DNA of 64,000 nt from an uncultured Carboxylicivirga sp. (GTDB lineage Bacteria; Bacteroidota; Bacteroidia; Bacteroidales; Marinilabiliaceae). Of this stretch, positions 1-64,000 are shown one piece after another (the stretch's first letter is position 1; each line of letters opens with the position of its first letter). Both the position numbers and the translations under genes were made by a program. The stretch covers positions 1,054,001 to 1,118,000 of the forward strand of contig NZ_OY764327.1 in NCBI RefSeq assembly GCF_963668385.1, given 5' to 3'. The notes under the pieces are model-generated. The model saw only the letters and a list, made by a program, of their open reading frames with translations, did not search any database and was not told the origin of the DNA.

Positions 1-843
1 AGCATTATCTTTTATACTCATAACAGTTCGCTTAAGTTGATCTGCCATGGCAACTAAAGCTTTAGCTAAATCTCCAATCTCATCATCTTGATGAATATCT
101 ACTTTTGCAGTTAAATCACCATCTCCAATTGATCTGGCAAAATATACTCCTTTATTAAGAGGCTTAACAATTGCACTATACAACAAATAGGCTGTACCAA
201 ATGCAACTAAAACGACCAAAATACTCATTATTAAAATACCAACCTGAAGAAGAGTAAACTTACTATTTGTTTCATCAAGAGCATTATCACCAGCTTTCGC
301 ATATTTATCGGTAAGAGATTCAATTCTTGTAGTAATATCATCACTTAAGGTGATAATCTCTCCACCATCCTGAACTTGTGGTTCAACCTCAAATAGAACC
401 ATTACATCTTCATATGCTGCAAACGAGTTTAGACTACTCATTACATACTGCTGCATTTGAAATAATGAATCTATATCATGGAAAATGGAGTCAGTTTTTA
501 AAGCATCACTATGTTCCCAATCTTTGTAGAACTCCTTAATTTCACTTTTTAATTGAGGATATTCTTTTTCATGAATATCTTTCAACCTCACTTTATCAGG
601 AGTATCCGACTGCTTATCGATAAACACCCAACTGCGAACCAACATTTTAGTGTTAGTAACCATCATTGACAGATGGTTCATTTTTTCTGATGAAGGAGAA
701 TAAACTCCTGTTAATTTACTATTTAAATTTTTACTCGAAGTAAGGGTTGAGAATGTCCAAATACCATTACCGATAATTAGTAATAAAATGACACCAAAAC
801 CCCAAAGTAACTTCTGGGCAATATTAAGTTTGATATTCTTCAT
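1..843 (-). CDS. HAMP-domain membrane receptor, probably chemotaxis-type; C-terminal part outside window
   Basis: An open frame of 281 codons runs from an ATG at 843 to the window edge without a stop, so only the N-terminal part is visible. The first membrane segment is at about residues 12-31, followed by a helical extracytoplasmic domain of about 165 residues, a second membrane segment at about 198-222 and a HAMP domain at about 222-275. The sequence after HAMP (ADQLKRTVMSIKDNA) resembles the start of a methyl-accepting signalling helix more than a kinase H-box, but the output domain is not seen. It lies 185 bp downstream of a YfiR-like gene on the same strand, so the two may be co-transcribed. 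A GGDEF or kinase output cannot be excluded. Confidence 0.7.
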   Translation of the reverse strand, partial: MKNIKLNIAQKLLWGFGVILLLIIGNGIWTFSTLTSSKNLNSKLTGVYSPSSEKMNHLSMMVTNTKMLVRSWVFIDKQSDTPDKVRLKDIHEKEYPQLKSEIKEFYKDWEHSDALKTDSIFHDIDSLFQMQQYVMSSLNSFAAYEDVMVLFEVEPQVQDGGEIITLSDDITTRIESLTDKYAKAGDNALDETNSKFTLLQVGILIMSILVVLVAFGTAYLLYSAIVKPLNKGVYFARSIGDGDLTAKVDIHQDDEIGDLAKALVAMADQLKRTVMSIKDNA

Positions 844-1028
844 TCGAATTCGGTTTATTTCTCAATTGACTTCCAAAATGCAGCTGAACACAGTGCCCGC
901 AGACAAAAATAGAATCCTATTATAATTCTACAAATAGATTATCCTATTATTCAACTCCAATATGGTAAATTAATTTCAAAATATAATTAATTATAAACTT
1001 AGTCAATATTTAGATTAAAGGAAAGCCC

Positions 1029-1541
1029 CTATAGCGAAATAGCAGCTGGCAGACTTTCTAATTTTGAACTAATCTGCAATCCAGATTTTGCTGCATTGGA
1101 TTTATGAATTTCAAATTTGAGTTTTTCATCCCTCACAACAAAATTAAACATCGCCCCATTATCTGTTGCACCTTCGGATTCACAAACGATCAACGTATTT
1201 TTTCCACCAACCTTACTTTGTATTGCAGAAGCATTTCTGCTGAAATTAATGGAAGATGAAACAAACAAAACCTGACAGTCTTCAATTTCATCCACAGATT
1301 TAAATTCCTTAATTACTACCTCTTGATATCCAAATTTTTTACCTTCAGATAACTTCTCCAACCAACTTCCAATCTCTTTGTCTTTAACTACTCCAATTAC
1401 AAAATCGCCTTCTTTAGTAGCCTCAGGCCAGCCGATATGACGAATAAAATTCAGCGTAAATACTGATTTAAATCTAGCGATTTGTGAATTGGCAGCTAAT
1501 GGCAATAGCATTAAGCTCACAAAGAACAAAATCTTTTTCAT
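1029..1541 (-). CDS. YfiR/HmsC-like periplasmic protein (DUF4154)
   Basis: A 170-residue protein with a clear signal peptide (MKKILFFVSLMLLPLAANSQ) followed by the YfiR-type pattern of an early hydrophobic strand with FxxNFIRxIGWP, then VIGVVKD and VLFVSSS strands. An in-frame Met 8 codons upstream exists, but the start at 1541 has an AAAGGATG purine box just upstream and begins the signal peptide directly. In Pseudomonas, YfiR is a periplasmic repressor of the HAMP-containing diguanylate cyclase YfiN. The neighbouring HAMP receptor in the same orientation suggests a similar partnership (inference). A paralogue lies at 9275-9790. Confidence 0.75.
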   Translation of the reverse strand: MKKILFFVSLMLLPLAANSQIARFKSVFTLNFIRHIGWPEATKEGDFVIGVVKDKEIGSWLEKLSEGKKFGYQEVVIKEFKSVDEIEDCQVLFVSSSINFSRNASAIQSKVGGKNTLIVCESEGATDNGAMFNFVVRDEKLKFEIHKSNAAKSGLQISSKLESLPAAISL

Positions 1542-1682
1542 AACAATACATCCTTTCAAATTCAACTTCTTAATGCGCAGTGGTACGCAAATGAATTAGA
1601 TTAGTTTCTTTATTTAGAATAATTTTTAGTTTTTGACAAAAAGTTTATCATCAGTATTTAAATGCTTTTATATTCATTCTGC

Positions 1683-1690
1683 TACATTTG
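1683..1690 (+). promoter_or_regulatory. Candidate Bacteroidota -7 box
   Basis: TACATTTG matches the TAnnTTTG -7 consensus of the Bacteroidota primary sigma factor and lies about 75 bp upstream of the ATG at 1766, in the divergent intergenic region. No convincing -33 box was seen at the expected distance. Confidence 0.4.
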
Positions 1691-1765
1691 CAGCAATAAC
1701 ACCAATTTTTTGGCGATGTGTACAATTGTATTATCAAACACCTTGATAACTAATTTAAAACAAGC

Positions 1766-2815
1766 ATGAATTTAAAGTACCTTAGTATAAAAACCATTAG
1801 CCAAGACTTTCTTAGTGGCAATATTGATAACATAGCGCAAGAATTGTTATCTACACTTAAAAGTAACAGTATTGATAAAAGACAGATAGTTAAAATTGAT
1901 TTAGTCTACAGTTCATCTGATCAAAAACACTATCCAATTATCGAAAACAATTTTGAAGAAACTTTAACTAGGCTTTATAAAAAGCATAAGCCCTCTCATG
2001 AAATCTTGATAAATGAATCTACTGATCTTGATGGATCAATATTTCAACTAACGGTTTGCATGGATGAAAACTGCAAAATTGAACACAAAGAATTTCAGAA
2101 ATTTACTTATACCTTAGTTAGTGATAACCAGCAAAAGCTATTATTCGCTAGTTCAATACGGTTTAACCAAGATAATGACCTAATAAGAAACACTCAATTG
2201 GTTTTTGACTTCGCTGAACAATTACTCGATCACGAAGAAATGCACTTTGGTCATGTTATTAACTTTAAAATACGCCTTAACAAAAGTGATAATTTAGATA
2301 GGCGGGCAGAATTTAATACAATAAATCAAATTAAAGATCTTTATTTAAATCCTGAACTTTTTAACCAGAGTCAATCTCCTTTTCTTATGACCACAGGTTA
2401 CAAAACAGAAGGAATTGAGTTATCATTTAAGGCCGCACAAAAGGATAACTTCCCGATTCACCAGACAAAACATACTTCAGTAAAGGGATATACTACCTCA
2501 GTATCAAAACAAAATGAGTTAAACCAGCAGTACTTTAGTATTTCTTCCGAATCATCTTCAATAGATAATATTATTACTCAAACCAATGAATGTTGCAAAC
2601 GAATAAATACGTTGAAAAAAGATTCAGCAGCAAATCATATTACATTAGATCATATCTATGTATACTATGCTAACAATGATGATTTAAATGATATTAAAAC
2701 AATAATCACGCAAGAATTAAAAACAACCAACCTTTATTTCATTAAATCACAACTAAAAGATCCACAGGCCCTAATAGCTATTGAAGGTGTATTTACCTAT
2801 GGAGTTTTAAGTTAA
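1766..2815 (+). CDS. RidA-fold / chorismatase-like protein (tentative)
   Basis: A 349-residue soluble protein with no signal peptide or membrane segment. The middle part (IRNTQLVFDFAEQLL, about residues 138-153), a later FNTINQIKDLY stretch, and the C-terminal pattern of a YVYYANNDDLNDI helix ending in DPQALIAIEGVF resemble FkbO/Hyg5-type chorismatases and their RidA-like halves, where a PELLVEIEG-like ending is typical. The usual intermediate motifs are weak, so activity on chorismate is not established. Its stop is 68 bp before the preferred start of the downstream RND-type exporter, and a polyprenyl synthase follows, so a role in making or modifying an exported aromatic or lipid compound is possible. 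Otherwise it should be read as a hypothetical protein. Confidence 0.4.
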   Translation: MNLKYLSIKTISQDFLSGNIDNIAQELLSTLKSNSIDKRQIVKIDLVYSSSDQKHYPIIENNFEETLTRLYKKHKPSHEILINESTDLDGSIFQLTVCMDENCKIEHKEFQKFTYTLVSDNQQKLLFASSIRFNQDNDLIRNTQLVFDFAEQLLDHEEMHFGHVINFKIRLNKSDNLDRRAEFNTINQIKDLYLNPELFNQSQSPFLMTTGYKTEGIELSFKAAQKDNFPIHQTKHTSVKGYTTSVSKQNELNQQYFSISSESSSIDNIITQTNECCKRINTLKKDSAANHITLDHIYVYYANNDDLNDIKTIITQELKTTNLYFIKSQLKDPQALIAIEGVFTYGVLS

Positions 2816-2883
2816 ATTTGATTTGCCATCCTTACCTTTTTACCTATTTTCGCAAGATTGAAATTGAACGAAGACGAACAGAG

Positions 2884-5295
2884 ATGTGGACTAGAATTGC
2901 AAGATTTATACTACGTAATAGAATAGCTATTTTAATAGGCCTATTTTTAATTACCTTATTTATGGGATTTCAATCCCGAAAGATTGAAATGTCGTACCAA
3001 TACGCCCCCTTACTACCCGAAGACGATTCAACTTATTTAGCATATGAATCTTTTGTTGAAACTTTTGGTTCAGAAGGTAACCTAGTTGTAATTGGGGTTA
3101 AAAACAAAGACTTTTTTGAAACTAAAGAATTTAACGGTTGGAATCAATTAGCAGAAAAGCTATCCCAAATTAAAGGTGTTACATCTGTTTTTTCGATAGG
3201 ACAAACTTACGACTTAAAGAAGAACACTGAAGAAAAGAAATTTGAGATTCATCCCATTTTTCCTAAAAAAATAGAATTCCAAACAGAACTGGATTCCTTA
3301 AAAAAGGTGTTTTATAATCTCCCGATTTATGATCAAATGATCTATAATAAATCAAAGGATGCTTATCTGATGGCTATTACATTAGATAATGACATTTTGC
3401 ACAGTAAAGATAGGGTCCGATTAGTTCAAGATATACAAAAAGTTGGAAACGACTACATTAATCAAAACAATCACGAATTACATTATTCAGGATTACCTTA
3501 CATAAGGGTTGTAACAGCCGAGATGATTAAGAAAGAACTCAATATGTTCATCTTCTTAGCACTTGGAATAACTGCATTAATCATCCTACTATTCTTTAGA
3601 TCATTTAAAGTTGTAATGTTTTCGATGCTGGTTGTAGGAATTGCTGTAATATGGGCATTGGGAATACAAGGATTATTCGGTTATAAAATTACTATTTTAA
3701 CCGGAATGATACCTCCTCTGATTATTGTAATAGGAATACCCAATTCTGTCTTTCTACTCAACAAATATCATCAGGAATACAGAAAACATCAGAATAAAAT
3801 AAAAGCATTACAACGAGTTATTCGTAAAATTGGTAATGCTACTTTCTTAACCAATTTAACTACTGCATCAGGATTTGCAACTTTCATCTTTACAAGCAGT
3901 AAGATCCTTGTTGAATTTGGAGTTATTGCAGCCATTAATATCATTGTGGTTTTTTTCTTGTCTATCCTACTGATTCCGATTATTTTCAGTTTTCTTGACG
4001 GACCTAAAGAACGCCACATTAAACACCTCGACAACCAAACTATTGGCAAGGCAGTGAATAATTTGGTTAGAATTTCTCTTCATCATCGTACCGTCATATA
4101 TTCCATAGCTGGAATTATGCTGATTATTGGCTTCTTTGGTATCTCCAGAATCAAAACAACCGGATACATGTTAGATGACATTCCTCATGATGATCCTCTT
4201 TATGTCGATCTTGAATTTTTTGAAAGTAATTTCAATGGTTTAATGCCCCTGGAAATTATGATTGACACCAGGAAACCTAATGGAGTAATCCAATCAAAAA
4301 ACCTTAAAAAGATGGATAAACTTCAAGATGAACTATCAAAATTAGATGTCATCTCAAAACCTATTTCGCTGGTTGAAGTTGTAAAATTTGCTCGTCAATC
4401 TTTCTTTAATGGAAAAGAAAGTCATTATAAAATCCCAAGCAGCCAGGAACGCAATTTTATTCTGTCATATGTTAATCGAAGTGACCAAGGATCATCTTCA
4501 AACTTAATGAATAACCTGGTTGATTCTACTAAGCAAAAGACTCGTTTAAGCTATCGGATGAAAGATATCGGCACCACTGAAATGGTTACTCTTAATCACG
4601 AGATACAAGGTGTTATTGATGAAATTTTTCCGACTAAAAATTATTCCACCTCCCTTACAGGTGCCAGTGTTGTATTTTTTAAAGGAACCGATTATCTGAT
4701 ACGGAACCTTTTTACCAGTTTACTACTGGCAATTATCTTAATTGCGTCTTTTATGGCATGGATGTTCTCCTCAAAACGCATGGTATTAGTTTCTCTCATC
4801 CCGAACCTATTTCCATTAATAATGACGGCTGCTTTAATGGGGTATTTTGGGATACCAATTAAGCCTTCAACTATATTAGTATTCAGTATAGCGTTTGGAA
4901 TCTCTGTTGATGATACCATTCATTATCTAGCCAAATATCGCCAGGAATTATCCGAAACAAATTGGAGTATTAGAGCTGCAGTTGTTTTAGCTTTAAAAGA
5001 AACCGGTGTTAGTATGATTTATACTTCCATTATACTATTCTTTGGATTTGGTATATTTAGTGTATCACAATTTGGAGGCACAGTAGCCTTAGGTGTTTTA
5101 GTTGCAATCACCCTTTTAATAGCACTATTCTCGAACCTGATACTACTTCCTTCGTTATTATTAACATTAGAAAAAGCCATTACTAATAAATCTTTCAAAG
5201 AACCTTTACTACATATTTATAATGAAGATGAAGACATCGAGCTAGATGATTTAGTAATTGAAAATAAAAAAACACAATTAATCAATCAAGATTAA
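2884..5295 (+). CDS. RND/MMPL-family membrane transporter
   Basis: About 803 residues with two repeated halves. Each half has an N-terminal membrane helix, a large extracytoplasmic loop and a block of membrane helices (first block around residues 220-390, second around 605-760). The second block contains FGISVDDTIHYLAKYRQEL, a typical RND/MMPL helix-4 region with charged residues. An alternative frame start at 2818 is a TTG with a charged, unlikely N-terminus, so the ATG at 2884 opening MWTRIARFILRNR is preferred. Members export lipids, hopanoids or pigments, and the substrate here is unknown. It sits between the RidA/chorismatase-like gene and a polyprenyl synthase on the same strand with short gaps, so one transcription unit is likely. 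Confidence 0.85.
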   Translation: MWTRIARFILRNRIAILIGLFLITLFMGFQSRKIEMSYQYAPLLPEDDSTYLAYESFVETFGSEGNLVVIGVKNKDFFETKEFNGWNQLAEKLSQIKGVTSVFSIGQTYDLKKNTEEKKFEIHPIFPKKIEFQTELDSLKKVFYNLPIYDQMIYNKSKDAYLMAITLDNDILHSKDRVRLVQDIQKVGNDYINQNNHELHYSGLPYIRVVTAEMIKKELNMFIFLALGITALIILLFFRSFKVVMFSMLVVGIAVIWALGIQGLFGYKITILTGMIPPLIIVIGIPNSVFLLNKYHQEYRKHQNKIKALQRVIRKIGNATFLTNLTTASGFATFIFTSSKILVEFGVIAAINIIVVFFLSILLIPIIFSFLDGPKERHIKHLDNQTIGKAVNNLVRISLHHRTVIYSIAGIMLIIGFFGISRIKTTGYMLDDIPHDDPLYVDLEFFESNFNGLMPLEIMIDTRKPNGVIQSKNLKKMDKLQDELSKLDVISKPISLVEVVKFARQSFFNGKESHYKIPSSQERNFILSYVNRSDQGSSSNLMNNLVDSTKQKTRLSYRMKDIGTTEMVTLNHEIQGVIDEIFPTKNYSTSLTGASVVFFKGTDYLIRNLFTSLLLAIILIASFMAWMFSSKRMVLVSLIPNLFPLIMTAALMGYFGIPIKPSTILVFSIAFGISVDDTIHYLAKYRQELSETNWSIRAAVVLALKETGVSMIYTSIILFFGFGIFSVSQFGGTVALGVLVAITLLIALFSNLILLPSLLLTLEKAITNKSFKEPLLHIYNEDEDIELDDLVIENKKTQLINQD

Positions 5296-5309
5296 TATTA
5301 AGCGATAAA

Positions 5310-6284
5310 ATGATTACAATATCCGAGCTACAAAAAGTTGTTGAAGAAAGATTAATCAAAGAGGATTTTATTACAACCCCCAAGGGGTTGTATGAACCCA
5401 TTGAATATATAATGTCTTTAGGAGGCAAACGTATACGTCCTACGTTATGCTTAGCTGGTTGTTATTTATTTAACGACAACTACAAACAGGCTTTAACAAC
5501 CGGATTAGGACTGGAAGTTTTTCATAACTTCACATTACTACATGACGATGTTATGGACAATGCCGATGTTAGACGTAATAAACCAACAGTACATTGTAAA
5601 TGGGATGAAAATACGGCAATTTTGTCAGGAGATGCCATGATGATTAAGGCATATCAATACATTAGCAGAGTCGATCAAAATATATTAAAACCGATTCTGG
5701 ATTTATTTAATCAGACAGCTATTGAGGTTTGCGAAGGTCAACAATACGATATGGAATTCGAAACTCGTGACAATGTTACTATTGACGAATATCTTGAAAT
5801 GATTAGACTAAAAACAGCAGTATTACTTGCCGGAAGTCTTAAAGCAGGAGCAATAATTGGTATGGCCTCCGAAACGGATGCCATTAATCTATACGAATTC
5901 GGCCAAAACATAGGTTTAGCTTTTCAATTACAAGATGATTTTCTGGACGTTTATGGAGACGAAAAAACTTTTGGCAAAGCTATAGGAGGCGATATTATAG
6001 CAAATAAGAAAACCTTTTTATTAATTACCGCGTTAGAAAGGGCATCTGGAACTTTGGCAGATGAATTGCAAAAATGGATTAAAATCCCATCATTCAATCG
6101 CGAGGAAAAAATAAATGCTGTTACAGACATTTACTCAAAATTAGAAGTGGATAAAACAGCCCGAGATAAGATGGATGAGTACTTTCAGATGGCACTTTCA
6201 TCTCTTGAAAAAGTAAATGGCAGAGAAACAATGAAATCAGAATTACGCAATTTTGCAATAAAACTGATTGAAAGATCACGTTAG
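5310..6284 (+). CDS. Polyprenyl (trans-isoprenyl) diphosphate synthase
   Basis: A 324-residue protein with the family signatures: GGKRIRP for allylic substrate binding, the first aspartate-rich motif DDVMDNADVRR (about residues 78-88), and the second aspartate-rich motif FQLQDDFLDVYGD. It condenses isopentenyl diphosphate onto allylic diphosphates, making the chain for menaquinone or other isoprenoids. Chain length cannot be fixed from the sequence alone. It starts 14 bp after the transporter stop, which suggests co-transcription. The size is normal for the family. Confidence 0.9.
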   Translation: MITISELQKVVEERLIKEDFITTPKGLYEPIEYIMSLGGKRIRPTLCLAGCYLFNDNYKQALTTGLGLEVFHNFTLLHDDVMDNADVRRNKPTVHCKWDENTAILSGDAMMIKAYQYISRVDQNILKPILDLFNQTAIEVCEGQQYDMEFETRDNVTIDEYLEMIRLKTAVLLAGSLKAGAIIGMASETDAINLYEFGQNIGLAFQLQDDFLDVYGDEKTFGKAIGGDIIANKKTFLLITALERASGTLADELQKWIKIPSFNREEKINAVTDIYSKLEVDKTARDKMDEYFQMALSSLEKVNGRETMKSELRNFAIKLIERSR

Positions 6285-6289
6285 ATTAA

Positions 6290-7842
<1,553 letters not shown>

Positions 7843-7843
<1 letters not shown>

Positions 7844-8088
7844 TGGATTTACATTGTGAAATAGTTACACCTCAAAAAGTTGTGTATGATGAACCTGTGG
7901 GTTTAGTTCAGGTTCCAGGGCAAAAAGGACTCTTTACTATTCTTAAAGGCCATGCTCCTATTATATCAATTTTAGCAGAAGGAACCATCAGGGTAATTGG
8001 TAAGAGCGGTCACGAAAACCATTTTGAATGTAAAAGTGGAGTTGTTGAATGTATCGATAACAAATTGGTTATATTAATTCACGAATAG
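7843..8088 (+). CDS. atpC: F1Fo ATP synthase subunit epsilon (short form)
   Basis: An 81-residue protein beginning MDLHCEIVTPQKVVYDEPVG, which matches the N-terminal beta-sandwich of epsilon including VPGQKGLFTILKGHAPI. It lacks the C-terminal two-helix inhibitory domain of the roughly 130-residue proteobacterial subunit; this short form is common in Bacteroidota. It follows atpD with a one-base overlap, and a terminator hairpin sits 24 bp past its stop. Confidence 0.93.
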
Positions 8089-8112
8089 AATAATTATCAC
8101 AGATATCACACT

Positions 8113-8141
8113 AAATCCCGGAGGTCATTCGGGATTTTTTT
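8113..8141 (+). terminator. Rho-independent terminator after atpDC
   Basis: AAATCCCG pairs with CGGGATTT around a 9-base loop and is followed by a run of T. It closes the atpDC transcription unit. Confidence 0.9.
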
Positions 8142-8148
8142 ATTTTTG
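8141..8148 (+). promoter_or_regulatory. Candidate -7 box for the heptosyltransferase-like gene
   Basis: TATTTTTG fits TAnnTTTG and lies immediately after the atpC terminator and 15 bp before the ATG at 8163, so the next gene could be transcribed independently. No clear -33 box was seen. Confidence 0.3.
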
Positions 8149-8162
8149 ACCAAATTTGAAGA

Positions 8163-9188
8163 ATGAAGAAGATACTAATCATACGATTGAGTTCTATTGG
8201 CGACATCATACAATGTATGTCGGTTATTAGTGGAATTAAAAATAAATTTCCAGAAGCTGAAATACATTGGGTTGTAAGATCCGATATGGCATCTTTGGTT
8301 AAAATCGATCCACGAATTGATAAACTTTGGGAATTCAATCGAAAAGATGGTCTTTCTGGCGTATTCAAATTAGGTGCTCGACTCAAAACCGAAAAATTCG
8401 ATTTAATATATGACGCACACAGTAATATACGTTCCAATATCTTTAAACTAATACTCTGCCCATTAGGTATTTGTAATTTATTCAACAAAAACAAGTTAAT
8501 TACCCGCCACAAAAATAGGTTTAAACGCTTTTTGCTTTTCCAATTTGGCATTAACAAATTACCGAATCCATTTAAAGCATTAGATTCGTTCAGGAGTCCA
8601 ATCCAGCAAAAATGGGCTATCGAAAATTTCCAAACTCCTTTTTCCAAATGGAATTTCCCAGAAAGTGTTCAAACCAAAATTCAGCAACTCGTAATTGAAC
8701 AAATTCCTGATAATCAAAAATGGGTAACATTAGTTCCATCAGCTGCATGGGAATTAAAACGTTGGCCTGTTGAACATTGGAAAAAACTGATTGAATTACG
8801 CAACGATCTTTATTTTGTTATTTTAGGCGGTCCAACAGATACTTTTTGTGAAGACATCAAAGCTGTTGCACCCAATAGGGTAATAAATTTAGCAGGTAAA
8901 ACCTCGCTAATGGAAAGCTTTTGTACAATATGGCACTCTCCGTTTGTTATTAGTGGCGACACTGGTTTTCTTCATGCTGCTGATTTATTTCAGAAACCCG
9001 GCTTAGCCTTAATTGGTCCAACAGCATTTGGATATCCATCGAGTAAGCAGATTAAGGTAATGGAAATTGATTTACCTTGCCGACCATGTACCAAAGATGG
9101 TAGTAAAAAATGCAAATTAAAGGAAATTAAAAAATGTTTAGTTGATATAACTCCTGAAAAACTAGCTAATAACATAAATCTCCCATAA
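8163..9188 (+). CDS. Glycosyltransferase family 9 (heptosyltransferase-like)
   Basis: A 341-residue soluble or peripheral enzyme. The N-terminus KILIIRLSSIGDIIQ is the classic GT9 start, and the C-terminal half has ISGDTGFLHAAD with GLALIGPTAFGYPSS, the nucleotide-sugar site of ADP-heptose:LPS heptosyltransferases. It also carries a Cys-rich CRPCTKDGSKKCK stretch found in many members. It probably adds a heptose-type sugar to the lipopolysaccharide core. A heptose-7-phosphate kinase at 12581-13582 supports a heptose pathway. The acceptor cannot be assigned. Confidence 0.88.
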   Translation: MKKILIIRLSSIGDIIQCMSVISGIKNKFPEAEIHWVVRSDMASLVKIDPRIDKLWEFNRKDGLSGVFKLGARLKTEKFDLIYDAHSNIRSNIFKLILCPLGICNLFNKNKLITRHKNRFKRFLLFQFGINKLPNPFKALDSFRSPIQQKWAIENFQTPFSKWNFPESVQTKIQQLVIEQIPDNQKWVTLVPSAAWELKRWPVEHWKKLIELRNDLYFVILGGPTDTFCEDIKAVAPNRVINLAGKTSLMESFCTIWHSPFVISGDTGFLHAADLFQKPGLALIGPTAFGYPSSKQIKVMEIDLPCRPCTKDGSKKCKLKEIKKCLVDITPEKLANNINLP

Positions 9189-9206
9189 AACAGTAGGGTT
9201 ACAGCC

Positions 9207-9214
9207 TATTTTTG
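9207..9214 (+). promoter_or_regulatory. Candidate -7 box upstream of the YfiR-TonB receptor pair
   Basis: TATTTTTG matches TAnnTTTG, 61 bp upstream of the ATG at 9275, in the gap after the glycosyltransferase. A -33 element was not identified. Confidence 0.3.
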
Positions 9215-9274
9215 TCCAAACTTTATGCGCATAACGCCGTATAGTTTGAGATTAAAAATTTTAAACCCTCATAA

Positions 9275-9790
9275 ATGAAAAAAATTATTGTACTACTGTT
9301 GATTCTGTTTGCTATAGGATCGACGGAGCAAGCCTTTTGTCAAATGACAAAATTCAAGGCTCTCTTTCTCTACAATTTTACTCAAAATGTTGAGTGGCCT
9401 AATGAAAGCATCTCACCGGACGAATTTATAATTACTGTAGTTGGGGATGCCGACATGGCAAAAGAACTACAAAAACTAGCAGAAGTAAAAAAGGTTGGGG
9501 CAAAATCAATGGTGATTAAACAAACCAATCAGATAAAGGATATTCCTCATTCTCATGTTATTTTCCTAGGCTCAAACAAATCCAACCTGATAAACCTATT
9601 AGCATCTCAACACAAGGCAGAACCAATACTTTTAGTTAGTAGCAAACAAGGTTTATGCTCCAACGGTGCAGCCATATGCTTTGCAACTGTAGATGGCAAG
9701 CTTAGATATGAAATAAGTGAGAATAACATTAAGAAAAGAAACCTGGAAGTAAATACCAAACTTCTTTCACTAGGTATAAAAGTCAACTAA
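9275..9790 (+). CDS. YfiR-like periplasmic protein (DUF4154), second copy
   Basis: A 171-residue protein with a signal peptide ending near residue 22 (AFCQ), then MTKFKALFLYNFTQNVEWP, the typical DUF4154 opening, and IITVVGD and VIFLGSN strands. It is a clear paralogue of the protein at 1029-1541. It lies 15 bp upstream of a TonB-dependent receptor, a pairing seen for DUF4154 proteins in several phyla, so it may act with or regulate that receptor (inference). Confidence 0.75.
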   Translation: MKKIIVLLLILFAIGSTEQAFCQMTKFKALFLYNFTQNVEWPNESISPDEFIITVVGDADMAKELQKLAEVKKVGAKSMVIKQTNQIKDIPHSHVIFLGSNKSNLINLLASQHKAEPILLVSSKQGLCSNGAAICFATVDGKLRYEISENNIKKRNLEVNTKLLSLGIKVN

Positions 9791-9805
9791 CCTTTTCAAT
9801 TACAT

Positions 9806-12286
9806 ATGATGAAAAAACATCACCTAATTGCAATACTATTTGTATTTACATTTACACAAATAACGTTTGCACAAAATACACCCAAATCAAAAACCAGAGA
9901 AGAAGTTTTAAACATGACGATGGAAGAAATGTCGTCGCTTCCTTTGGAAGAATTAATGCAACTAATGGACATTGTCGGAGTATCCTCTTTAGAAGAACTT
10001 TACGACTTATTACTTAATAAAAATGTAGTGTCTGCATCAAAAAAAGAAGAAAGTATTTTTGATTCTCCTTTATCAACAACGGTTCTTTCGCACGATCAAA
10101 TAATTTCTTCAGGAGCAACCTGTATCGAAGAGGCACTTCGATTAGTTCCTGGTGTTATTGTTCGCGAGAAAACAAACGGTAATTTCGATGTTCACATACG
10201 TGGAAACGACAACTTACCTTCAAAAAATCTAATGCTGTATTCTGAAAATATGAATACACTAGTAATGATCAACGGACGTCCTGTTTTTAACTACTCACAT
10301 GGAGGTACTTTATGGGAAACACTACCTGTAAGTTTCGAGGATATTGATCGTATCGAAGTTGTACGTGGCCCTTCAAGTGCCTTATACGGCCCCAATGCAG
10401 TAACAGGAGTTATCAATATCATTACTCAAACAATCGAGACGAATACTCCCCTTTTATCAGGGAATATTTCAGGAGGTAATTTAAATACATATCTAGCTGA
10501 CTTAGCGCTACGTAAAAAACTAAATGATAAATTTAGCATAGGCGTTACCGGAAACTTTGAGACACGTGATCGCAACACAGATGAAATTCTTATCTATGAT
10601 AGAGATGGTGGTCAATTATCATTGGATGGAGAAAATGTTACTCCTGGCTATTTCAGCCTGGATCAGATTAACCGTATGAAAAACGGAACTCAGCATATCT
10701 GGCCCGCATATAATGTTAAAGACGAAGTTTACGATATCTACAAGTCATTTCCTAATCCTGAAAGATCAAAATATCGTTACGGTGTTAATGGATATATACA
10801 ATACGATGCAAATTCAAAAACATCGGTAAACATTATGGGAGGATATCAAAACTCCGAGGTAATGACTTCCACTATGGGTGATGTTCCAACTCCTTATTCT
10901 ACCAAATTGGCATCAACAGGCTATGTTGATATTAGGGCAAAAGTTCATGGGTTCTCTTTTCAGGCTAACTACAATGGAGGAACCATCGATTACATGTCTG
11001 GTAACGAAGGATTTGAGTTAGATAACCAACAATACACATTTTTGGCTGAATACAGTAAAACCTTCAAGAACTTGACAATTCGCCCTGGTGTAAGTTATCA
11101 AAGCATGTCGTACGACGATAGTAAACATATTTCTCAAATCGGCTTAGGGTACTTAAACCAGAAACAAACCATTAATATTGCTGCTGGAAGTTTACGATTA
11201 GATTATCTTCCTACGGAACGACTTCGTTTGGTTGCTGCTTTGCGCGCCGAAAAATACAATAACCCAGATGATATGTACAAATCATGGCAATTTGTTGGTT
11301 CATATAAATTAAACGATCAAAATCTACTTCGTGCAGTTTATTCAAGAGCTAACCAATCAGCATTTTTGGTTAATACCTACTCGAACTATACATGGAATAT
11401 TGTTAACATGCAATTCCCACGCATTATGCAATTCGATGGCCATACCGATAACAATTTGAAGGCAATGGATATGTTTGAGCTCGGTTATCGTACTCGTCCA
11501 CATAAAAGCATTTTGATTGATGTTGAAGCGTTTTACAATCGCTCAAAAGACTTTGTTTCTTTAGTTCCTGAGTCTACTTCACTTGCTGTTTTTAATCCAT
11601 TACAAGTAGCATTAGCACCAGCAGACAAACCAGTTGCTCCTGATATTAACGGAATTGTTAATCTTTCATTTACCAACCAGGATTTAATATCAAAGCAAAT
11701 AGGAGCTTCTGTTTCAATTGATTGGGTTCTATCTGAAAAACTATTAGCAACAGGACATGTAACTTATCAACAAACAAAACTTGATAATTACTTCCCATAT
11801 ACCCGTAACGAAGTAATTGGATATCAAGCTAACATTGCACAAACCGATCCAAACCGTGAAGCTTTAGCAGGTTCTGCAATTTACGATTATGCTATAGGTG
11901 TATCAAATGGAACTATCGACCCAATAAAACAACCATATGCCATAATTAATACGGTAACAGATAAACCATCTGAAATTGAGAATAACTTTAAGCACGAAGC
12001 AACACCTTCGGTTTGGGGAAGTGTATCATTATCTTATCGACCAACTAAGAAATGGGAGATATTTCCACAGGCTTATTTCTATGGAAACCAAACATTCATC
12101 AATCAATATGGCAATGTTGATATAGAACAATCCTTTATTGTAAATGCAAAAGCATCGTATAAAGCAACCGATAAACTCACTTTCTTTATCAATTGTCGCA
12201 ATTTACTCAACACCGAAAAGATTCAGTTTGCTTATATGGATAAAATCGGAGGATTATACTTGGCTGGAATAAATTTCAAACTATAA
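9806..12286 (+). CDS. TonB-dependent receptor with acidic N-terminal extension
   Basis: An 826-residue outer-membrane protein with a signal peptide (to about residue 22), an acidic helical segment rich in Met, Glu and Leu (residues about 30-70), then VSASKKEESIFDSPLSTTVLS and the plug domain with ERVRGPSS-type sequence IEVVRGPSSALYGPNAVTG. The rest is beta-barrel and ends NFKL. The acidic LEELM segment preceding SASKK is typical of receptors that co-occur with YfiR-like proteins. The ligand is unknown. It is probably co-transcribed with the YfiR-like gene, and a strong terminator follows the stop. Confidence 0.9.
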   Translation: MMKKHHLIAILFVFTFTQITFAQNTPKSKTREEVLNMTMEEMSSLPLEELMQLMDIVGVSSLEELYDLLLNKNVVSASKKEESIFDSPLSTTVLSHDQIISSGATCIEEALRLVPGVIVREKTNGNFDVHIRGNDNLPSKNLMLYSENMNTLVMINGRPVFNYSHGGTLWETLPVSFEDIDRIEVVRGPSSALYGPNAVTGVINIITQTIETNTPLLSGNISGGNLNTYLADLALRKKLNDKFSIGVTGNFETRDRNTDEILIYDRDGGQLSLDGENVTPGYFSLDQINRMKNGTQHIWPAYNVKDEVYDIYKSFPNPERSKYRYGVNGYIQYDANSKTSVNIMGGYQNSEVMTSTMGDVPTPYSTKLASTGYVDIRAKVHGFSFQANYNGGTIDYMSGNEGFELDNQQYTFLAEYSKTFKNLTIRPGVSYQSMSYDDSKHISQIGLGYLNQKQTINIAAGSLRLDYLPTERLRLVAALRAEKYNNPDDMYKSWQFVGSYKLNDQNLLRAVYSRANQSAFLVNTYSNYTWNIVNMQFPRIMQFDGHTDNNLKAMDMFELGYRTRPHKSILIDVEAFYNRSKDFVSLVPESTSLAVFNPLQVALAPADKPVAPDINGIVNLSFTNQDLISKQIGASVSIDWVLSEKLLATGHVTYQQTKLDNYFPYTRNEVIGYQANIAQTDPNREALAGSAIYDYAIGVSNGTIDPIKQPYAIINTVTDKPSEIENNFKHEATPSVWGSVSLSYRPTKKWEIFPQAYFYGNQTFINQYGNVDIEQSFIVNAKASYKATDKLTFFINCRNLLNTEKIQFAYMDKIGGLYLAGINFKL

Positions 12287-12293
12287 AATAAAG

Positions 12294-12326
12294 AAAGGAT
12301 GATTGCCGTTGCAATCATCCTTTTCA
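12294..12326 (+). terminator. Terminator hairpin after the TonB receptor
   Basis: AAAGGATGATTG pairs perfectly with CAATCATCCTTT around a 6-base loop, followed by a short T run. It begins 8 bp after the receptor stop codon. The rest of the gap to 12580 shows no gene. Confidence 0.8.
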
Positions 12327-12580
12327 TTATTAACCTAACCCAAATCTATGAAAAAAAATCTGATAGACTTAAAGCAAGCTCCATGCCAAACTTATGTTGC
12401 AATATGTTAATGATTGCAATTAAATATTAATCCTCCCCCTAAGCGACATTAGTTATCATTCTTTACCCTATATCTGGAGCTTATTAACATCTTTTCCACA
12501 ACAATCTGAGAATTGCTGTTTAAAAGTATCTACACATAGCTCTAATTGTTTTTTATATCTTTATCCCAAATTTTATTTAC

Positions 12581-13582
12581 ATGACAAGAAACGAACTTTC
12601 ACGAGTATTTGATGGATTTGAAAAAATGCATATCCTTGTTATTGGAGATGTAATGATCGATTCTTACCTGTGGGGAAATGTTTCACGTATATCGCCTGAA
12701 GCACCTGTACCAATCATTGCCACTACCCAAAGAGAAGATCGTTTAGGTGGGGCAGCCAACGTTGCTTTGAATATACAATCTTTAGGAGCAACCCCAATTC
12801 TTTGTTCGGTAATTGGTAAAGATGAGGCAGGAGATGTATTAAAAGGATTATTAAAGAAGGGGAACCTTCCGGTTGATGGAATTGTATCATCGAGTAACTC
12901 AAAAACCACGATTAAAACACGTATTATTAGTGAAAACCAGCACTTATTGCGTGTTGATGAAGAAGATGATAAACCATTAAAAGAAGACTTGGAGCAAAAA
13001 CTTCAATCACATATCAAAAATCTTTTAAATACGTATCGCATTGATGCCATTATTTTTGAGGATTACGATAAAGGAACACTAACTCCTGCAACTATAAGTT
13101 ATACCATTGAATTAGCGAATCAAAAAAGTATACCTACATTGGTCGATCCTAAAAAAAGGAATTTTATGGAATACCAAAAGGTAACTCTGTTTAAACCTAA
13201 CTTGAAAGAATTTTTCGAAGGAGCTAAAATTGAAGCAAACCCCGACAATCAATCAGAAATGCTAGCTGCAGGGAAAAACTTTTTAAACAGCCAACATTTC
13301 GATCATCTAATGGTTACAATGGCTCGTAGAGGGGTTATGATTATTGATAAACAAACTTATCATTTTATACCTGCCGAAATCAGAAACATTGCTGATGTTT
13401 CGGGTGCGGGTGATACTGTTATAAGTGTCAGCTCCTTATGCATGGCTTCAGCATTAGAACCATACTACATTGCCGCCATCTCAAACATGGCTGGAGGTTT
13501 AGTATGTGAGCATTCAGGTGTTGTACCAATCGACAAACAAGAGCTTTTAAATGAATGTCTTATTAAATTAGCCAAACAATAG
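12581..13582 (+). CDS. rfaE1: D-glycero-beta-D-manno-heptose-7-phosphate kinase (PfkB family)
   Basis: A 333-residue PfkB sugar kinase. VIGDVMIDSYLWG opens the fold, RLGGAANVALNIQSLGA is the first PfkB signature, and DVSGAGDTVISV carries the catalytic GAGD aspartate. RISPEAPVPI is characteristic of the HldE/RfaE domain I. The adenylyltransferase domain of bifunctional HldE is absent, so a separate RfaE2 would be needed. It makes heptose bisphosphate for ADP-heptose and so for LPS core, consistent with the GT9 enzyme 3.4 kb upstream. Confidence 0.9.
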   Translation: MTRNELSRVFDGFEKMHILVIGDVMIDSYLWGNVSRISPEAPVPIIATTQREDRLGGAANVALNIQSLGATPILCSVIGKDEAGDVLKGLLKKGNLPVDGIVSSSNSKTTIKTRIISENQHLLRVDEEDDKPLKEDLEQKLQSHIKNLLNTYRIDAIIFEDYDKGTLTPATISYTIELANQKSIPTLVDPKKRNFMEYQKVTLFKPNLKEFFEGAKIEANPDNQSEMLAAGKNFLNSQHFDHLMVTMARRGVMIIDKQTYHFIPAEIRNIADVSGAGDTVISVSSLCMASALEPYYIAAISNMAGGLVCEHSGVVPIDKQELLNECLIKLAKQ

Positions 13583-13717
13583 GTAAATTAAGATCGTAAC
13601 CAATTACGAAAAACGAACGTAATCTGCCTAAATGTTTAAGAAAAGTTTAACTTTGGCTTTCGGAAAATAATTTCCATTTTGCAAGCCTTAACTTCATCAT
13701 AAAAAACACCAAATAAT

Positions 13718-14497
13718 ATGGGTAAGATAATTGCTCTGGCAAACCAAAAAGGAGGAGTTGGAAAAACAACAACTGCTATTAACCTGGCAGCCAGCTTGGC
13801 TGTACTTGAATATAAGGTGCTGATAATTGATGCCGATCCACAGGCTAACTCAACTTCGGGATTAGGTTTTGATTTGAAAGAAATTGACAACAGCATCTAC
13901 GAATGTATTGTTGATGGCATTGAACCCAAGGAAGCAATTCTTCAAACCGAAATTGAACACTTGTCTGTTATGCCATCGCATATCGACTTGGTTGGTGCAG
14001 AGATTGAAATGTTGAATCTTCCTAATCGTGAAAAGGTATTAAGTGGAGTACTTGAAAAATTACGCGATCAATATGATTTTATTCTAATTGATTGTTCTCC
14101 TTCACTCGGTTTGATAACAGTAAATGCTCTAACAGCTGCTGATTCGGTAATCATTCCTGTTCAGTGCGAATACTTTGCTTTGGAAGGATTGGGTAAGCTT
14201 TTAAATACAATCAAGATTATTCAAAGTCGTTTAAATCCTGATTTGGAAATAGAAGGTTTCTTGTTAACCATGTACGATTCTCGTTTAAATCTTTCGAATC
14301 AGGTTGTAGAGGAAGTTCAACGACACTTCCAGGATATGGTATTTGAAACACTTATTTCGAGAAACATAAAACTAAGTGAAGCTCCTAGCTACGGGAAAGC
14401 AGTAGTAATGTACGATGCAACTTCAAAAGGGGCTGTTAATTACCTGAACCTTGCAAAAGAATTACTCAAGAAGAATAATCTTGCAGTAAAAGAATAA
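13718..14497 (+). CDS. parA: Chromosome-partitioning ATPase ParA (Soj)
   Basis: A 259-residue protein with the deviant Walker A motif KGGVGKTTT at residues about 10-18, DADPQANSTSG and the Walker B region FILIDCSPSLG. It binds DNA nonspecifically as an ATP dimer and works with ParB for origin segregation. parB follows 31 bp downstream on the same strand. No full parS palindrome was found nearby. Confidence 0.97.
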   Translation: MGKIIALANQKGGVGKTTTAINLAASLAVLEYKVLIIDADPQANSTSGLGFDLKEIDNSIYECIVDGIEPKEAILQTEIEHLSVMPSHIDLVGAEIEMLNLPNREKVLSGVLEKLRDQYDFILIDCSPSLGLITVNALTAADSVIIPVQCEYFALEGLGKLLNTIKIIQSRLNPDLEIEGFLLTMYDSRLNLSNQVVEEVQRHFQDMVFETLISRNIKLSEAPSYGKAVVMYDATSKGAVNYLNLAKELLKKNNLAVKE

Positions 14498-14528
14498 GAA
14501 TATATTTTAATAAATCGATAGAATAAAG

Positions 14529-15407
14529 ATGGCGAAAAAGAGTGCTTTAGGACGCGGATTGGGAGCATTAATCGATAATGCAGACGAGGTAACACAACAT
14601 AGAGCTGCCTCATCATCGATCAATGAAATTGAAGTTTCAAAAATTGAAGCTAACCCTTGGCAACCACGTACTAAATTTGATGAAGACCGTCTACAGGAAC
14701 TGTCTGCATCAATTAAAGAAATGGGGATTATTCAACCCTTAACTCTTCGCAAAGTAGGAAAAGAACGTTACCAGCTTATAGCAGGTGAACGTCGATTCAG
14801 GGCTTCGAAATTAGCAGGACTTGAAAAAGTACCCGCCTATATCAGAACAGCTGATGATGATACCATGCTTGAGATGGCTTTGGTCGAAAACATACAGCGT
14901 GAAGATCTTGATCCGATTGAAGTAGCCATCAGTTATCAACGATTAATTGAAGAATGTAAACTTACACAAGAAAGTATGTCGGAGCGTGTTGGAAAAAAAC
15001 GCTCTACCATTACCAATTACTTACGCTTATTAAAGCTTCCTGCCGAAATTCAGTTGGGTTTGGTTGCCAAATATATTGGAATGGGACATGCACGAGCAAT
15101 CATTAGTGTTGAGGATCCTAACGCACAAATTCAGATTTACGAACAAACTATTAAAGATGATTTATCAGTTCGTAAAGTTGAAGAAATGGTAAGGGAACTT
15201 AACATGGGAAAATCATCTAAGAAAGAAAAGAAAGAAAAAAATCCAGATCCGGAAGAATACCGTGCACTAAAGTCACAGCTTTCATCCTTCTTTCAAACCA
15301 ATATCCAGTTCTCGCGTACTGATAAAGGAAAAGGTAAGATTGTAATACCTTTTAAATCGGATGATGAATTGGAAAAAATCATTGGTATATTGGATAAAGC
15401 CAAGTAG
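14529..15407 (+). CDS. parB: Chromosome-partitioning CTPase/DNA-binding protein ParB (Spo0J)
   Basis: A 292-residue protein beginning KKSALGRGLGALI, the N-terminal motif that interacts with ParA. The ParB/Srx domain carries GERRFRASKLAG and LVENIQREDL, and the helix-turn-helix TQESMSERVGKKRSTITNYL recognises parS. The C-terminal dimerisation part is after a lysine-rich linker. It forms one unit with parA; a candidate promoter for the next gene lies just past its stop. Confidence 0.96.
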   Translation: MAKKSALGRGLGALIDNADEVTQHRAASSSINEIEVSKIEANPWQPRTKFDEDRLQELSASIKEMGIIQPLTLRKVGKERYQLIAGERRFRASKLAGLEKVPAYIRTADDDTMLEMALVENIQREDLDPIEVAISYQRLIEECKLTQESMSERVGKKRSTITNYLRLLKLPAEIQLGLVAKYIGMGHARAIISVEDPNAQIQIYEQTIKDDLSVRKVEEMVRELNMGKSSKKEKKEKNPDPEEYRALKSQLSSFFQTNIQFSRTDKGKGKIVIPFKSDDELEKIIGILDKAK

Positions 15408-15420
15408 TTATTTAGCTTTG
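15390..15420 (+). promoter_or_regulatory. Candidate promoter for the DUF5683-transglycosylase unit
   Basis: A TTG at 15390-15392 and TAGCTTTG at 15413-15420 are separated by 20 bp, matching the Bacteroidota pattern TTG-N19-21-TAnnTTTG. It overlaps the end of parB and lies 17 bp before the next start. Confidence 0.5.
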
Positions 15421-15436
15421 CCAAAAAAGAAACACA

Positions 15437-16096
15437 TTGACCTTAACATTTTCACATCGTAAGTGGCTATTTAGCCTAATGTTATTGCTTGGCTCATGTA
15501 TATCAACATGGGCCCAATCTGATACATTAGTGTTACTGACTGACACAGCATTTTTAGAGGGTACACAAGTTGATTTTGTTAAAGATAAAAAACCTCACTC
15601 TCCTCATAAAGCAACATTCTATGCTGCAGTTTTACCGGGTTTAGGACAGATATACAACAAGAAATACTGGAAACTTCCAATATTATACGGAGGTATTGCT
15701 GCTACCGGATATGCCATTCATTTTAACTCGAAATATTACAAGAAATACAAATCGGCTTATCGCGATTTTATTATTCAGGATCCTGGAAATAAAAGTTACA
15801 TAGAATTTATTCCACCTGGACTGACAGAAGCTGATGTGGTTGGTGGAAGTTACGAATCGTGGTTCGAATCAGCTCTGGAAAGTAAAAGACAATACTATCG
15901 CAGATATCGCGATTTGAGTTACTTTATTATGGCTGGCGTTTACTTGATTCAAATAGTAGATGCTGCTGTTGATGCTCACTTTTACAATTTTAGTATTAGT
16001 GATGATTTAAGTATGAGAGTTAACCCAACTCTTATGGAACCTTCACCTATGCTTGATTTAGGCGGTGTTGGCATACAATTAAATTTTAAGTTTTAG
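15437..16096 (+). CDS. DUF5683 membrane/secreted protein
   Basis: A 219-residue protein with a signal sequence HRKWLFSLMLLLGSCISTWA and a conserved DUF5683 block HKATFYAAVLPGLGQIYNKK followed by two hydrophobic segments. The frame starts with TTG at 15437; the next Met is inside the signal core and would remove its positive residues, so TTG is preferred. Function is unknown. The order parA-parB-DUF5683-MltD is widely conserved in Bacteroidota, which hints at an envelope role. The next gene starts 5 bp after its stop. Confidence 0.8.
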   Translation: MTLTFSHRKWLFSLMLLLGSCISTWAQSDTLVLLTDTAFLEGTQVDFVKDKKPHSPHKATFYAAVLPGLGQIYNKKYWKLPILYGGIAATGYAIHFNSKYYKKYKSAYRDFIIQDPGNKSYIEFIPPGLTEADVVGGSYESWFESALESKRQYYRRYRDLSYFIMAGVYLIQIVDAAVDAHFYNFSISDDLSMRVNPTLMEPSPMLDLGGVGIQLNFKF

Positions 16097-16101
16097 ATAA
16101 T

Positions 16102-17652
16102 ATGTGGTTAAAGAAAGGATTACTATCACTTTCATTAGTGATAATAGGATTAGGTGTAAAAGGACAAACTACAGTTATTGATACCATACCAGATCCAGCT
16201 CCTGAATATCTGGAAGAGTGCCTTGATAGTTTAGTTAATCAGTGGTATGTTAGCAAATCTGCTACTGACCTTGTTTTGGACAGTATACCTGTTAACGATA
16301 GTATTTCAAAATATTCATTACCTGATTCGGTTTACATTCAACGTTTAGCAGCAATCAATTCGCCCATTAACTATACCTTTAACTCAAAGGTTAAAGCATA
16401 CATCGAATTGTATACGCTAAAAAGAAGAGAGCAGGTACAATCAATGTTGGGTTTATCAGAATACTATTTTCCTATGTTTGAGGAAGTATTAGATGCTCGC
16501 CAAATGCCACTTGAATTAAAATACCTTCCAATTATTGAATCAGCATTAAACCCAAGAGCATATTCAAGAGCTGGAGCTTCAGGTTTGTGGCAATTTATGT
16601 ATTACACAGGTAAGCAATATGGTTTAAATATCAACTCATATGTCGACGAACGTCGCGATCCATATCGCTCATCAATCGCTGCAGCCAATTTCTTGCAAGA
16701 TCTATACAATATTTATAAAGATTGGTTTTTGGTAATTGCAGCCTATAACTGTGGGCCAGGTAATGTAAATAAAGCTATCAGAAGATCGGGTGGTCACCGC
16801 GATTTCTGGAAAATCTACTATCACTTACCAAAAGAAACAAGAGGATATGTTCCTGCATTTATTGCAGCTACTTATACCTTTACTTATGCCCACGAACATA
16901 ATTTATATGCAACATCGAACCAACTTCCTATTGTATCAGACACAATAATGGTTAATCAACCGCTACATTTAAAGCAGGTTGCTGAGATGTTAGATGTTAA
17001 ACTTGATTACCTTCGAGATTTAAATCCTCAATATAGAAGAGACGTAATACCAGCTGCTAGTAAAAAAACCTATCCTTTACGATTATCTTTTAATATGGCT
17101 ACCGATTTTGCAGCCTATGAAGACACCATTTACGCTCACAAACGTAATACTTACTTTCCGGGAGGAAAACTAGTATCGAACCCGGAATATACAAAGTATA
17201 CCCCTTCGGTTCCCAAGGGTAAAGAAACTGTTTGGTACACTGTAAAATCAGGTGATGCTGTGGGATTAATTGCTGATTGGTACGATGTGAGAACAACTGA
17301 TTTAAGATACTGGAATAATGTTAGACACAACTTGATTAAAGTTGGTCAGAAACTGGTTGTTTATGTGCCTAAAAATAAGGCAGAATACTATAAGAAGATT
17401 AATACAATGAGCTACGCCGAGAAACAAAAACTTAGTGGACGATCAGTTGCAACAACATCTTCAACACCTAAAAAGGCAGAAGAAATCGACAGTAATTATG
17501 AGTATTATACCGTTAGAACGGGAGATAGTTTATGGAGTATTGCTCAAAAATTCAGCGGTGTCTCTAACAATGATATAATGCGATTAAACAATCTAACTTC
17601 AAGATCTAAGATTCAACCAGGTCAAAAACTTAAAATCAGGCCAAAAGCATAA
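16102..17652 (+). CDS. mltD: Membrane-bound lytic transglycosylase with two LysM domains (MltD-like)
   Basis: A 516-residue exported protein with a signal peptide (to about residue 21). The SLT domain is at about 120-290, with catalytic glutamate E146 in YLPIIESALNPRA and the GLWQFM motif. LysM domains lie at about 374-421 and 467-513 (YTVRTGDSLWSIAQKF). It cleaves peptidoglycan strands to 1,6-anhydro ends in the periplasm and binds glycan through LysM. It is translationally close to the DUF5683 gene. Confidence 0.9.
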   Translation: MWLKKGLLSLSLVIIGLGVKGQTTVIDTIPDPAPEYLEECLDSLVNQWYVSKSATDLVLDSIPVNDSISKYSLPDSVYIQRLAAINSPINYTFNSKVKAYIELYTLKRREQVQSMLGLSEYYFPMFEEVLDARQMPLELKYLPIIESALNPRAYSRAGASGLWQFMYYTGKQYGLNINSYVDERRDPYRSSIAAANFLQDLYNIYKDWFLVIAAYNCGPGNVNKAIRRSGGHRDFWKIYYHLPKETRGYVPAFIAATYTFTYAHEHNLYATSNQLPIVSDTIMVNQPLHLKQVAEMLDVKLDYLRDLNPQYRRDVIPAASKKTYPLRLSFNMATDFAAYEDTIYAHKRNTYFPGGKLVSNPEYTKYTPSVPKGKETVWYTVKSGDAVGLIADWYDVRTTDLRYWNNVRHNLIKVGQKLVVYVPKNKAEYYKKINTMSYAEKQKLSGRSVATTSSTPKKAEEIDSNYEYYTVRTGDSLWSIAQKFSGVSNNDIMRLNNLTSRSKIQPGQKLKIRPKA

Positions 17653-17683
17653 GTTTAATATTCAGAATATTACCATTCATAAT

Positions 17684-17720
17684 AATTTCTCCCTAAATTT
17701 TTTAGTGGAGAAATTTTCTT
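17684..17720 (+). terminator. Terminator after the transglycosylase gene
   Basis: AATTTCTCC pairs with GGAGAAATT around a 14-base loop and is followed by a T-rich run. It lies between mltD and the SGNH gene. Confidence 0.75.
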
Positions 17721-17744
17721 TTTATTTTGGTGGGTAAATCAACC

Positions 17745-19175
17745 ATGAAACAGGCACTGCGCATACTAGTCATCTATCTGGCCATAATTGGCCTTTCATA
17801 TGCATTGCTGTATATCACACCTTTTCGTTTTAATCCACAAACACTAAACCTAAATAACCCTAAGGATATAATCGTTGATGAACAAGATAGTTCTGAAATA
17901 ATTTCTTTACTTGAAAAGGATACTCTAAAAAACCTTTTACCAGATACAACCTCAACTCATTTACTACCCAAAGACACTGTAATTGTTTCTGAACATTTGA
18001 GTTGTCCAACTTCATTTTTGCTACAACTCAAGGAACTCAATCATCGCCTTTCTCAAGTACATCAGAACAAAGAAGTTGTTAGAATATTGCATTTTGGCGA
18101 TTCGCAAATTGAGGGTGATAGAATAACCGCTTATCTTCGCGAAGCCTTTCAGAACCGATATGGAGGAAGTGGTCCCGGTTTAAACTGTATACTTGATCCT
18201 CACCGCATCAATCGATCTATTTGGTTAGATAATGGTGATAATTGGAAACTCTATTCGATTTACGACAGAAATAGGGATAAAAATAGAAATACCTATGGTT
18301 TACTAGGTCAATATGCATTTTTGAAATCTGAAGAAGTTGGTGAATTTAAGTTATCTAAATCTCCGTGGGCTGAACCTCACGCAAAAAACTATCAAAGTAT
18401 ACGCCTTTTTATTGCACCTCACAAGGGATCTATTAACATTAACGGATCAATTAAAAACTCTGAAGTGATTAATGATTCACTTTCTCCATCAACTAACATG
18501 ACGGAAATAAACTGGTCTTTCCCTCATGTTTCCCCCTCATTGGCACTCAAAATAAAAAGCACTGATGATATTGCAGTTTTAGGAGTAGCTCTTGACAGTA
18601 TATCAGGGGTAGCGGTTGATAATATCGCCTTAAGAGGGCAAAGCTCACCCTTGCTACACCGAACCAATGCTGACTTATTTAAAGCGATGAGTGAACATCT
18701 TAATATTGGTATGATTATTTTGCAGTATGGTACCAATATGATTCCTATCGAAACATCAAACTATAGTTTTTATAAAAAGATACTTTCAAAGCAATTTGAT
18801 ATTCTTTCAAAACTAATACCAAACAAACCCATACTATTTATTGGCATTGGCGATGCTGCAAAAAGCTTTGATGGTAAAACCGAATCATATCACCATTTAC
18901 AAGAACTTAGAGATGCACAAAAAGAGTTGGCTTTAGAGTATGGTTTTGCCTATTTCGACTTGTATGAAGCTATGGGAGGGGAAGGATCTATAATTAAATG
19001 GACACAAACTACACCTCCACTTGCGTTAACCGATTACATTCATTTTTCGCGAGTTGGAGGAGCCAAAGCGGCAGATTACATTATGGATGCCCTTTGGAAA
19101 CAAGTTGATCAATTTGATTATCCAATCAAAGGCATAAAACAAACCACAGATAGTTTACAGGTATGGAGCAACTAA
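17745..19175 (+). CDS. Membrane-anchored SGNH/GDSL hydrolase-type protein
   Basis: A 476-residue protein with an N-terminal anchor (ILVIYLAIIGLSYALLYI) and a periplasmic SGNH fold: LHFGDSQIEGDR with the nucleophile serine near residue 120, LQYGTNMIP, and a late TDYIHFS carrying the Asp-x-x-His pair near residue 430. The ATG at 17745 is preferred over an upstream TTG. Its end overlaps the MBOAT gene by 13 bp. Such pairs move acetyl groups across the membrane and onto an exported glycan, as AlgX/AlgI-like systems do; which glycan is unknown. Confidence 0.8.
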   Translation: MKQALRILVIYLAIIGLSYALLYITPFRFNPQTLNLNNPKDIIVDEQDSSEIISLLEKDTLKNLLPDTTSTHLLPKDTVIVSEHLSCPTSFLLQLKELNHRLSQVHQNKEVVRILHFGDSQIEGDRITAYLREAFQNRYGGSGPGLNCILDPHRINRSIWLDNGDNWKLYSIYDRNRDKNRNTYGLLGQYAFLKSEEVGEFKLSKSPWAEPHAKNYQSIRLFIAPHKGSININGSIKNSEVINDSLSPSTNMTEINWSFPHVSPSLALKIKSTDDIAVLGVALDSISGVAVDNIALRGQSSPLLHRTNADLFKAMSEHLNIGMIILQYGTNMIPIETSNYSFYKKILSKQFDILSKLIPNKPILFIGIGDAAKSFDGKTESYHHLQELRDAQKELALEYGFAYFDLYEAMGGEGSIIKWTQTTPPLALTDYIHFSRVGGAKAADYIMDALWKQVDQFDYPIKGIKQTTDSLQVWSN

Positions 19176-20668
19176 TTAAATGGCTAGAAGGTCAGTCCGA
19201 CTTATTCCTTTTTACCCAAACTGGATTCTGGGCCTTTTTTGCTATTGTTTTATTGGTTAATGTATTTGTTCAAAAAAGTCGGTTCCTTCGCAGTGGCTTC
19301 TTATTTCTTGCCAGTTTATACTTCTATTATAAAACAGGCGGATACTTTTTTACATTATTAATAATCTCAACTATTACCGATTATACCATCGGTCTCATTT
19401 TAGGAAGAACAGAAAAAAGAATTCTACGTAAAACACTTGTTATATGCAGCTTACTTATCAACCTTTCCATACTTGCCTATTTTAAGTACACCTATTTTAT
19501 TGCAGATACTTATTCAGCTATTACAAATCATTCAGTTACTGTAATTGATTATTTGGCAAACTGGTTCAACCTTTCGTTTGGTACACATTTTAATATTGAT
19601 ACAATTACTTTACCAGTAGGAATTTCGTTTTTCACCTTTCAAACAATTAGTTACACCATAGACGTATATCGAAAAGAACTTAAACCGGTTACCAACATTA
19701 TTGATTTTGGATTTTACGTATCATTCTTTCCGCAATTAATCGCAGGTCCCATTGTTAGAGCCCGAACATTTATTCCGCAAATCTACCAACGCTTTGTGGT
19801 TTCTAACAAATGGCTTTGGTGGGCCATTCTACTGATTATTGGTGGCTTGTTTAAAAAGATGGTTATTTCGGATTACATATCTGTTAACTTTGTCGATCGT
19901 GTTTTTGAACATCCTCTAGGATATTCAGGATTTGAAGTATTAATGGCAATTTACGGATACGCATTACAAATCTATTGCGACTTTTCGGGATATACCGATA
20001 TTGCTTTAGGCATTGCACTTTTACTTGGATTCAGGCTACCTACTAACTTTAATCACCCGTATCAAGCTACCTCTATTCGCGACTTTTGGAGGCGTTGGCA
20101 CATCAGCCTATCAACATGGTTGCGTGATTATTTGTACATCCCACTTGGAGGGAGCAAAAAAAACTCATTTCGTACCGGCTTCAACCTAATGATAACAATG
20201 CTTTTGGGTGGATTATGGCATGGTGCCGCTTTAAAATTTGTTCTATGGGGAGGCTTACATGGTATTGCTTTAATCATCAATCGCATTATTAACAAATTAT
20301 GGACTGGCGGAAGAAACCGATTGATTCGTTTTACAGGATGGTTCATAACATTTCATTTTGTTGTTATTACCTGGATTATATTTCGAGTAGAATCGATTGA
20401 GAATGCAGAAATGATGATTATTCGTTTATTCAGAGCATTTCAACCTCAACGTATAACAGAGATAGTATCATCGCAGGTATACTTATTTGCAATTATGGCA
20501 ATAGGTTTCTTTCTTCATTTTTTACCAGTAAGATGGCATCATCGCTTTAAACTTTATTTCTTAAAATTACCCTTAGTAGTAAAGTTAATACTAGCATCTC
20601 TCTTGGTCTTCATAATAGTTCAACTTCATCAATCAGATATTTTACCTTTTATCTATTTTCGATTCTAA
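19163..20668 (+). CDS. MBOAT family O-acyltransferase (AlgI-like)
   Basis: A 501-residue polytopic protein with about ten hydrophobic segments. The MBOAT signature is visible as RDFWRRWHISLSTWLRDY near residue 306 and GGLWHGAALKFVLWG near residue 350, the latter containing the catalytic histidine. It transfers acyl groups across the inner membrane to the partner SGNH protein, whose gene overlaps it by 13 bp. Together they probably acetylate a surface polysaccharide. Confidence 0.9.
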   Translation: MEQLIKWLEGQSDLFLFTQTGFWAFFAIVLLVNVFVQKSRFLRSGFLFLASLYFYYKTGGYFFTLLIISTITDYTIGLILGRTEKRILRKTLVICSLLINLSILAYFKYTYFIADTYSAITNHSVTVIDYLANWFNLSFGTHFNIDTITLPVGISFFTFQTISYTIDVYRKELKPVTNIIDFGFYVSFFPQLIAGPIVRARTFIPQIYQRFVVSNKWLWWAILLIIGGLFKKMVISDYISVNFVDRVFEHPLGYSGFEVLMAIYGYALQIYCDFSGYTDIALGIALLLGFRLPTNFNHPYQATSIRDFWRRWHISLSTWLRDYLYIPLGGSKKNSFRTGFNLMITMLLGGLWHGAALKFVLWGGLHGIALIINRIINKLWTGGRNRLIRFTGWFITFHFVVITWIIFRVESIENAEMMIIRLFRAFQPQRITEIVSSQVYLFAIMAIGFFLHFLPVRWHHRFKLYFLKLPLVVKLILASLLVFIIVQLHQSDILPFIYFRF

Positions 20669-20757
20669 TATATTATTGCAAAAAGAACTATTTCGGTATT
20701 TTATATCCTTGTTAAGCTTTAGCGAAAAGCCTATATTTATCGTGTAATAAACAACTC

Positions 20758-23700
20758 ATGAGAAAAAATTTGCTATTAACCATAGTAACGATTTGGTTTA
20801 GCTTTCAAACAATTAGTGGACAACACTATCATTTTAAACAATACTCTTTAGAAGAAGGCCTTCCGCAATCAGAAATATACGGTTTAGTGGAAGACCAATT
20901 CGGATACATATGGGTTGGTACAAATGGTGGAGGTTTGTGCCGCTTTAATGGCATGGGTTTCGAGGATTTTACGCGTAATGATGGACTTTTGGACAACATC
21001 ATATTGGGACTTCATCACGACGAAAATTATAATCTTTGGATTGGAACTCCAAAAGGAATCCAAAAATTTGACGGAACACGATTCACAAATATTCTAGAAT
21101 CTGATTCCACTCTTTTTAATAATCGTATTTCATTTTGCGAAATTGGAGAAAATAACCTTTGGTGTTTAACTCAATATGTTACCGGCAAACAAGTTATCTA
21201 TAAAATTGAAAATGACAGTCTTATTAACTATTCCGAAAAATTCGAAAAAGAATTAGGTGATAATTTCATTTTCAGAATAGTAGCTGATCGAGAATCAAAC
21301 CTCTTAATAGCAACACGTAACGATCTTTACAAATACAATGGGCAAACTCTTAAGATAGTTGATACTAAACCTCTGGGAATTGATAGTAAAGTAATAAAAT
21401 ATCCTCTTTTTGTTGATCGTAATAATCAGATGTGGTGTATGTTGTTTTACCATGAAGGAAAAACAGAGTTGGTGGTGCATAAAAGAGCCGATAAAATTGA
21501 AAAAATACCAGTTCCTAATAAAATCAAAGGCAAAACAATTTTTGATGGTTTCGAAGACAGAACAGGATCTCTTTGGTTCTTAATTGAAAATGGGGGAGTT
21601 TTAAACTACAGCAAGAGAGGTTGGCGTTTATTTGATAAAAGCAACGGCTTGCCAATAGAAATGGTATATAAAATTCATGAAGATGCCGAAGGAAATATTT
21701 GGATGGGTACCATTGGAGGAGGTTTAGTACGTTATAACGGTGATTTATTTACATCGCTAAATCATACTAGTGGGTTAACCGATGACATGATCCGTAGCAT
21801 TTACCAAGATAGTAAAGGAACACTATATTTTGCTGATGGCGATGGAGGTTTTACCACATTGAATAATGGAAAGATTAAACAATATCCTGATAAATCATTA
21901 GTCGATTTTGGTTCAGTTAGTTCATTTCTCCAATTATCAAATGGTACAATATTAATTGCTTCTCATAATGGACTATTTTCACTAAACGGTAACTCCGCAA
22001 AACCAGTAAATACAAGCTTCGGCTGGAAGAAACAGCTACCCATCAATGGCATTGTACAAATAAAAGATACTACCTTCTTTGCCACCTTAGGTTATGGCTT
22101 GATTAAAAGCGTTAATGGTAAAGCAACACTTTTCAATTCATACAACTCAAAATTACCTTCCAATACTATCACCAACCTTTTTGTTGACAGTAAAAACAGG
22201 TTATGGATTAGTACAACAAGAGGCATAACTCAATACTATAATGGCTCCTTCTTTGAATTCCCCGAACAAAAGAAGCTATCTACTTCCTATGTGCTTCAAG
22301 CAGCAGAAGATGCTTCGGGACAAATATGGTTTGCTAGTTTTACTAAGGGATTAATCATCTACAACAATAAAAACTGGACATCTTTTGATACCAGTGATGG
22401 CCTATCATCAAATAATATATATTCTATCATTTCTGATAACAAAGGGAATATCTGGGCAGGAGCACAAAATGGTGTAGACAAGCTATCGATTAGCAACACA
22501 GGAGAGGTAAAGGCTATCGATTATTTTGATCGTCATGATGGATTTGTTGGAATTGAGAATAATAGCAGTGCCAACTTTAAAGACAATGAAGGCAAATTAT
22601 GGTTTGGTACAGTTAAAGGAGTAATGTGCTACAATCCAAGCGAACGTAGAATTAATTATCTACCTCCTCCCGTTTACATACGCAACATTGAGTTATCATA
22701 CAAAAAACCAACATGGAATAGCGATGAGTATAAAACAAGATACGACTCTTTGGTTCCTTGGTTTGGTATACCTAACAGTTTAACATTACCTAAAGAACAA
22801 AACAACATATCCTTCACTTTCGATGCCTTATGTTATACTACTCCCGAAAAAATTGAATATAAATGGAGACTTGAGCCAATTGAAAACGAATGGGTATACG
22901 GCAACACTAACGAGGTTGCATATCCATCCCTTCCTCCCGGCGATTATACATTTAGAGTAACTGCCGCCAACAATAATGGAATTTGGAATGAAGAAGGTGC
23001 TATTTATAACTTTAGCATACATCCGGCCTGGTATCAAACTTTTGCTTTTAAAGTAATTATTGCAGCTTTGGTGATTATGATTGTGTTGCTATTTATTTTT
23101 GTTTGGATGCAAAACGTTAAAAAGCTTCGGTTCGAAATGGAGACATTAGTCGTAGCAAAAACAAAAGAAATCACCAGTCAAAAAGCACAAATTGAAGCAA
23201 AGAACAAAGAACTTGAAAATCAAAAAGAAAAGATCTCGAAACAGACACAATCAATAACAGCATCGTTTAACGACCTAGAAAAACTGACAGATATTGGTAA
23301 AAAGCTCACTGCCAACTTGTCAATCAATCGAATTTTTGATTTGGTTTATAAGGCAACTAGCGAAATAATGGACACCTACTTATTCGGTTTTGCACTTTAT
23401 AATAATGAAACCAACTCTCTTGATTTCCAGAATGTAATCCTTCAGGGAGAACGCATTCCATTTCTTACATTTTCGGTGGATGATACTGAACGACTTTCAA
23501 TCCACTGTTTACTGAATGACAAGGAGATTTTCATTCGTGATTTTGATCAGGAGTACAAACAGTATGTAAATGAAATCAGACCTGTTCCTGGAGATATAAA
23601 TAGTAAATCAATCATTTACATCCCAATAAAAGTGAATGAAGCTCCATTTGGAGTGTTAACTGTTCAGAGTGCAAAATTGGGTGCTTACAACGGTTATCAT

Positions 23701-24537
23701 TTGAATTTTGTGCGAAACATTGCTATTTACACAAGTATTGCACTTGAAAATGCAAATACGTTTAAACAACTTAAACAGCAACAAAAAGACTTACAATTAG
23801 CTAATGAAACAGCTATCAGTCAAAAAGAACAGATGGAGAAACAGCGCGATGACCTTGATCGACTGTATGAGGAGAATAATCACTTAATTCGTCTGTTTAC
23901 AACAGAATTAGAGAAACCAATTACCTCATCACTTTCCATTGCCAATACTTTACAAGGAGATGATAATATTAGCCTTAAAGAGATGAACGAGGCCATGGCG
24001 AAAATCCTCGAATCACTTTGGCAAATCAAAGATATGCTTAATCAGGTAAGCGAGATCAAAAGATTAGAGAATGAAGATTATCAAATCAACAAAAGCAAAA
24101 TATCGTTACCTTCACTTTTAAAAGAAGTTAAAGCTCAATATCAGGAATATCTAGACAACAAAAACATAGAAGTAATTTGGGATTTATCAGATGTAATTGT
24201 GGAATCGGATTACACACTTCTTGAAAAAATATTTTCCAATTTATTATCTAATGCAATTAAATTCTCGGAACCACAAACCAATATTACCATCAACTGTTAT
24301 GAAGATGACAAAATGGTTACAATTGGCGTACGTGATGAAGGACCGGGAATGACAGAAGTAGATCAGGAAAAACTATTTACTAAGTTTAACAAGCTAAGTA
24401 ATAAAAACAGCAATAAAGTATCCTCTGGACTTGGTCTTTACATAGTTAAACGCTACATCGATAGTCTTAATGGTCAGATTAGTTGCACAAGCCATGTTGG
24501 TATTGGCACAACATTTTATGTACGCCTGCCAAAATAA
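20758..24537 (+). CDS. Two-component propeller sensor with GAF and HATPase, H-box histidine replaced
   Basis: A 1259-residue membrane sensor. After a signal peptide come Reg_prop beta-propeller repeats (IWVGTNGGGLCRFNG and similar, residues about 25-640), a Y_Y_Y domain (about 690-760), one membrane helix (762-783), a coiled coil, a GAF domain (about 840-1000), a helical region and a HATPase domain (about 1150-1259) with NLLSNAIKFS, DEGPGM and GLGLYIVK intact. The place of the phospho-acceptor H-box reads FTTELEKPI instead of SHELRTPL: Thr1049 occupies the histidine position. No receiver or AraC domain is fused. It stands alone between an MBOAT gene and a peptidase gene. Confidence 0.85.
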   Translation: MRKNLLLTIVTIWFSFQTISGQHYHFKQYSLEEGLPQSEIYGLVEDQFGYIWVGTNGGGLCRFNGMGFEDFTRNDGLLDNIILGLHHDENYNLWIGTPKGIQKFDGTRFTNILESDSTLFNNRISFCEIGENNLWCLTQYVTGKQVIYKIENDSLINYSEKFEKELGDNFIFRIVADRESNLLIATRNDLYKYNGQTLKIVDTKPLGIDSKVIKYPLFVDRNNQMWCMLFYHEGKTELVVHKRADKIEKIPVPNKIKGKTIFDGFEDRTGSLWFLIENGGVLNYSKRGWRLFDKSNGLPIEMVYKIHEDAEGNIWMGTIGGGLVRYNGDLFTSLNHTSGLTDDMIRSIYQDSKGTLYFADGDGGFTTLNNGKIKQYPDKSLVDFGSVSSFLQLSNGTILIASHNGLFSLNGNSAKPVNTSFGWKKQLPINGIVQIKDTTFFATLGYGLIKSVNGKATLFNSYNSKLPSNTITNLFVDSKNRLWISTTRGITQYYNGSFFEFPEQKKLSTSYVLQAAEDASGQIWFASFTKGLIIYNNKNWTSFDTSDGLSSNNIYSIISDNKGNIWAGAQNGVDKLSISNTGEVKAIDYFDRHDGFVGIENNSSANFKDNEGKLWFGTVKGVMCYNPSERRINYLPPPVYIRNIELSYKKPTWNSDEYKTRYDSLVPWFGIPNSLTLPKEQNNISFTFDALCYTTPEKIEYKWRLEPIENEWVYGNTNEVAYPSLPPGDYTFRVTAANNNGIWNEEGAIYNFSIHPAWYQTFAFKVIIAALVIMIVLLFIFVWMQNVKKLRFEMETLVVAKTKEITSQKAQIEAKNKELENQKEKISKQTQSITASFNDLEKLTDIGKKLTANLSINRIFDLVYKATSEIMDTYLFGFALYNNETNSLDFQNVILQGERIPFLTFSVDDTERLSIHCLLNDKEIFIRDFDQEYKQYVNEIRPVPGDINSKSIIYIPIKVNEAPFGVLTVQSAKLGAYNGYHLNFVRNIAIYTSIALENANTFKQLKQQQKDLQLANETAISQKEQMEKQRDDLDRLYEENNHLIRLFTTELEKPITSSLSIANTLQGDDNISLKEMNEAMAKILESLWQIKDMLNQVSEIKRLENEDYQINKSKISLPSLLKEVKAQYQEYLDNKNIEVIWDLSDVIVESDYTLLEKIFSNLLSNAIKFSEPQTNITINCYEDDKMVTIGVRDEGPGMTEVDQEKLFTKFNKLSNKNSNKVSSGLGLYIVKRYIDSLNGQISCTSHVGIGTTFYVRLPK

Positions 24538-24590
24538 AAATTGGCAAACTATTTGTAACTGATATCTTATAATTTTTAAAATTTACAGCT

Positions 24591-25295
24591 ATGTTCACAA
24601 GCCCTTTATTATTCATATTTCTGTTTTTTTTAGTGGTAAGCTGGATTGTAAGTTCCAAACTAAAAAGCAAATTTAGAGCCTACTCTAAAGTACCTATCAA
24701 CTACGGTATGACAGGTGCCGAAGTAGCACAAAAAATGCTAAGAGATAATGGATTAATGAATATTCAAATAAATGCGGTTCAAGGATCATTGAGCGATCAC
24801 TATAATCCAACCAACCGTACCATCAATCTTAGCCCTGATGTTTACCATGGACGTAGTGTGGCGGCAGCAGCTGTTGCAGCACACGAAACAGGTCATGCCA
24901 TCCAACATGCCAACAGCTATAGTTTGCTCGAATTTCGTTCGGCTTTAGTGCCACTACAAAACGCAAGTGCAAAAATTCTTAATATCATTTTTATAGCTAT
25001 GTTTTTTGGAGCATTTGCCTTACCTGGATTGGTGAGCTTTGATTTAGCACTTCAGATTATTATAGCATGTTACGGAATTTTTACCTTGGCAGCATTTGTT
25101 ACACTTCCGGTTGAAATTGATGCAAGTAGACGTGCTTTAGCATGGCTTAACAATGCAGGCATTACAACTCATGACACTTACGGCAAAGCTAAAGATGCTT
25201 TAAAATGGGCCGCATACACCTACGTGGTCGCAGCTCTATCAGCCCTAGCAACTCTACTTTACTATGTAATGTTGTTCTTGGGTAACAGAGATTAA
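24591..25295 (+). CDS. Membrane zinc metallopeptidase (YugP family)
   Basis: A 234-residue protein with an N-terminal membrane helix, a zinc-binding HETGHAIQHA motif (H98, E99, H102) and three C-terminal hydrophobic segments. The region MTGAEVAQKMLRDNG and INLSPDVYHGRSVAAAAVAAHE are typical of Zn_peptidase_2/YugP proteins. The substrate is unknown. A terminator shared with the convergent RDD gene follows. Confidence 0.88.
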   Translation: MFTSPLLFIFLFFLVVSWIVSSKLKSKFRAYSKVPINYGMTGAEVAQKMLRDNGLMNIQINAVQGSLSDHYNPTNRTINLSPDVYHGRSVAAAAVAAHETGHAIQHANSYSLLEFRSALVPLQNASAKILNIIFIAMFFGAFALPGLVSFDLALQIIIACYGIFTLAAFVTLPVEIDASRRALAWLNNAGITTHDTYGKAKDALKWAAYTYVVAALSALATLLYYVMLFLGNRD

Positions 25296-25317
25296 GCTTC
25301 GGAATATAAATACAACC

Positions 25318-25342
25318 AAGGCGGCCATCAGGTCGCCTTTTT
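25318..25342. terminator. Bidirectional terminator between peptidase and RDD genes
   Basis: AAGGCGGCC pairs with GGTCGCCTT around ATCA, followed by a T run on the plus strand. It lies between two convergent genes. Confidence 0.8.
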
Positions 25343-26064
25343 TATTGGTTATAATAATTATAATCCTTCAAAATGGTATTTAAAAATTCGATAGCCGGCA
25401 TTTTCGAATCAACATTCATCTTCTTACTAACCACCTCTTTTGTTTTGAGTGCTAACGGATGAGGAGCACCTATATTACTATACGAGTTATTCTTTTGGGC
25501 AAGATTTAATACCTCTTTAATGGTTTGCATATCTTTCTCGTGAAGTTTAATCACCTCAGGATAAACCGGAGTATATCCCTCCTCAACTTCTACATAAGCA
25601 GTATCGTTTAAATCACCTTTAGCATCAATTTTCAATACAACTGTACCAGCTGCTAAATCACCAATGCGTTTGCCTTTGCCGTTAATAACAATTGTTAGTA
25701 ATGCGCCCAAACCATAAGTCAGATGAAAATCAACAATTCGAAATATCCATCTAATAAAACAAGCACCAAAATTAAGCTCACTACCGTCTTGTTTTACAAC
25801 CCTTATTTTCATAATCATTTTACCAAAAGTTTGACCATTTAAAAACATATTGCATAAAAGGTTATAAAATATAACAGGTAGAGCCAATATGGAATACCAC
25901 CACTCAGGTGCTTCTACTAGTTGAATAATAAGAATACCTATAATAAGGGCATAGCTGGCTTTTATAAATCCATCAATAATATGAGCGAGTAATCGATCAC
26001 CAACACTTGCCAGTTGAAAATCGATATCAACATTTTGTGTAGTTGAAATTTGTAAATGTTCCAT
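25342..26064 (-). CDS. RDD-domain membrane protein
   Basis: A 240-residue protein with the RDD domain: an early GDRLLAHIIDGF, hydrophobic segments, then GQTFGKMIMKIRVV and a late RIGDLAAGTVVLK. About 80 hydrophilic residues follow. It is divergent from the SpoIIM-like gene, an arrangement common in Bacteroidota next to the DUF4129/MoxR/DUF58 cluster. Function is unknown. Confidence 0.87.
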   Translation of the reverse strand: MEHLQISTTQNVDIDFQLASVGDRLLAHIIDGFIKASYALIIGILIIQLVEAPEWWYSILALPVIFYNLLCNMFLNGQTFGKMIMKIRVVKQDGSELNFGACFIRWIFRIVDFHLTYGLGALLTIVINGKGKRIGDLAAGTVVLKIDAKGDLNDTAYVEVEEGYTPVYPEVIKLHEKDMQTIKEVLNLAQKNNSYSNIGAPHPLALKTKEVVSKKMNVDSKMPAIEFLNTILKDYNYYNQ

Positions 26065-26171
26065 CTAGGTTAAGGAAATTGAATACGTGAATTAAGTTGA
26101 TAAAATTAGCAAAATAAATTTTTTATGTGTAAAATTTTAATTTTATTCGTACTTGCAGTAGCCTGCCCCTT

Positions 26172-27152
26172 ATGAAAGAGATAACATTTATCAATCGGAA
26201 TAAAAAAAGATGGGAGAAATTTGAAGTACAATTACAAAATGCTTCATTGATTACTCCTGACGAGTTAGCTGATCAGTTTATTCAATTAACTGATGATTTG
26301 GCTTACGCCCGAACATATTATCCTAACTCCCGAACACTAATTTATCTCAACAGTCTTTCTCAAAAGACCCATCAGGAAATTTATCGTAACAAAAGAGAAA
26401 AAGGCAGTCGAATCCCATCGTTTTTTACAACAGAACTACCCTTAATTTTAAATTCAGCGCGCCCCTATTTTTTAATCTCGTTTCTGGTATTTATGGCAGC
26501 TTGGAGCTTGGGTGTAATATCTGCTTATTTCGATCATGATTTTTTAAGAGTTATAGCTGGCGATCAATATGTAAATATGACACTTGACAACATTGAAAAA
26601 GGCGATCCAATGGCGGTTTACTCACAAATGAACGAAATGCCCATGTTTATTGCTATCACCTTTAATAATGTATTTGTTTCGTTCTATGTTTTTTTGATGG
26701 GATTGTTAACTCCTATAGGAACCATAATACAAGTTTTTCGCAATGGAATAATGGTTGGAGCTTTTCAGGCATTTTTCTATCATAAAAACTTATTAGGCGT
26801 TTCTACTTATGCTATTATGATTCACGGCACACTAGAATTATCGGCTATTGTTCTTGCTGGTGGTGCCGGTATTATAATGGGAAAACACTTATTATTCCCT
26901 GGAACATATCCTCGTAAAGAATCATTTGTTTACGGTGTTAAAAAAAGCATCAAAATAATGATTGGCTTAGTACCTGTTTTTATTGTTGCCGGTTTCTTGG
27001 AAGGATTTGTAACCCGCTCTTACAACAGCATGGAAACATGGGTAAATATTTTAATAATAGCACTTTCGTTAACTTTTATTGTCTGGTACTTCTTTCTTTT
27101 TCCAATAAAGGTACACAAACAATATATTCAACAAACTACTAAATATGATTGA
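26172..27152 (+). CDS. Stage II sporulation protein M-like membrane protein
   Basis: A 326-residue protein with a soluble N-terminal 90 residues followed by a SpoIIM-type membrane domain, including FNNVFVSFYVFLMGLLTPIG and a HGTLELSAIVLAGGAG block. Bacteroidota do not sporulate; the family name refers to the membrane fold. It opens a six-gene run whose next start overlaps its end by 8 bp. Confidence 0.88.
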   Translation: MKEITFINRNKKRWEKFEVQLQNASLITPDELADQFIQLTDDLAYARTYYPNSRTLIYLNSLSQKTHQEIYRNKREKGSRIPSFFTTELPLILNSARPYFLISFLVFMAAWSLGVISAYFDHDFLRVIAGDQYVNMTLDNIEKGDPMAVYSQMNEMPMFIAITFNNVFVSFYVFLMGLLTPIGTIIQVFRNGIMVGAFQAFFYHKNLLGVSTYAIMIHGTLELSAIVLAGGAGIIMGKHLLFPGTYPRKESFVYGVKKSIKIMIGLVPVFIVAGFLEGFVTRSYNSMETWVNILIIALSLTFIVWYFFLFPIKVHKQYIQQTTKYD

Positions 27153-28023
27153 CACTGATATTGACTTAAATAGGAAACGTGATTTTAGCGACGTTATAAA
27201 TGTCACGTTTAGCTTTATAAAGCAAGAATTTAGTCTGATATTTAGCTCCGTTGCTATTTATACTATAATACCTTTGTTAGGTACTGCAATATTAAGTGTT
27301 TATTACACTAACGATAGCTGGAGCACCTACTTTAAAGCAATTTTTAATCATTCGCCAGTCATTAATCCGCCTAATTTTACCATACTATTTTTGATGATAT
27401 TAGTTTCGGTAATTTCACGCGTTATGATTATGGGGATAACATATGAATATCTTCACTTATACACTACCAAAGGAAGAGGTAATTTTACCCGCTCAGATGT
27501 TGCTAATGCTTTTGCCAAAGATTTTGTAAAAATACTTGGATATAATATTGTTGTTGGAATAGTAGTGTTTTTTGGTGTTATTTTCTTTGTGATTCCAGGC
27601 ATATATCTTTCTGTGCCATTATCATTTATAACAGTTGTACTTATTGTTGAAAAAGGAAGTTTTTCAGAGGTTTGGAACAAATGTTTCAGCATTATTAAAA
27701 ATAACTGGTGGCTAACATTTGGATTGATAATAGTAATGTATTTCATTATCTCAGCCATGTCGATGGTATTTAGTATCCCTATCACAATCTATGGGGCGGT
27801 TAAAGGCATTGCCGTGGCTACAGGAGGAAATTCAGATATGGATTTCGGAGTATTAACCGTTTTATCCATCATTTCAACATTAGGTTCTTCGTGGCTTTAT
27901 ACTATGATGTATGTGATGATTGGAACACATTACTACAATTTAACTTCAGACAAAACACAAGCAAGTACAATACTTGATCGCATTAACCAAATTGAAGAAC
28001 GACCTGTTGAAGATTCTTTTTAA
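27145..28023 (+). CDS. Polytopic membrane protein of the MoxR cluster
   Basis: A 292-residue hydrophobic protein with about six membrane segments and a middle motif VVFFGVIFFVIPGIYLSVPL that resembles glycerophosphodiesterase-type membrane domains (YciC/GPDPase membrane fold). It overlaps the SpoIIM gene by 8 bp and the next gene by about 17 bp, so it is translated as part of that operon. No catalytic motif is visible. Confidence 0.75.
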   Translation: MIDTDIDLNRKRDFSDVINVTFSFIKQEFSLIFSSVAIYTIIPLLGTAILSVYYTNDSWSTYFKAIFNHSPVINPPNFTILFLMILVSVISRVMIMGITYEYLHLYTTKGRGNFTRSDVANAFAKDFVKILGYNIVVGIVVFFGVIFFVIPGIYLSVPLSFITVVLIVEKGSFSEVWNKCFSIIKNNWWLTFGLIIVMYFIISAMSMVFSIPITIYGAVKGIAVATGGNSDMDFGVLTVLSIISTLGSSWLYTMMYVMIGTHYYNLTSDKTQASTILDRINQIEERPVEDSF

Positions 28024-28741
28024 ATATATTCTATTTCTGGCCTGTATCATTTGTAGCATTCATGCCAATGCTCAAAAGGATAGCATTGCCTCTGATTCTA
28101 ACATTGAATCGTGGGATAATAGCGTGGTAAACTATCGTCATCCATCAACCGATACCATTGCATATTATAAACAGCATCCTGATTATAATTATAACGAAAC
28201 CGAAAAAGCCGAGAGTTTATTAAATCGTTTCTTGCGTTGGATTGCTAAATTTTTAATGGTGGATGGTCATGCTTCATGGATAGGATGGGCTTTTCTGGCA
28301 TTAGCAATATTTGCTTTACTAGCCATAATCATTCGTCTCTTCGGAATTCCTATAAAAGGATTATTTGTTTTTTCGCGATCAACCAAGGTTACTGAACTAT
28401 CATTTACTTCAGGTGTCAACAATATTGAATCAGAAAACCTCGAGAAAATATTGGCTGATTATATAAATGCCGGAGCTTATCGAGAAGCAACCAGAATACT
28501 ATTCCTAATTTCTTTACGACAATTAAATCGTAACAAGCTTATTAAATGGAATATATGGAAAACAGACAGAGAATATTACTACGAACTAAAGGATGAAAAA
28601 CTAAAAGCTGAATTTTTATCAGTCATCCGTAGTTATGAGTATATATGGTACGGAAAATTTACACCTGAAAAAGAAAGGTTTGAAGAAGTAAATGAACAGT
28701 TCAATCATTTAACCAGTACCATAAAATCAGTAAATAATTAA
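28007..28741 (+). CDS. DUF4129 domain membrane protein
   Basis: About 244 residues with an N-terminal signal-like segment (KILFKYILFLACIICSIHANA), a central membrane helix near residues 85-110 and a C-terminal cytoplasmic DUF4129 domain (YREATRILFLISLRQLN, YEYIWYGKF). No ATG lies near the start; a TTG at 28007 gives a complete signal peptide, while a further TTG at 27974 would add a charged extension. Proteins of this type sit with MoxR and DUF58 genes and may act in envelope protein assembly or a transglutaminase-like system (inference). Confidence 0.75.
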   Translation: MKILFKYILFLACIICSIHANAQKDSIASDSNIESWDNSVVNYRHPSTDTIAYYKQHPDYNYNETEKAESLLNRFLRWIAKFLMVDGHASWIGWAFLALAIFALLAIIIRLFGIPIKGLFVFSRSTKVTELSFTSGVNNIESENLEKILADYINAGAYREATRILFLISLRQLNRNKLIKWNIWKTDREYYYELKDEKLKAEFLSVIRSYEYIWYGKFTPEKERFEEVNEQFNHLTSTIKSVNN

Positions 28742-28744
28742 TTC

Positions 28745-29941
28745 ATGAAGAAACAAAAGTCAAATAATGTCTTGCTTTTTGGAGTACCTGCAATTGTACT
28801 TATCCTGGCTTTTGTTATTGCTTATGCCCCACGTCCCATCGATTGGAATATTAGCTATTCGAAAAAAGATACAAAACCCTTTGGTAGTAAGTTACTCTTT
28901 GATCTATTACCCGTATTAATGGAAGATAGCGTAATCAACACCAATCATAGCAGCTTATCTTATTTTGTTGGAGATGAAAAGCCACAAAGTCAAAACTACA
29001 TTTTTATCAACAACAAGGTTGAGTTCGAATTAAGTGATGTAAATAAGGTAGATGACCTGCTAAACGAAGGCAACAATGTGTTTATTTCTGCTGAAGATTA
29101 TGGACAGGAATTTCTTGATTCGTTACACATTAAAATTGAATTAAGTTACACACCGCAGCTAGCTATCAACATAGATTCTACTAGCCTTAATTTAGCTAAC
29201 CGTAGTTTAAAAAAGGGCTTAGGCTACTGGTATTTGAAAGGCATTACCAACAATTATTTTACATCATATGATACCTTACAAACTACGGTTTTAGGAATTA
29301 ACAGTAAAGGTAAAACCAATTTCATTCGTATTAAACGAGGAACCGGATGGTTGTATCTACATTTAAACCCTATTGCTTTTACCAATTACAGCTTATTGGA
29401 TAAAGACAATGCCGATTATGCTTTTAAATGCCTTTCGTACTTGCCTGTTGCCACAACGTTGTGGGATGAGCATTATAAAATTGGTATGATGCACCCAAAA
29501 ACAACACTTAGCTATATTTTGGATAATCCCCCCTTACGAATGGCGTATTATTTACTCTGGATAGGAGCTATATTATTCCTCATTTTCGAGTCCGCACGTC
29601 GTCAACGTAAAATTCCAATTGTAAAAGCTCCTGAAAACAGTACGGTTCAATTTGTTGAAACTATAGGAAGACTATATTTCAACAAGAAAAATCATTTGGA
29701 TATAGCTACCAAAAAATACACCTATTTTAAAGAATTTGTAAGATCAAGATACTACGTTACCACATCGCCTCTATCAGATGAATTATATCAACAACTAGCT
29801 GAAAAGTCTCAAATACCCGTTCGAAGCATTCGACAGTTATTTGAGATGGGAGAAAGCCTTCGAAAAACAAAGAAACTATCTGAAGCCGATTTGGAACAAT
29901 TCAACCGTAAGATTGAATTCTTTTACGAACATTGCCAATAA
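28745..29941 (+). CDS. DUF4350 domain membrane protein
   Basis: A 398-residue protein with an N-terminal membrane helix (VLLFGVPAIVLILAFVIAYA), a periplasmic domain of about 230 residues, a second membrane helix (YYLLWIGAILFLIFESARR) and a cytoplasmic tail. The DUF4350 feature KPFGSKLLFDLLP is visible. It starts 3 bp after the DUF4129 stop and its end precedes the preferred MoxR start by 11 bp, so it belongs to the same operon. Confidence 0.82.
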   Translation: MKKQKSNNVLLFGVPAIVLILAFVIAYAPRPIDWNISYSKKDTKPFGSKLLFDLLPVLMEDSVINTNHSSLSYFVGDEKPQSQNYIFINNKVEFELSDVNKVDDLLNEGNNVFISAEDYGQEFLDSLHIKIELSYTPQLAINIDSTSLNLANRSLKKGLGYWYLKGITNNYFTSYDTLQTTVLGINSKGKTNFIRIKRGTGWLYLHLNPIAFTNYSLLDKDNADYAFKCLSYLPVATTLWDEHYKIGMMHPKTTLSYILDNPPLRMAYYLLWIGAILFLIFESARRQRKIPIVKAPENSTVQFVETIGRLYFNKKNHLDIATKKYTYFKEFVRSRYYVTTSPLSDELYQQLAEKSQIPVRSIRQLFEMGESLRKTKKLSEADLEQFNRKIEFFYEHCQ

Positions 29942-29952
29942 AAAACAACGAT

Positions 29953-30933
29953 ATGAATGAAAATAGTTCTTTTGAAACCCGACTACCACTAGATGAATTA
30001 AACCATACCGCCTACCGCATTCGCAACGAAATAGGAAAGGTTATAGTTGGTCAGGAGAAGGTACTCGATTTATTACTAACAGCTATCATTGCCAATGGTC
30101 ACGTACTTATTGAAGGTGTACCGGGAATTGCAAAAACTATGATGGCTAAACTCATCTCAAAGTCGGTAGCTGCTGATTTTTCACGTATTCAGTTTACACC
30201 TGATTTAATGCCAACTGATGTATTGGGTACAATGGTTTTTAATGCGGGCACTTCTAAATTTGAATTCAATAAAGGACCCATATTTTCAAATCTTGTTTTG
30301 ATTGATGAAATTAACCGTGCTCCGGCCAAAACACAATCGGCACTTTTTGAGGTGATGGAAGAACGACAGGTAACTGTAGATGGTGTTACACGCACCCTGG
30401 GAAATCCTTTTCTTGTTTTTGCTACTCAAAACCCTGTTGAACACGAAGGAACCTATCGTTTACCAGAAGCTCAACTCGACCGATTCTTGTTTAAGATTCA
30501 GATCGATTATCCTTCGCTTGATCAAGAAGTAAATATATTGGCCAATGCCCAAAAACGCGAAACTCAAAATCCTCTTGATTTAATAACTTCTGTAATCAGT
30601 AAAGAAGAGTTAGTTCAATATCAGGAGATGGCTACAAAAGTGGTTGTTGAAGATGATTTACTTCGATATATTGCGCAAATTGTTGATAAAACACGTAACA
30701 GCAACTCATTTTATCTGGGAGCAAGTCCACGAGCTTCACTGGCAATACTTAATTCATCAAAAGCCTTTGCAGCACTTGAAGGTCGAGATTTTGTAACGCC
30801 CGATGATATTAAAACGGTACTAATTCCCGTTCTGTGTCACAGAGTTATTCTAACTCCCGAAAAAGAAATGGAAGGAGTAAAACCAGAGGTGATTATCCAA
30901 CAAATTATTGATACAGTAGAAGTTCCACGCTAA
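29953..30933 (+). CDS. MoxR-family AAA+ ATPase
   Basis: About 326 residues with the MoxR Walker A motif GVPGIAKTMMAK, Walker B LVLIDEINRAP, sensor 1 FATQNPVEHEGTYRLPEAQ and sensor 2 LGASPRASLAI. MoxR ATPases act as chaperones for metal-cofactor or VWA-domain proteins. The ATG at 29953 is chosen over an earlier TTG because it leads directly into the conserved N-terminus. The DUF58 protein downstream is the usual partner. Confidence 0.92.
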   Translation: MNENSSFETRLPLDELNHTAYRIRNEIGKVIVGQEKVLDLLLTAIIANGHVLIEGVPGIAKTMMAKLISKSVAADFSRIQFTPDLMPTDVLGTMVFNAGTSKFEFNKGPIFSNLVLIDEINRAPAKTQSALFEVMEERQVTVDGVTRTLGNPFLVFATQNPVEHEGTYRLPEAQLDRFLFKIQIDYPSLDQEVNILANAQKRETQNPLDLITSVISKEELVQYQEMATKVVVEDDLLRYIAQIVDKTRNSNSFYLGASPRASLAILNSSKAFAALEGRDFVTPDDIKTVLIPVLCHRVILTPEKEMEGVKPEVIIQQIIDTVEVPR

Positions 30934-30946
30934 TTATATATAGTAA

Positions 30947-32290
30947 ATGGCAAAACTCAAGATTAGAGGTCGCATTTTCTTTTCCAGGCTATTTTATTAT
31001 TGTTTGGGAGCTATTGCATTGTGTATAGCACTCGGACAGTTTTATCGTTTGTTTTTTGTTTTGGGAACCATGGCTATTGGATTACTGGCTGCCGTTATTT
31101 TTCTTGATATCATTTTACTATTCTACGTTCAAAAAGACGCCATTGAAGCACAAAGAAAGATAGATGAAAAGTTCTCAAATGGTGATTTAAACACGGTTCA
31201 GTTATTTTTCAAAAATAATTATCGTTTCCCAATTAGTCTGAAGGTAATTGATGAAATTCCCATCCAGTTTCAGCATCGTCATTTCAACCTTCAATTAAAT
31301 CCTCAATCGGGCCAATCCGAAAATATTAATTACGATCTAAGACCAGTTGAAAGAGGAGAATATCACTTTGGAGCTTTAAACCTGATGGTACAATCACCTC
31401 TTCGATTGATTATCCGACGTTGGACCAAGTCCGAAAACCAAATGACCAAAGTATATCCGTCATTTAAAGAAATGAAACAATTCGAAATGATGGCTATCTC
31501 TAACCGCTTGACTGAGTTTGGCATTAAAAAAGTGCGTAAACTTGGTCATCAAATGGAATTTGATCAGATAAGAGACTACATTAAAGGTGACGATATAAGA
31601 ACAATCAACTGGAAAGCAACAGCCAGAAAAAATCATCTGATGGTTAACCAATATCGTGAAGAAAAATCGCAACAGGTGATATCCATAGTAGATTTAGGAC
31701 GTGCAATGAAAATGCCATTTGAAGGAATGACTTTGCTTGATTATGCCATCAACACATCACTGGTAATGTCAAAAATTGCAATGATTAAGGATGATAAAGC
31801 CGGACTGATAACCTTTAATAACGAGATCCGTACATTTATCACGCCACAGCGAAATGGTAAACAAATGCAAGTCATCATGGAAGCCTTATACAATCAAAAA
31901 ACAGGTTTTCAAGAGCAAAATATCCGGGCTTTATATTCAACAATTCGTCGGCAGGTACACCATCGCAGCTTACTAATTATATACACCAATTTCGAAAGTC
32001 TTAGTTCTGCTAAACGTCAATTACCAATTCTTCAAAAAATGGCAAAGGAACATCTTGTGATGGTTGTATTTTTCGAGAATACAGAACTAAAACAACTTAC
32101 ACAAGATAAAGCATCAGATATTGAAGGAATTTATACTAAAACCATTGCCGAAAAATTTGCCTACGACAAAAAACTAATCGTTCGGGAATTAGAACGTCAC
32201 GGAGTTCATACCATATTAACGGAACCCGGAAAACTAACCATTGAAACCATTAATAAATACCTCGAATTAAAAGCAAGGGGGTTAATATAA
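30947..32290 (+). CDS. DUF58 domain protein (MoxR partner)
   Basis: A 447-residue protein with two N-terminal membrane helices, a beta-rich domain, then DUF58: the signature GHQMEFDQIRDYIKGDDIRTINWKATAR followed by a VWA-like fold (ISIVDLGRAM). The long motif starts near residue 200. It ends the six-gene run 26172-32290. No strong terminator was seen directly after it. Confidence 0.9.
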   Translation: MAKLKIRGRIFFSRLFYYCLGAIALCIALGQFYRLFFVLGTMAIGLLAAVIFLDIILLFYVQKDAIEAQRKIDEKFSNGDLNTVQLFFKNNYRFPISLKVIDEIPIQFQHRHFNLQLNPQSGQSENINYDLRPVERGEYHFGALNLMVQSPLRLIIRRWTKSENQMTKVYPSFKEMKQFEMMAISNRLTEFGIKKVRKLGHQMEFDQIRDYIKGDDIRTINWKATARKNHLMVNQYREEKSQQVISIVDLGRAMKMPFEGMTLLDYAINTSLVMSKIAMIKDDKAGLITFNNEIRTFITPQRNGKQMQVIMEALYNQKTGFQEQNIRALYSTIRRQVHHRSLLIIYTNFESLSSAKRQLPILQKMAKEHLVMVVFFENTELKQLTQDKASDIEGIYTKTIAEKFAYDKKLIVRELERHGVHTILTEPGKLTIETINKYLELKARGLI

Positions 32291-32536
32291 ACTATATCAT
32301 CTCTGATTCAATTCTTAACTTTTACAACTAACCTAATTTGAATTTTTGACTTTCTCACCCCCTATTTTCAATGCAAATTTGACAAGATTTCGAAAAACTA
32401 TGACTACAAAACCTCTTTTATGGATCTAAAAATTCCACTTTTAGACTTTTTCATAAAAAAAATAGGTTATTTGCATACGTGAATCCATCGCCTAATTTGT
32501 CTAAGTAATGAAAGATTAACAATAGCCTAAACTGAA

Positions 32537-32568
32537 GTTAATTTAGTTGAAATCCCGTTAATTTAGTT
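32537..32568 (+). repeat. Pair of 12-bp direct repeats with 20-bp period
   Basis: GTTAATTTAGTT occurs at 32537-32548 and again at 32557-32568. The second copy overlaps a candidate -7 box, so these could be operator half sites on one face of the helix. Confidence 0.6.
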
Positions 32569-32571
32569 TTG
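32564..32571 (+). promoter_or_regulatory. Candidate -7 box of the PhnW-like gene
   Basis: TAGTTTTG matches TAnnTTTG, 37 bp before the ATG at 32609. Confidence 0.4.
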
Positions 32572-32608
32572 TGATGTATTAGTAGTAACCGTTTAAAGAG
32601 TTGATGCC

Positions 32609-33280
32609 ATGATGACCTTATCCAATTTCTCTGAGAAAATAGAATTAGACGATGTTTTTGATAGCGGCTTAATTTCATTAATGACCCAATCATTAGTAAG
32701 TCCTGAGAGTTTTTATCTTACAGGATATGAAACCATCAGCTTTAAACGCACACGTGAATTTGCCTTAGAAACAGTTTTAGCCTCAGTTGTTCCATTCGAA
32801 AAAGACTTATTAATTGTTAGCAACAATATTGATGACCTTCGCTTGCAACGTTTGTGCGCATTTCACAATGTAAGTAGTAACCTTATTGCAAAACCATATA
32901 CCATAAACGATTGGGAAGAATTTGGACTAATAGCCGCTAATTACAGACGTTACTCTCACATACTTGTATCATGTGATGTTAACGATCAAGAAGAAATGGC
33001 CCAACTTCGCAAAATATCAACCCTGGTTGATAATATGAGAATAGGATTAATTGTACATTGCCGAAGAAAACCAATGGAATTAAATGAACTAAGTAATCTA
33101 AGCGTTGACTATATGATTTGTAATGGTACCAACTCTGACATTAGTTCTGTTGTTATTGCACGTCGAAGCAGACTCGTACAAACCGAAGGTAATGCGCGTG
33201 ATTCAAAACTAGATTTATACAATTACTGGCAAAGTACTTTATACGGTCGTAATTCTTACATTGAACCTATGGCAATTTAA
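32609..33280 (+). CDS. Degenerate class-V aminotransferase-like protein (PhnW/AGXT type) without PLP residues
   Basis: A 223-residue protein, about 60 percent of the length of 2-aminoethylphosphonate transaminase. It follows that family order: REFALETVLASVVPFEKDLL corresponds to the helix and strand after the N-terminal glycines, HILVSCDVND to the family strand HVALIHCETS, and VDYMICNGTNSDISSVVIARR to the PLP-lysine segment ([23 protein letters not shown] in PhnW), followed by a shared DLY-W ending. The Schiff-base lysine is missing, the segment is shortened, and the PLP aspartate of IVDAMSS is replaced (LIVHCRRK). The C-terminal domain is absent. It has its own control region and a strong terminator, so it looks like a maintained non-enzymatic derivative. 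Confidence 0.6.
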   Translation: MMTLSNFSEKIELDDVFDSGLISLMTQSLVSPESFYLTGYETISFKRTREFALETVLASVVPFEKDLLIVSNNIDDLRLQRLCAFHNVSSNLIAKPYTINDWEEFGLIAANYRRYSHILVSCDVNDQEEMAQLRKISTLVDNMRIGLIVHCRRKPMELNELSNLSVDYMICNGTNSDISSVVIARRSRLVQTEGNARDSKLDLYNYWQSTLYGRNSYIEPMAI

Positions 33281-33301
33281 CCAAGCTATTACTATAGAAT
33301 C

Positions 33302-33353
33302 AACCCAATGCTCGTTAAAATATCATTGTTTAACGTACATTGGGTTAACTTTT
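33302..33353 (+). terminator. Nested hairpin terminator after the PhnW-like gene
   Basis: AACCCAATG pairs with CATTGGGTT, and inside it CGTTAAA pairs with TTTAACG; a T-rich stretch follows. The two stems stack with two-base interruptions. Confidence 0.75.
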
Positions 33354-33449
33354 TCTTAACGCTTCCAACTTATTATAAATAACTTAGCAACTCCTTAACA
33401 TTTACTTTTCTTTACACATTTAATATTGTATATCAATATTTTTAGATAG

Positions 33450-34319
33450 ATGAGTAAAGAAAAAACAATTAGCAAAAGGGAGATTGAAGCCTTAGTAATA
33501 TCCGATACACACCTGGGTACTTATGGATGTAAGGCTAAAGAGTTGGTAAGCTATTTAAAAACAGTATCACCCAAAAAAATAGTATTAAATGGTGATATTA
33601 TTGATGTTTGGCAATTTTCTACTAACTACTTTCCAAAATCTCATACCAAGGTAATTCGTCAGTTATTAAAAATGATGGAAAATGGTAGTGAAATAATCTA
33701 CCTTGCCGGCAATCATGATGAGAACTTTAGACGATTTGTTGGTTTATCTGTCGGTAATTTTACAATTGCCAATAAACTAATATTAGAATTAAATGGTACC
33801 AAATCGTGGATTTTCCACGGCGATGTATTTGATGTGGTAATGCATCATTCAAAATGGTTAGCCAAACTTGGAGCTAAAGCATACGGATTCCTCACAATCG
33901 TTAACAAATTGGCCAATGGAATTCTATCTTTATTTGGAAAACGAAGGATTTCTCTATCACGCGACGTAAAAAAAGCCTTTAAAGGCAAAAATAAATCGCA
34001 GCTTGCTACTCGCTTTGAAACCACCGTGGCAGAACTTGCCATCAAAAAACAATACGATTACGCCATTTGCGGGCATATACATTGGCCCGAGAAAAAGATA
34101 ATCACTAATTCAGAAGGAGAGGTTGTTTATTTAAATAGTGGCGATTGGGTCGAAAACATGACAGCACTAGAGTTTTACGATGGTGACTGGCATTTGATTC
34201 ACTTCAACAAAGAAGAAATACCACAATTCAATAATCAAGTTCTTTCGGCTGATGACAGTATATTACCTAACGAGAAAGTACTATTCATGACAATGCTGAA
34301 AGATGTTTTAAGTAGCTAA
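33450..34319 (+). CDS. UDP-2,3-diacylglucosamine diphosphatase-like metallophosphoesterase
   Basis: A 289-residue calcineurin-type phosphoesterase with all metal motifs: SDTHLG near residue 16, NGDIIDVW, AGNHDENF, FHGDVFD and CGHIHWPEKK. The length and arrangement resemble LpxH-like or related lipid-sugar pyrophosphatases. It could act in lipid A formation or on another lipid-linked nucleotide. It starts a run of three lipid or glycolipid genes with gaps of 26 and 5 bp. Confidence 0.8.
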   Translation: MSKEKTISKREIEALVISDTHLGTYGCKAKELVSYLKTVSPKKIVLNGDIIDVWQFSTNYFPKSHTKVIRQLLKMMENGSEIIYLAGNHDENFRRFVGLSVGNFTIANKLILELNGTKSWIFHGDVFDVVMHHSKWLAKLGAKAYGFLTIVNKLANGILSLFGKRRISLSRDVKKAFKGKNKSQLATRFETTVAELAIKKQYDYAICGHIHWPEKKIITNSEGEVVYLNSGDWVENMTALEFYDGDWHLIHFNKEEIPQFNNQVLSADDSILPNEKVLFMTMLKDVLSS

Positions 34320-34345
34320 TCATTCCATACAAAACTACGCCCATC

Positions 34346-35380
34346 ATGAAAATCTTATATGCAATTCAAGGGACCGGAAACGGACATATGGCAAGGGCAT
34401 TCGAAGTAATTCCTGAGCTAAAAAAATACGGTGATGTAGATATCGTTGTAAGTGGTATCCAAACCGAAATATCACTACCTTGGCCAGTAAAATTCCGCTA
34501 TTATGGAATGGGATTTATTTTTGGTAAAAATGGAGGGGTTGATATAAAATCCACCATTCGAAAAACACACTTACACACATTTATCAAAGAAATTTTTAGT
34601 GTACCTGTACATCATTACGATTTAGTAATAAACGATTTTGAACCCGTTGTTGCATGGGCTTGTAAATTAAAAGGCAAAAAATGTATATCACTCAGCCATC
34701 AAAGTGCTGTACTCCACCCGAAAGCCCCAAAACCTCCAATAAAAGATTATCTGGGTAGAAATATCCTGAAATTCTATGCTCCTACCAGCTATACTTATGG
34801 TTTTCATTTTAACAACATTGATAACAATATAACAACACCGGTCATCCGAAGCGATATTAGAAATGCTACAACTACGAATATGGGTCATTATACTGTTTAT
34901 CTTCCATCTTACTCTGATGATAAGATAATTAAGGTATTGTCGCAGATTCCAAATATTAAATGGCAAGTTTTTTCTAAACACAATAATGAACAAAGGACAA
35001 TAAAAAATATACATATTCAGCCAGTAGACAAAGAAAAATTCACTAAAAGTTTTTTATCTTGTGAAGGTGTTTTATGCAATGCTGGATTTGAAACACCAGC
35101 TGAAGCATTATACATGGGTAAAAAGCTTTGTGTTATTCCTATGAAAGGTCAGTACGAACAGCAATGTAACGCCGCTTTTGTAGAAAACATGGGAATTACT
35201 ACCCTTACTAATCTTGAAGCAAGTATAGAAAGAATTAATGATTGGGTTGTACACAAAACACCAATTAAAGTGAGCTATCCAAACAATTTAGCGGAGGTTA
35301 TTGATGAAATCATTTTCAGATTTACTCCTCAATTCGATTCTATACCACAAATGGCAATTAGTAGTCAGTTTAAAATTTAA
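34346..35380 (+). CDS. Glycosyltransferase, MurG/MGDG-synthase-like (GT-B fold)
   Basis: A 344-residue protein with a GT-B opening KILYAIQGTGNGHMARAFEVIPEL and the nucleotide-sugar site EGVLCNAGFETPAEALYMGKK followed by PMKGQYEQQCNA. This glycine-rich, glutamine-containing pattern is typical of GT28-like transferases that act on lipids. Placed between a lipid phosphoesterase and a double acyltransferase, it probably glycosylates a lipid acceptor (inference). Confidence 0.78.
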   Translation: MKILYAIQGTGNGHMARAFEVIPELKKYGDVDIVVSGIQTEISLPWPVKFRYYGMGFIFGKNGGVDIKSTIRKTHLHTFIKEIFSVPVHHYDLVINDFEPVVAWACKLKGKKCISLSHQSAVLHPKAPKPPIKDYLGRNILKFYAPTSYTYGFHFNNIDNNITTPVIRSDIRNATTTNMGHYTVYLPSYSDDKIIKVLSQIPNIKWQVFSKHNNEQRTIKNIHIQPVDKEKFTKSFLSCEGVLCNAGFETPAEALYMGKKLCVIPMKGQYEQQCNAAFVENMGITTLTNLEASIERINDWVVHKTPIKVSYPNNLAEVIDEIIFRFTPQFDSIPQMAISSQFKI

Positions 35381-35385
35381 TTTAC

Positions 35386-37122
35386 ATGCTGATTTCAGAT
35401 CAAAGCTTAAAGGAAGTTGGGATACCTGTACCAACCAATCCTTTGTTTAAGAAAGCTATCTTTTCTTATCTACGGGTTAATCGAATTAACCAGTTCTTAA
35501 ACTCGACCAATGAAGACACAAAAGGTCTTGAGTTCATTGAAACGCTTTTTAAATACCTCAATATTAACTATCATATATCTGATATTGAGCTAAAACACAT
35601 CCCATCATCGGGTCCTTTCATAATTATGTCTAATCATCCGTTTGGCTTTTTAGACGGGCTAATCATGATGCACATCATAGGGCAAAAACGCCCTGATTTT
35701 AAAGTTTTAGCCAATTTTTTTCTAAAGCAGTTTAAGCCGTTAAGTCCTTTCTTTATTGACTTAAATCCTTTTGAATCAAATAATAAAATCAATTTCAGAG
35801 GAATAAGAAGTGCATATCAATACTTATCCAATGGAGGACCCATTGGATTATTTCCAGCAGGTGAGGTTGCAACCATGCAAAAACGTTTCTCTCGAATTGA
35901 AGATAAACCTTGGGATCAGAGCATAGTTCGCTTTATTGTAAATGCTAATGCACCAATTATTCCCATGTATTTCGAAGGAACCAATAGTCTGAAATTCCAT
36001 TTGTTAGGCAAAATACATCCCTATCTACGTACATTAACCATCCCTTCCGAATTTTTTAAATCTGAAAACAGAACGGTTAAACTTAGAATTGGAGCAGCTA
36101 TTAAACCTAACGAACTCAAAGACTTTGACAATCTTCAGAAAGCTGGCAGATACCTAAGAGCTTCGTTATTTGGACTAGGTTCAAAAGTAGACATCAAACG
36201 TCACTTTAAATTGCCTAAAAAGGAGAAAGCAAAAGAGACAATTATAGACGCCATTCAATCATCTGTTATACAAAAGGAGTTAGATTTTTTAAAGTCGCAA
36301 AACTCGCTTTTGTTTACTAAATCAAGCTACGAGATCTATTTAGCCGAGGCTCGTTCTATTCCAAATACAATGAATGAGTTAGGGCGTTTACGCGAAATTA
36401 CATTCCGTGCTGTTGGCGAAGGTACCGGGCAGAAATTGGATGTTGACGAATATGATCTTTACTATCATCACTTATTCATTTGGGATACCAAAAACAAATG
36501 TATTGCAGGTGCATATCGTTTAGGCCCGGGTGATCGAATTATCAGCTCATTTGATTCCAAAGGATTTTATGTAACCAGCTTGTTTGATTTAGATAAGGAA
36601 TTTAATCCAATTCTTTCGCAAACTTTAGAAATGGGGCGATCATTTGTTGTTAAAGAGTATCAACAAAAACCTCTTCCACTATTTTTGCTTTGGCAAGGTA
36701 TTTTACACTTTCTAAAACGAAATCCACAGTATAAGTACCTACTTGGACCTGTAAGTATCAGTAATGATTTTACACGTTTTTCGAAAGACTTGCTTATTGC
36801 CTTTATTCAGAAATATCACTTTAATTATGAGTTGGCTAAATGGGTTCACCCACGTAAAGAGTTTGTTGTAAAAACTGATATTGAAGATATTGAAGTGGTA
36901 TTGGAGAGAAATTCTAATGATTTGCAAAAACTGGATAAATACATTGCCAGTATTGAGCCTGGTTACATGAAAATACCCGTATTATTAAAGCAATACATTA
37001 GACAAAATGCTAAGATCATCGGGTTCAATGTTGATCCTAACTTTAACGACTGTTTAGATGGTTTAATGATATTGGATATAAACGACCTTCCACAAAGTAC
37101 ATTTGGCTTTATAAAAGAGTAA
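35386..37122 (+). CDS. Fused PlsC-type acyltransferase and GNAT/OlsB-type N-acyltransferase (OlsF-like)
   Basis: A 578-residue two-domain protein. The N-terminal part (about 60-245) has the lysophospholipid acyltransferase motif NHPFGFLDG (H84, D90) and FPAGEVATMQ. The C-terminal part (about 310-560) has RLREITFRAVGEG and HHLFIWDTKNKCIAGAYRLG, the pattern of OlsB/GNAT hemolysin-type N-acyltransferases. This order matches OlsF, which makes ornithine or glycine lipids with one bifunctional enzyme. The amino acid head group is not determined here. It ends at a bidirectional terminator. Confidence 0.8.
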   Translation: MLISDQSLKEVGIPVPTNPLFKKAIFSYLRVNRINQFLNSTNEDTKGLEFIETLFKYLNINYHISDIELKHIPSSGPFIIMSNHPFGFLDGLIMMHIIGQKRPDFKVLANFFLKQFKPLSPFFIDLNPFESNNKINFRGIRSAYQYLSNGGPIGLFPAGEVATMQKRFSRIEDKPWDQSIVRFIVNANAPIIPMYFEGTNSLKFHLLGKIHPYLRTLTIPSEFFKSENRTVKLRIGAAIKPNELKDFDNLQKAGRYLRASLFGLGSKVDIKRHFKLPKKEKAKETIIDAIQSSVIQKELDFLKSQNSLLFTKSSYEIYLAEARSIPNTMNELGRLREITFRAVGEGTGQKLDVDEYDLYYHHLFIWDTKNKCIAGAYRLGPGDRIISSFDSKGFYVTSLFDLDKEFNPILSQTLEMGRSFVVKEYQQKPLPLFLLWQGILHFLKRNPQYKYLLGPVSISNDFTRFSKDLLIAFIQKYHFNYELAKWVHPRKEFVVKTDIEDIEVVLERNSNDLQKLDKYIASIEPGYMKIPVLLKQYIRQNAKIIGFNVDPNFNDCLDGLMILDINDLPQSTFGFIKE

Positions 37123-37165
37123 AAATAAAAAGAGAGAATTATACTTAATTCTCTCTTTTATTTTT
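37121..37165. terminator. Bidirectional terminator between the OlsF-like gene and gpsA
   Basis: AAAAGAGAGAATT pairs with AATTCTCTCTTTT around ATACTT, flanked by A and T tracts on both sides. Its right edge touches the gpsA stop codon. Confidence 0.88.
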
Positions 37166-38174
37166 ATCGTAAATGCTCTGTAAGCAATCGAATCTCAATT
37201 GCGGGTGATATTTTTTCATAAATAATATTGTAAACTGCTTCTGTAATAGGCATGTTTACTTTGTATTTATCATTTATTTCTTTGATACTTTTTACAGCAT
37301 AGTAGCCTTCGGCAATCATCAGCATTTCCATCTGTGCATATTTAACAGAATAACCTTTCCCTACCATGGTACCAAACATACGGTTACGACTAAATTGCGA
37401 GTAGGCTGTTACCAATAAGTCACCAAGATACGCCGAGCTTTTAATATCGCGGGTAATTGGATGAACTGTATCAACAAATCGTTTAATTTCCTGGATACCA
37501 TTCGAAATTAAAACAGCCTGAAAGTTATCTCCATAACCTAAACCATGGCAAATACCTGAAGCTACAGCCATAATATTCTTCAATACGGCTGAATATTCAG
37601 TTCCGTAAATATCATCAGTAACAGATGTCATTATATAAGAACAATCAAGAAAAGAGGCAAATTTACGTCCTACCTTAATATCCTGACAAGCAATAGTAAG
37701 ATATGATAAACGCTCCAATGCTACCTCTTCAGCATGACACGGTCCACTAATAACACCAATGGCATCAGTTGGAATCTCGTAAAATTTATGAAGATATTGA
37801 CCGATAATCAGATTCTCTTGCGGAACTAATCCTTTAATCGCAGATACAATGAATTTATCTTTTAGAGGTTCAGTTAAATCAGAAAGAGCTGATTTAATAA
37901 AAGCTGAAGGAACTGCCAATATAAGAATATCCGATCGCTTAACTATTTCGTTAATGTCATCAGAGAAGAAGATATTCTCTGGTTCAAACATCACACTAGA
38001 AAGGTAATTAGGATTGTGCTTTTTCTGTTTAAATTCAGTTATGTGAGTTGGATTTCGGAAGTACCAGTTGATAGAAGGAACATTGTTCAACAACATTTTT
38101 GCTATGGCTGTTGCCCAGCTGCCGCTGCCAATTATTCCAACCGTTGATGTTTCATCCATATTCATTTGGTTCAA
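37164..38174 (-). CDS. gpsA: Glycerol-3-phosphate dehydrogenase [NAD(P)+]
   Basis: A 336-residue enzyme with the Rossmann motif GIIGSGSWATAIAKML near residue 13, VISGPCHAEEVA and the substrate-binding block SAVLKNIMAVASGICHGLGYGDNF. It reduces dihydroxyacetone phosphate to sn-glycerol-3-phosphate, the phospholipid backbone. Several Met codons at the start (residues 1, 4, 6) make the exact start uncertain by a few residues. It lies downstream of lysS on the same strand, with a terminator-like hairpin between them. Confidence 0.95.
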   Translation of the reverse strand: MNQMNMDETSTVGIIGSGSWATAIAKMLLNNVPSINWYFRNPTHITEFKQKKHNPNYLSSVMFEPENIFFSDDINEIVKRSDILILAVPSAFIKSALSDLTEPLKDKFIVSAIKGLVPQENLIIGQYLHKFYEIPTDAIGVISGPCHAEEVALERLSYLTIACQDIKVGRKFASFLDCSYIMTSVTDDIYGTEYSAVLKNIMAVASGICHGLGYGDNFQAVLISNGIQEIKRFVDTVHPITRDIKSSAYLGDLLVTAYSQFSRNRMFGTMVGKGYSVKYAQMEMLMIAEGYYAVKSIKEINDKYKVNMPITEAVYNIIYEKISPAIEIRLLTEHLR

Positions 38175-38194
38175 TTTAAACCATTAAAATAAAA

Positions 38195-38218
38195 CAAAAA
38201 AGGCAAACAGCCTCTTTT
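38195..38218 (-). terminator. Terminator-like hairpin between lysS and gpsA
   Basis: On the minus strand AGGC pairs with GCCT around TGTTT, extended by A/T pairs and followed by a T run. It may reduce read-through from lysS into gpsA. Confidence 0.55.
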
Positions 38219-38242
38219 GTTCTATTAAATATCTCTTAAAGT

Positions 38243-39964
38243 TTATGCTAACCAGGCTTTAACATCGTCTTGCGATGGGTTGGTCAAGCCTAATTTATGT
38301 TTTTTGTTCAATCCGCAGATGTCTTGAAAAAGTTTTCCCGACTTCACTTCTTTCAATGCATCTACTTTATTAAATCCAGCTTTTCTGATAACAGAAACCC
38401 ATTCTTCCGGAATTCCCAATGCAGTGAATTTATCATCAGTATCAACCTGTGGCTTTTTCTCTGGACGCATTTGCGGGAAGAATAATACATCTTGAATAGA
38501 TTCCTGACCTGTCATAAACATAGTTAAACGGTCGATACCAATACCCATACCCGATGTAGGAGGCATACCATATTCTAAAGCACGCACAAAATCGTGATCG
38601 ATAAACATTGCTTCGTCATCTCCTTTTTCTGATAAGCGTAATTGATCCTGGAATCGTTCTAACTGATCAATAGGATCATTTAACTCAGTATAAGCATTAC
38701 AAAGCTCTTTACCGTTAACCATCAACTCAAAACGCTCAGTTAACTCAGGGTTATCGCGATGCTTTTTACACAATGGCGACATTTCAACCGGATAATCGGT
38801 AATGAATGTTGGCTGAATCATGTGACCTTCACATTTTTCACCAAATATTTCGTCAATCAACTTACCTTTACCAAAGGTTTCGTCGATTTCAATTTCTAAA
38901 TCAGCACAAACAGTACGCAACTGTTCTTCATTCATGCCTGTAATATCAATACCTGTGTATTCTTTAATGGCATCAATCATGCTCAATCGACGATAAGGAG
39001 CTTTAAAGTCAATCTCTTTATCACCAATTTTAACTTTAGTTGTACCGTGCAATGCCATGGCAACTCTTTCAAGCATGGTTTCAGTAAAAGTCATCATCCA
39101 ATTGTAGTCTTTATAAGCTACATAGATTTCCATTACTGTAAATTCAGGATTATGCGTACGATCCATTCCTTCATTACGGAAGTCTTTTGCAAACTCATAC
39201 ACTCCATCAAAACCACCAACGATTAAACGTTTTAGGTAAAGCTCATTAGCAATACGCATGTACAATGGAATATCCAAAGCATTGTGATGCGTGATAAATG
39301 GACGAGCAGAAGCTCCTCCAGGAATAGGCTGAAGAATTGGTGTTTCGACTTCCAAATATCCCATGTCGTCAAACATCTGACGCATGGTTTTAATAATGGT
39401 AGCACGTTTTTTAAATACGTCTTTCACATTTGGATTAACAACCAAATCAACGTAACGTTGACGGTAACGTTGCTCAGCATCGGTAAATGCATCGTACGTT
39501 TTACCATCTTTTTCTTTTACAATCGGAAGTGGCTTCAGCGATTTGCTTAAGATAGATAATTCTTGAACGTGAATGGTGGTTTCACCCATTTGGGTATTAA
39601 ACACAAATCCTTTCACACCAACGATGTCACCTATATCTAATAATTTTTTAAATACTGTATTATAAAGAGTTTTGTCTTCATCCGGACAAAGATCATCGCG
39701 ATTTAAATACAATTGAATACGCCCCTCAGAATCCTGCAACTCAGCAAACGAGGCCTTACCCATTATTCGACGACTCATGATTCTACCTGCAATACAAACC
39801 TCCTTAAGGTTGTCCTTCTCGGGATCGAATTCCTGTTTTATCCCACTTGAAAAGTGAGTGGTTTTATATTCTTCAGCAGGATATGCATTAATACCCAACT
39901 TGTTTAGCTCTTCTAAGCTATTGCGTCTGATAATTTCCTGTTCGCTCAGTTCCAACGTACTCAT
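38243..39964 (-). CDS. lysS: Lysyl-tRNA synthetase, class II
   Basis: A 573-residue enzyme: an OB-fold anticodon-binding domain ([19 protein letters not shown], about residues 55-75), then the class II core with motif 2 [19 protein letters not shown] and motif 3 [12 protein letters not shown]. It is longer than the roughly 505-residue E. coli enzyme because of a C-terminal extension of about 70 residues ([11 protein letters not shown] onward), common in Bacteroidota. It charges tRNA-Lys in the cytoplasm. A candidate promoter and a leader hairpin lie upstream. Confidence 0.97.
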
Positions 39965-40024
39965 TATACTTATGAATTTTTCTGAATTACAAAGAAAGCA
40001 ACCCTAATTGTTGCTATCATTTTC

Positions 40025-40045
40025 GACTTCAGATCTGATGAAGTC
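40025..40045 (-). promoter_or_regulatory. Hairpin in the lysS leader
   Basis: GACTTC at 40025-40030 pairs with GAAGTC at 40040-40045. It lies between the candidate -7 box and the lysS start, so it would be in the 5' untranslated RNA. No T-box features were seen. Confidence 0.4.
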
Positions 40046-40057
40046 AAAAAATCCTTG

Positions 40058-40065
40058 CAAAGATA
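40058..40065 (-). promoter_or_regulatory. Candidate -7 box of lysS
   Basis: On the minus strand TATCTTTG matches TAnnTTTG, about 95 bp upstream of the lysS ATG. Confidence 0.45.
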
Positions 40066-40159
40066 ATGTATTTAGTTGAATTTGGCCGTTCAAAGTTACC
40101 TACTGTACGAAGTCTGCGAATTTTAACGTATTCTTGTGATAATTTAACAATTGTAATAA

Positions 40160-40780
40160 ATGAATTTACATCGGTTTAAAGGGATAGAAACGTTCCTTTT
40201 TGATTTAGGCGGAGTTATTATTGATATTGATATCCAACAATCAGTTAAAAAGTTTGAAGCACTCGGTTTTAAAGGTATCGATAAGGCTATAACCAAAAGT
40301 CATCACATGGGTTTATTCAAAGCTTTTGAACGTGGCGAGATCAATAGTACCGAATTTTTAAATACTATTCGCGAGAAGCTGGGTAATAAAACTAATGATG
40401 AGCAGATAATAGATGCATGGCAGGCAATGCTAGGTAATTTTCCGGTTGAGAGAGTGCGCATACTAGAAGAGTTACAACAAAATTTTCCAACCTATATATT
40501 AAGCAATACCAACAGTATACATCTTGAAAAATTCGGCAAGATGGCACATGGTCATGATCATATAGAAGAACTTTTTACTGATACTTATTACTCTTATCGA
40601 TTGGGATGCAGTAAACCCGAAAAATGTGCTTATGAAAAAGTGATTGATCTATCGGGATTGAAACCCGAAACCACTTTGTTTTTAGACGATTCAGAATTAA
40701 ATCTGAAAGCTGCGAAAGATTTAGGTTTTCAAACACAGTTAGTAACTCCAGACCATTCTATAGTTGAAATATTTACATAA
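40160..40780 (+). CDS. HAD-family phosphatase (YihX-like)
   Basis: A 206-residue HAD hydrolase. Motif I reads LFDLGGVIIDID, the variant of the YihX subgroup in which the second aspartate is glycine. Motif II is ILSNTNS, motif III the lysine in CSKPEKCAYEKV, and motif IV LFLDDSELN. The alpha-helical cap is inserted after motif I. YihX acts on glucose-1-phosphate; the substrate here is unproven. Confidence 0.85.
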   Translation: MNLHRFKGIETFLFDLGGVIIDIDIQQSVKKFEALGFKGIDKAITKSHHMGLFKAFERGEINSTEFLNTIREKLGNKTNDEQIIDAWQAMLGNFPVERVRILEELQQNFPTYILSNTNSIHLEKFGKMAHGHDHIEELFTDTYYSYRLGCSKPEKCAYEKVIDLSGLKPETTLFLDDSELNLKAAKDLGFQTQLVTPDHSIVEIFT

Positions 40781-40782
40781 AA

Positions 40783-40803
40783 AAAGGAGGCTTCTGCCTC
40801 CCT
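40783..40803 (-). terminator. Terminator for the SPOR lipoprotein gene
   Basis: GGAGGC and GCCTCC form a perfect stem around a 4-base loop. On the minus strand a T run follows, so it mainly terminates the SPOR gene; on the plus strand the downstream T run is missing. Confidence 0.8.
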
Positions 40804-40825
40804 CTGAAATATGTAATTGGTTTGA

Positions 40826-41263
40826 TTACTTTTTAACTAATAGCCAAACATTATCACGCCCTTCGGCATTACGCGCTTGACGCAACTCGGCAAAGGCTTC
40901 ATTTTTATCGTAAAACGATTTGTAAGAAACTTTATAGAACTCGTTATTGGGCCCTCTCCTTCTTTCAATAATGTTTGAGCTATAGCCTTGTTCTTCTAAG
41001 CGTAATTTAAAAATCTCAGCGTTTTCGCGACTTTGAAAACTACCTGCTATTAAAAAGTACTTATCTGCAGGTTTAGGAGGTTCAGGCTTTTCAATTTCTA
41101 CCTCTGCCACTTTTTTCAAAGTATCAGCTTCTAAAGTATCAACAACCGGTTTTTCAACCACCTTTGTTTGAGGCTTTTGTACTTGTTGCTTTGGCTTCTC
41201 TTTACAAGCTCCTAAACTGGCTATGATACCCAGAATAAATAAGGCGTGAAAAATATTTTTCAT
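40826..41263 (-). CDS. SPOR-domain lipoprotein
   Basis: A 145-residue protein with a lipoprotein signal ending in SLGAC (Cys20), a Pro/Lys/Glu-rich linker, and a C-terminal SPOR domain (YFLIAGSFQSRENAEIFKLRLEEQ to VWLLVKK). SPOR domains bind denuded septal peptidoglycan. It may act at cell division or glycan remodelling; the exact partner is unknown. Confidence 0.85.
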   Translation of the reverse strand: MKNIFHALFILGIIASLGACKEKPKQQVQKPQTKVVEKPVVDTLEADTLKKVAEVEIEKPEPPKPADKYFLIAGSFQSRENAEIFKLRLEEQGYSSNIIERRRGPNNEFYKVSYKSFYDKNEAFAELRQARNAEGRDNVWLLVKK

Positions 41264-41390
41264 AAACGACAGTTTGTATTCACATCTCTAATTAGTAACT
41301 ACTATATAACCTTGCTAAAAGTAACAATTAAGATGTGTATCACCAATTTTTAGAAATGAAAGTTAGTTAACTCAACGTTTAACTTCAATA

Positions 41391-42092
41391 TCAATCGACA
41401 AATTTATATCCTACACCTTTAATCGTCCGGATGTGATCTTGTCCTATCTTTTCTCTAAGTTTTCTGATGTGTACATCTATGGTTCTGTCGCCCACAATAA
41501 TGTTATCACCCCATACTGAAGTATAGATCTCATCTCGTGTAAAAACCTTTTCTGGTTTTGAAACCAATAAAAGCAATAATTCAAATTCCTTTTTAGGAAG
41601 TACCATCTCTTCTCCAGCATTAATGACGATATAACGTTCACGATCAATGGTTAAATCTCCAATATTGATAGTTTCCGAAGTACTATCACTCACTGGCACC
41701 TCATCTGAAGAATTATATCTTTTTAATAGTGCCTTAACCCTGGAAATAAGAACTTTTGGTTTTATTGGCTTTGTGATGTAATCATCAGCTCCGGCGTCAA
41801 ATCCTGCAATTTGTGAATAATCTTCACCTCTGGCTGTCAAAAAGGCAACAATACTGTTTTTTAATGCTGGTATTCTTTTAATTTCTTCGCATGTTTCAAT
41901 ACCATCCATTTCAGGCATCATCACATCTAGAATAATTAATTCGGGCAACTCAGCCTGTGCTACTTTTAATCCTTCTTCCCCATTGTTGGCTGTAAATACA
42001 GTAAAACCTTCTTTTTTTAAGTTATAACCTAAAAATTCAATGATATCAGGTTCATCGTCGACCAATAGTATTTTATAATTCGATGTATCCAT
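41391..42092 (-). CDS. OmpR/PhoB-family response regulator
   Basis: A 233-residue regulator. The receiver domain has DDE acidic residues at VDDEPD, phospho-acceptor D56 in LIILDVMMP and lysine in ITKPIKP. The winged-helix DNA-binding domain ends in VGDRTIDVHIRKLREKIG and TIKGVGYKF. Its gene follows the cognate histidine kinase by 80 bp on the same strand. The pair is divergent from a phosphate transporter gene, which suggests a PhoB-like role (inference). Confidence 0.9.
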   Translation of the reverse strand: MDTSNYKILLVDDEPDIIEFLGYNLKKEGFTVFTANNGEEGLKVAQAELPELIILDVMMPEMDGIETCEEIKRIPALKNSIVAFLTARGEDYSQIAGFDAGADDYITKPIKPKVLISRVKALLKRYNSSDEVPVSDSTSETINIGDLTIDRERYIVINAGEEMVLPKKEFELLLLLVSKPEKVFTRDEIYTSVWGDNIIVGDRTIDVHIRKLREKIGQDHIRTIKGVGYKFVD

Positions 42093-42172
42093 GTTAAATA
42101 TTTTGTACTGCGAAAGTATGGGTATGTATTAAAAAACTGTTTTATTAATATTATTAATACGTAAAGATAATA

Positions 42173-43207
42173 TTAAGGAGCTTTTTCCAAAGTAAACGTA
42201 AAAGAAGTTCCTTGTCCTATTTTACTACTTACATTGATCCTTTGACTATGAGCTTCAATGATATGCTTTACAATAGCTAGGCCTAATCCTGTTCCACCTT
42301 GCTCTCGACTTCGGCTTTTATCTGCCCTGAAAAAACGTTCGAAAATACGTGGTAAATGCTCTTCAGCAATTCCAATTCCGTTGTCTTTAATTTCAACTAA
42401 AATACGATTATCCATGTCGTAACAACTTACTGTTGTTTGTCCTCCTTTTTTTCCATAATTAATGGAGTTCACAATCAGATTAATCACCACCTGAAACATT
42501 CTTTCTTTATCAGCATTTACTTTAATTGGAGCCTCGAGTCCTTTCCCAAATTTTAATTTAATATGTTTTTCATTCGCTCGTATCTCCTGCATATCAAAAA
42601 CTTCATCAAACATTTGCTTGATGTTAAATACCGAAATATTCAACTCTAACTCACCAGCTTCAAGTTTCGAAATAGCCTCCAAATCATCAACAATGCTTAT
42701 CATACGATCGATACTTTTTTCGGTACGATTAAGATATAACATATTAATACTTGGATCATCAATACCACCTTCAAGTAAGGTTAAAATGTAGCCTTGAATA
42801 TTGAATATGGGAGTTTTCAATTCATGCGATACGTTACCTAAAAATTCTTTACGGTATTTTTCATTTTGTTTGAGTTCCAAAATCTCCTGATTACGACTTT
42901 TCATCCAGGTAGCGACCTCATTATTAATATTAGCAAGTATATCGTTGTTGGTAGTATCTTCGGCTACAACATCATCTTGTTTAAAAGCATGAATGGATTT
43001 ATAGATGGGTTTTATGCGCGAGTATATAAAGTTATTGATAAAATAACCTACTAAGGCAAAAGATAAGGCAAAGAACAGGGGAATCGATATGGCAAGTGAG
43101 TAAAAAAGATTGGGACTAAAATAATTTGCCAAAAAAAAGATACCCGCCAAAAACAGAAATCCCAAAGATATAAAACCAGTTATTTTCTGTGGTTCCAACG
43201 ATTTCAT
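42173..43207 (-). CDS. PhoR-like sensor histidine kinase
   Basis: A 344-residue kinase with two N-terminal membrane helices (about 11-28 and 38-60) and almost no periplasmic loop, as in PhoR. The HisKA motif FLGNVSHELKTP places the phospho-acceptor at H128. The HATPase has NLIVNSINYG, DNGIGI and GGTGLGLAIVKHI. It is the first gene of the kinase-regulator unit, next to the divergent phosphate transporter. Confidence 0.88.
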   Translation of the reverse strand: MKSLEPQKITGFISLGFLFLAGIFFLANYFSPNLFYSLAISIPLFFALSFALVGYFINNFIYSRIKPIYKSIHAFKQDDVVAEDTTNNDILANINNEVATWMKSRNQEILELKQNEKYRKEFLGNVSHELKTPIFNIQGYILTLLEGGIDDPSINMLYLNRTEKSIDRMISIVDDLEAISKLEAGELELNISVFNIKQMFDEVFDMQEIRANEKHIKLKFGKGLEAPIKVNADKERMFQVVINLIVNSINYGKKGGQTTVSCYDMDNRILVEIKDNGIGIAEEHLPRIFERFFRADKSRSREQGGTGLGLAIVKHIIEAHSQRINVSSKIGQGTSFTFTLEKAP

Positions 43208-43225
43208 ATGTTATATTTTTTGAAG

Positions 43226-43233
43226 CAAAGGTA
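43226..43233 (-). promoter_or_regulatory. Candidate -7 box of the kinase-regulator unit
   Basis: On the minus strand TACCTTTG matches TAnnTTTG, about 19 bp upstream of the kinase ATG at 43207. Confidence 0.45.
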
Positions 43234-43284
43234 TATTAAATATGTCAAGATCATTTATTAAGAAAACCGAAGATTAAGATTAAT

Positions 43285-43370
43285 CTAATGTTAATTGACA
43301 AGCATTCGTGCCCCAAATTTCATAAATTAAGGCTAATTATCGTCAGATGGTAACAAAATCTTAACATTAG
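43285..43370. promoter_or_regulatory. Separated inverted repeat in the divergent kinase/transporter region
   Basis: CTAATGTTAA at 43285-43294 is the exact reverse complement of TTAACATTAG at 43361-43370. They flank the 66 bp between the two divergent promoters and could be operator sites for the adjacent regulator. Confidence 0.35.
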
Positions 43371-43424
43371 GTTTTATCTTAGCTCTGATATTTGGGTCTA
43401 TCTTTACCGCTTAAAAGTAGTGAA

Positions 43425-45695
43425 ATGACATTTATTTGGATTGCAGTAATTCTTCTTGGATTAATGGCAGTGGCTGATTTAATTGTTGGGATATCCAATG
43501 ATGCAGTAAATTTTTTAAATGCTGCTATTGGGTCAAAAGTAGCCAGTCGCAGAGTTATTCACTGGATTGCTGCAACCGGTATTATTATCGGTGTATTTCT
43601 ATCTGTAGGAATGATGGAGGTTGCCCGTAAAGGCGTTATTTATCCTTCAAGTTTTGCATTTACCGATCTCATGGTGGTATTTGTTGCCGTGATGCTTACC
43701 GATATTCTATTGATTGATGGATTTAATACTTTGGGTTTTCCAACCTCAACAACAGTTGCTATTGTATTTGAATTACTGGGAGGTGCCTTAGCTTTAACGT
43801 TTATAAAAAAGGGGCAGGCTCAGATTGATGGTATTGAAATTCAGAACATGATTAATACCGATAAAGCCTTTGTAATACTGGCTGGAATTGTACTATCCAT
43901 CTTTTTAGCATTTATAGTAGGTATGATTGTGCAATTTATCACACGCATGATTTTTTCCTTTAACTACAAACAGCGTTTTAAAGTATTATTTGCTATAGTT
44001 GGTGGTTTATCAATTACTGCCATCGTGTTTATGATAGCCAAAAAGGCTCTTGGCGGAAGCTTATTTGGCGATGATCATTGGTTTATGATAGCACAACAAT
44101 ATTTACCAGAGCTTTTATTTGGTATTTTTGCCTTAAGTACATTTGTCTTTCTGTTTTTAGGATTATCATTTGATATTGATATACCTCGAATTGTTGTTCT
44201 TTTTGGAACATTTGCTTTGGCACTATCATTCGCCGCTAACGATTTGGTCAATTTTATTGGTTTACCATTGGCAGCCCTCGAAAGTTTTAAAGTTTTTATG
44301 GCGTCAGGTGGTGTTGACCCAAATACTTTTCCGATGGACTTCTTAAGTTCAAATTTTCTCGAGAAAGAGGTATTACAAGATTTTACCTATCAAAGCATTT
44401 TGTCTTTTGCAGGCGTAGTGATGATTTTAACTATGTTTTATTCGCGTAAAGCAAAAGGAGTAACAGAGACTGAAGTATATCTGGGCAGACAATCTGCTGG
44501 TTATGAACGCTTCGAGCCTTCATATCTATCAAAAGTGATTGTTCGAAATTTTTTACAGATACACAATACAATTATATCTATTTTACCTTCTCGTTTAGTT
44601 AGTTTTTTAGATTCGCGTTACAAAAGAGTAGAGGCTGTAGAGGCTTCTGATGTAGATGGAACATTGTATTTCGACACATTAAGAGCATCTGTTAATTTAG
44701 TTGTAGCCAGTATTTTAATTTCAATAGGAACCTATATGCGTGTACCACTCTCAACCACATTTGTGGTTTTTATGGTAGCTATGGGATCATCATTAGCAGA
44801 TCAGGCCTGGGGGCGCGAAAGTGCTGTTTACCGGGTTTCTGGTGTTCTATCCATAATTGGAGGATGGTTTTTTACAGCCTGTCTGGCATTTATCGGAGCC
44901 TTTATATTTGGTTATATTATATGGTATGGTAGCTGGCCGGCAACTATTGCATCAACCTTGTTAGTATTCTTTATTCTTTATCGAACTAAAAAATCGTATT
45001 ACAAGAAATTGGAAGAGAAAAAAATATTAAAAGAAGATTTCTCGGAAGACAGCGTAACAAGTATGGAGTATGTAATTGAATCTGGTGGAGAACAGATTAA
45101 ACGTAATTTACTCGAAGCTTCAAAAATTTTCATTATAGCCATTCAAGGATTTATTGATGATGATACACGTCAAATGGGGGAAGCAAATTCTATGGCTGAG
45201 AAATTGCAGAAATATGCCAAGAATGGTAAATCGCAAATGTTTTACGCCTACTCACGAATGAATGAAGATGGTATTGACTCGGGTCAATATTTTATTCAGG
45301 CGTTTGATTATTTAACAGAGTTGGTGAATTGCCTTACCGGAATAACCAAGCCTTTGTACAATCATTTCGAAAATCACCATAAAGGATTAAACGAAGAGCA
45401 ACAAAAAGATGTGAAAGAATTACTCGATGAAGTATCTACATTCTTCAATCATCTGGTTCATGTTGAGAAAGAACATAAATTTATGCTTATTAATGATATG
45501 GTAATTAAACAAAACTTCCTATTAGGATTTTTGGAAGAGTTGAGAAAGAATCAGATCAAGCGCATACAATCAGGAAAAGGCAGAACTCGTTTAAGTATTG
45601 TATATCTCGACTTACTTGCCGAAACAAAAAACATCTTATTATACTCTATCAACCTTTTAAAGGCTCACCGCGATTTTATAGAATCGGGTAAATAA
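43425..45695 (+). CDS. PiT-family inorganic phosphate transporter with C-terminal PhoU-like helical domain
   Basis: About 756 residues. The membrane part (1 to about 530) carries the two PiT signatures, GISNDAVNFLNAAIGSKVA near residue 23 and SFAANDLVNFIGLPLAAL near residue 270, plus about eleven hydrophobic segments. The last 215 residues are helical and charged and resemble PhoU/DUF47 proteins that control PiT transporters. The ATG at 43425 is preferred; a frame extension upstream adds unsupported residues. It imports phosphate with a cation and sits divergent to a PhoBR-like pair. Confidence 0.88.
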   Translation: MTFIWIAVILLGLMAVADLIVGISNDAVNFLNAAIGSKVASRRVIHWIAATGIIIGVFLSVGMMEVARKGVIYPSSFAFTDLMVVFVAVMLTDILLIDGFNTLGFPTSTTVAIVFELLGGALALTFIKKGQAQIDGIEIQNMINTDKAFVILAGIVLSIFLAFIVGMIVQFITRMIFSFNYKQRFKVLFAIVGGLSITAIVFMIAKKALGGSLFGDDHWFMIAQQYLPELLFGIFALSTFVFLFLGLSFDIDIPRIVVLFGTFALALSFAANDLVNFIGLPLAALESFKVFMASGGVDPNTFPMDFLSSNFLEKEVLQDFTYQSILSFAGVVMILTMFYSRKAKGVTETEVYLGRQSAGYERFEPSYLSKVIVRNFLQIHNTIISILPSRLVSFLDSRYKRVEAVEASDVDGTLYFDTLRASVNLVVASILISIGTYMRVPLSTTFVVFMVAMGSSLADQAWGRESAVYRVSGVLSIIGGWFFTACLAFIGAFIFGYIIWYGSWPATIASTLLVFFILYRTKKSYYKKLEEKKILKEDFSEDSVTSMEYVIESGGEQIKRNLLEASKIFIIAIQGFIDDDTRQMGEANSMAEKLQKYAKNGKSQMFYAYSRMNEDGIDSGQYFIQAFDYLTELVNCLTGITKPLYNHFENHHKGLNEEQQKDVKELLDEVSTFFNHLVHVEKEHKFMLINDMVIKQNFLLGFLEELRKNQIKRIQSGKGRTRLSIVYLDLLAETKNILLYSINLLKAHRDFIESGK

Positions 45696-46015
45696 GTATG
45701 GAGGGTATATAATAGCCTTCCAACTACTCTAGCATATCGTTTTAGCATAAGTTTTGCAAAATTTCAAGCTATTATTTTTAACTTAATGTCAATTGTTATT
45801 CCCACGTGTTAATTCAATGTTATTACAACTTTAACTACTATTTTAACGAGGGTAATTCATCCTTCACCCATCCTCTGTAAATGCCATTACATCAATAAAA
45901 TAAGACAAATAGCCACTTAACAAATACTTAAACTTGAATTAATTATCTCTTATCGCCCTTGATGGTTTGCTGCAATACATTTGCTCCTGTAATTTTTTAA
46001 GAATTGAGAGGAAAA
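45696..46015. other. Intergenic region upstream of the TonB receptor
   Basis: A 320-bp AT-rich gap with no gene. It has a candidate -7 box near its end and an AATGTTA motif at 45816-45822 that is also part of the inverted repeat near 43285. Confidence 0.45.
45976..45983 (+). promoter_or_regulatory. Candidate -7 box of the TonB receptor
   Basis: TACATTTG fits TAnnTTTG, 33 bp upstream of the ATG at 46016. A GAGAGGA ribosome-binding sequence lies between. Confidence 0.5.
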
Positions 46016-48733
46016 ATGAAAAAGCAAATCGTTGCAACTTTTGTAATCTTAGTGGCCGTTTTTTCACAGGGGATGGCCCAAACAGGAATATTAAGAGGAA
46101 AAGTCACAGACAAAACTACAGGAGAAGAATTGGTAGGAGCCGCTATTGTTGTTGATGGAACAACTACAGGTACCATTACTAACTTTATGGGTGAGTATCA
46201 AATGCCTCCATTGGAACCCGGAACCTATAACATTAGAGTTCAGTACATCTCTTACGAACCACAAGTAAAACAAGGAGTGGTTATTACTGCAGATGGCGAA
46301 ACGGTATTAGATTTTCAGTTAGGTACAGCCGAAATGGATTTAGAAGAAGTTCAGGTAGTAGCTAAAGCCAATCGCGAATCAGAGAATTTATTATTGCTTG
46401 AGCAAAAGAAAGCTGTTATGGCTACACAAACTGTTGGAGCACAAGAAATGTCACGCAAAGGGGCTAGCGATGCCGAGGCTGCAGTAACAAAAGTTTCTGG
46501 TATCTCAAAGCAGGAAGGCGTTAAAAACGTTTTTGTTCGTGGATTAGGTGATCGTTATAATTCAACTACACTAAATGGCTTTGCGCTTCCAAGTGAAGAC
46601 CCTGAATACAAAAATATTTCGCTCGACTTTTTCTCATCTGATGTGATAAAGACGGTAGGTGTCAACAAAGTATTTTCTGCTAATCAAACAGGAGACGTTG
46701 GAGGTGCAATTATAAACATCGAATCTAAAGAGTTAGTTGGTGATCGTGAATTATCCTTAAACGGTTCAGTAGGTGCCAATGCGGCAACCTTTGGTGAAAC
46801 TTTTTTAAGCCCAACAGGAATTAATGGTTTTGGTTATTTTACTTCAACAGGAGCACCTACTTCTACTGAAGCAGCTTCATCGAGCTACTCGTTCAACAAT
46901 AAACTAAATCCAATTGAGAAGAACTCTACTTTAAACCAAGCTTATGGTTTTAGCGGAGGTTCAAAAATAGGTGATAAAGTTACTTTTTACCTGATTGGAG
47001 GTTATAATCACGACTATTTCTACAACGAAGGTGTATCTTTTAACACTACTCAGAACGGAACTATCTATCAAGATTACGACTACCAAAAATATATTTATTC
47101 AACCAATCACCAGTTAATGGCTAATGTGGATATACAATTAGCTACTAATAGTTCAATTACCTACAATGCGCTCTACTTACACTCAAACAGAGCATACTAT
47201 GGACACTTTGAAGGGTTTGATGAAAAATATGAAAATACTGATGCGGATGATGGATTGGGTATTATGATTCGTCAACAAGTAAATGATAATTCATTGTTGG
47301 TTAACCAACTTTATGGAAATTTTCAATTAACTGATCGCTTATCTGCAAACGTAGGTGGAGCATATAATTTGGTATTGGGCAATGAACCTGACCGCAGAAT
47401 TAACAGATTATATTACAAAAACGGAGACCTTAAATATCTTGGAAGTGAAGGTAACCATCAGCGCTTTGACTCTGAGTTGACTGAAAATGATATTAACACT
47501 CGAGCTATTTTCACTTATAATTTAAACGAAGATAAAGAGAACACAAAACTTAGCTTTGGATACACTGGGCGTTATGTTGATCGTAGTTTCGAAGCCGACA
47601 TTAATAACCATGGTTTGCGTCCAAAGGGATTAAGTCAATCGTACGATCCTGCTACCATAAACATGGACGATTTCTTTAATAACGATAACTTAGGCTACAA
47701 CAACTACTTTATGGTGTCCTATTTTAAGGATATGTACACCGTTAATACCACAATTCATTCTGGTTTTGCTGATGCTACTATTGAGGTTGGAGAGAAACTT
47801 ATCCTTGCAGGAGGCCTGCGTACAGATATTGTGGATCTTAACGTAGATTATAACGTAAACCGTGGACAAACTACTGGTTCTTCATCAATCAACGAAACCT
47901 ATTTCTTACCTAGCTTCAATGCCAGATATTCTATTAATGAGAAAAATGCAGTGCGTTTGGGTGCAAGTAAAACTTATACTTTACCACAGGCTAAAGAAAT
48001 TTCTCCTTTCGAATACCAGGATGTAACTTTTAGAAGTAGTGGGTATGCAGACCTACTTCCTTCACAAAACTATAATGTAGATATAAAATGGGATTACTAC
48101 TTATCGAACGACGAACTACTAACATTAACCGGCTTTTACAAATACATTACAGATCCTATTTCGCGTGTTGAAATCGCTTCTGCAAATGGATTCCTTTCAT
48201 ACCGTAACATTTCAGACCATGCTATTGCTTCAGGTTTAGAGTTAGAACTGAGAAAAAATTTATTTAAAATTTTAAATGATAACAGCAAGAAACAATTGTC
48301 TTTGGGATTCAACGGTTCATATATCTACACTAATGTAAAATTACCAGAAGATATTACCAGTTTCTATCCAACTCATGATGAAGCCGAATTAGAGGGAGCT
48401 GCACCGTTTATTGTTAATGCCGATATATCGTATGCATTGAGCAATGGGGATAAAAAGCTATCGACTTCAATGGTATTAAATTACACTAGTGATAAAATGT
48501 ACACTCTTGGAACCAATGGTTACGAAAACATTATAGAAAAAGGCGTACCCATGCTCGACTTTGTAGCATCGGCTAAATTGAATAAACATTGGGGCTTAAA
48601 AGCAAAAGCCGCTAACATCTTAAATCCAACATTCAACTTGTCTCGAAACGCATCTAGTTCTGACAACAGCGTAATATTATTAGATTATAAGAAGGGCGCT
48701 GTATTCAGTGCTGGAGTAACATATGAATTTTAA
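46016..48733 (+). CDS. TonB-dependent receptor with CarboxypepD_reg domain
   Basis: About 905 residues. Signal peptide to about residue 21 (GMAQ), a CarboxypepD_reg-like domain (ILRGKVTDKTTGEELVGAAI to LDFQL, residues about 22-105), a plug domain (ASDAEAAVTKVSGISKQEG, FVRGLGDRYNSTTLNG) and a barrel ending in TYEF. The ATG at 46016 with GAGAGGA upstream is preferred over a TTG 12 bp earlier. A large lipoprotein follows 32 bp after the stop, so they probably form a receptor/surface-lipoprotein pair. The substrate is unknown; nearby phosphate genes suggest phosphorus (inference). Confidence 0.9.
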   Translation: MKKQIVATFVILVAVFSQGMAQTGILRGKVTDKTTGEELVGAAIVVDGTTTGTITNFMGEYQMPPLEPGTYNIRVQYISYEPQVKQGVVITADGETVLDFQLGTAEMDLEEVQVVAKANRESENLLLLEQKKAVMATQTVGAQEMSRKGASDAEAAVTKVSGISKQEGVKNVFVRGLGDRYNSTTLNGFALPSEDPEYKNISLDFFSSDVIKTVGVNKVFSANQTGDVGGAIINIESKELVGDRELSLNGSVGANAATFGETFLSPTGINGFGYFTSTGAPTSTEAASSSYSFNNKLNPIEKNSTLNQAYGFSGGSKIGDKVTFYLIGGYNHDYFYNEGVSFNTTQNGTIYQDYDYQKYIYSTNHQLMANVDIQLATNSSITYNALYLHSNRAYYGHFEGFDEKYENTDADDGLGIMIRQQVNDNSLLVNQLYGNFQLTDRLSANVGGAYNLVLGNEPDRRINRLYYKNGDLKYLGSEGNHQRFDSELTENDINTRAIFTYNLNEDKENTKLSFGYTGRYVDRSFEADINNHGLRPKGLSQSYDPATINMDDFFNNDNLGYNNYFMVSYFKDMYTVNTTIHSGFADATIEVGEKLILAGGLRTDIVDLNVDYNVNRGQTTGSSSINETYFLPSFNARYSINEKNAVRLGASKTYTLPQAKEISPFEYQDVTFRSSGYADLLPSQNYNVDIKWDYYLSNDELLTLTGFYKYITDPISRVEIASANGFLSYRNISDHAIASGLELELRKNLFKILNDNSKKQLSLGFNGSYIYTNVKLPEDITSFYPTHDEAELEGAAPFIVNADISYALSNGDKKLSTSMVLNYTSDKMYTLGTNGYENIIEKGVPMLDFVASAKLNKHWGLKAKAANILNPTFNLSRNASSSDNSVILLDYKKGAVFSAGVTYEF

Positions 48734-48765
48734 CCAAGATTTTATATACTTAAATTAACGAAATT

Positions 48766-51000
48766 ATGAAAAGAGTATTTTTTGGACTGTTAGCTGTAAT
48801 GACATTGTTTACAGCATGTGATAACACTGACGATCCAACTCCTGGACCAAAAACTGAAGGACTGTCGGGTGACATTACAACTTCAACTACATTGGATGCT
48901 TCAACAACATACAACCTTACAGGTACATTATCTGTAAAGGATGGCGGTGAATTAATTATACCTGCAGGTACTGTAATTGAAGCCAATAATGGTTTTACTA
49001 ATTACATTATAGTTGAGCAAGGAGGAAAAATTCAGGTAAATGGTACCGCTAGTGCACCTGTAAAAATGGTTGGTAAAGATGCTGGTAATCAATCGGGCTT
49101 TTGGGGAGGTCTAATCATCAATGGTTACGCTCCTATTTCAGGTGCAACAACAGGTACAACAGCTAATGTTGAAGTAGATGGTAATCTTATCTACGGCGGA
49201 TCAGATGTTGCTGACAACTCAGGTTCGATTACCTACCTAATTTTAGGAAATACCGGGGCCAAATCATCGGCAGATGTTGAGCATAACGGATTAACATTAT
49301 GTGGTGTAGGTAATCAAACTAAAATCGAGAATATATTTGTATACGCTGGTGCTGATGATGCTGTTGAGTTTTTCGGTGGAAGTGTTAACGTAACCAATTT
49401 TCTATCTGTTGACTCAGATGATGATATGTTCGACTTCACACAAGGATATACCGGAACATTAACAAATGCATACGGTGTTTGGTCAGCTTCTCATCAATCA
49501 ACTGAATCAGATCCTCGTGGAGTTGAAGCAGATGGTAATTTTGATGGTAAATATCCTGATCACGTAGGGCAATCAAACTTTACTATAGCTAACTTAACTA
49601 TCGAGCACTTCAACACAGGTACAGAACCTAATGTGGATGCAATGACTGATGCAATTAAAATTCGTCGTGGTGCAACTGCTACTATTACTAATGCTTTGAT
49701 CAAAAGTACAGGTACCATTGGCGATTTAATTGATTTAACCGATAGTAAAGGAAATGCAACTGATGCTACTTCAATTGATATTACTTTCGAAGTTGCTAAT
49801 ATCTCAGGTGATGTTAGTAAACCTAGTGATGGCTCTGTTGCTGCTACCATCAATATCTCTAACGATAATACTGGTTGTGATCGCTCTCTTTTCGCTTGGA
49901 CTGGTTATTCATTTGAAGATGCTAGTGTTGAATCGACTATTTTAACTGGAGATATCACTTCTCAAATTACTTTAGATGCTTCTAAAACTTACAACCTTAA
50001 TGGAACTCTTTCTGTAAAAGACGGTGGTGAACTAATTATTCCAGCAGGTACAGTAATTGAAGCTCAAGAAGGTTTTGCAAACTATATTATGGTTGAGCAA
50101 GGTGGTAAAATTCAAGTGAACGGTACTGCTGAAGCTCCGGTAAAAATGATTGGTAAAGATGCTGGAGAAACATCAGGTTTCTGGGGTGGTTTAATAATCA
50201 ATGGTTACGCTCCTATCTCAGGTGCTACATCTGGTACAACAGCTAACGTTGAAGTAGATGCTAACCTTGTATATGGAGGATCAAATGTTGAAGATAACTC
50301 GGGTTCTATTACCTACCTTATCTTAGGTAACACTGGAGCAAAATCTTCGGCAGATGTTGAGCACAACGGTTTAACTTTATGCGGTGTAGGTAACAAAACA
50401 GTAATAGAGAATATTTATGTATATGCTGGTGCTGATGATGCTGTTGAATTCTTTGGTGGTTCGGTTAACGTAACTAATTTCGTTTCGGTAAACTCAGATG
50501 ACGATATGTTCGATTTCACTCAAGGTTATACTGGTACTTTGACTAATTGCTATGGTATTTGGACTGCTGATCACCAATCAACAGAATCAGATCCTCGTGG
50601 GGTAGAAGCAGACGGAAACTTTGATGGAAAATATCCTGATCATGTTGATCAGTCGAACTTTACTATCAACGGTATGACTATCGTACACATGAATACCGGA
50701 AATGCAGCTAATGTTGATGTTATGACAGATGCTATTAAAATTCGTCGTGGTGCAACTGCTACTATTACCAATGCGTTAATTGCTGGTGCTGGTTCTTGTG
50801 CTGATTTAATTGACTTAACAGATAGTAAAGGCGATGCAACAACGGCCACTTCTATTAACTACACTGTGAAAGATATTACTTTTGCAAACGAAGTAAAACA
50901 ACCCGAAGCTGGCGATGCTACTATTACAAAATCAGATAATAACACCGGAGCAGATACTTCTGTATTTGCATGGACTGGGTACTCATTCCCATCTTTATAA
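48766..51000 (+). CDS. Surface lipoprotein with two tandem homologous halves
   Basis: A 744-residue lipoprotein with signal ending LFTAC (Cys18). Two copies of a unit of about 358 residues follow: unit 1 from about residue 33 (LSGDITTSTTLDA) and unit 2 from about 391 (LTGDITSQITLDA). Both units contain GGELIIPAGTVIEA, SGFWGGLIINGYAPISGAT, DDAVEFFGGSVNVTNF and ATITNALI, giving a beta-helix-like repeat. Single-unit proteins of this type occur in Bacteroidota beside TonB receptors. It is probably the receptor's partner. Confidence 0.8.
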   Translation: MKRVFFGLLAVMTLFTACDNTDDPTPGPKTEGLSGDITTSTTLDASTTYNLTGTLSVKDGGELIIPAGTVIEANNGFTNYIIVEQGGKIQVNGTASAPVKMVGKDAGNQSGFWGGLIINGYAPISGATTGTTANVEVDGNLIYGGSDVADNSGSITYLILGNTGAKSSADVEHNGLTLCGVGNQTKIENIFVYAGADDAVEFFGGSVNVTNFLSVDSDDDMFDFTQGYTGTLTNAYGVWSASHQSTESDPRGVEADGNFDGKYPDHVGQSNFTIANLTIEHFNTGTEPNVDAMTDAIKIRRGATATITNALIKSTGTIGDLIDLTDSKGNATDATSIDITFEVANISGDVSKPSDGSVAATINISNDNTGCDRSLFAWTGYSFEDASVESTILTGDITSQITLDASKTYNLNGTLSVKDGGELIIPAGTVIEAQEGFANYIMVEQGGKIQVNGTAEAPVKMIGKDAGETSGFWGGLIINGYAPISGATSGTTANVEVDANLVYGGSNVEDNSGSITYLILGNTGAKSSADVEHNGLTLCGVGNKTVIENIYVYAGADDAVEFFGGSVNVTNFVSVNSDDDMFDFTQGYTGTLTNCYGIWTADHQSTESDPRGVEADGNFDGKYPDHVDQSNFTINGMTIVHMNTGNAANVDVMTDAIKIRRGATATITNALIAGAGSCADLIDLTDSKGDATTATSINYTVKDITFANEVKQPEAGDATITKSDNNTGADTSVFAWTGYSFPSL

Positions 51001-51030
51001 GATAAAAAACAAGATTATTGTTTACAATGA

Positions 51031-51061
51031 AACGGCCGGAATATCCCGGTCGTTTTTTTTT
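51031..51061 (+). terminator. Terminator after the duplicated lipoprotein gene
   Basis: ACGGCCGG pairs with CCGGTCGT (one G-T pair) followed by a long T run. Confidence 0.88.
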
Positions 51062-51147
51062 GCTCTTATAGATTTAACAACTATTTAAGACCTACAGGTT
51101 TGAAATAGCTGAGTTATTATTTTATTTTTAGCACAAAAAAAGAAGTT

Positions 51148-51810
51148 ATGAGTAAAACATTTCAGTTTGGTCAACAAGTAGAAGGATACACAATACCGGT
51201 ATTAAACGAGCGCGAAATAAGAGCCTCGGCAGGGATGCTTTTCTTATTTGCATTTATTTCAATAATGACTGCTATTATGAAACACGAGATGTTTTTATTG
51301 AAATACTTTATTATTGGTTTTTTAGTTGAATTCGGAATACGCTTATTTATTAATCCAAGGTTTGCTCCAACTTTAATTCTTGGGCGCATGATTGTGAGTA
51401 ACCAGGTACCCGAATATGTAGGAGCCAAGCAAAAGAAATTTGCCTGGATTATTGGAATGATATTGGCTGTAACCATGTTTGTACTGATTGTATTGCTCAA
51501 TTCGTACAGCATTATAACCGGTTTAATCTGCCTGATTTGTTTGATCTTTTTATTCTTTGAGTCAGTTTTTGGTATTTGCTTAGGATGTGTTTTTTATAAA
51601 TGGATATACAAAGAAAAAGCACAGTACTGCCCGGGTGAAGTGTGCGAAATAAAAGATCGCCATGAAATACAGAAAACACCATTTTCGCACCTTTTAATTA
51701 TTGTTGGTTTTATTGCCTTTTTTGTTGCTTCGGCTTATTTATTTAACGACACTTTTAAAGAACAGCCCCGCGACCTTTGGGAGATATTAGGTGAGAAATT
51801 TGGTAAATAA
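51148..51810 (+). CDS. DUF4395 membrane protein
   Basis: A 220-residue protein with about four to five membrane helices. The DUF4395 pattern is visible in FGQQVEGYTIPVLNEREIRASAG, NPRFAPTLILGR and GAKQKKFAW, followed by a cysteine pair CLGC and CPGEVC in the cytoplasmic or periplasmic loops. The cysteines suggest a redox or metal role, but this is not known. It is a single gene with its own terminator. Confidence 0.85.
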   Translation: MSKTFQFGQQVEGYTIPVLNEREIRASAGMLFLFAFISIMTAIMKHEMFLLKYFIIGFLVEFGIRLFINPRFAPTLILGRMIVSNQVPEYVGAKQKKFAWIIGMILAVTMFVLIVLLNSYSIITGLICLICLIFLFFESVFGICLGCVFYKWIYKEKAQYCPGEVCEIKDRHEIQKTPFSHLLIIVGFIAFFVASAYLFNDTFKEQPRDLWEILGEKFGK

Positions 51811-51818
51811 TTATACTG

Positions 51819-51848
51819 GCCGATAGCACTTTAGTTATCGGCTTTTTT
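51819..51848 (+). terminator. Terminator of the DUF4395 gene, right arm shared with a gene fragment
   Basis: GCCGATA pairs with TATCGGC around a 10-base loop, followed by a T run. From 51837 onward the sequence is identical in kind to the interior of the secreted-protein genes at 56398 and 58786, so the right arm and T run come from that fragment. Confidence 0.8.
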
Positions 51849-52113
51849 CATTTTCACTTCAGGAGAACTGCTCAAGGTTTGCCCAAGAAACACAACAGGT
51901 TCGTAATTAATATGGCTTAAGGTAATAGTCGTTGATGCTAAAGTCGCCAAATGAATTGGTGATACTACCGCTTTTGCCATGCTGAAAACTTATTGTTGCA
52001 AACGATACAGCCTCACCTGTTTCAGCATCTACAATTCTGCCATTTATTTGAGCTGATACGTAATTTATTACAGAATGAAAAAGGATTACAATGAGTAGTT
52101 TATATTTATTCAT
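51837..52113 (-). pseudogene. Truncated and frameshifted copy of the CarboxypepD_reg-like secreted protein
   Basis: This keeps only the signal peptide and the start of the CarboxypepD_reg domain (INGRIVDAETGEAV, FGDFSIN) of the 384-residue proteins at 56398-57552 and 58786-59940. A 14-bp deletion at 51929/51930 shifts the frame, and homology stops at 51837 within the neighbouring terminator. It is the remnant of a further module. Its 5' flank carries the same 228-bp element as the intact copies. Confidence 0.88.
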
Positions 52114-52339
52114 GCGAATCAATAGTTCAAATTGTTTTATAGCAAAGTTCAACCCACTTTCGGGGTTGTATCATTAGTCAAATAGTCACCTCTCGCTCCG
52201 CACGAGGCTATTATTGTTAATGTCCTTCGGACATTTTCAAATCCTGAAAGGATTTAATTTGAATAGCCACGGGTGGAACCCGTGGAATAGGAACGTATCA
52301 TAAAGGAACCCAAAAGTGGGTTCAACTGTTGTTTCGCAT
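52112..52339. mobile_element. 228-bp TIR element, copy A
   Basis: The ends are inverted: ATGCGAATCAATAGTT on the left and the complement of ATGCGAAACAACAGTT on the right. Inside are several hairpins: AATGTCC-TTC-GGACATT, AAATCCT-GAA-AGGATTT and CCACGGGT-GGA-ACCCGTGG (approximate), with GGCTATT and AATAGCC able to enclose the first two. No ORF is inside, so it resembles a non-autonomous element. Copies B, C and a diverged inverted copy D are in this window. Confidence 0.65.
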
Positions 52340-52420
52340 CATTCACTTTAGTTTTGAGTTTAAATTTATGACAACAGTTTTTTTATGTTCTTATTCATTT
52401 TTTTTTGACTAAATAAATAG

Positions 52421-52530
52421 ACCCTCGCTAAGCGAAGTCTTAGACTTCGTTTGATTAAAGATGTAGTTTTTGACTACCATTACTAGTTTTGATTTCAATC
52501 TATGTTTTATGAACTACTTGTTGTAATCCG
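52421..52530. repeat. REP-like hairpin repeat R1
   Basis: Contains CGAAGTC-TTA-GACTTCG (52433-52449) and GTAGT-TTTTG-ACTAC, then about 60 bp conserved with R2 at 53245-53345 in the same orientation. R1 and R2 flank the toxin-antitoxin pair. Confidence 0.65.
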
Positions 52531-52561
52531 GGTAGTTATTTGGTGTAGCTATAAACTTCAA

Positions 52562-52613
52562 CGAGCAGGAGAGGGGTCTCCATTAGGCTATTGGCCAATT
52601 GGTAGCCTACTCG
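52562..52613. other. Compact three-way-junction palindromic element
   Basis: CGAG at 52562 pairs with CTCG at 52610. Between them sit two hairpins: GGAGA-GGGG-TCTCC and TAGGCTA with TAGCCTA around a 12-base loop. Only two unpaired bases separate each joint. It may be a small RNA, a recombination site or a mobile-element end; strand and function are unknown. Confidence 0.45.
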
Positions 52614-52640
52614 ACAGGAGGAGATATTTGTTTTTCATTT

Positions 52641-52940
52641 CTACTTTATCTTCAAATGTTCTGGTTTTTGTCTACAATCCCAAACCGTATGAATAATAAT
52701 AGCATCAGAAATAACTTCATAAAAAAGAATAAAATCCTCAACAATCAAACCTCTGACAGATTCAAAATCAGTCTTCATTCCTATCTCTGGATGAGTATCA
52801 ACTATTGATAATTCCTTCTTGAATCGGTTATAAAGTTTAGCTGAATATTTAGGACTTTTATTTCGTTTTGTGTAGTATTCTAAAATCTCAAAAAGTTTAA
52901 TATTTGCTTTATGGGACCAAATTATCTTGCGTTTAACCAT
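52641..52940 (-). CDS. RelE/ParE-family toxin
   Basis: A 99-residue basic protein with the RelE/ParE pattern: IIWSHKANIKLFEILEYY at the N-terminus, a PEIGMKTDFESVRGLIVEDF middle and a WDCRQKPEHLK end. Such toxins act on ribosome-bound mRNA or on gyrase. It overlaps the upstream antitoxin gene by 19 bp, which is typical of type II modules. The module is flanked by hairpin repeats R1 and R2. Confidence 0.85.
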   Translation of the reverse strand: MVKRKIIWSHKANIKLFEILEYYTKRNKSPKYSAKLYNRFKKELSIVDTHPEIGMKTDFESVRGLIVEDFILFYEVISDAIIIHTVWDCRQKPEHLKIK

Positions 52941-53158
52941 TTTTCAAATTCTATATCCATTTGCGTTTGGTCTATATAAAGTCCTTCAGATATTTGTTTT
53001 CTAGATTCTACTATTTCATTACGTTGTTGATTACTAAGATTCAACGTTTGTGACTGAGATTTTGAATCAAGAATTGTTTTTATAGCATTTAAAAATGCTT
53101 CATCATCAATCTCTTCAATTCTATGTATTAATAGCTTTTTTAATTCTATTGCTTTCAT
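52922..53158 (-). CDS. Antitoxin of the RelE/ParE-type pair
   Basis: A 78-residue protein with a helical N-terminal half (ELKKLLIHRIEEIDDEAFLNAIKTIL) and a C-terminal toxin-binding-like segment ending EKWLNAR. No classic DNA-binding fold can be assigned from sequence. Its gene precedes and overlaps the toxin gene, and a -7 box lies 20 bp upstream. Confidence 0.8.
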   Translation of the reverse strand: MKAIELKKLLIHRIEEIDDEAFLNAIKTILDSKSQSQTLNLSNQQRNEIVESRKQISEGLYIDQTQMDIEFEKWLNAR

Positions 53159-53178
53159 TACTCAATCTTTAGTTCTTA

Positions 53179-53186
53179 CAAACTTA
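53179..53186 (-). promoter_or_regulatory. Candidate -7 box of the toxin-antitoxin operon
   Basis: On the minus strand TAAGTTTG matches TAnnTTTG, about 21 bp before the antitoxin ATG. Confidence 0.4.
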
Positions 53187-53244
53187 CTAAAATATTATCT
53201 CGAAAAATATATTCTGAGTCGTTTTTGTCAATTATCCCTAACTA

Positions 53245-53345
53245 CTCCCTCTAGTTAAGCAAAGTCTTTGACTTTGTTCGATTAAAGAAGTCTTTTACTA
53301 CCATTACTAGTTTTGATTCCAGTCTTTATTCTATGAACTATCTTT
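53245..53345. repeat. REP-like hairpin repeat R2
   Basis: The stem is CAAAGTC-TTT-GACTTTG (53260-53276), a compensated version of the R1 stem CGAAGTC-TTA-GACTTCG. The following stretch through ACTACCATTACTAGTTTTGA is nearly the same as in R1. It lies upstream of the toxin-antitoxin promoter. Confidence 0.65.
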
Positions 53346-53372
53346 TGCAATACCACATGTTTTGTCCTTCAA

Positions 53373-54601
53373 TTAGTCAAAGATTGGTTCCTCCAACAAT
53401 CGAACAATACGCTTAGAACCATCTTCACCTTTGAAAGTGACTTCAATTGTATCATTAGATAAATCAGTATTTCGATATCTACAATAAGACTCATAATTCA
53501 AAAGAGAGATTTCATTAATTGCTATAACCTGTGTTTTAAGTTTAAAATTGGCTTTAGAAGCAGCAGTATTCTCAACAAGAGCACCTATCTCTGCGACACT
53601 TTTGTCTTTATTATAAATAAGGGAAAATCCTTTAGTTTTCCCTATAAAACCAGAATTAGGGTGAACTGGCTCCAAAATGAGTTTTTTGTCAGGCCAATTG
53701 ATGGTTGTTTTGTAGTTTTCAAAAAAGCCCAACCCTAAAAGATTTAAACTTTTGGAAGCTGTACAGACTGTCACATCACTTACAGCAAAATCCGAGTTAT
53801 TAAAGAATAAACTATCAGTCTTATAATATCGATATGTAATTACCGAGTCTTCTTCGCCCAAACCTTTACTTGCCTGCCCAAGTATCCCTTTACTTAGGTA
53901 TTTAATAGAATCGTTTAACACATCCCTTTCACTCAAAAACAGAGTACTGTTACTTCCCAAGTCAACCAAGACACTCTTTAATGGCCTATTTTCACCGAAC
54001 CTAACTTTAGTTCTTAAATGATGACTTTTTTTATTTTCATTTAGTGGAATCTCAAAATAATTACTCCCAAACTCCAAATCATCTGGCCTCTTAGCGACAA
54101 TAATTTGTTGTCTTTCAAAATCTATCTGCCAAACAAAATGGTGCATGACGCCGATTCCTATAATACCACAAATATTCTCTTGACATTCGCCATCAAATAC
54201 AATTTCTTTAGCATTTAAATTATCAAAAGCTATTTTCCCAAATTGAATACTTTTTATATTTTTTATATGACCTAAGAACCAGTTCTCGGCGGCTCCTTGA
54301 GAAAGAGAAACCCATTATTTTCAAAACTCATTTCTTCTGAAAATCTCTTGAAAACTATATTAGATGCACCACTATCAAGTATAAATAAACTAAAGGATTT
54401 ACCCTCATTAACCTTTACATCTATAAGAATATGCCCTGAGCAACTATATCTAAAAGGGATAGTATCCGTAACAAATTCAGAACTTAACACTCCCTGATTT
54501 AATTTTTTAAAAGACCTTGATATACTATATAAAAAATAGGCAGCTCCTACAAAGGTTAATAAAATTACAACGCTAGTAAGAATCAATACTTTTTTTATCA
54601 T
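53373..54601 (-). pseudogene. Retropepsin-like aspartyl protease with PDZ-like end, frameshifted
   Basis: Two adjacent frames join into one protein of about 408 residues. The first part (54601 to about 54290) has a signal anchor and the catalytic FILDSGASNIVF motif; the second resumes with ENWFLGHIKNIKSIQFG and carries a second VLVDLGSNSTLFLS site and a PDZ-like GFSLIYNKD region to 53373. The frames meet at an AAGGAG site near 54295, where one additional G restores FLFLKGAAENW. It is a recent mutation or a sequencing error. It lies downstream of the GG-leader peptides, where a protease could be involved in processing (inference). Confidence 0.75.
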
Positions 54602-54633
54602 TAATTATATTAAATTTATCATTTGGATGGAAC

Positions 54634-55038
54634 CTAAGGCTTGTGCACAACTCTATATTGAATAACATATCTAAAGATCAAATAAGTTATAACCCCACTT
54701 ACTATGGCAGAGACCATATCCAAAGGGTCAAAAACTCCATGGAACCCGAAATAGCCTAGAAATTCATATAGTATAAAAAACACAACTCCTTGAATAATTA
54801 TTTTGGATAGACCTACTTGCTTTTTTTCTATTCCAAGACGATAACATGTATAGGTAGGTATCCCTATTATGCTACCAAGAGTGTCAGCTATATGAAAATC
54901 ATTTAAATGGTTGCTATATATAAATTTTCGATAAGTATAATTCAAAACTATGCCGGCAAGAAATAAAATTATAGCCGCAATAAAATAACCTACATGAGTA
55001 ATAAATTTCGTTTTAGTTACTTCTTTTAATTCCTTCAT
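54634..55038 (-). CDS. Small polytopic membrane protein
   Basis: A 134-residue protein with about four hydrophobic segments (about 14-33, 45-60, 79-97, 103-125). FDPLDMVSAIVSGVITYLIF faintly resembles VanZ-like proteins, but not enough to assign. It lies 78 bp after a GG-leader peptide gene and 32 bp before the protease gene, occupying the position that the small candidate immunity proteins have in the other two modules. That parallel is inferred from position only. Confidence 0.6.
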   Translation of the reverse strand: MKELKEVTKTKFITHVGYFIAAIILFLAGIVLNYTYRKFIYSNHLNDFHIADTLGSIIGIPTYTCYRLGIEKKQVGLSKIIIQGVVFFILYEFLGYFGFHGVFDPLDMVSAIVSGVITYLIFRYVIQYRVVHKP

Positions 55039-55116
55039 ATCAATTCGAATTAATTACTTTAAAGGAGAAACAAACGACGCTTATCCTTTTATAAAATACT
55101 ATGGCATAGAGTTTTG

Positions 55117-55275
55117 TCATGCTTCTGCAGCTTCTGGGCTCATATCAGTAATCCATGACAGTGCATAACCAAGTGCGACCCAAATTTTTCTTCTCCCTCC
55201 ATCAATATTAACAAGATCAGAGTTTGATAACTCTATCAAATGTGTATTTTCTAATTCTAAATTAAACTTTTCCAT
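55117..55275 (-). CDS. GG-leader peptide (52 residues), module 3
   Basis: The leader MEKFNLELENTHLIELSNSD continues to VNIDGG, a double-glycine site, followed by a 25-residue core RRKIWVALGYALSWITDM and an acidic end. The Met at 55275 fits the leader; an upstream in-frame Met adds an unlike basic stretch. This is the second peptide of the damaged module. It is too short for a safe family call; a bacteriocin-like role is inferred from the cluster. Confidence 0.65.
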   Translation of the reverse strand: MEKFNLELENTHLIELSNSDLVNIDGGRRKIWVALGYALSWITDMSPEAAEA

Positions 55276-55304
55276 TTTATTCTTGAATTTAAATTTTAAT
55301 ATAA

Positions 55305-55471
55305 TCAACTTCTGGCTTTATCCCATCCATACATAAAATCCTCCGCACAACCTTCCGGATCATTTAAAAAATCCCATGCCAAACCACCTAATACCCACCA
55401 TATAATACCTCCCTCTATCATCTTCAATTCCAGGGCATCCATCTCCTGAACAATCCATTTAAATTTTTCAT
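55305..55471 (-). pseudogene. Disrupted GG-leader peptide of the MKNL family
   Basis: The start at 55471 gives MKNLNG, as in the intact genes, but a net 4-base loss before codon 8 shifts the frame and it stops after 15 codons. The shifted frame continues VQEMDALELKMIEGG and then a core IIWWVLGGLAWDFLNDPEGC. An internal ATG at 55442 could still give a 45-residue peptide with a shortened leader. The upstream DNA is conserved with the gene at 56278. Confidence 0.7.
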
Positions 55472-55473
55472 TT

Positions 55474-55510
55474 CACAAAATTTTAAGTTATTAAAAAAGT
55501 TAATTTTGTG
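55474..55510. promoter_or_regulatory. Inverted repeat before the disrupted precursor gene
   Basis: CACAAAATT at 55474-55482 and AATTTTGTG at 55502-55510 are perfect complements, 19 bp apart, directly upstream of the start codon. The same arrangement lies before the gene at 56278. Confidence 0.5.
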
Positions 55511-55729
55511 CCGGCTGTGGCCAGCACCCCGATGGACAACATGTAAGTCTTCATCATAAAAACCACAATAAAAAGCTATTCCCTTGGTGTGTATAGTTTC
55601 GTGTAACAATACAATACTTAAGTAGAAATTCTTGCAATTATTCTCGTTAAAAAGATACTTGGCTTTGCGCCTATATGGTCCCTGAGCCTAGTTGTTAGTT
55701 CTTATTGATTTAATAGCTACTTTGCAAAC

Positions 55730-55894
55730 TATTTTTTTGTAGAAGACTGTTTTTTTACAACCAAAAACAATCCTATGGATGATGAACATAGCAGTAATCC
55801 AAGCGGTATCATACTACTATTCGATTTAAAAACACCAAATAAGACAGTGATAAAACCTAAAAAACCCAAACCAAATATTAGTATATCTTTCATT
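55730..55894 (-). CDS. Two-helix small membrane protein, candidate immunity protein (module B)
   Basis: A 54-residue protein: MKDILIFGLGFLGFITVLFG, a short loop, then a second helix (MIPLGLLLCSSSIGLFLVV) and a basic end KKQSSTKK. It starts 14 bp after the stop of the GG peptide at 55909. It shares pattern (FLGFxTVxxGxF, IPxGLLL) with the 52-residue protein at 60404-60562. Small two-helix proteins encoded just after a bacteriocin gene are often immunity proteins; here that is inference. Confidence 0.6.
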
Positions 55895-55908
55895 ATTAGG
55901 TGATTTTA

Positions 55909-56076
55909 CTAATTAGTCAGATATCCGATTGCATAACCTGTGTAGTATGCGGTTGCAATAACAAATCCTCCTGCTGCAAATACAAGACCGGCTATAGCCA
56001 AGGGGCCTCCTCCGTTAGTATCTTTTTGTTCCTCTTTTGTCAATAACTGTAAGTTTTGTATTTCAATCTTTTTCAT
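55909..56076 (-). CDS. GG-leader peptide (55 residues), second peptide of module B
   Basis: The leader MKKIEIQNLQLLTKEEQKD leads to TNGG, and the core of about 32 residues is hydrophobic and glycine-rich (AIAGLVFAAGGFVIATAYY) ending with GYAIGY, a GxxxG-type motif. The Met at 56076 is chosen because an upstream in-frame extension overlaps the preceding gene. It lies 19 bp after the MKNL-family peptide, giving a pair. The double-glycine leader suggests export by a C39-type ABC transporter, which is not in this window. Confidence 0.72.
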   Translation of the reverse strand: MKKIEIQNLQLLTKEEQKDTNGGGPLAIAGLVFAAGGFVIATAYYTGYAIGYLTN

Positions 56077-56095
56077 TTTACAAGAATTTAGATTA

Positions 56096-56278
56096 TTATT
56101 TATTTGCATCTTCTTTACCTGCATTATATCCTGACATAAATCCTCCATATATTGCCAGTCCAACGACTCCAATTGCTGCATAGTTATATGCGATCATGCC
56201 AAATATAATTCCTCCATCGGTTTTTTGCAATTCTTTAGCATCCATCTCCTGAACACCTAAATCATTTAAATTTTTCAT
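56096..56278 (-). CDS. GG-leader peptide (60 residues), MKNL family, module B
   Basis: The leader MKNLNDLGVQEMDAKELQ leads to KTDGG; the core is a 37-residue glycine-rich hydrophobic stretch (IIFGMIAYNYAAIGVVGLAI) ending GYNAGKEDANK. The leader is nearly identical to that at 58532-58684 while the cores differ. The start at 56278 has GTGAG upstream. It lies 119 bp after the secreted-protein gene and is the first peptide of the module. Confidence 0.75.
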   Translation of the reverse strand: MKNLNDLGVQEMDAKELQKTDGGIIFGMIAYNYAAIGVVGLAIYGGFMSGYNAGKEDANK

Positions 56279-56280
56279 CT

Positions 56281-56317
56281 CACAAAATTTTAAATTATTA
56301 AAAAAGTTAATTTTGTG
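56281..56317. promoter_or_regulatory. Inverted repeat before the module B precursor
   Basis: CACAAAATT at 56281-56289 and AATTTTGTG at 56309-56317 have the same sequence and spacing as the pair at 55474-55510. Confidence 0.5.
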
Positions 56318-56397
56318 CCGGCTATAACATTGATATCCCAAGCCTAAGGATTCGCACAGGAGCTGCGGAGATATATAAGTTTGAGCACTTTGTATAT

Positions 56398-57552
56398 TTA
56401 CAAATTATCTATCATTGTTTGTTCTTTATCTGTTAATGGCATCACATTTCCATACCTCCAGAACTCATTATTATATGAATTACCATATTTCCATAATGCC
56501 TTTTGGGAGTAATTATTTTTTCCTTTCAACTGGTCGTCGCCAACATGGCAATTAACTATGATGCAATCACTCCTGAACGCGAGCATTTTATTAATTTTAT
56601 TATTCCATATTTTCATATCCAGTGTTATTGAAGAATATAGTGGATAGTACCCTTCTTCTCCCATCTGATACTTGACGGTAATTGCTTTATCGCAAAGTTG
56701 CCCTTTAAAAACTATGGCGTTTTTAATTTCCTGATAATGGATTAAGCTTGGTTCTAATTGTAATGTTGCTTCTTGAACCAGATTAGATTCTTTATCAATA
56801 ATTATATAGCCAGAGTATAAGGATTGCTGCGCAGCTTCTTTGGGTTTAAACCCAATACGTAATTGTTCTGCTTGGTTTGCCCCCTTGTAGTTTTTGATTT
56901 CAAAAGAGTAGCTTTCGCTGTTTTGTATCACAGCATTTAGAAAATCAAGCCTGGCAATAGAAAAAACAGTTCGAACGTCCAATGGTGAAATAATATCAAA
57001 GGCATCTTCTTGCTCTTTTGATTTTACACGAGCTTGTTCGATATGGGCTTGTATTTTTTTTGCTTTATCATTCCAGTCATTTAAATGAAAAGTAAGGATT
57101 CCATCAGCAAACTTTGTAGTCTGCATATCTTCGTAAACAAATTCTCGATAATAGCCTTGAGCAGATAAAGGCTGAATTAAAGCGAGCTTTGAATCTTGAA
57201 TTGATTTTTGTGCTATCTGTGGCAAAGATTTCACCGATACCACAACTTCTTCAATGGTGTAATCGGCTTTTTTCATTTTCACTTCAGGAGAACTGCTCAG
57301 GGTTTGCCCAAGAAACACAACAGGTTCGTAATTAATATGGCTTAAGGTAATAGTATCAGATGGCACTGCGTTGATGCTAAAGTCGCCAAATGAATTGCTG
57401 ATACTACCGCTTTTGCCATGCTGAAAACTTATTGTTGCGAACGCTACAGCCTCACCTGTTTCAGCATCTACAATTCTGCCATTTATTTGAGCTGATACGC
57501 AATTTATTACAGAATGAAAAAGGATTACAATGAGTAGTTTATATTTATTCAT
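56398..57552 (-). CDS. Secreted CarboxypepD_reg-like protein, module B
   Basis: A 384-residue protein. A signal peptide (MNKYKLLIVILFHSVINCVS) is followed by a CarboxypepD_reg domain (INGRIVDAETGEAVAFATI, residues about 22-95) with no TonB plug, then about 280 residues of unknown fold. The frame opens 13 codons earlier, but the Met at 57552 starts the signal peptide and the earlier part lies in the inverted-repeat end of the 228-bp element. It is the first gene of module B and nearly identical to module C, differing in one residue (Cys/Tyr at 18). Its function is unknown; a surface or carrier role for the peptides is possible. Confidence 0.8.
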   Translation of the reverse strand: MNKYKLLIVILFHSVINCVSAQINGRIVDAETGEAVAFATISFQHGKSGSISNSFGDFSINAVPSDTITLSHINYEPVVFLGQTLSSSPEVKMKKADYTIEEVVVSVKSLPQIAQKSIQDSKLALIQPLSAQGYYREFVYEDMQTTKFADGILTFHLNDWNDKAKKIQAHIEQARVKSKEQEDAFDIISPLDVRTVFSIARLDFLNAVIQNSESYSFEIKNYKGANQAEQLRIGFKPKEAAQQSLYSGYIIIDKESNLVQEATLQLEPSLIHYQEIKNAIVFKGQLCDKAITVKYQMGEEGYYPLYSSITLDMKIWNNKINKMLAFRSDCIIVNCHVGDDQLKGKNNYSQKALWKYGNSYNNEFWRYGNVMPLTDKEQTMIDNL

Positions 57553-57778
57553 GCGAATTAATAGTTCAAATTGTTTTATAGCAAAGTTCAACCCACCTTC
57601 GGGGTTGTATCATTAGTCAAATAGTCACCTCGCGCTCCGCACATGGCTATTATTGTTAATGTCCTTCGGACATTTTCAAATCCTGAAAGGATTTAATATG
57701 AATAGCCACGGGTGGAACCCGTGGAATAGGAACGTATCATAAAGGAACCCAAAAGTGTGTTCAACCGTTGATTCGCAT
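57551..57778. mobile_element. 228-bp TIR element, copy B
   Basis: It has inverted ends beginning ATGCGAA and the same internal hairpins as copy A. TATTC lies directly on both sides, a possible 5-bp target duplication. One end sits exactly at the start codon of the secreted-protein gene. Confidence 0.65.
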
Positions 57779-57895
57779 TATTCACTTTAGCTTTGAGTTT
57801 AAATTTATGACAACATTTTTTTTATGCCCATTTGATTTTTTATTCCAAGGTATTGAAAGCGCAATAGTACCTCCTCCCATACAGCCATATTACCA

Positions 57896-57990
57896 CTCTC
57901 ACTAAGGGAAGTCTGCGACTTCGTTTTTGATATAGCAAGTAGTTTAAAACTACATTTTCGGTTCGACGTAATTGCAAATTACGCCGAACC
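57896..57990. repeat. REP-like hairpin repeat R3
   Basis: Three successive hairpins: GAAGTC-TGC-GACTTC (57908-57922), GTAGTTT-A-AAACTAC (57939-57953) and a 31-bp stem-loop 57960-57990 with stems GGTTCGACGTAATT and AATTACGCCGAACC. Confidence 0.65.
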
Positions 57991-58010
57991 CCATATTCAG
58001 CTGAGCTGGG

Positions 58011-58217
58011 TGGAATGTACTTGCAAGGTTGTCCATCGGGGTATTTATTATACCGAGAGATAATTTTAATGATTAAAAAAAGCGTAGCGTATTTGAATCA
58101 TATAAAATCACAATTCGGTATTGTAACGTTACATTTGCAATATTATAGTTTGCCTGTCTCATTTTTTGAGATTGCACCCAGTCAACAATACAATTAAACT
58201 TCTAAGTTTAATAAATC
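58011..58217. other. Spacer between repeat copy B and the 39-residue peptide gene
   Basis: This stretch has no supported gene. A plus-strand open frame of 60 codons is present but has no recognised features. Confidence 0.4.
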
Positions 58218-58337
58218 CTATTGTGATAGCTCGATAACATCTTGTTTCCTATCCTTTCTTCCATCACTAAACCCCCATAACATCAACAAAAACATAACTA
58301 TCATAAAGAATAGTCTAAGCAATCTTTTATTGTCCAT
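58218..58337 (-). CDS. Single-helix small membrane protein, candidate immunity protein (module C)
   Basis: A 39-residue protein MDNKRLLRLFFMIVMFLLML followed by WGFSDGRKDRKQDVIELSQ, giving one membrane helix and a charged tail. It starts 10 bp after the stop of the GG peptide at 58348. An upstream in-frame extension is not favoured because it would overlap that gene. Its position equals that of the two-helix protein in module B. Confidence 0.5.
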   Translation of the reverse strand: MDNKRLLRLFFMIVMFLLMLWGFSDGRKDRKQDVIELSQ

Positions 58338-58347
58338 TTGCAAAATT

Positions 58348-58521
58348 TTAGTTATAATATCCGACCGTATAACCAACACACCAAGCCAAATGAGAAGCTG
58401 GTCCACCTAGCATTGAAATGTAAAATCCACCTCTTTTCCACGAAGCGAATTCCCCACCATTCAGATATAATAGTTCGTTTGAACAAACTTCTTCTAATCC
58501 TAATAAATTTAACTGTTCCAT
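58348..58521 (-). CDS. GG-leader peptide (57 residues), second peptide of module C
   Basis: The leader MEQLNLLGLEEVCSNELLYL leads to NGG and the core is EFASWKRGGFYISMLGGPAS ending GYTVGYYN, a glycine-rich hydrophobic sequence. It is 10 bp after the MKNL-family gene at 58532. The leader differs from the MKNL type. The core contains one Cys, so a disulphide is not expected within it. Confidence 0.72.
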   Translation of the reverse strand: MEQLNLLGLEEVCSNELLYLNGGEFASWKRGGFYISMLGGPASHLAWCVGYTVGYYN

Positions 58522-58531
58522 AACTACAATA

Positions 58532-58684
58532 TTATTTGTTTCTATCTTCTTGCCCTGCGCTAAATCCAGCAGCTAGCATTAATCCAAGCCATAAAGTTGC
58601 GGCTTCTATAAGAAATCCCCCGTCAGTTTTTTGCAATTCTTTAGCATCCATCTCCTGAACACCTAAATCAATTAAATTCTTCAT
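58532..58684 (-). CDS. GG-leader peptide (50 residues), MKNL family, module C
   Basis: The leader MKNLIDLGVQEMDAKEL runs to KTDGG and matches the module B leader at all but one or two positions. The core is FLIEAATLWLGLMLAAGFSAG with a charged end QEDRNK. Leader conservation with core divergence is typical of precursor families. It lies 101 bp after the secreted-protein gene of module C. Confidence 0.75.
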   Translation of the reverse strand: MKNLIDLGVQEMDAKELQKTDGGFLIEAATLWLGLMLAAGFSAGQEDRNK

Positions 58685-58785
58685 TTCACATAACTTTAAG
58701 TTTATAAAATAATTCATTGTATTCCCTAAGCGGAAGGATTCGCACAGGAGCTGCGGAGATATATAAGTTTGAGCACTTTGTATAT

Positions 58786-59940
58786 TTACAAATTATCTAT
58801 CATTGTTTGTTCTTTATCTGTTAATGGCATCACATTTCCATACCTCCAGAACTCATTATTATATGAATTACCATATTTCCATAATGCCTTTTGGGAGTAA
58901 TTATTTTTTCCTTTCAACTGGTCGTCGCCAACATGGCAATTAACTATGATGCAATCACTCCTGAACGCGAGCATTTTATTAATTTTATTATTCCATATTT
59001 TCATATCCAGTGTTATTGAAGAATATAGTGGATAGTACCCTTCTTCTCCCATCTGATACTTGACGGTAATTGCTTTATCGCAAAGTTGCCCTTTAAAAAC
59101 TATGGCGTTTTTAATTTCCTGATAATGGATTAAGCTTGGTTCTAATTGTAATGTTGCTTCTTGAACCAGATTAGATTCTTTATCAATAATTATATAGCCA
59201 GAGTATAAGGATTGCTGCGCAGCTTCTTTGGGTTTAAACCCAATACGTAATTGTTCTGCTTGGTTTGCCCCCTTGTAGTTTTTGATTTCAAAAGAGTAGC
59301 TTTCGCTGTTTTGTATCACAGCATTTAGAAAATCAAGCCTGGCAATAGAAAAAACAGTTCGAACGTCCAATGGTGAAATAATATCAAAGGCATCTTCTTG
59401 CTCTTTTGATTTTACACGAGCTTGTTCGATATGGGCTTGTATTTTTTTTGCTTTATCATTCCAGTCATTTAAATGAAAAGTAAGGATTCCATCAGCAAAC
59501 TTTGTAGTCTGCATATCTTCGTAAACAAATTCTCGATAATAGCCTTGAGCAGATAAAGGCTGAATTAAAGCGAGCTTTGAATCTTGAATTGATTTTTGTG
59601 CTATCTGTGGCAAAGATTTCACCGATACCACAACTTCTTCAATGGTGTAATCGGCTTTTTTCATTTTCACTTCAGGAGAACTGCTCAGGGTTTGCCCAAG
59701 AAACACAACAGGTTCGTAATTAATATGGCTTAAGGTAATAGTATCAGATGGCACTGCGTTGATGCTAAAGTCGCCAAATGAATTGCTGATACTACCGCTT
59801 TTGCCATGCTGAAAACTTATTGTTGCGAACGCTACAGCCTCACCTGTTTCAGCATCTACAATTCTGCCATTTATTTGAGCTGATACGTAATTTATTACAG
59901 AATGAAAAAGGATTACAATGAGTAGTTTATATTTATTCAT
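58786..59940 (-). CDS. Secreted CarboxypepD_reg-like protein, module C
   Basis: Same 384-residue architecture as the gene at 56398: signal peptide (Tyr18 here), CarboxypepD_reg domain (about 22-95) and an unknown C-terminal domain ending TDKEQTMIDNL. The preferred start at 59940 is at the edge of the 228-bp element. It heads module C. The near-perfect identity to module B indicates recent duplication or gene conversion. Confidence 0.8.
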   Translation of the reverse strand: MNKYKLLIVILFHSVINYVSAQINGRIVDAETGEAVAFATISFQHGKSGSISNSFGDFSINAVPSDTITLSHINYEPVVFLGQTLSSSPEVKMKKADYTIEEVVVSVKSLPQIAQKSIQDSKLALIQPLSAQGYYREFVYEDMQTTKFADGILTFHLNDWNDKAKKIQAHIEQARVKSKEQEDAFDIISPLDVRTVFSIARLDFLNAVIQNSESYSFEIKNYKGANQAEQLRIGFKPKEAAQQSLYSGYIIIDKESNLVQEATLQLEPSLIHYQEIKNAIVFKGQLCDKAITVKYQMGEEGYYPLYSSITLDMKIWNNKINKMLAFRSDCIIVNCHVGDDQLKGKNNYSQKALWKYGNSYNNEFWRYGNVMPLTDKEQTMIDNL

Positions 59941-60166
59941 GCGAATCAATAGTTCAAATTGTTTTATAGCAAAGTTCAACCCACTTTCGGGGTTGTATCA
60001 TTAGTCAAATAGTCACCTCTCGCTCCGCACGAGGCTATTATTGTTAATGTCCTTCGGACATTTTCAAATCCTGAAAGGATTTAATTTGAATAGCCACGGG
60101 TGGAACCCGTGGAATAGGAACGTATCATAAAGAAACCCCAAAGTGGGTTCAACTGTTGTTTCGCAT
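59939..60166. mobile_element. 228-bp TIR element, copy C
   Basis: Same length and ends as copies A and B. The flanks are TATTC on one side and CATTC on the other, a one-base-imperfect 5-bp duplication. Confidence 0.65.
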
Positions 60167-60285
60167 CATTCACTTTAGTTTTGAGTTTAAATTTATGACA
60201 ACAGTTTTTTTATGCCCATTTGATTTTTTATTCCAAGGTATTGAAAGCGCAATAGTACCTCCTCCCATACAGCCATATTATCACT

Positions 60286-60377
60286 CTCACTAAGTGAAGT
60301 CTGCGACTTCGTTTTTGATATAGCAAGTAGTTTAAAACTACATTTTCGGTTCGACGAAGTTGCAAACTTCGCCGAGC
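60286..60377. repeat. REP-like hairpin repeat R4
   Basis: Same three hairpins as R3, but the third stem is CGACGAAGTT with AACTTCGCCG instead of CGACGTAATT with AATTACGCCG. Both arms changed together, so pairing is kept. Confidence 0.65.
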
Positions 60378-60403
60378 CCCATATTCAGCTGAGCTGGGCC
60401 CCA

Positions 60404-60562
60404 TCATTTCTCTTTTTTAGACTCCCCTATTACCAACATCGACATTGCTATAACAATTAATAATAAACCAGGAATGATGGGTTGGTGAGTTTTCGAGAAA
60501 AAGATTCCTGAAATAACTGTAAGAAAACCCAAGAACGATAATATAAATACGATTATTTTCAT
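60404..60562 (-). CDS. Two-helix small membrane protein (52 residues)
   Basis: MKIIVFILSFLGFLTVISGI forms the first helix and IIPGLLLIVIAMSMLVIG the second, with a basic end ESKKEK. It resembles the 54-residue protein at 55730-55894 in pattern. No GG-leader peptide lies between it and the next upstream gene, so it may be an orphan immunity-like protein. Its stop is 6 bp from the repeat copy C boundary. Confidence 0.6.
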   Translation of the reverse strand: MKIIVFILSFLGFLTVISGIFFSKTHQPIIPGLLLIVIAMSMLVIGESKKEK

Positions 60563-60616
60563 AGTTGAGTGTTTTTATACCTTCTCAAAAGGACATATAT
60601 GATAACGTACAGGTAA

Positions 60617-60781
60617 TTATTTTTTTTCTTTTTTCAGTGTTAAGCCAATAATTAAAACACATAGCCCAGAAACAAATAAGCTTCCATACCCCCATACGGT
60701 AGCCAATTCAATTTTAAATAGAAAACAAAAAGTACTCACTAAAATTAAAATTACACCTAAAATGGTTACACTTCTTTTCAT
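60617..60781 (-). CDS. Two-helix small membrane protein (54 residues)
   Basis: MKRSVTILGVILILVSTFCF and GSLFVSGLCVLIIGLTL are the two helices, with KKEKK at the end. The Met at 60781 is chosen over an earlier in-frame Met that would add a long hydrophilic stretch. It lies 54 bp upstream of the 52-residue protein on the same strand, so they may be co-transcribed. Confidence 0.6.
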   Translation of the reverse strand: MKRSVTILGVILILVSTFCFLFKIELATVWGYGSLFVSGLCVLIIGLTLKKEKK

Positions 60782-60888
60782 AAATTCTGATTGTTTGGGT
60801 GGTTTGTTAATTGGCTGTCTGTAATTGTTAAAACAGCACCGAGTACTATTAACCAAATGCATAATAGCACCCGATGCCTGGTATTTTT

Positions 60889-61533
60889 TTACCTGTCAAC
60901 AATAATGCGCAGGCTTTTATACTGGTTTAATAATTCGGGATGGGTAATACCAATCATTTCCATTATTAAATCCAGCTTGCCTTTTAGCAGATCGTCGGCT
61001 TGGTCCATTAAGGCTTCTAATTGTTCGCCGGCACCTTTGCGTTCTACAATGGCACTGCGCACATTGGTTTGTTTAGACGCAAAAACATCTAACGCGCTTT
61101 GTATTTCTGCCAGTTTTTCGTCTGATAAATTATATACTTCACCTTTGGCTAAGGTTTCTTGTGCATGGCCAATTACCTTCTGTGCACGTGCAATGGTGGT
61201 TTGCTCAGTTACCTGTTTTAACTGTGTTACGGTAAAATCTACATCGTTTAGCAGCACTACATCATTATTAAATGAGGCATGTAGTTTTAAAATGCTAATA
61301 AGGTCGAGGGTAAGTTTAACCAGTAGCTCCCGGGCTTCTTTTTTGCTTTGGGTTTGGCTGGTCGACTTTAGTTCGGTTGTCTCATTCTGTTTGCCAATCT
61401 CAGTTAACAAATTTTCAAATTCAGCCAAGGTATCGGCAAAGCCGGGTATGGCACTAAATTTCTCAAGAATGGTTTTCACCCATTCTAACACCACTTTGTA
61501 CATTTTAAAGTGTTGGTTTTGACGTTTATCCAT
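60889..61533 (-). CDS. Hypothetical helical protein (214 residues)
   Basis: A charged helical protein with no signal peptide or membrane segment. It contains a Ser/Thr/Gln-rich linker near residues 55-70 and several amphipathic helices (LLVKLTLDLISILKLHASF, QSALDVFASK). No domain is recognised. A plus-strand frame of 243 codons overlaps it but has a composition typical of an antisense shadow. It lies beside the 21-bp-period array. Confidence 0.7.
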   Translation of the reverse strand: MDKRQNQHFKMYKVVLEWVKTILEKFSAIPGFADTLAEFENLLTEIGKQNETTELKSTSQTQSKKEARELLVKLTLDLISILKLHASFNNDVVLLNDVDFTVTQLKQVTEQTTIARAQKVIGHAQETLAKGEVYNLSDEKLAEIQSALDVFASKQTNVRSAIVERKGAGEQLEALMDQADDLLKGKLDLIMEMIGITHPELLNQYKSLRIIVDR

Positions 61534-61634
61534 AATCGAATAATTAAATTTAAAAAAGTTGCAGGCATCGTTATGCCTTTCTCTTACCCGTTTCCCTTTT
61601 TAATTATCATCCCTTTCACTCCTCAATAAAAACG

Positions 61635-61862
61635 ATATATTTCGATGTAACAGTCCATTATTTCACTGCAACATGCCATTATGGCAGTGTTGACCTCTAT
61701 TATTTGACTGTAACCTGACATTATTTATATGTAAGCTCGTATTATTTGATTGTTAGGCTTATTATTTCAGTGTAGACATTCATTATTTAAGTGTAAACAC
61801 TAATTATTTAACCGTTAGATTGTATTATTTGATTGTGATCAACTGTTATTTTACTTTCAGTC
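61635..61862. repeat. Degenerate tandem array with 21-bp period
   Basis: Ten to eleven units share YATTATTTnAnTGTnA followed by variable bases. Examples start at 61656 (CATTATTTCACTGCAACATG), 61698 (TATTATTTGACTGTAACCTG), 61719, 61761 and 61781. The spacing is 21 bp with one 20-bp exception. Position within the unit decides conservation, so this is a periodic motif rather than simple AT richness. Confidence 0.75.
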
Positions 61863-62426
61863 ATTATTATTCCACTTATCTCTTATAATATTTTAATAAG
61901 TACCTGTTAATTTTTAATTTTTATAAATATTATTCTAGTTGCTAGATATATTATAGTGGTTAGTAGTGTTTTTATTAAAACTTCGACTTGTTTTATCTAG
62001 TATCCTTATAATTATCATTCGATAAAAAACCATATACTTTTACTAACGTGCTAAATAAAGCATATAATTCAAGCCCAAATCGTAAAATACCATATTTACC
62101 TCGTCTATTAATTATATTAATTAGGTGCAAAATAATGAAATCTATTTATTAACAATATTTTATTTTTACTACTATTACACACCCTTATAATCATGTATTA
62201 ATTAAAATACTTAAATAGCACATAAAAGAGAGTTATATCAGTGACACACACCTCATCAATATAAAATGTGCGTTCGTCAACAAATTAAGTGTGTTGATAA
62301 GGTTAATTGGTAAACTGATAATATTTTAACTAAAAAACAGACCGTTAGTTAGCAAATAGGCTTTAATACAACGCAATTACAAATTGCACAAAGCAAGCAT
62401 TAATAAACATCAATGGTTTATTAATA
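61863..62426. other. AT-rich non-coding stretch
   Basis: About 560 bp with no supported gene. The only structure noted is a hairpin at 62397-62425 in which GCATTAATAAAC pairs with GTTTATTAAT plus flank, next to the left end of element copy D. Confidence 0.5.
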
Positions 62427-62639
62427 ATGCGAATCAACATTGGAATTCACTTTGAGATTCGTTTATCATACGTTCATATTCCACAGGGTCTACCCGTAGC
62501 TATTCATATTATATTCCTTAAGGATTTAAAAATGCCCGAGGACATAAAGCATAATTGCCTCGTGTGGAGCGCGGAGCAACAATTTGCCAAATAACCCCCA
62601 AAGTAGCTTGAACCTTGTTATAAAACTATTGGTTCGCAT
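62427..62639. mobile_element. Diverged, inverted copy D of the 228-bp TIR element
   Basis: It begins ATGCGAATCAACATTGG and ends with the complement of ATGCGAACCAATAG. TAATA lies on both sides. The interior matches copies A to C in reverse orientation (for example GGCTATT-type and CCACAGGG segments), with many substitutions and no adjacent secreted-protein gene. Confidence 0.6.
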
Positions 62640-62649
62640 TAATATTCAA

Positions 62650-63117
62650 TTAATTTCTTTTATTAAGAATTTCAGTAATATCCTTCATTGGAATACCCGT
62701 CTTCTCATGTATCTGTTGATGATTCATCCCTTTGATATCTATATTTCGAACAAAAACAGTAAGGGGCTCGCCCACCTCAATCAGGTGATAATCGGGATCG
62801 AAAAAACGGAAGGTACGTTGCCCCCAAGGTTCTTCATGCAGGTGCTGGAATATTTCAACTTTAGCTGAAATCAAAATTTGGTAACAATCCTCAATATTAT
62901 CCTCTTCGAAATACAGCTCAACTTTATTAACATTTGTTTTTGTATCTAATTTTTGTTGTATCGGATGCTGTTCCGAGGCTTTCCATAAAGCAATGTTTTG
63001 CGATAGAGTGATATTGTTTCCAAAGTCGTAAATGATATCCAATCCAATTACATCGGTATAGAATTTCTTTGATCGGGTGATGTCAGAAACAAATAGAACA
63101 AAAGCATTCAGTTTCAT
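62650..63117 (-). CDS. VOC-superfamily (glyoxalase/dioxygenase-like) protein
   Basis: A 155-residue protein with two beta-alpha-beta-beta-beta halves: FVLFVSDITRSKKFYTDVIGLDI and VELYFEEDNIEDCYQILISA, ending in RTFRFFDPDYHLIEVGE with the metal-ligand glutamate position. A C-terminal helical tail of about 40 residues (HQQIHEKTGIPMKDITEIL) is unusual. Substrate is unknown. Confidence 0.85.
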   Translation of the reverse strand: MKLNAFVLFVSDITRSKKFYTDVIGLDIIYDFGNNITLSQNIALWKASEQHPIQQKLDTKTNVNKVELYFEEDNIEDCYQILISAKVEIFQHLHEEPWGQRTFRFFDPDYHLIEVGEPLTVFVRNIDIKGMNHQQIHEKTGIPMKDITEILNKRN

Positions 63118-63244
63118 AGGGTTTATTTTAGTTGTTGCAAATTACTATTATAATTCAGAATTTTAACGGAAAGATAAATGAGGTTCTGTATGTTAATAGG
63201 AATATTAATTACTGCCTTCTGCCTAAAAACTTAAAACTCAAACT

Positions 63245-63529
63245 ATGAAAAAACAGCATTGGATTTTTATCACCATTGTGGGTATTTCGGTATTTTTAAC
63301 CTCATGCCTTCCGGGCGGAGGCAATTACTCACCCGACAGTCCTGCAGGGTTTTTCACCGGAATATGGCACGGCTGGATTGCCCCCTTCTCTTTAATAATG
63401 GGTTTATTCAATTCTTCCATTACTATTTACGAATCGTTTAATACCGGTTGGTGGTACGATTTTGGTTTTTACATGGCCATCATTGCTGGTTTTGGTAGTT
63501 TGCAACTGGTAAGAAAAAAGAAGAGATAA
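63245..63529 (+). CDS. Small lipoprotein-like membrane protein
   Basis: A 94-residue protein with a lipoprotein-type signal MKKQHWIFITIVGISVFLTSC (Cys at 21), a Gly/Pro loop, and two further hydrophobic segments (about 40-58 and 70-88) ending in RKKKR. No function is recognised. It precedes the C-GCAxxG-C-C gene by 29 bp and may share its transcript. Confidence 0.7.
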   Translation: MKKQHWIFITIVGISVFLTSCLPGGGNYSPDSPAGFFTGIWHGWIAPFSLIMGLFNSSITIYESFNTGWWYDFGFYMAIIAGFGSLQLVRKKKR

Positions 63530-63558
63530 CCACCACATATCACCTTAATAACGTAACA

Positions 63559-64000
63559 ATGGAACAAAAACAAAAATTTGCCATCGACGGATTTTACAAT
63601 GGATGCAATTGTGCACAATCGGTTATAACAGCTTATGCCAATGAGTTTGATATGGATACTGGTATGATGCTGCGTATTGCCAGTGCATTTGGTGGTGGCA
63701 TGGGTAAAACTCAACAAACATGTGGCGCTGTTACCGGGGCCTATATGCTATTGGGTTTACATGGTTCAAAATTATATACCGATGATGCCGAAGCTAAAGT
63801 TAAAACACCTTTGCTTGTTCAACAATTTCATAAAAAATTTGAAGAGATAAATGGCTCTGTTCAATGCTCAGATTTAATAAAGATTGATTTAAAAACAGAT
63901 GAAGGGCAAGAGCAATTTAAACGCGAAGAAATGAAAGAGAAAATCTGTTGTAAATGCATCAATTCATCCATCGAAATTCTTGAGGGCTTGCTATCAAAAC
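63559..64000 (+). CDS. C-GCAxxG-C-C family redox-type protein, 3' end outside window
   Basis: At least 147 residues. The family motif GCNCAQSV is near residue 15, FGGGMGKTQQTCGAVTGAYM carries a second conserved Cys, and CCKCI is near the end. These cysteines are thought to bind metal or form disulphides. The start at 63559 (MEQKQKFAIDGF) is supported by the motif distance. No stop is reached before the window ends. Confidence 0.85.
   Translation, partial: MEQKQKFAIDGFYNGCNCAQSVITAYANEFDMDTGMMLRIASAFGGGMGKTQQTCGAVTGAYMLLGLHGSKLYTDDAEAKVKTPLLVQQFHKKFEEINGSVQCSDLIKIDLKTDEGQEQFKREEMKEKICCKCINSSIEILEGLLSK

Follow-up and report, generated by a model that had tools for sequence, protein, structure and literature searches.

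Small antibacterial peptides known from the Bacteroidota are few in number, and PMC10352776 says likewise of the Bacteroidales. The locus described here most resembles the class IIb bacteriocins (profile TIGR03949, lactobin A/cerein 7B; the neighbouring Pfam profile PF10439 covers class IIc). Adjacent pairs of peptides with double-glycine (GG) leaders occur here too (A1/A2, B1/B2 and C1/C2), their cores are hydrophobic and carry GxxxG in sets A and B, an immunity-like gene lies behind them, and the corresponding cluster of Carboxylicivirga linearis includes a C39 exporter. Unlike class IIb systems, the locus belongs to a Gram-negative member of the Bacteroidota and has a CarboxypepD_reg protein in front of the peptides. 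The dedicated C39 exporter and adaptor expected of a class IIb cluster are absent from the window (the whole 64,000-nucleotide stretch of DNA analysed), and C. linearis has both at the corresponding site.

Bacteroidetocins likewise come from Bacteroidota, have a GG leader and are made by producers with a C39 exporter; as far as the account in PMC6671954 goes, they have leaders of 15–16 aa, cysteines and mostly a thiol oxidoreductase gene, and lack an obvious immunity protein. In contrast, the intact leaders in the window measure 23–27 residues, the cores hold at most one cysteine and the peptides are paired, and we dropped an assignment to this family, which calls for two or more cysteines and a leader of 15–16 aa. 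The Cdz system of Caulobacter, as outlined in PMC5380434, combines two small glycine-zipper proteins and type I secretion with an immunity protein that is small and membrane-bound. The locus here likewise encodes a pair of small leader-bearing proteins with glycine motifs, a small hydrophobic protein would be the counterpart of the membrane immunity protein, and type I secretion would be common to both systems; Cdz is distinguished by long glycine zippers and contact dependence, whereas the GxxxG motifs here, known from sequence, are short. Since no core in the window has more than two overlapping GxxxG motifs (the number in B1) or an extended zipper, a Cdz assignment was dropped as well.

Layout of the locus

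The window is part of a 6.27 Mb Carboxylicivirga genome. Two sets on its minus strand each comprise a CarboxypepD_reg protein (the head), two GG peptides and a small hydrophobic protein, which bears out the twofold intact order that an earlier note on this DNA had described, with ORFs at the positions it gave. Open reading frames were called from the first ATG, GTG or TTG, which puts spurious N-terminal extensions on some peptides, and small proteins were judged to be membrane proteins by eye.

58786–59940, minus: head A, CarboxypepD_reg protein of 384 aa from ATG, with an N-terminal hydrophobic (signal-like) stretch (ORF, PF13715)
58532–58684, minus: peptide A1, leader end DGG, GFSAG in core (TIGR03949 genome scan, leader profile)
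58348–58521, minus: peptide A2, leader end NGG, GYTVG in core (ORF, leader profile; no TIGR03949 match)
58218–58337, minus: TM_A, 39-aa hydrophobic protein, putative immunity protein (ORF)
56398–57552, minus: head B, one codon apart from head A (ORF, comparison of copies)
56096–56278, minus: peptide B1, leader end DGG, GFMSG and GYNAG in core (TIGR03949, 31.7 bits)
55909–56076, minus: peptide B2, leader end NGG, GYAIG in core (ORF, TIGR03949, match to related locus L095)
55729–55893, minus: TM_B, 54-aa hydrophobic protein, putative immunity protein, common with B2 to L095 (pS/pN)
55305–55442, minus: peptide C1, broken leader frame, leader end EGG; C. linearis copy intact (ORF, comparison with C. 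linearis locus L089)
55117–55275, minus: peptide C2, leader end DGG (ORF, L089 comparison)
54634–55038, minus: TM_C, 134-aa hydrophobic protein (relatives behind GG pairs in L096 and L142)
53373–54601, minus: aspartyl protease-like gene, split into ORFs 53373–54146 and 54272–54601; C. linearis copy intact, 409 aa
60404–60562, minus: small hydrophobic protein, possibly TM_B-related
60617–60781, minus: small hydrophobic protein

Leaders ending in DGG or NGG, as had been claimed for the peptides generally, were found on five of the six, C1 ending in EGG. The intact C. linearis protease copy matched PF13650 at 29 bits (cut-off 24.3), and a profile scan of TM_A (as a 62-aa ORF) gave matches only far below cut-offs. 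The two small hydrophobic proteins at 60404–60562 and 60617–60781 lie beyond those previously noted.

Leader and bacteriocin profiles

The earlier note had proposed profile searches of the six peptides; when these were run, TIGR03949 was passed by B1 and PF10439 by none. In the TIGR03949 protein scan (cut-off 21.5 bits), B1 scored 31.7, B2 21.1, A1 16.5, C2 16.4 and C1 15.8 bits, with no match for A2. In the genome scan, B1 (32.5) and, narrowly, B2 (21.9) were above the same cut-off. Across the whole 6.27 Mb, TIGR03949 at E ≤ 10 gave five matches (B1, B2, C1, A1 and C2), all at the locus; a leader profile at E ≤ 0.001 also gave five, again all at the locus. This profile, which we used to call GG groups, was built from 14 rows, four of them window peptides, and favours look-alikes. 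The genome-wide confinement of matches to the locus is beyond chance. The weak fit, with only B1 above the TIGR03949 cut-off in the protein scan, counts against a bacteriocin reading. PF10439 (Bacteriocin_IIc; cut-off 27.1 bits) scored best on B1 (19.8), followed by C2 (11.6), and did not match the others; as none of the six peptides reached 27.1 bits, membership was dropped.

The same site in C. linearis

In C. linearis (L089), this site carries an HlyD adaptor, a C39 exporter, a winged-helix regulator, a peptide pair, a hydrophobic protein and an aspartyl protease. Window positions 53249–55536 match L089 5633–7925 at 99.3% identity, and the match picks up again at 60836 (L089 11862). Between the matched blocks, L089 has HlyD, the C39 exporter and the regulator, where the window has sets A and B instead; the window site has lost HlyD, the exporter and the greater part of the regulator. 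One chromosomal site is thereby seen with and without its exporter, an evolutionary snapshot in which identical heads accompany different payloads. The segment previously described as a damaged third set (54634–55471) is indeed damaged, with the C1 leader frame broken and the protease gene behind it in two ORFs. It shows no trace of a head and is the end of the exporter-bearing cluster, of which C. linearis keeps an intact version.

The statement that no exporter lies in the window held, and the proposed search elsewhere in the genome found a single C39 ABC exporter at 113.7 kb, roughly 1.0 Mb distant. This lone exporter shares 49% identity with the C. linearis exporter and no more than 52% with any of 109 exporter ORFs (duplicates kept in the comparison). 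With no local exporter and a divergent lone one, export of A and B is something that we infer, which counts against the bacteriocin reading. So does the distribution of GG peptides in Carboxylicivirga DUF4395 neighbourhoods (n = 4), where they were present in L089 and absent from L090, L092 and L093. Rfam at the gathering threshold gave no match in the window, L089, L094, L057 or L095.

As side observations, the regulator is represented in the window only by remnants, together with a candidate operator:

58121–58174, minus: remnant of regulator gene end, with spacer (90.7% to L089 7957–8010)
55544–55616, minus: remnant of regulator gene middle, ahead of C1 (77% to L111 6253–6327, within the L111 regulator at 6088–6423)
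58122–58133, no strand assigned: palindrome TGTAACGTTACA, candidate operator (six exact copies in 351 kb)

Five copies of TGTAACGTTACA are in relatives, each ahead of a first peptide.

Peptide pairs in relatives

Among exporter-anchored loci (the best 80 of 135, partly from genomes already in other locus sets), 63 had a GG peptide, 41 an adjacent pair, 77 HlyD and 41 a regulator. The other loci came from 18 of 393, 20 of 395 and 15 of 60 genomes, the own genome being included and the sets overlapping. GG groups counted as duplicates only if their peptides agreed in all of the last 25 residues; the hits G227:C58 (a 1339-aa frame) and G722:C14 (453 aa) were left out of the fetched loci, and small loci such as L051–L056 and L086–L088 had no separate annotation.

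GxxxG was seen 118 times in 117 non-redundant paired cores against 52.8 expected, and none of 300 shuffles reached this count. Spacings of 2, 3 and 5–8 gave 30–57 seen against 45–56 expected, the largest excess being at spacing 8 (57 against 45.3; 7 of 300 shuffles as high). Cores had a median length of 32–33 residues. In the window, A1, A2, B1 and B2 have GxxxG in their cores; its absence from the C1 and C2 cores counts against a bacteriocin reading, as does the finding that in unpaired peptides its excess is no larger than that of other spacings.

CAAX-type or zincin-like proteins were observed behind peptides in relatives. A CAAX-type protein occupied the immunity-like slot in 32 of 149 groups, and over the 149 groups Rce1/CAAX proteins within 300 bp lay downstream in 29 cases, upstream in four and on the other strand in none. 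Together, these sequence comparisons suggest that paired-peptide systems with varied genes in the immunity slot occur in several Bacteroidota lineages.

A stretch of 338 bp around B2 is common to L095 at 92.6% identity. Synonymous divergence exceeded non-synonymous divergence both in the B2 core (pS 0.173, pN 0.051) and in TM_B (pS 0.160, pN 0.016), with 11 synonymous and six non-synonymous changes over the two (Fisher p 3e-4). By these substitution counts, B2 and TM_B are shown to be under coding constraint.

The CarboxypepD_reg head and its repeat units

Head A matched Pfam PF13715 (CarbopepD_reg_2) at 44 bits (cut-off 32.2). The earlier note had taken this protein for the head of a natural module. 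That view did not survive: in set B the gene sits within an insert of some 1.67 kb, flanked by the regulator remnant plus spacer on one side and the peptide leader on the other, and in relatives a CarboxypepD_reg gene within 700 bp of a GG group follows it more often (11 cases) than it precedes it (six). The gene was therefore dropped as a natural head.

58725–60397, minus: repeat unit A, head with upstream repeats, approximate ends (repeat comparison)
56337–58009, minus: repeat unit B, an insertion upstream of the B1 leader region, approximate ends (L089 and unit comparison)
59975–60169, no strand assigned: dispersed repeat, ends inverted, lying upstream of every head copy; limits set by eye (genome matches)
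51834–52406, minus: head gene fragment with upstream repeat (head alignment, repeat search)

The stretch at 59975–60169 has at least 20 matches in the genome, three of them local, and the dispersed-repeat search gave at least 36 (40 of 64 candidates scored). With up to two mismatches allowed, the unit end CATATTCAGCTGAGCTGGG turned up nowhere in the genome but at the ends of the two units, so a dispersed recombination site was not found. A truncated further head, noted before at 51837–52113, is real and spans 51834–52113, with 95% identity over residues 1–75 and 84% over 75–112. Different payloads beside the same head coding sequence fit payload exchange plus recent homogenisation of the heads.

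A search of genome contigs found no head relatives, the only hits at 1e-20 among 149 genomes were in the own genome, and a plasmid search gave one weak match. Matches in the PDB were weak SusC/TonB-type chains. The head has its N-terminal domain in common with SusC/TonB-type and FecR-linked CarboxypepD_reg proteins. A paralogue in this genome, G000:C1:2588383 (26% identity over head residues 25–388), has an extra N-terminal part and adjoins a FecR-like gene (named by eye), whereas the head lies among GG peptides. The BamP model NF053692 gave a weak N-terminal match of 18.3 bits against a cut-off of 230, and BamP membership was dropped on that score. As the head scores higher on SusC (34 bits), the BamP match probably reflects just the shared domain. 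PADLOC on seven window proteins returned nothing, and the AF2 model of the head (mean pLDDT 45) was too poor for use.

Discussion

Overall, we consider it likely, from the sequence comparisons, that this Carboxylicivirga locus represents exporter-less, partly decayed payloads of two-peptide (class IIb-like) bacteriocins. The antibacterial function first proposed for these GG peptides thus stands as the best reading, on the strength of the pairs, the C39-type leaders, the GxxxG excess and the CAAX-type proteins of relatives; what falls away is the head as a natural component and the third set as a module of the same kind. The ancestral site would have been a C. linearis-type cluster of HlyD adaptor, C39 ABC exporter, winged-helix regulator, pair, hydrophobic protein and aspartyl protease. 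A C39 exporter would recognise each intact leader, whose positions agree with the C39 pattern described in PMC6363468, and cleave it behind the GG. Once mature, the two cores would associate by way of GxxxG helices inside the target-cell membrane, and the producer would be shielded by the hydrophobic protein encoded behind the pair. The exporter half would then have been lost and two payload sets, perhaps still active today, would have taken its place, each behind a near-identical CarboxypepD_reg unit.

Whether sets A and B still work bears on a rival that we rate at slightly below even chances: the locus may already be dead and secrete no peptide, with selection, if any, keeping the hydrophobic proteins as orphan immunity against neighbours. 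The loss of exporter, HlyD and regulator, the broken C1 leader and protease, the head fragment at 51.8 kb and the extra small hydrophobic proteins at 60404 and 60617 all fit such decay; the intact ORFs of both sets and the genome's other C39 exporter speak against it, as does the constraint on B2 and TM_B, though this may be older than the exporter loss. That the peptides would instead stay as aggregates on the producer surface, in a Cdz-like contact-dependent glycine-zipper system, is unlikely: the components match those outlined for Cdz, but the long zippers are missing. Quite improbable, too, are signals (pheromones) that steer gene expression: PMC6363468 mentions that C39 exporters also serve quorum-signal peptides, and a regulator accompanies 41 of the best 80 exporter loci, but adjacent pairs, GxxxG-rich paired cores of this length and the CAAX-type or zincin-like proteins encoded downstream all point away from signalling, nor was a histidine kinase noticed in passing.

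As for the CarboxypepD_reg protein, it most likely has an accessory or immunity role in the periplasm or outer membrane. Its narrower casting as an immunity protein there that shields the target, rather than a mere passenger gene, is an idea that we hold to be rather doubtful. Of the 11 such proteins that follow GG groups in relatives, ten do so by 33–233 bp, and in L144 the protein takes the position that a CAAX-type protein has in L169. Genes of this type encoding 150–700 aa number 18 in 571 kb near GG peptides against 15 in 1515 kb farther away (p 0.0012, with genes deduplicated and bases not). There is also a described precedent, as BamP, a periplasmic BamA-binding protein, keeps darobactin from BamA (PMC12611786), BamA is given as the bacteroidetocin target in PMC8546649, and the weak BamP match falls at the N terminus of the head. 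Against this, the head precedes the peptides in the window and GG groups in six cases elsewhere, a near-identical protein stands beside two different payloads, SusC outscores BamP and the structure model gives no guidance.

Regulator tails as a possible exporter sensor

Most winged-helix regulators of these clusters bear a C-terminal GG signal like that of the leaders, and we tentatively propose, while thinking it somewhat improbable, that exporter binding to this signal senses free exporter and controls transcription. The C39 exporter would bind and perhaps cut the regulator, freeing the DNA-binding part or a tail of 11–32 residues; if true, this coupling, which we infer, would tie transcription directly to export capacity. 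Among 63 distinct regulators of the fetched loci, 54 had GG with 8–40 residues behind it, three had AG there, one ended at GG and five had nothing, one of these five being the regulator that adjoins the exporter of this genome; a smaller locus set had earlier given 48 of 52 by a loose count and 47 by a strict one. In the first set, 13 of 15 regulator clusters (50% identity) had the tail. Among unlabelled ORFs of similar size, many of them presumably not genes, it was present in 60 of 937. The 45 non-identical tails were hydrophobic at positions -4 (96%), -12 (91%), -15 (73%) and -7 (53%), with Glu at -8 (69%), positions that correspond to the C39 pattern as given in PMC6363468. In a model of the C. 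linearis regulator, the confidently predicted winged helix did not include the tail, and a helix of moderate confidence stood directly before the GG. PADLOC gave a weak WYL match for the L111 regulator.

Two gene sets beside the end of an exporter-bearing cluster

On the minus strand, two successive four-gene sets (A and B) each consist of a CarboxypepD_reg "head" protein, two double-glycine (GG) leader peptides (A1/A2 or B1/B2) and a small hydrophobic protein (TM_A or TM_B). The gene sets themselves are real, and the order that an earlier note had described as twice intact on one strand is borne out by the ORFs. A Pfam scan of head A identified a CarboxypepD_reg domain (44 bits, cut-off 32.2). 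To compare the peptides with known bacteriocins, we used TIGR03949, the NCBIfam class IIb (lactobin A/cerein 7B) model. At the protein level, B1 scored above the cut-off (31.7 bits vs 21.5) and B2 just short of it (21.1 bits), A1 and the third-set peptides C1 and C2 matched weakly, and A2 showed no match. Across the 6.27-Mb genome, the model gave five matches at E ≤ 10, all at the locus and with B1 and B2 above cut-off. A leader profile (profile "A2", distinct from the peptide; 14 rows, 4 taken from the window) also gave five matches, all at the locus and the same at E ≤ 0.001 and E ≤ 0.01. Profile searches of the peptides, as the note had proposed, yielded a class IIb match that at E ≤ 10 is confined to the locus in this genome.

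A third set, comprising C1, C2 and the hydrophobic protein TM_C, had been regarded as a damaged copy of the head module, which did not hold up on comparison with the same site in Carboxylicivirga linearis (L089). There, the genes encode HlyD, a C39 ABC exporter, a winged-helix regulator, C1 and C2, followed by a hydrophobic protein of 134 aa and an aspartyl protease of 409 aa. Homology of the sites is indicated by a DUF4395 protein on one flank (80% identical) and by the protein of window 60889–61533 on the other (98% identical). Window 53249–55536 is 99.3% identical to L089 5633–7925; the match ends ahead of C1, short pieces aside, and picks up again at window 60836 (L089 11862). The third set is therefore the end of a C. 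linearis-type, exporter-bearing cluster. The window copy of C1 has a disrupted leader frame, and its aspartyl protease gene has come apart into two ORFs; both are intact in C. linearis. The exporter half is absent from the window site, and units A and B (head gene plus upstream repeats) occupy its place. Among relatives, the C1/C2 end of the cluster is intact in C. linearis; no GG peptide was called in the DUF4395 neighbourhoods of three other genus members (L090, L092 and L093). Overall, the best explanation is a two-peptide locus of bacteriocin type that has partly decayed and had its exporter half replaced at the site.

The search for a C39 ABC exporter elsewhere in the genome, also suggested earlier, revealed one at G000:C1:113.7 kb, accompanied by HlyD and separated from the locus by ∼1.0 Mb. 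It is 49% identical to the C. linearis exporter and at most 52% identical to any of 109 exporter ORFs compared. Adjoining this lone exporter is a 46-aa peptide with a GG site (L028:7938–8078), whose leader is unlike the cassette leaders. A C39-like peptidase without the ABC part, flanked by 430-aa and 453-aa proteins, was seen at G000:C1:4941568 (L030:9212–9937).

Head units, repeats and a shared peptide stretch

Copies A and B of the unit differ at 5 of 1,255 positions over 58725–59979, with one differing codon in the coding sequence, and at 20 of 418 positions in the upstream part (coding 1/1,155 vs upstream 20/418; Fisher 3e-11). As there is no synonymous change between the head A and head B coding sequences, their near-identity likely reflects recent homogenisation rather than selection. 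The A1 and B1 leader regions are merely 84% identical over 113 bp, and their cores are dissimilar. Comparison of the unit B junctions with L089 placed the unit between the post-regulator spacer and the GCCGGCACAAAATT stretch that precedes the start of the peptide.

For the 416 bp preceding head A, the genome contains at least 36 matches; among the 36 listed, 20 span a ∼180-bp stretch with inverted ends, including three local copies. This dispersed repeat (window 59975–60169) looks MITE-like by eye; the matches listed include two more copies at the locus and 17 elsewhere in the genome. A third copy of the head unit is a fragment (window 51834–52406). A gene for a ParE-type toxin, preceded by a small partner gene (window 52641–53158), lies between two 63-bp repeats at 52465 and 53289, which are 83% alike.

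Over 338 bp that take in most of B2 and the whole of TM_B, the window shares 92.6% identity with L095 from another genus member (G013), where the neighbours differ. Synonymous and non-synonymous differences were pS 0.173 and pN 0.051 for the B2 core and pS 0.160 and pN 0.016 for TM_B (combined, 11 synonymous vs 6 non-synonymous changes; Fisher p = 3e-4). The peptide and the hydrophobic protein thus form one shared unit, on which constraint acts or has acted.

GG peptides and their neighbours in related genomes

Leader-profile matches came from 18 genomes out of 393 in the order, 20 out of 395 in the phylum and 15 out of 60 among close relatives; the sets overlap, and the own genome is counted. 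Using the C. linearis exporter as bait in genome contigs, we took the best 80 of 135 exporter loci: a GG peptide was present at 63 of them and an adjacent pair at 41, HlyD at 77, a CAAX/Rce1-type protein at 28 and a regulator at 41, and 7 had a CarboxypepD_reg gene (150–700 aa) no farther than 700 bp from a GG peptide. Over all annotated loci (105 sources), the gene following each of 149 GG-peptide groups (3 in the window, 146 elsewhere) encoded a CAAX/Rce1-type protein in 32 cases, HlyD in 15, CarboxypepD_reg in 11, a TM_C-like protein in 3 (one in C. linearis), a C39 exporter in 1 and an aspartyl protease in 1; 81 were unlabelled ORFs and 5 groups had none. CAAX-type proteins can provide immunity to class II bacteriocins. 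Within 300 bp of GG groups, Rce1-type proteins were downstream in 29 cases, upstream in 4 and never on the other strand. The unlabelled genes include a DUF3267 zincin-like protein (L145, Pfam) and a recurrent ∼410-aa family recognised by eye. Members of this family were seen near or behind GG peptides at L045:2758–4062, L122, L142, L144:7462–8697, L146 and L176; the L045 member carries an HEEGH motif, and those of L045 and L144 had no Pfam match.

Excluding the window, the 571 kb lying no more than 2 kb from GG peptides contained 18 CarboxypepD_reg genes (150–700 aa), and the 1,515 kb farther off contained 15 (binomial p = 0.0012; genes deduplicated, bases not). Within 700 bp, they lay behind a GG group 11 times and ahead 8 times, two of the eight being the window itself and genes between two groups counting as both. 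These densities and counts support a real association and point towards a slot downstream of the peptides, although the preference is weaker than that of the Rce1-type proteins. The quality of the head protein's AF2 model was too poor for further reading.

In 117 non-redundant paired cores, G-x3-G occurred 118 times vs 52.8 expected (0/300 shuffles as high, although shuffles ignore common descent). Glycine spacings 2, 3, 5, 6 and 7 were near or below expectation, and spacing 8 was somewhat high (57 vs 45.3; 7/300). For 54 non-redundant unpaired cores, spacing 4 gave 40 vs 31.2 (19/300), no more than spacings 2, 5, 7 and 8. Among 71 pairs, both peptides carried GxxxG in 36, one in 24 and neither in 11.

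A candidate structured spacer ahead of the first peptide

Alignment of 14 Carboxylicivirga or family spacers, hand-picked for likeness out of 28, suggested three helices.

This candidate three-helix 5′ element with compensatory changes was seen upstream of the first peptide in L057, L089, L091, L094–L097, L099, L101 and L102.

Both sides had changed in 6 of 21 pairs, compared with 2.0 in shuffles (0/500 as high) and no more than 3 in slid versions. Deriving the structure from this same alignment gives it an advantage over the slid versions, as the relatedness of the sequences does over the shuffles. Rfam gave no match in five sources searched. In the window, the helices are disrupted by the insert in set B and not recognisable in set A. 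The 12-bp palindrome TGTAACGTTACA has six copies in 351 kb (window plus 21 loci), five in relatives, ∼98–113 bp ahead of the first peptide, and one at window 58122–58133, ahead of unit B. In some loci it lies upstream of the three-helix element.

A leader-like tail on the cluster regulators

Among seven regulators scanned with HTH_11, those of L111, L110 and L114 scored above the cut-off and those of L137 and L109 just below, and L112:8066 and L145 had no match. Three of the seven served as the blastp references (1e-4) by which regulators were called.

L043, L044, L057, L058, L060, L061, L063, L082, L089–L108 and L109–L188: regulator genes surveyed

In 101 loci, 48 of 52 distinct regulators had GG within the last 40 residues, followed by 8–40 residues in 47; further sources added 11 distinct regulators, 7 with the tail. 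In total, 54 of 63 distinct cluster regulators carry a C39-leader-like double-glycine tail at the C-terminus. The nine others have AG in place of GG (L099, L045 and L068), end at GG (L067) or carry neither (L091, L141, L159, L162 and L028; three of these five are <80 aa). Clustered at 50% identity, regulators from the 101 loci showed the tail in 13 of 15 clusters vs 60 of 937 similarly sized unlabelled ORFs; the control is a weak one, since many of these ORFs will not be real genes.

Passages of PMC6363468 name Leu-12, Glu-8, Leu-7 and Val-4 as the residues read by C39. At −4/−7/−12/−15, LIVMF residues occupied 96/53/91/73% of 45 non-identical regulator tails and 73/76/97/92% of 194 GG peptides; Glu at −8 was present in 69% and 90%, respectively. 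Further hydrophobic positions in the tails were −13 (51%), −17 (56%) and −19 (71%). As the leader profile reached ≥8 bits in merely 7 of 48 regulators (0/48 with shuffled tails), the resemblance lies in positions more than in sequence.

Searches of titles and abstract openings in the open PMC library listed nothing on Bacteroidota two-peptide systems with CarboxypepD_reg genes or on regulators with a C-terminal GG leader. Given this scope and the existing class IIb label of TIGR03949, we consider the general kind of low novelty and the details of moderate novelty.

In an alignment of 23 tail-bearing regulators, the sole invariant columns were one HTH Thr and the two Gly. The C. linearis regulator model (mean pLDDT 81) showed a winged helix predicted with confidence up to roughly residue 70, a helix at 82–88 (block mean 67) just ahead of GG, and a low-confidence helix behind it.
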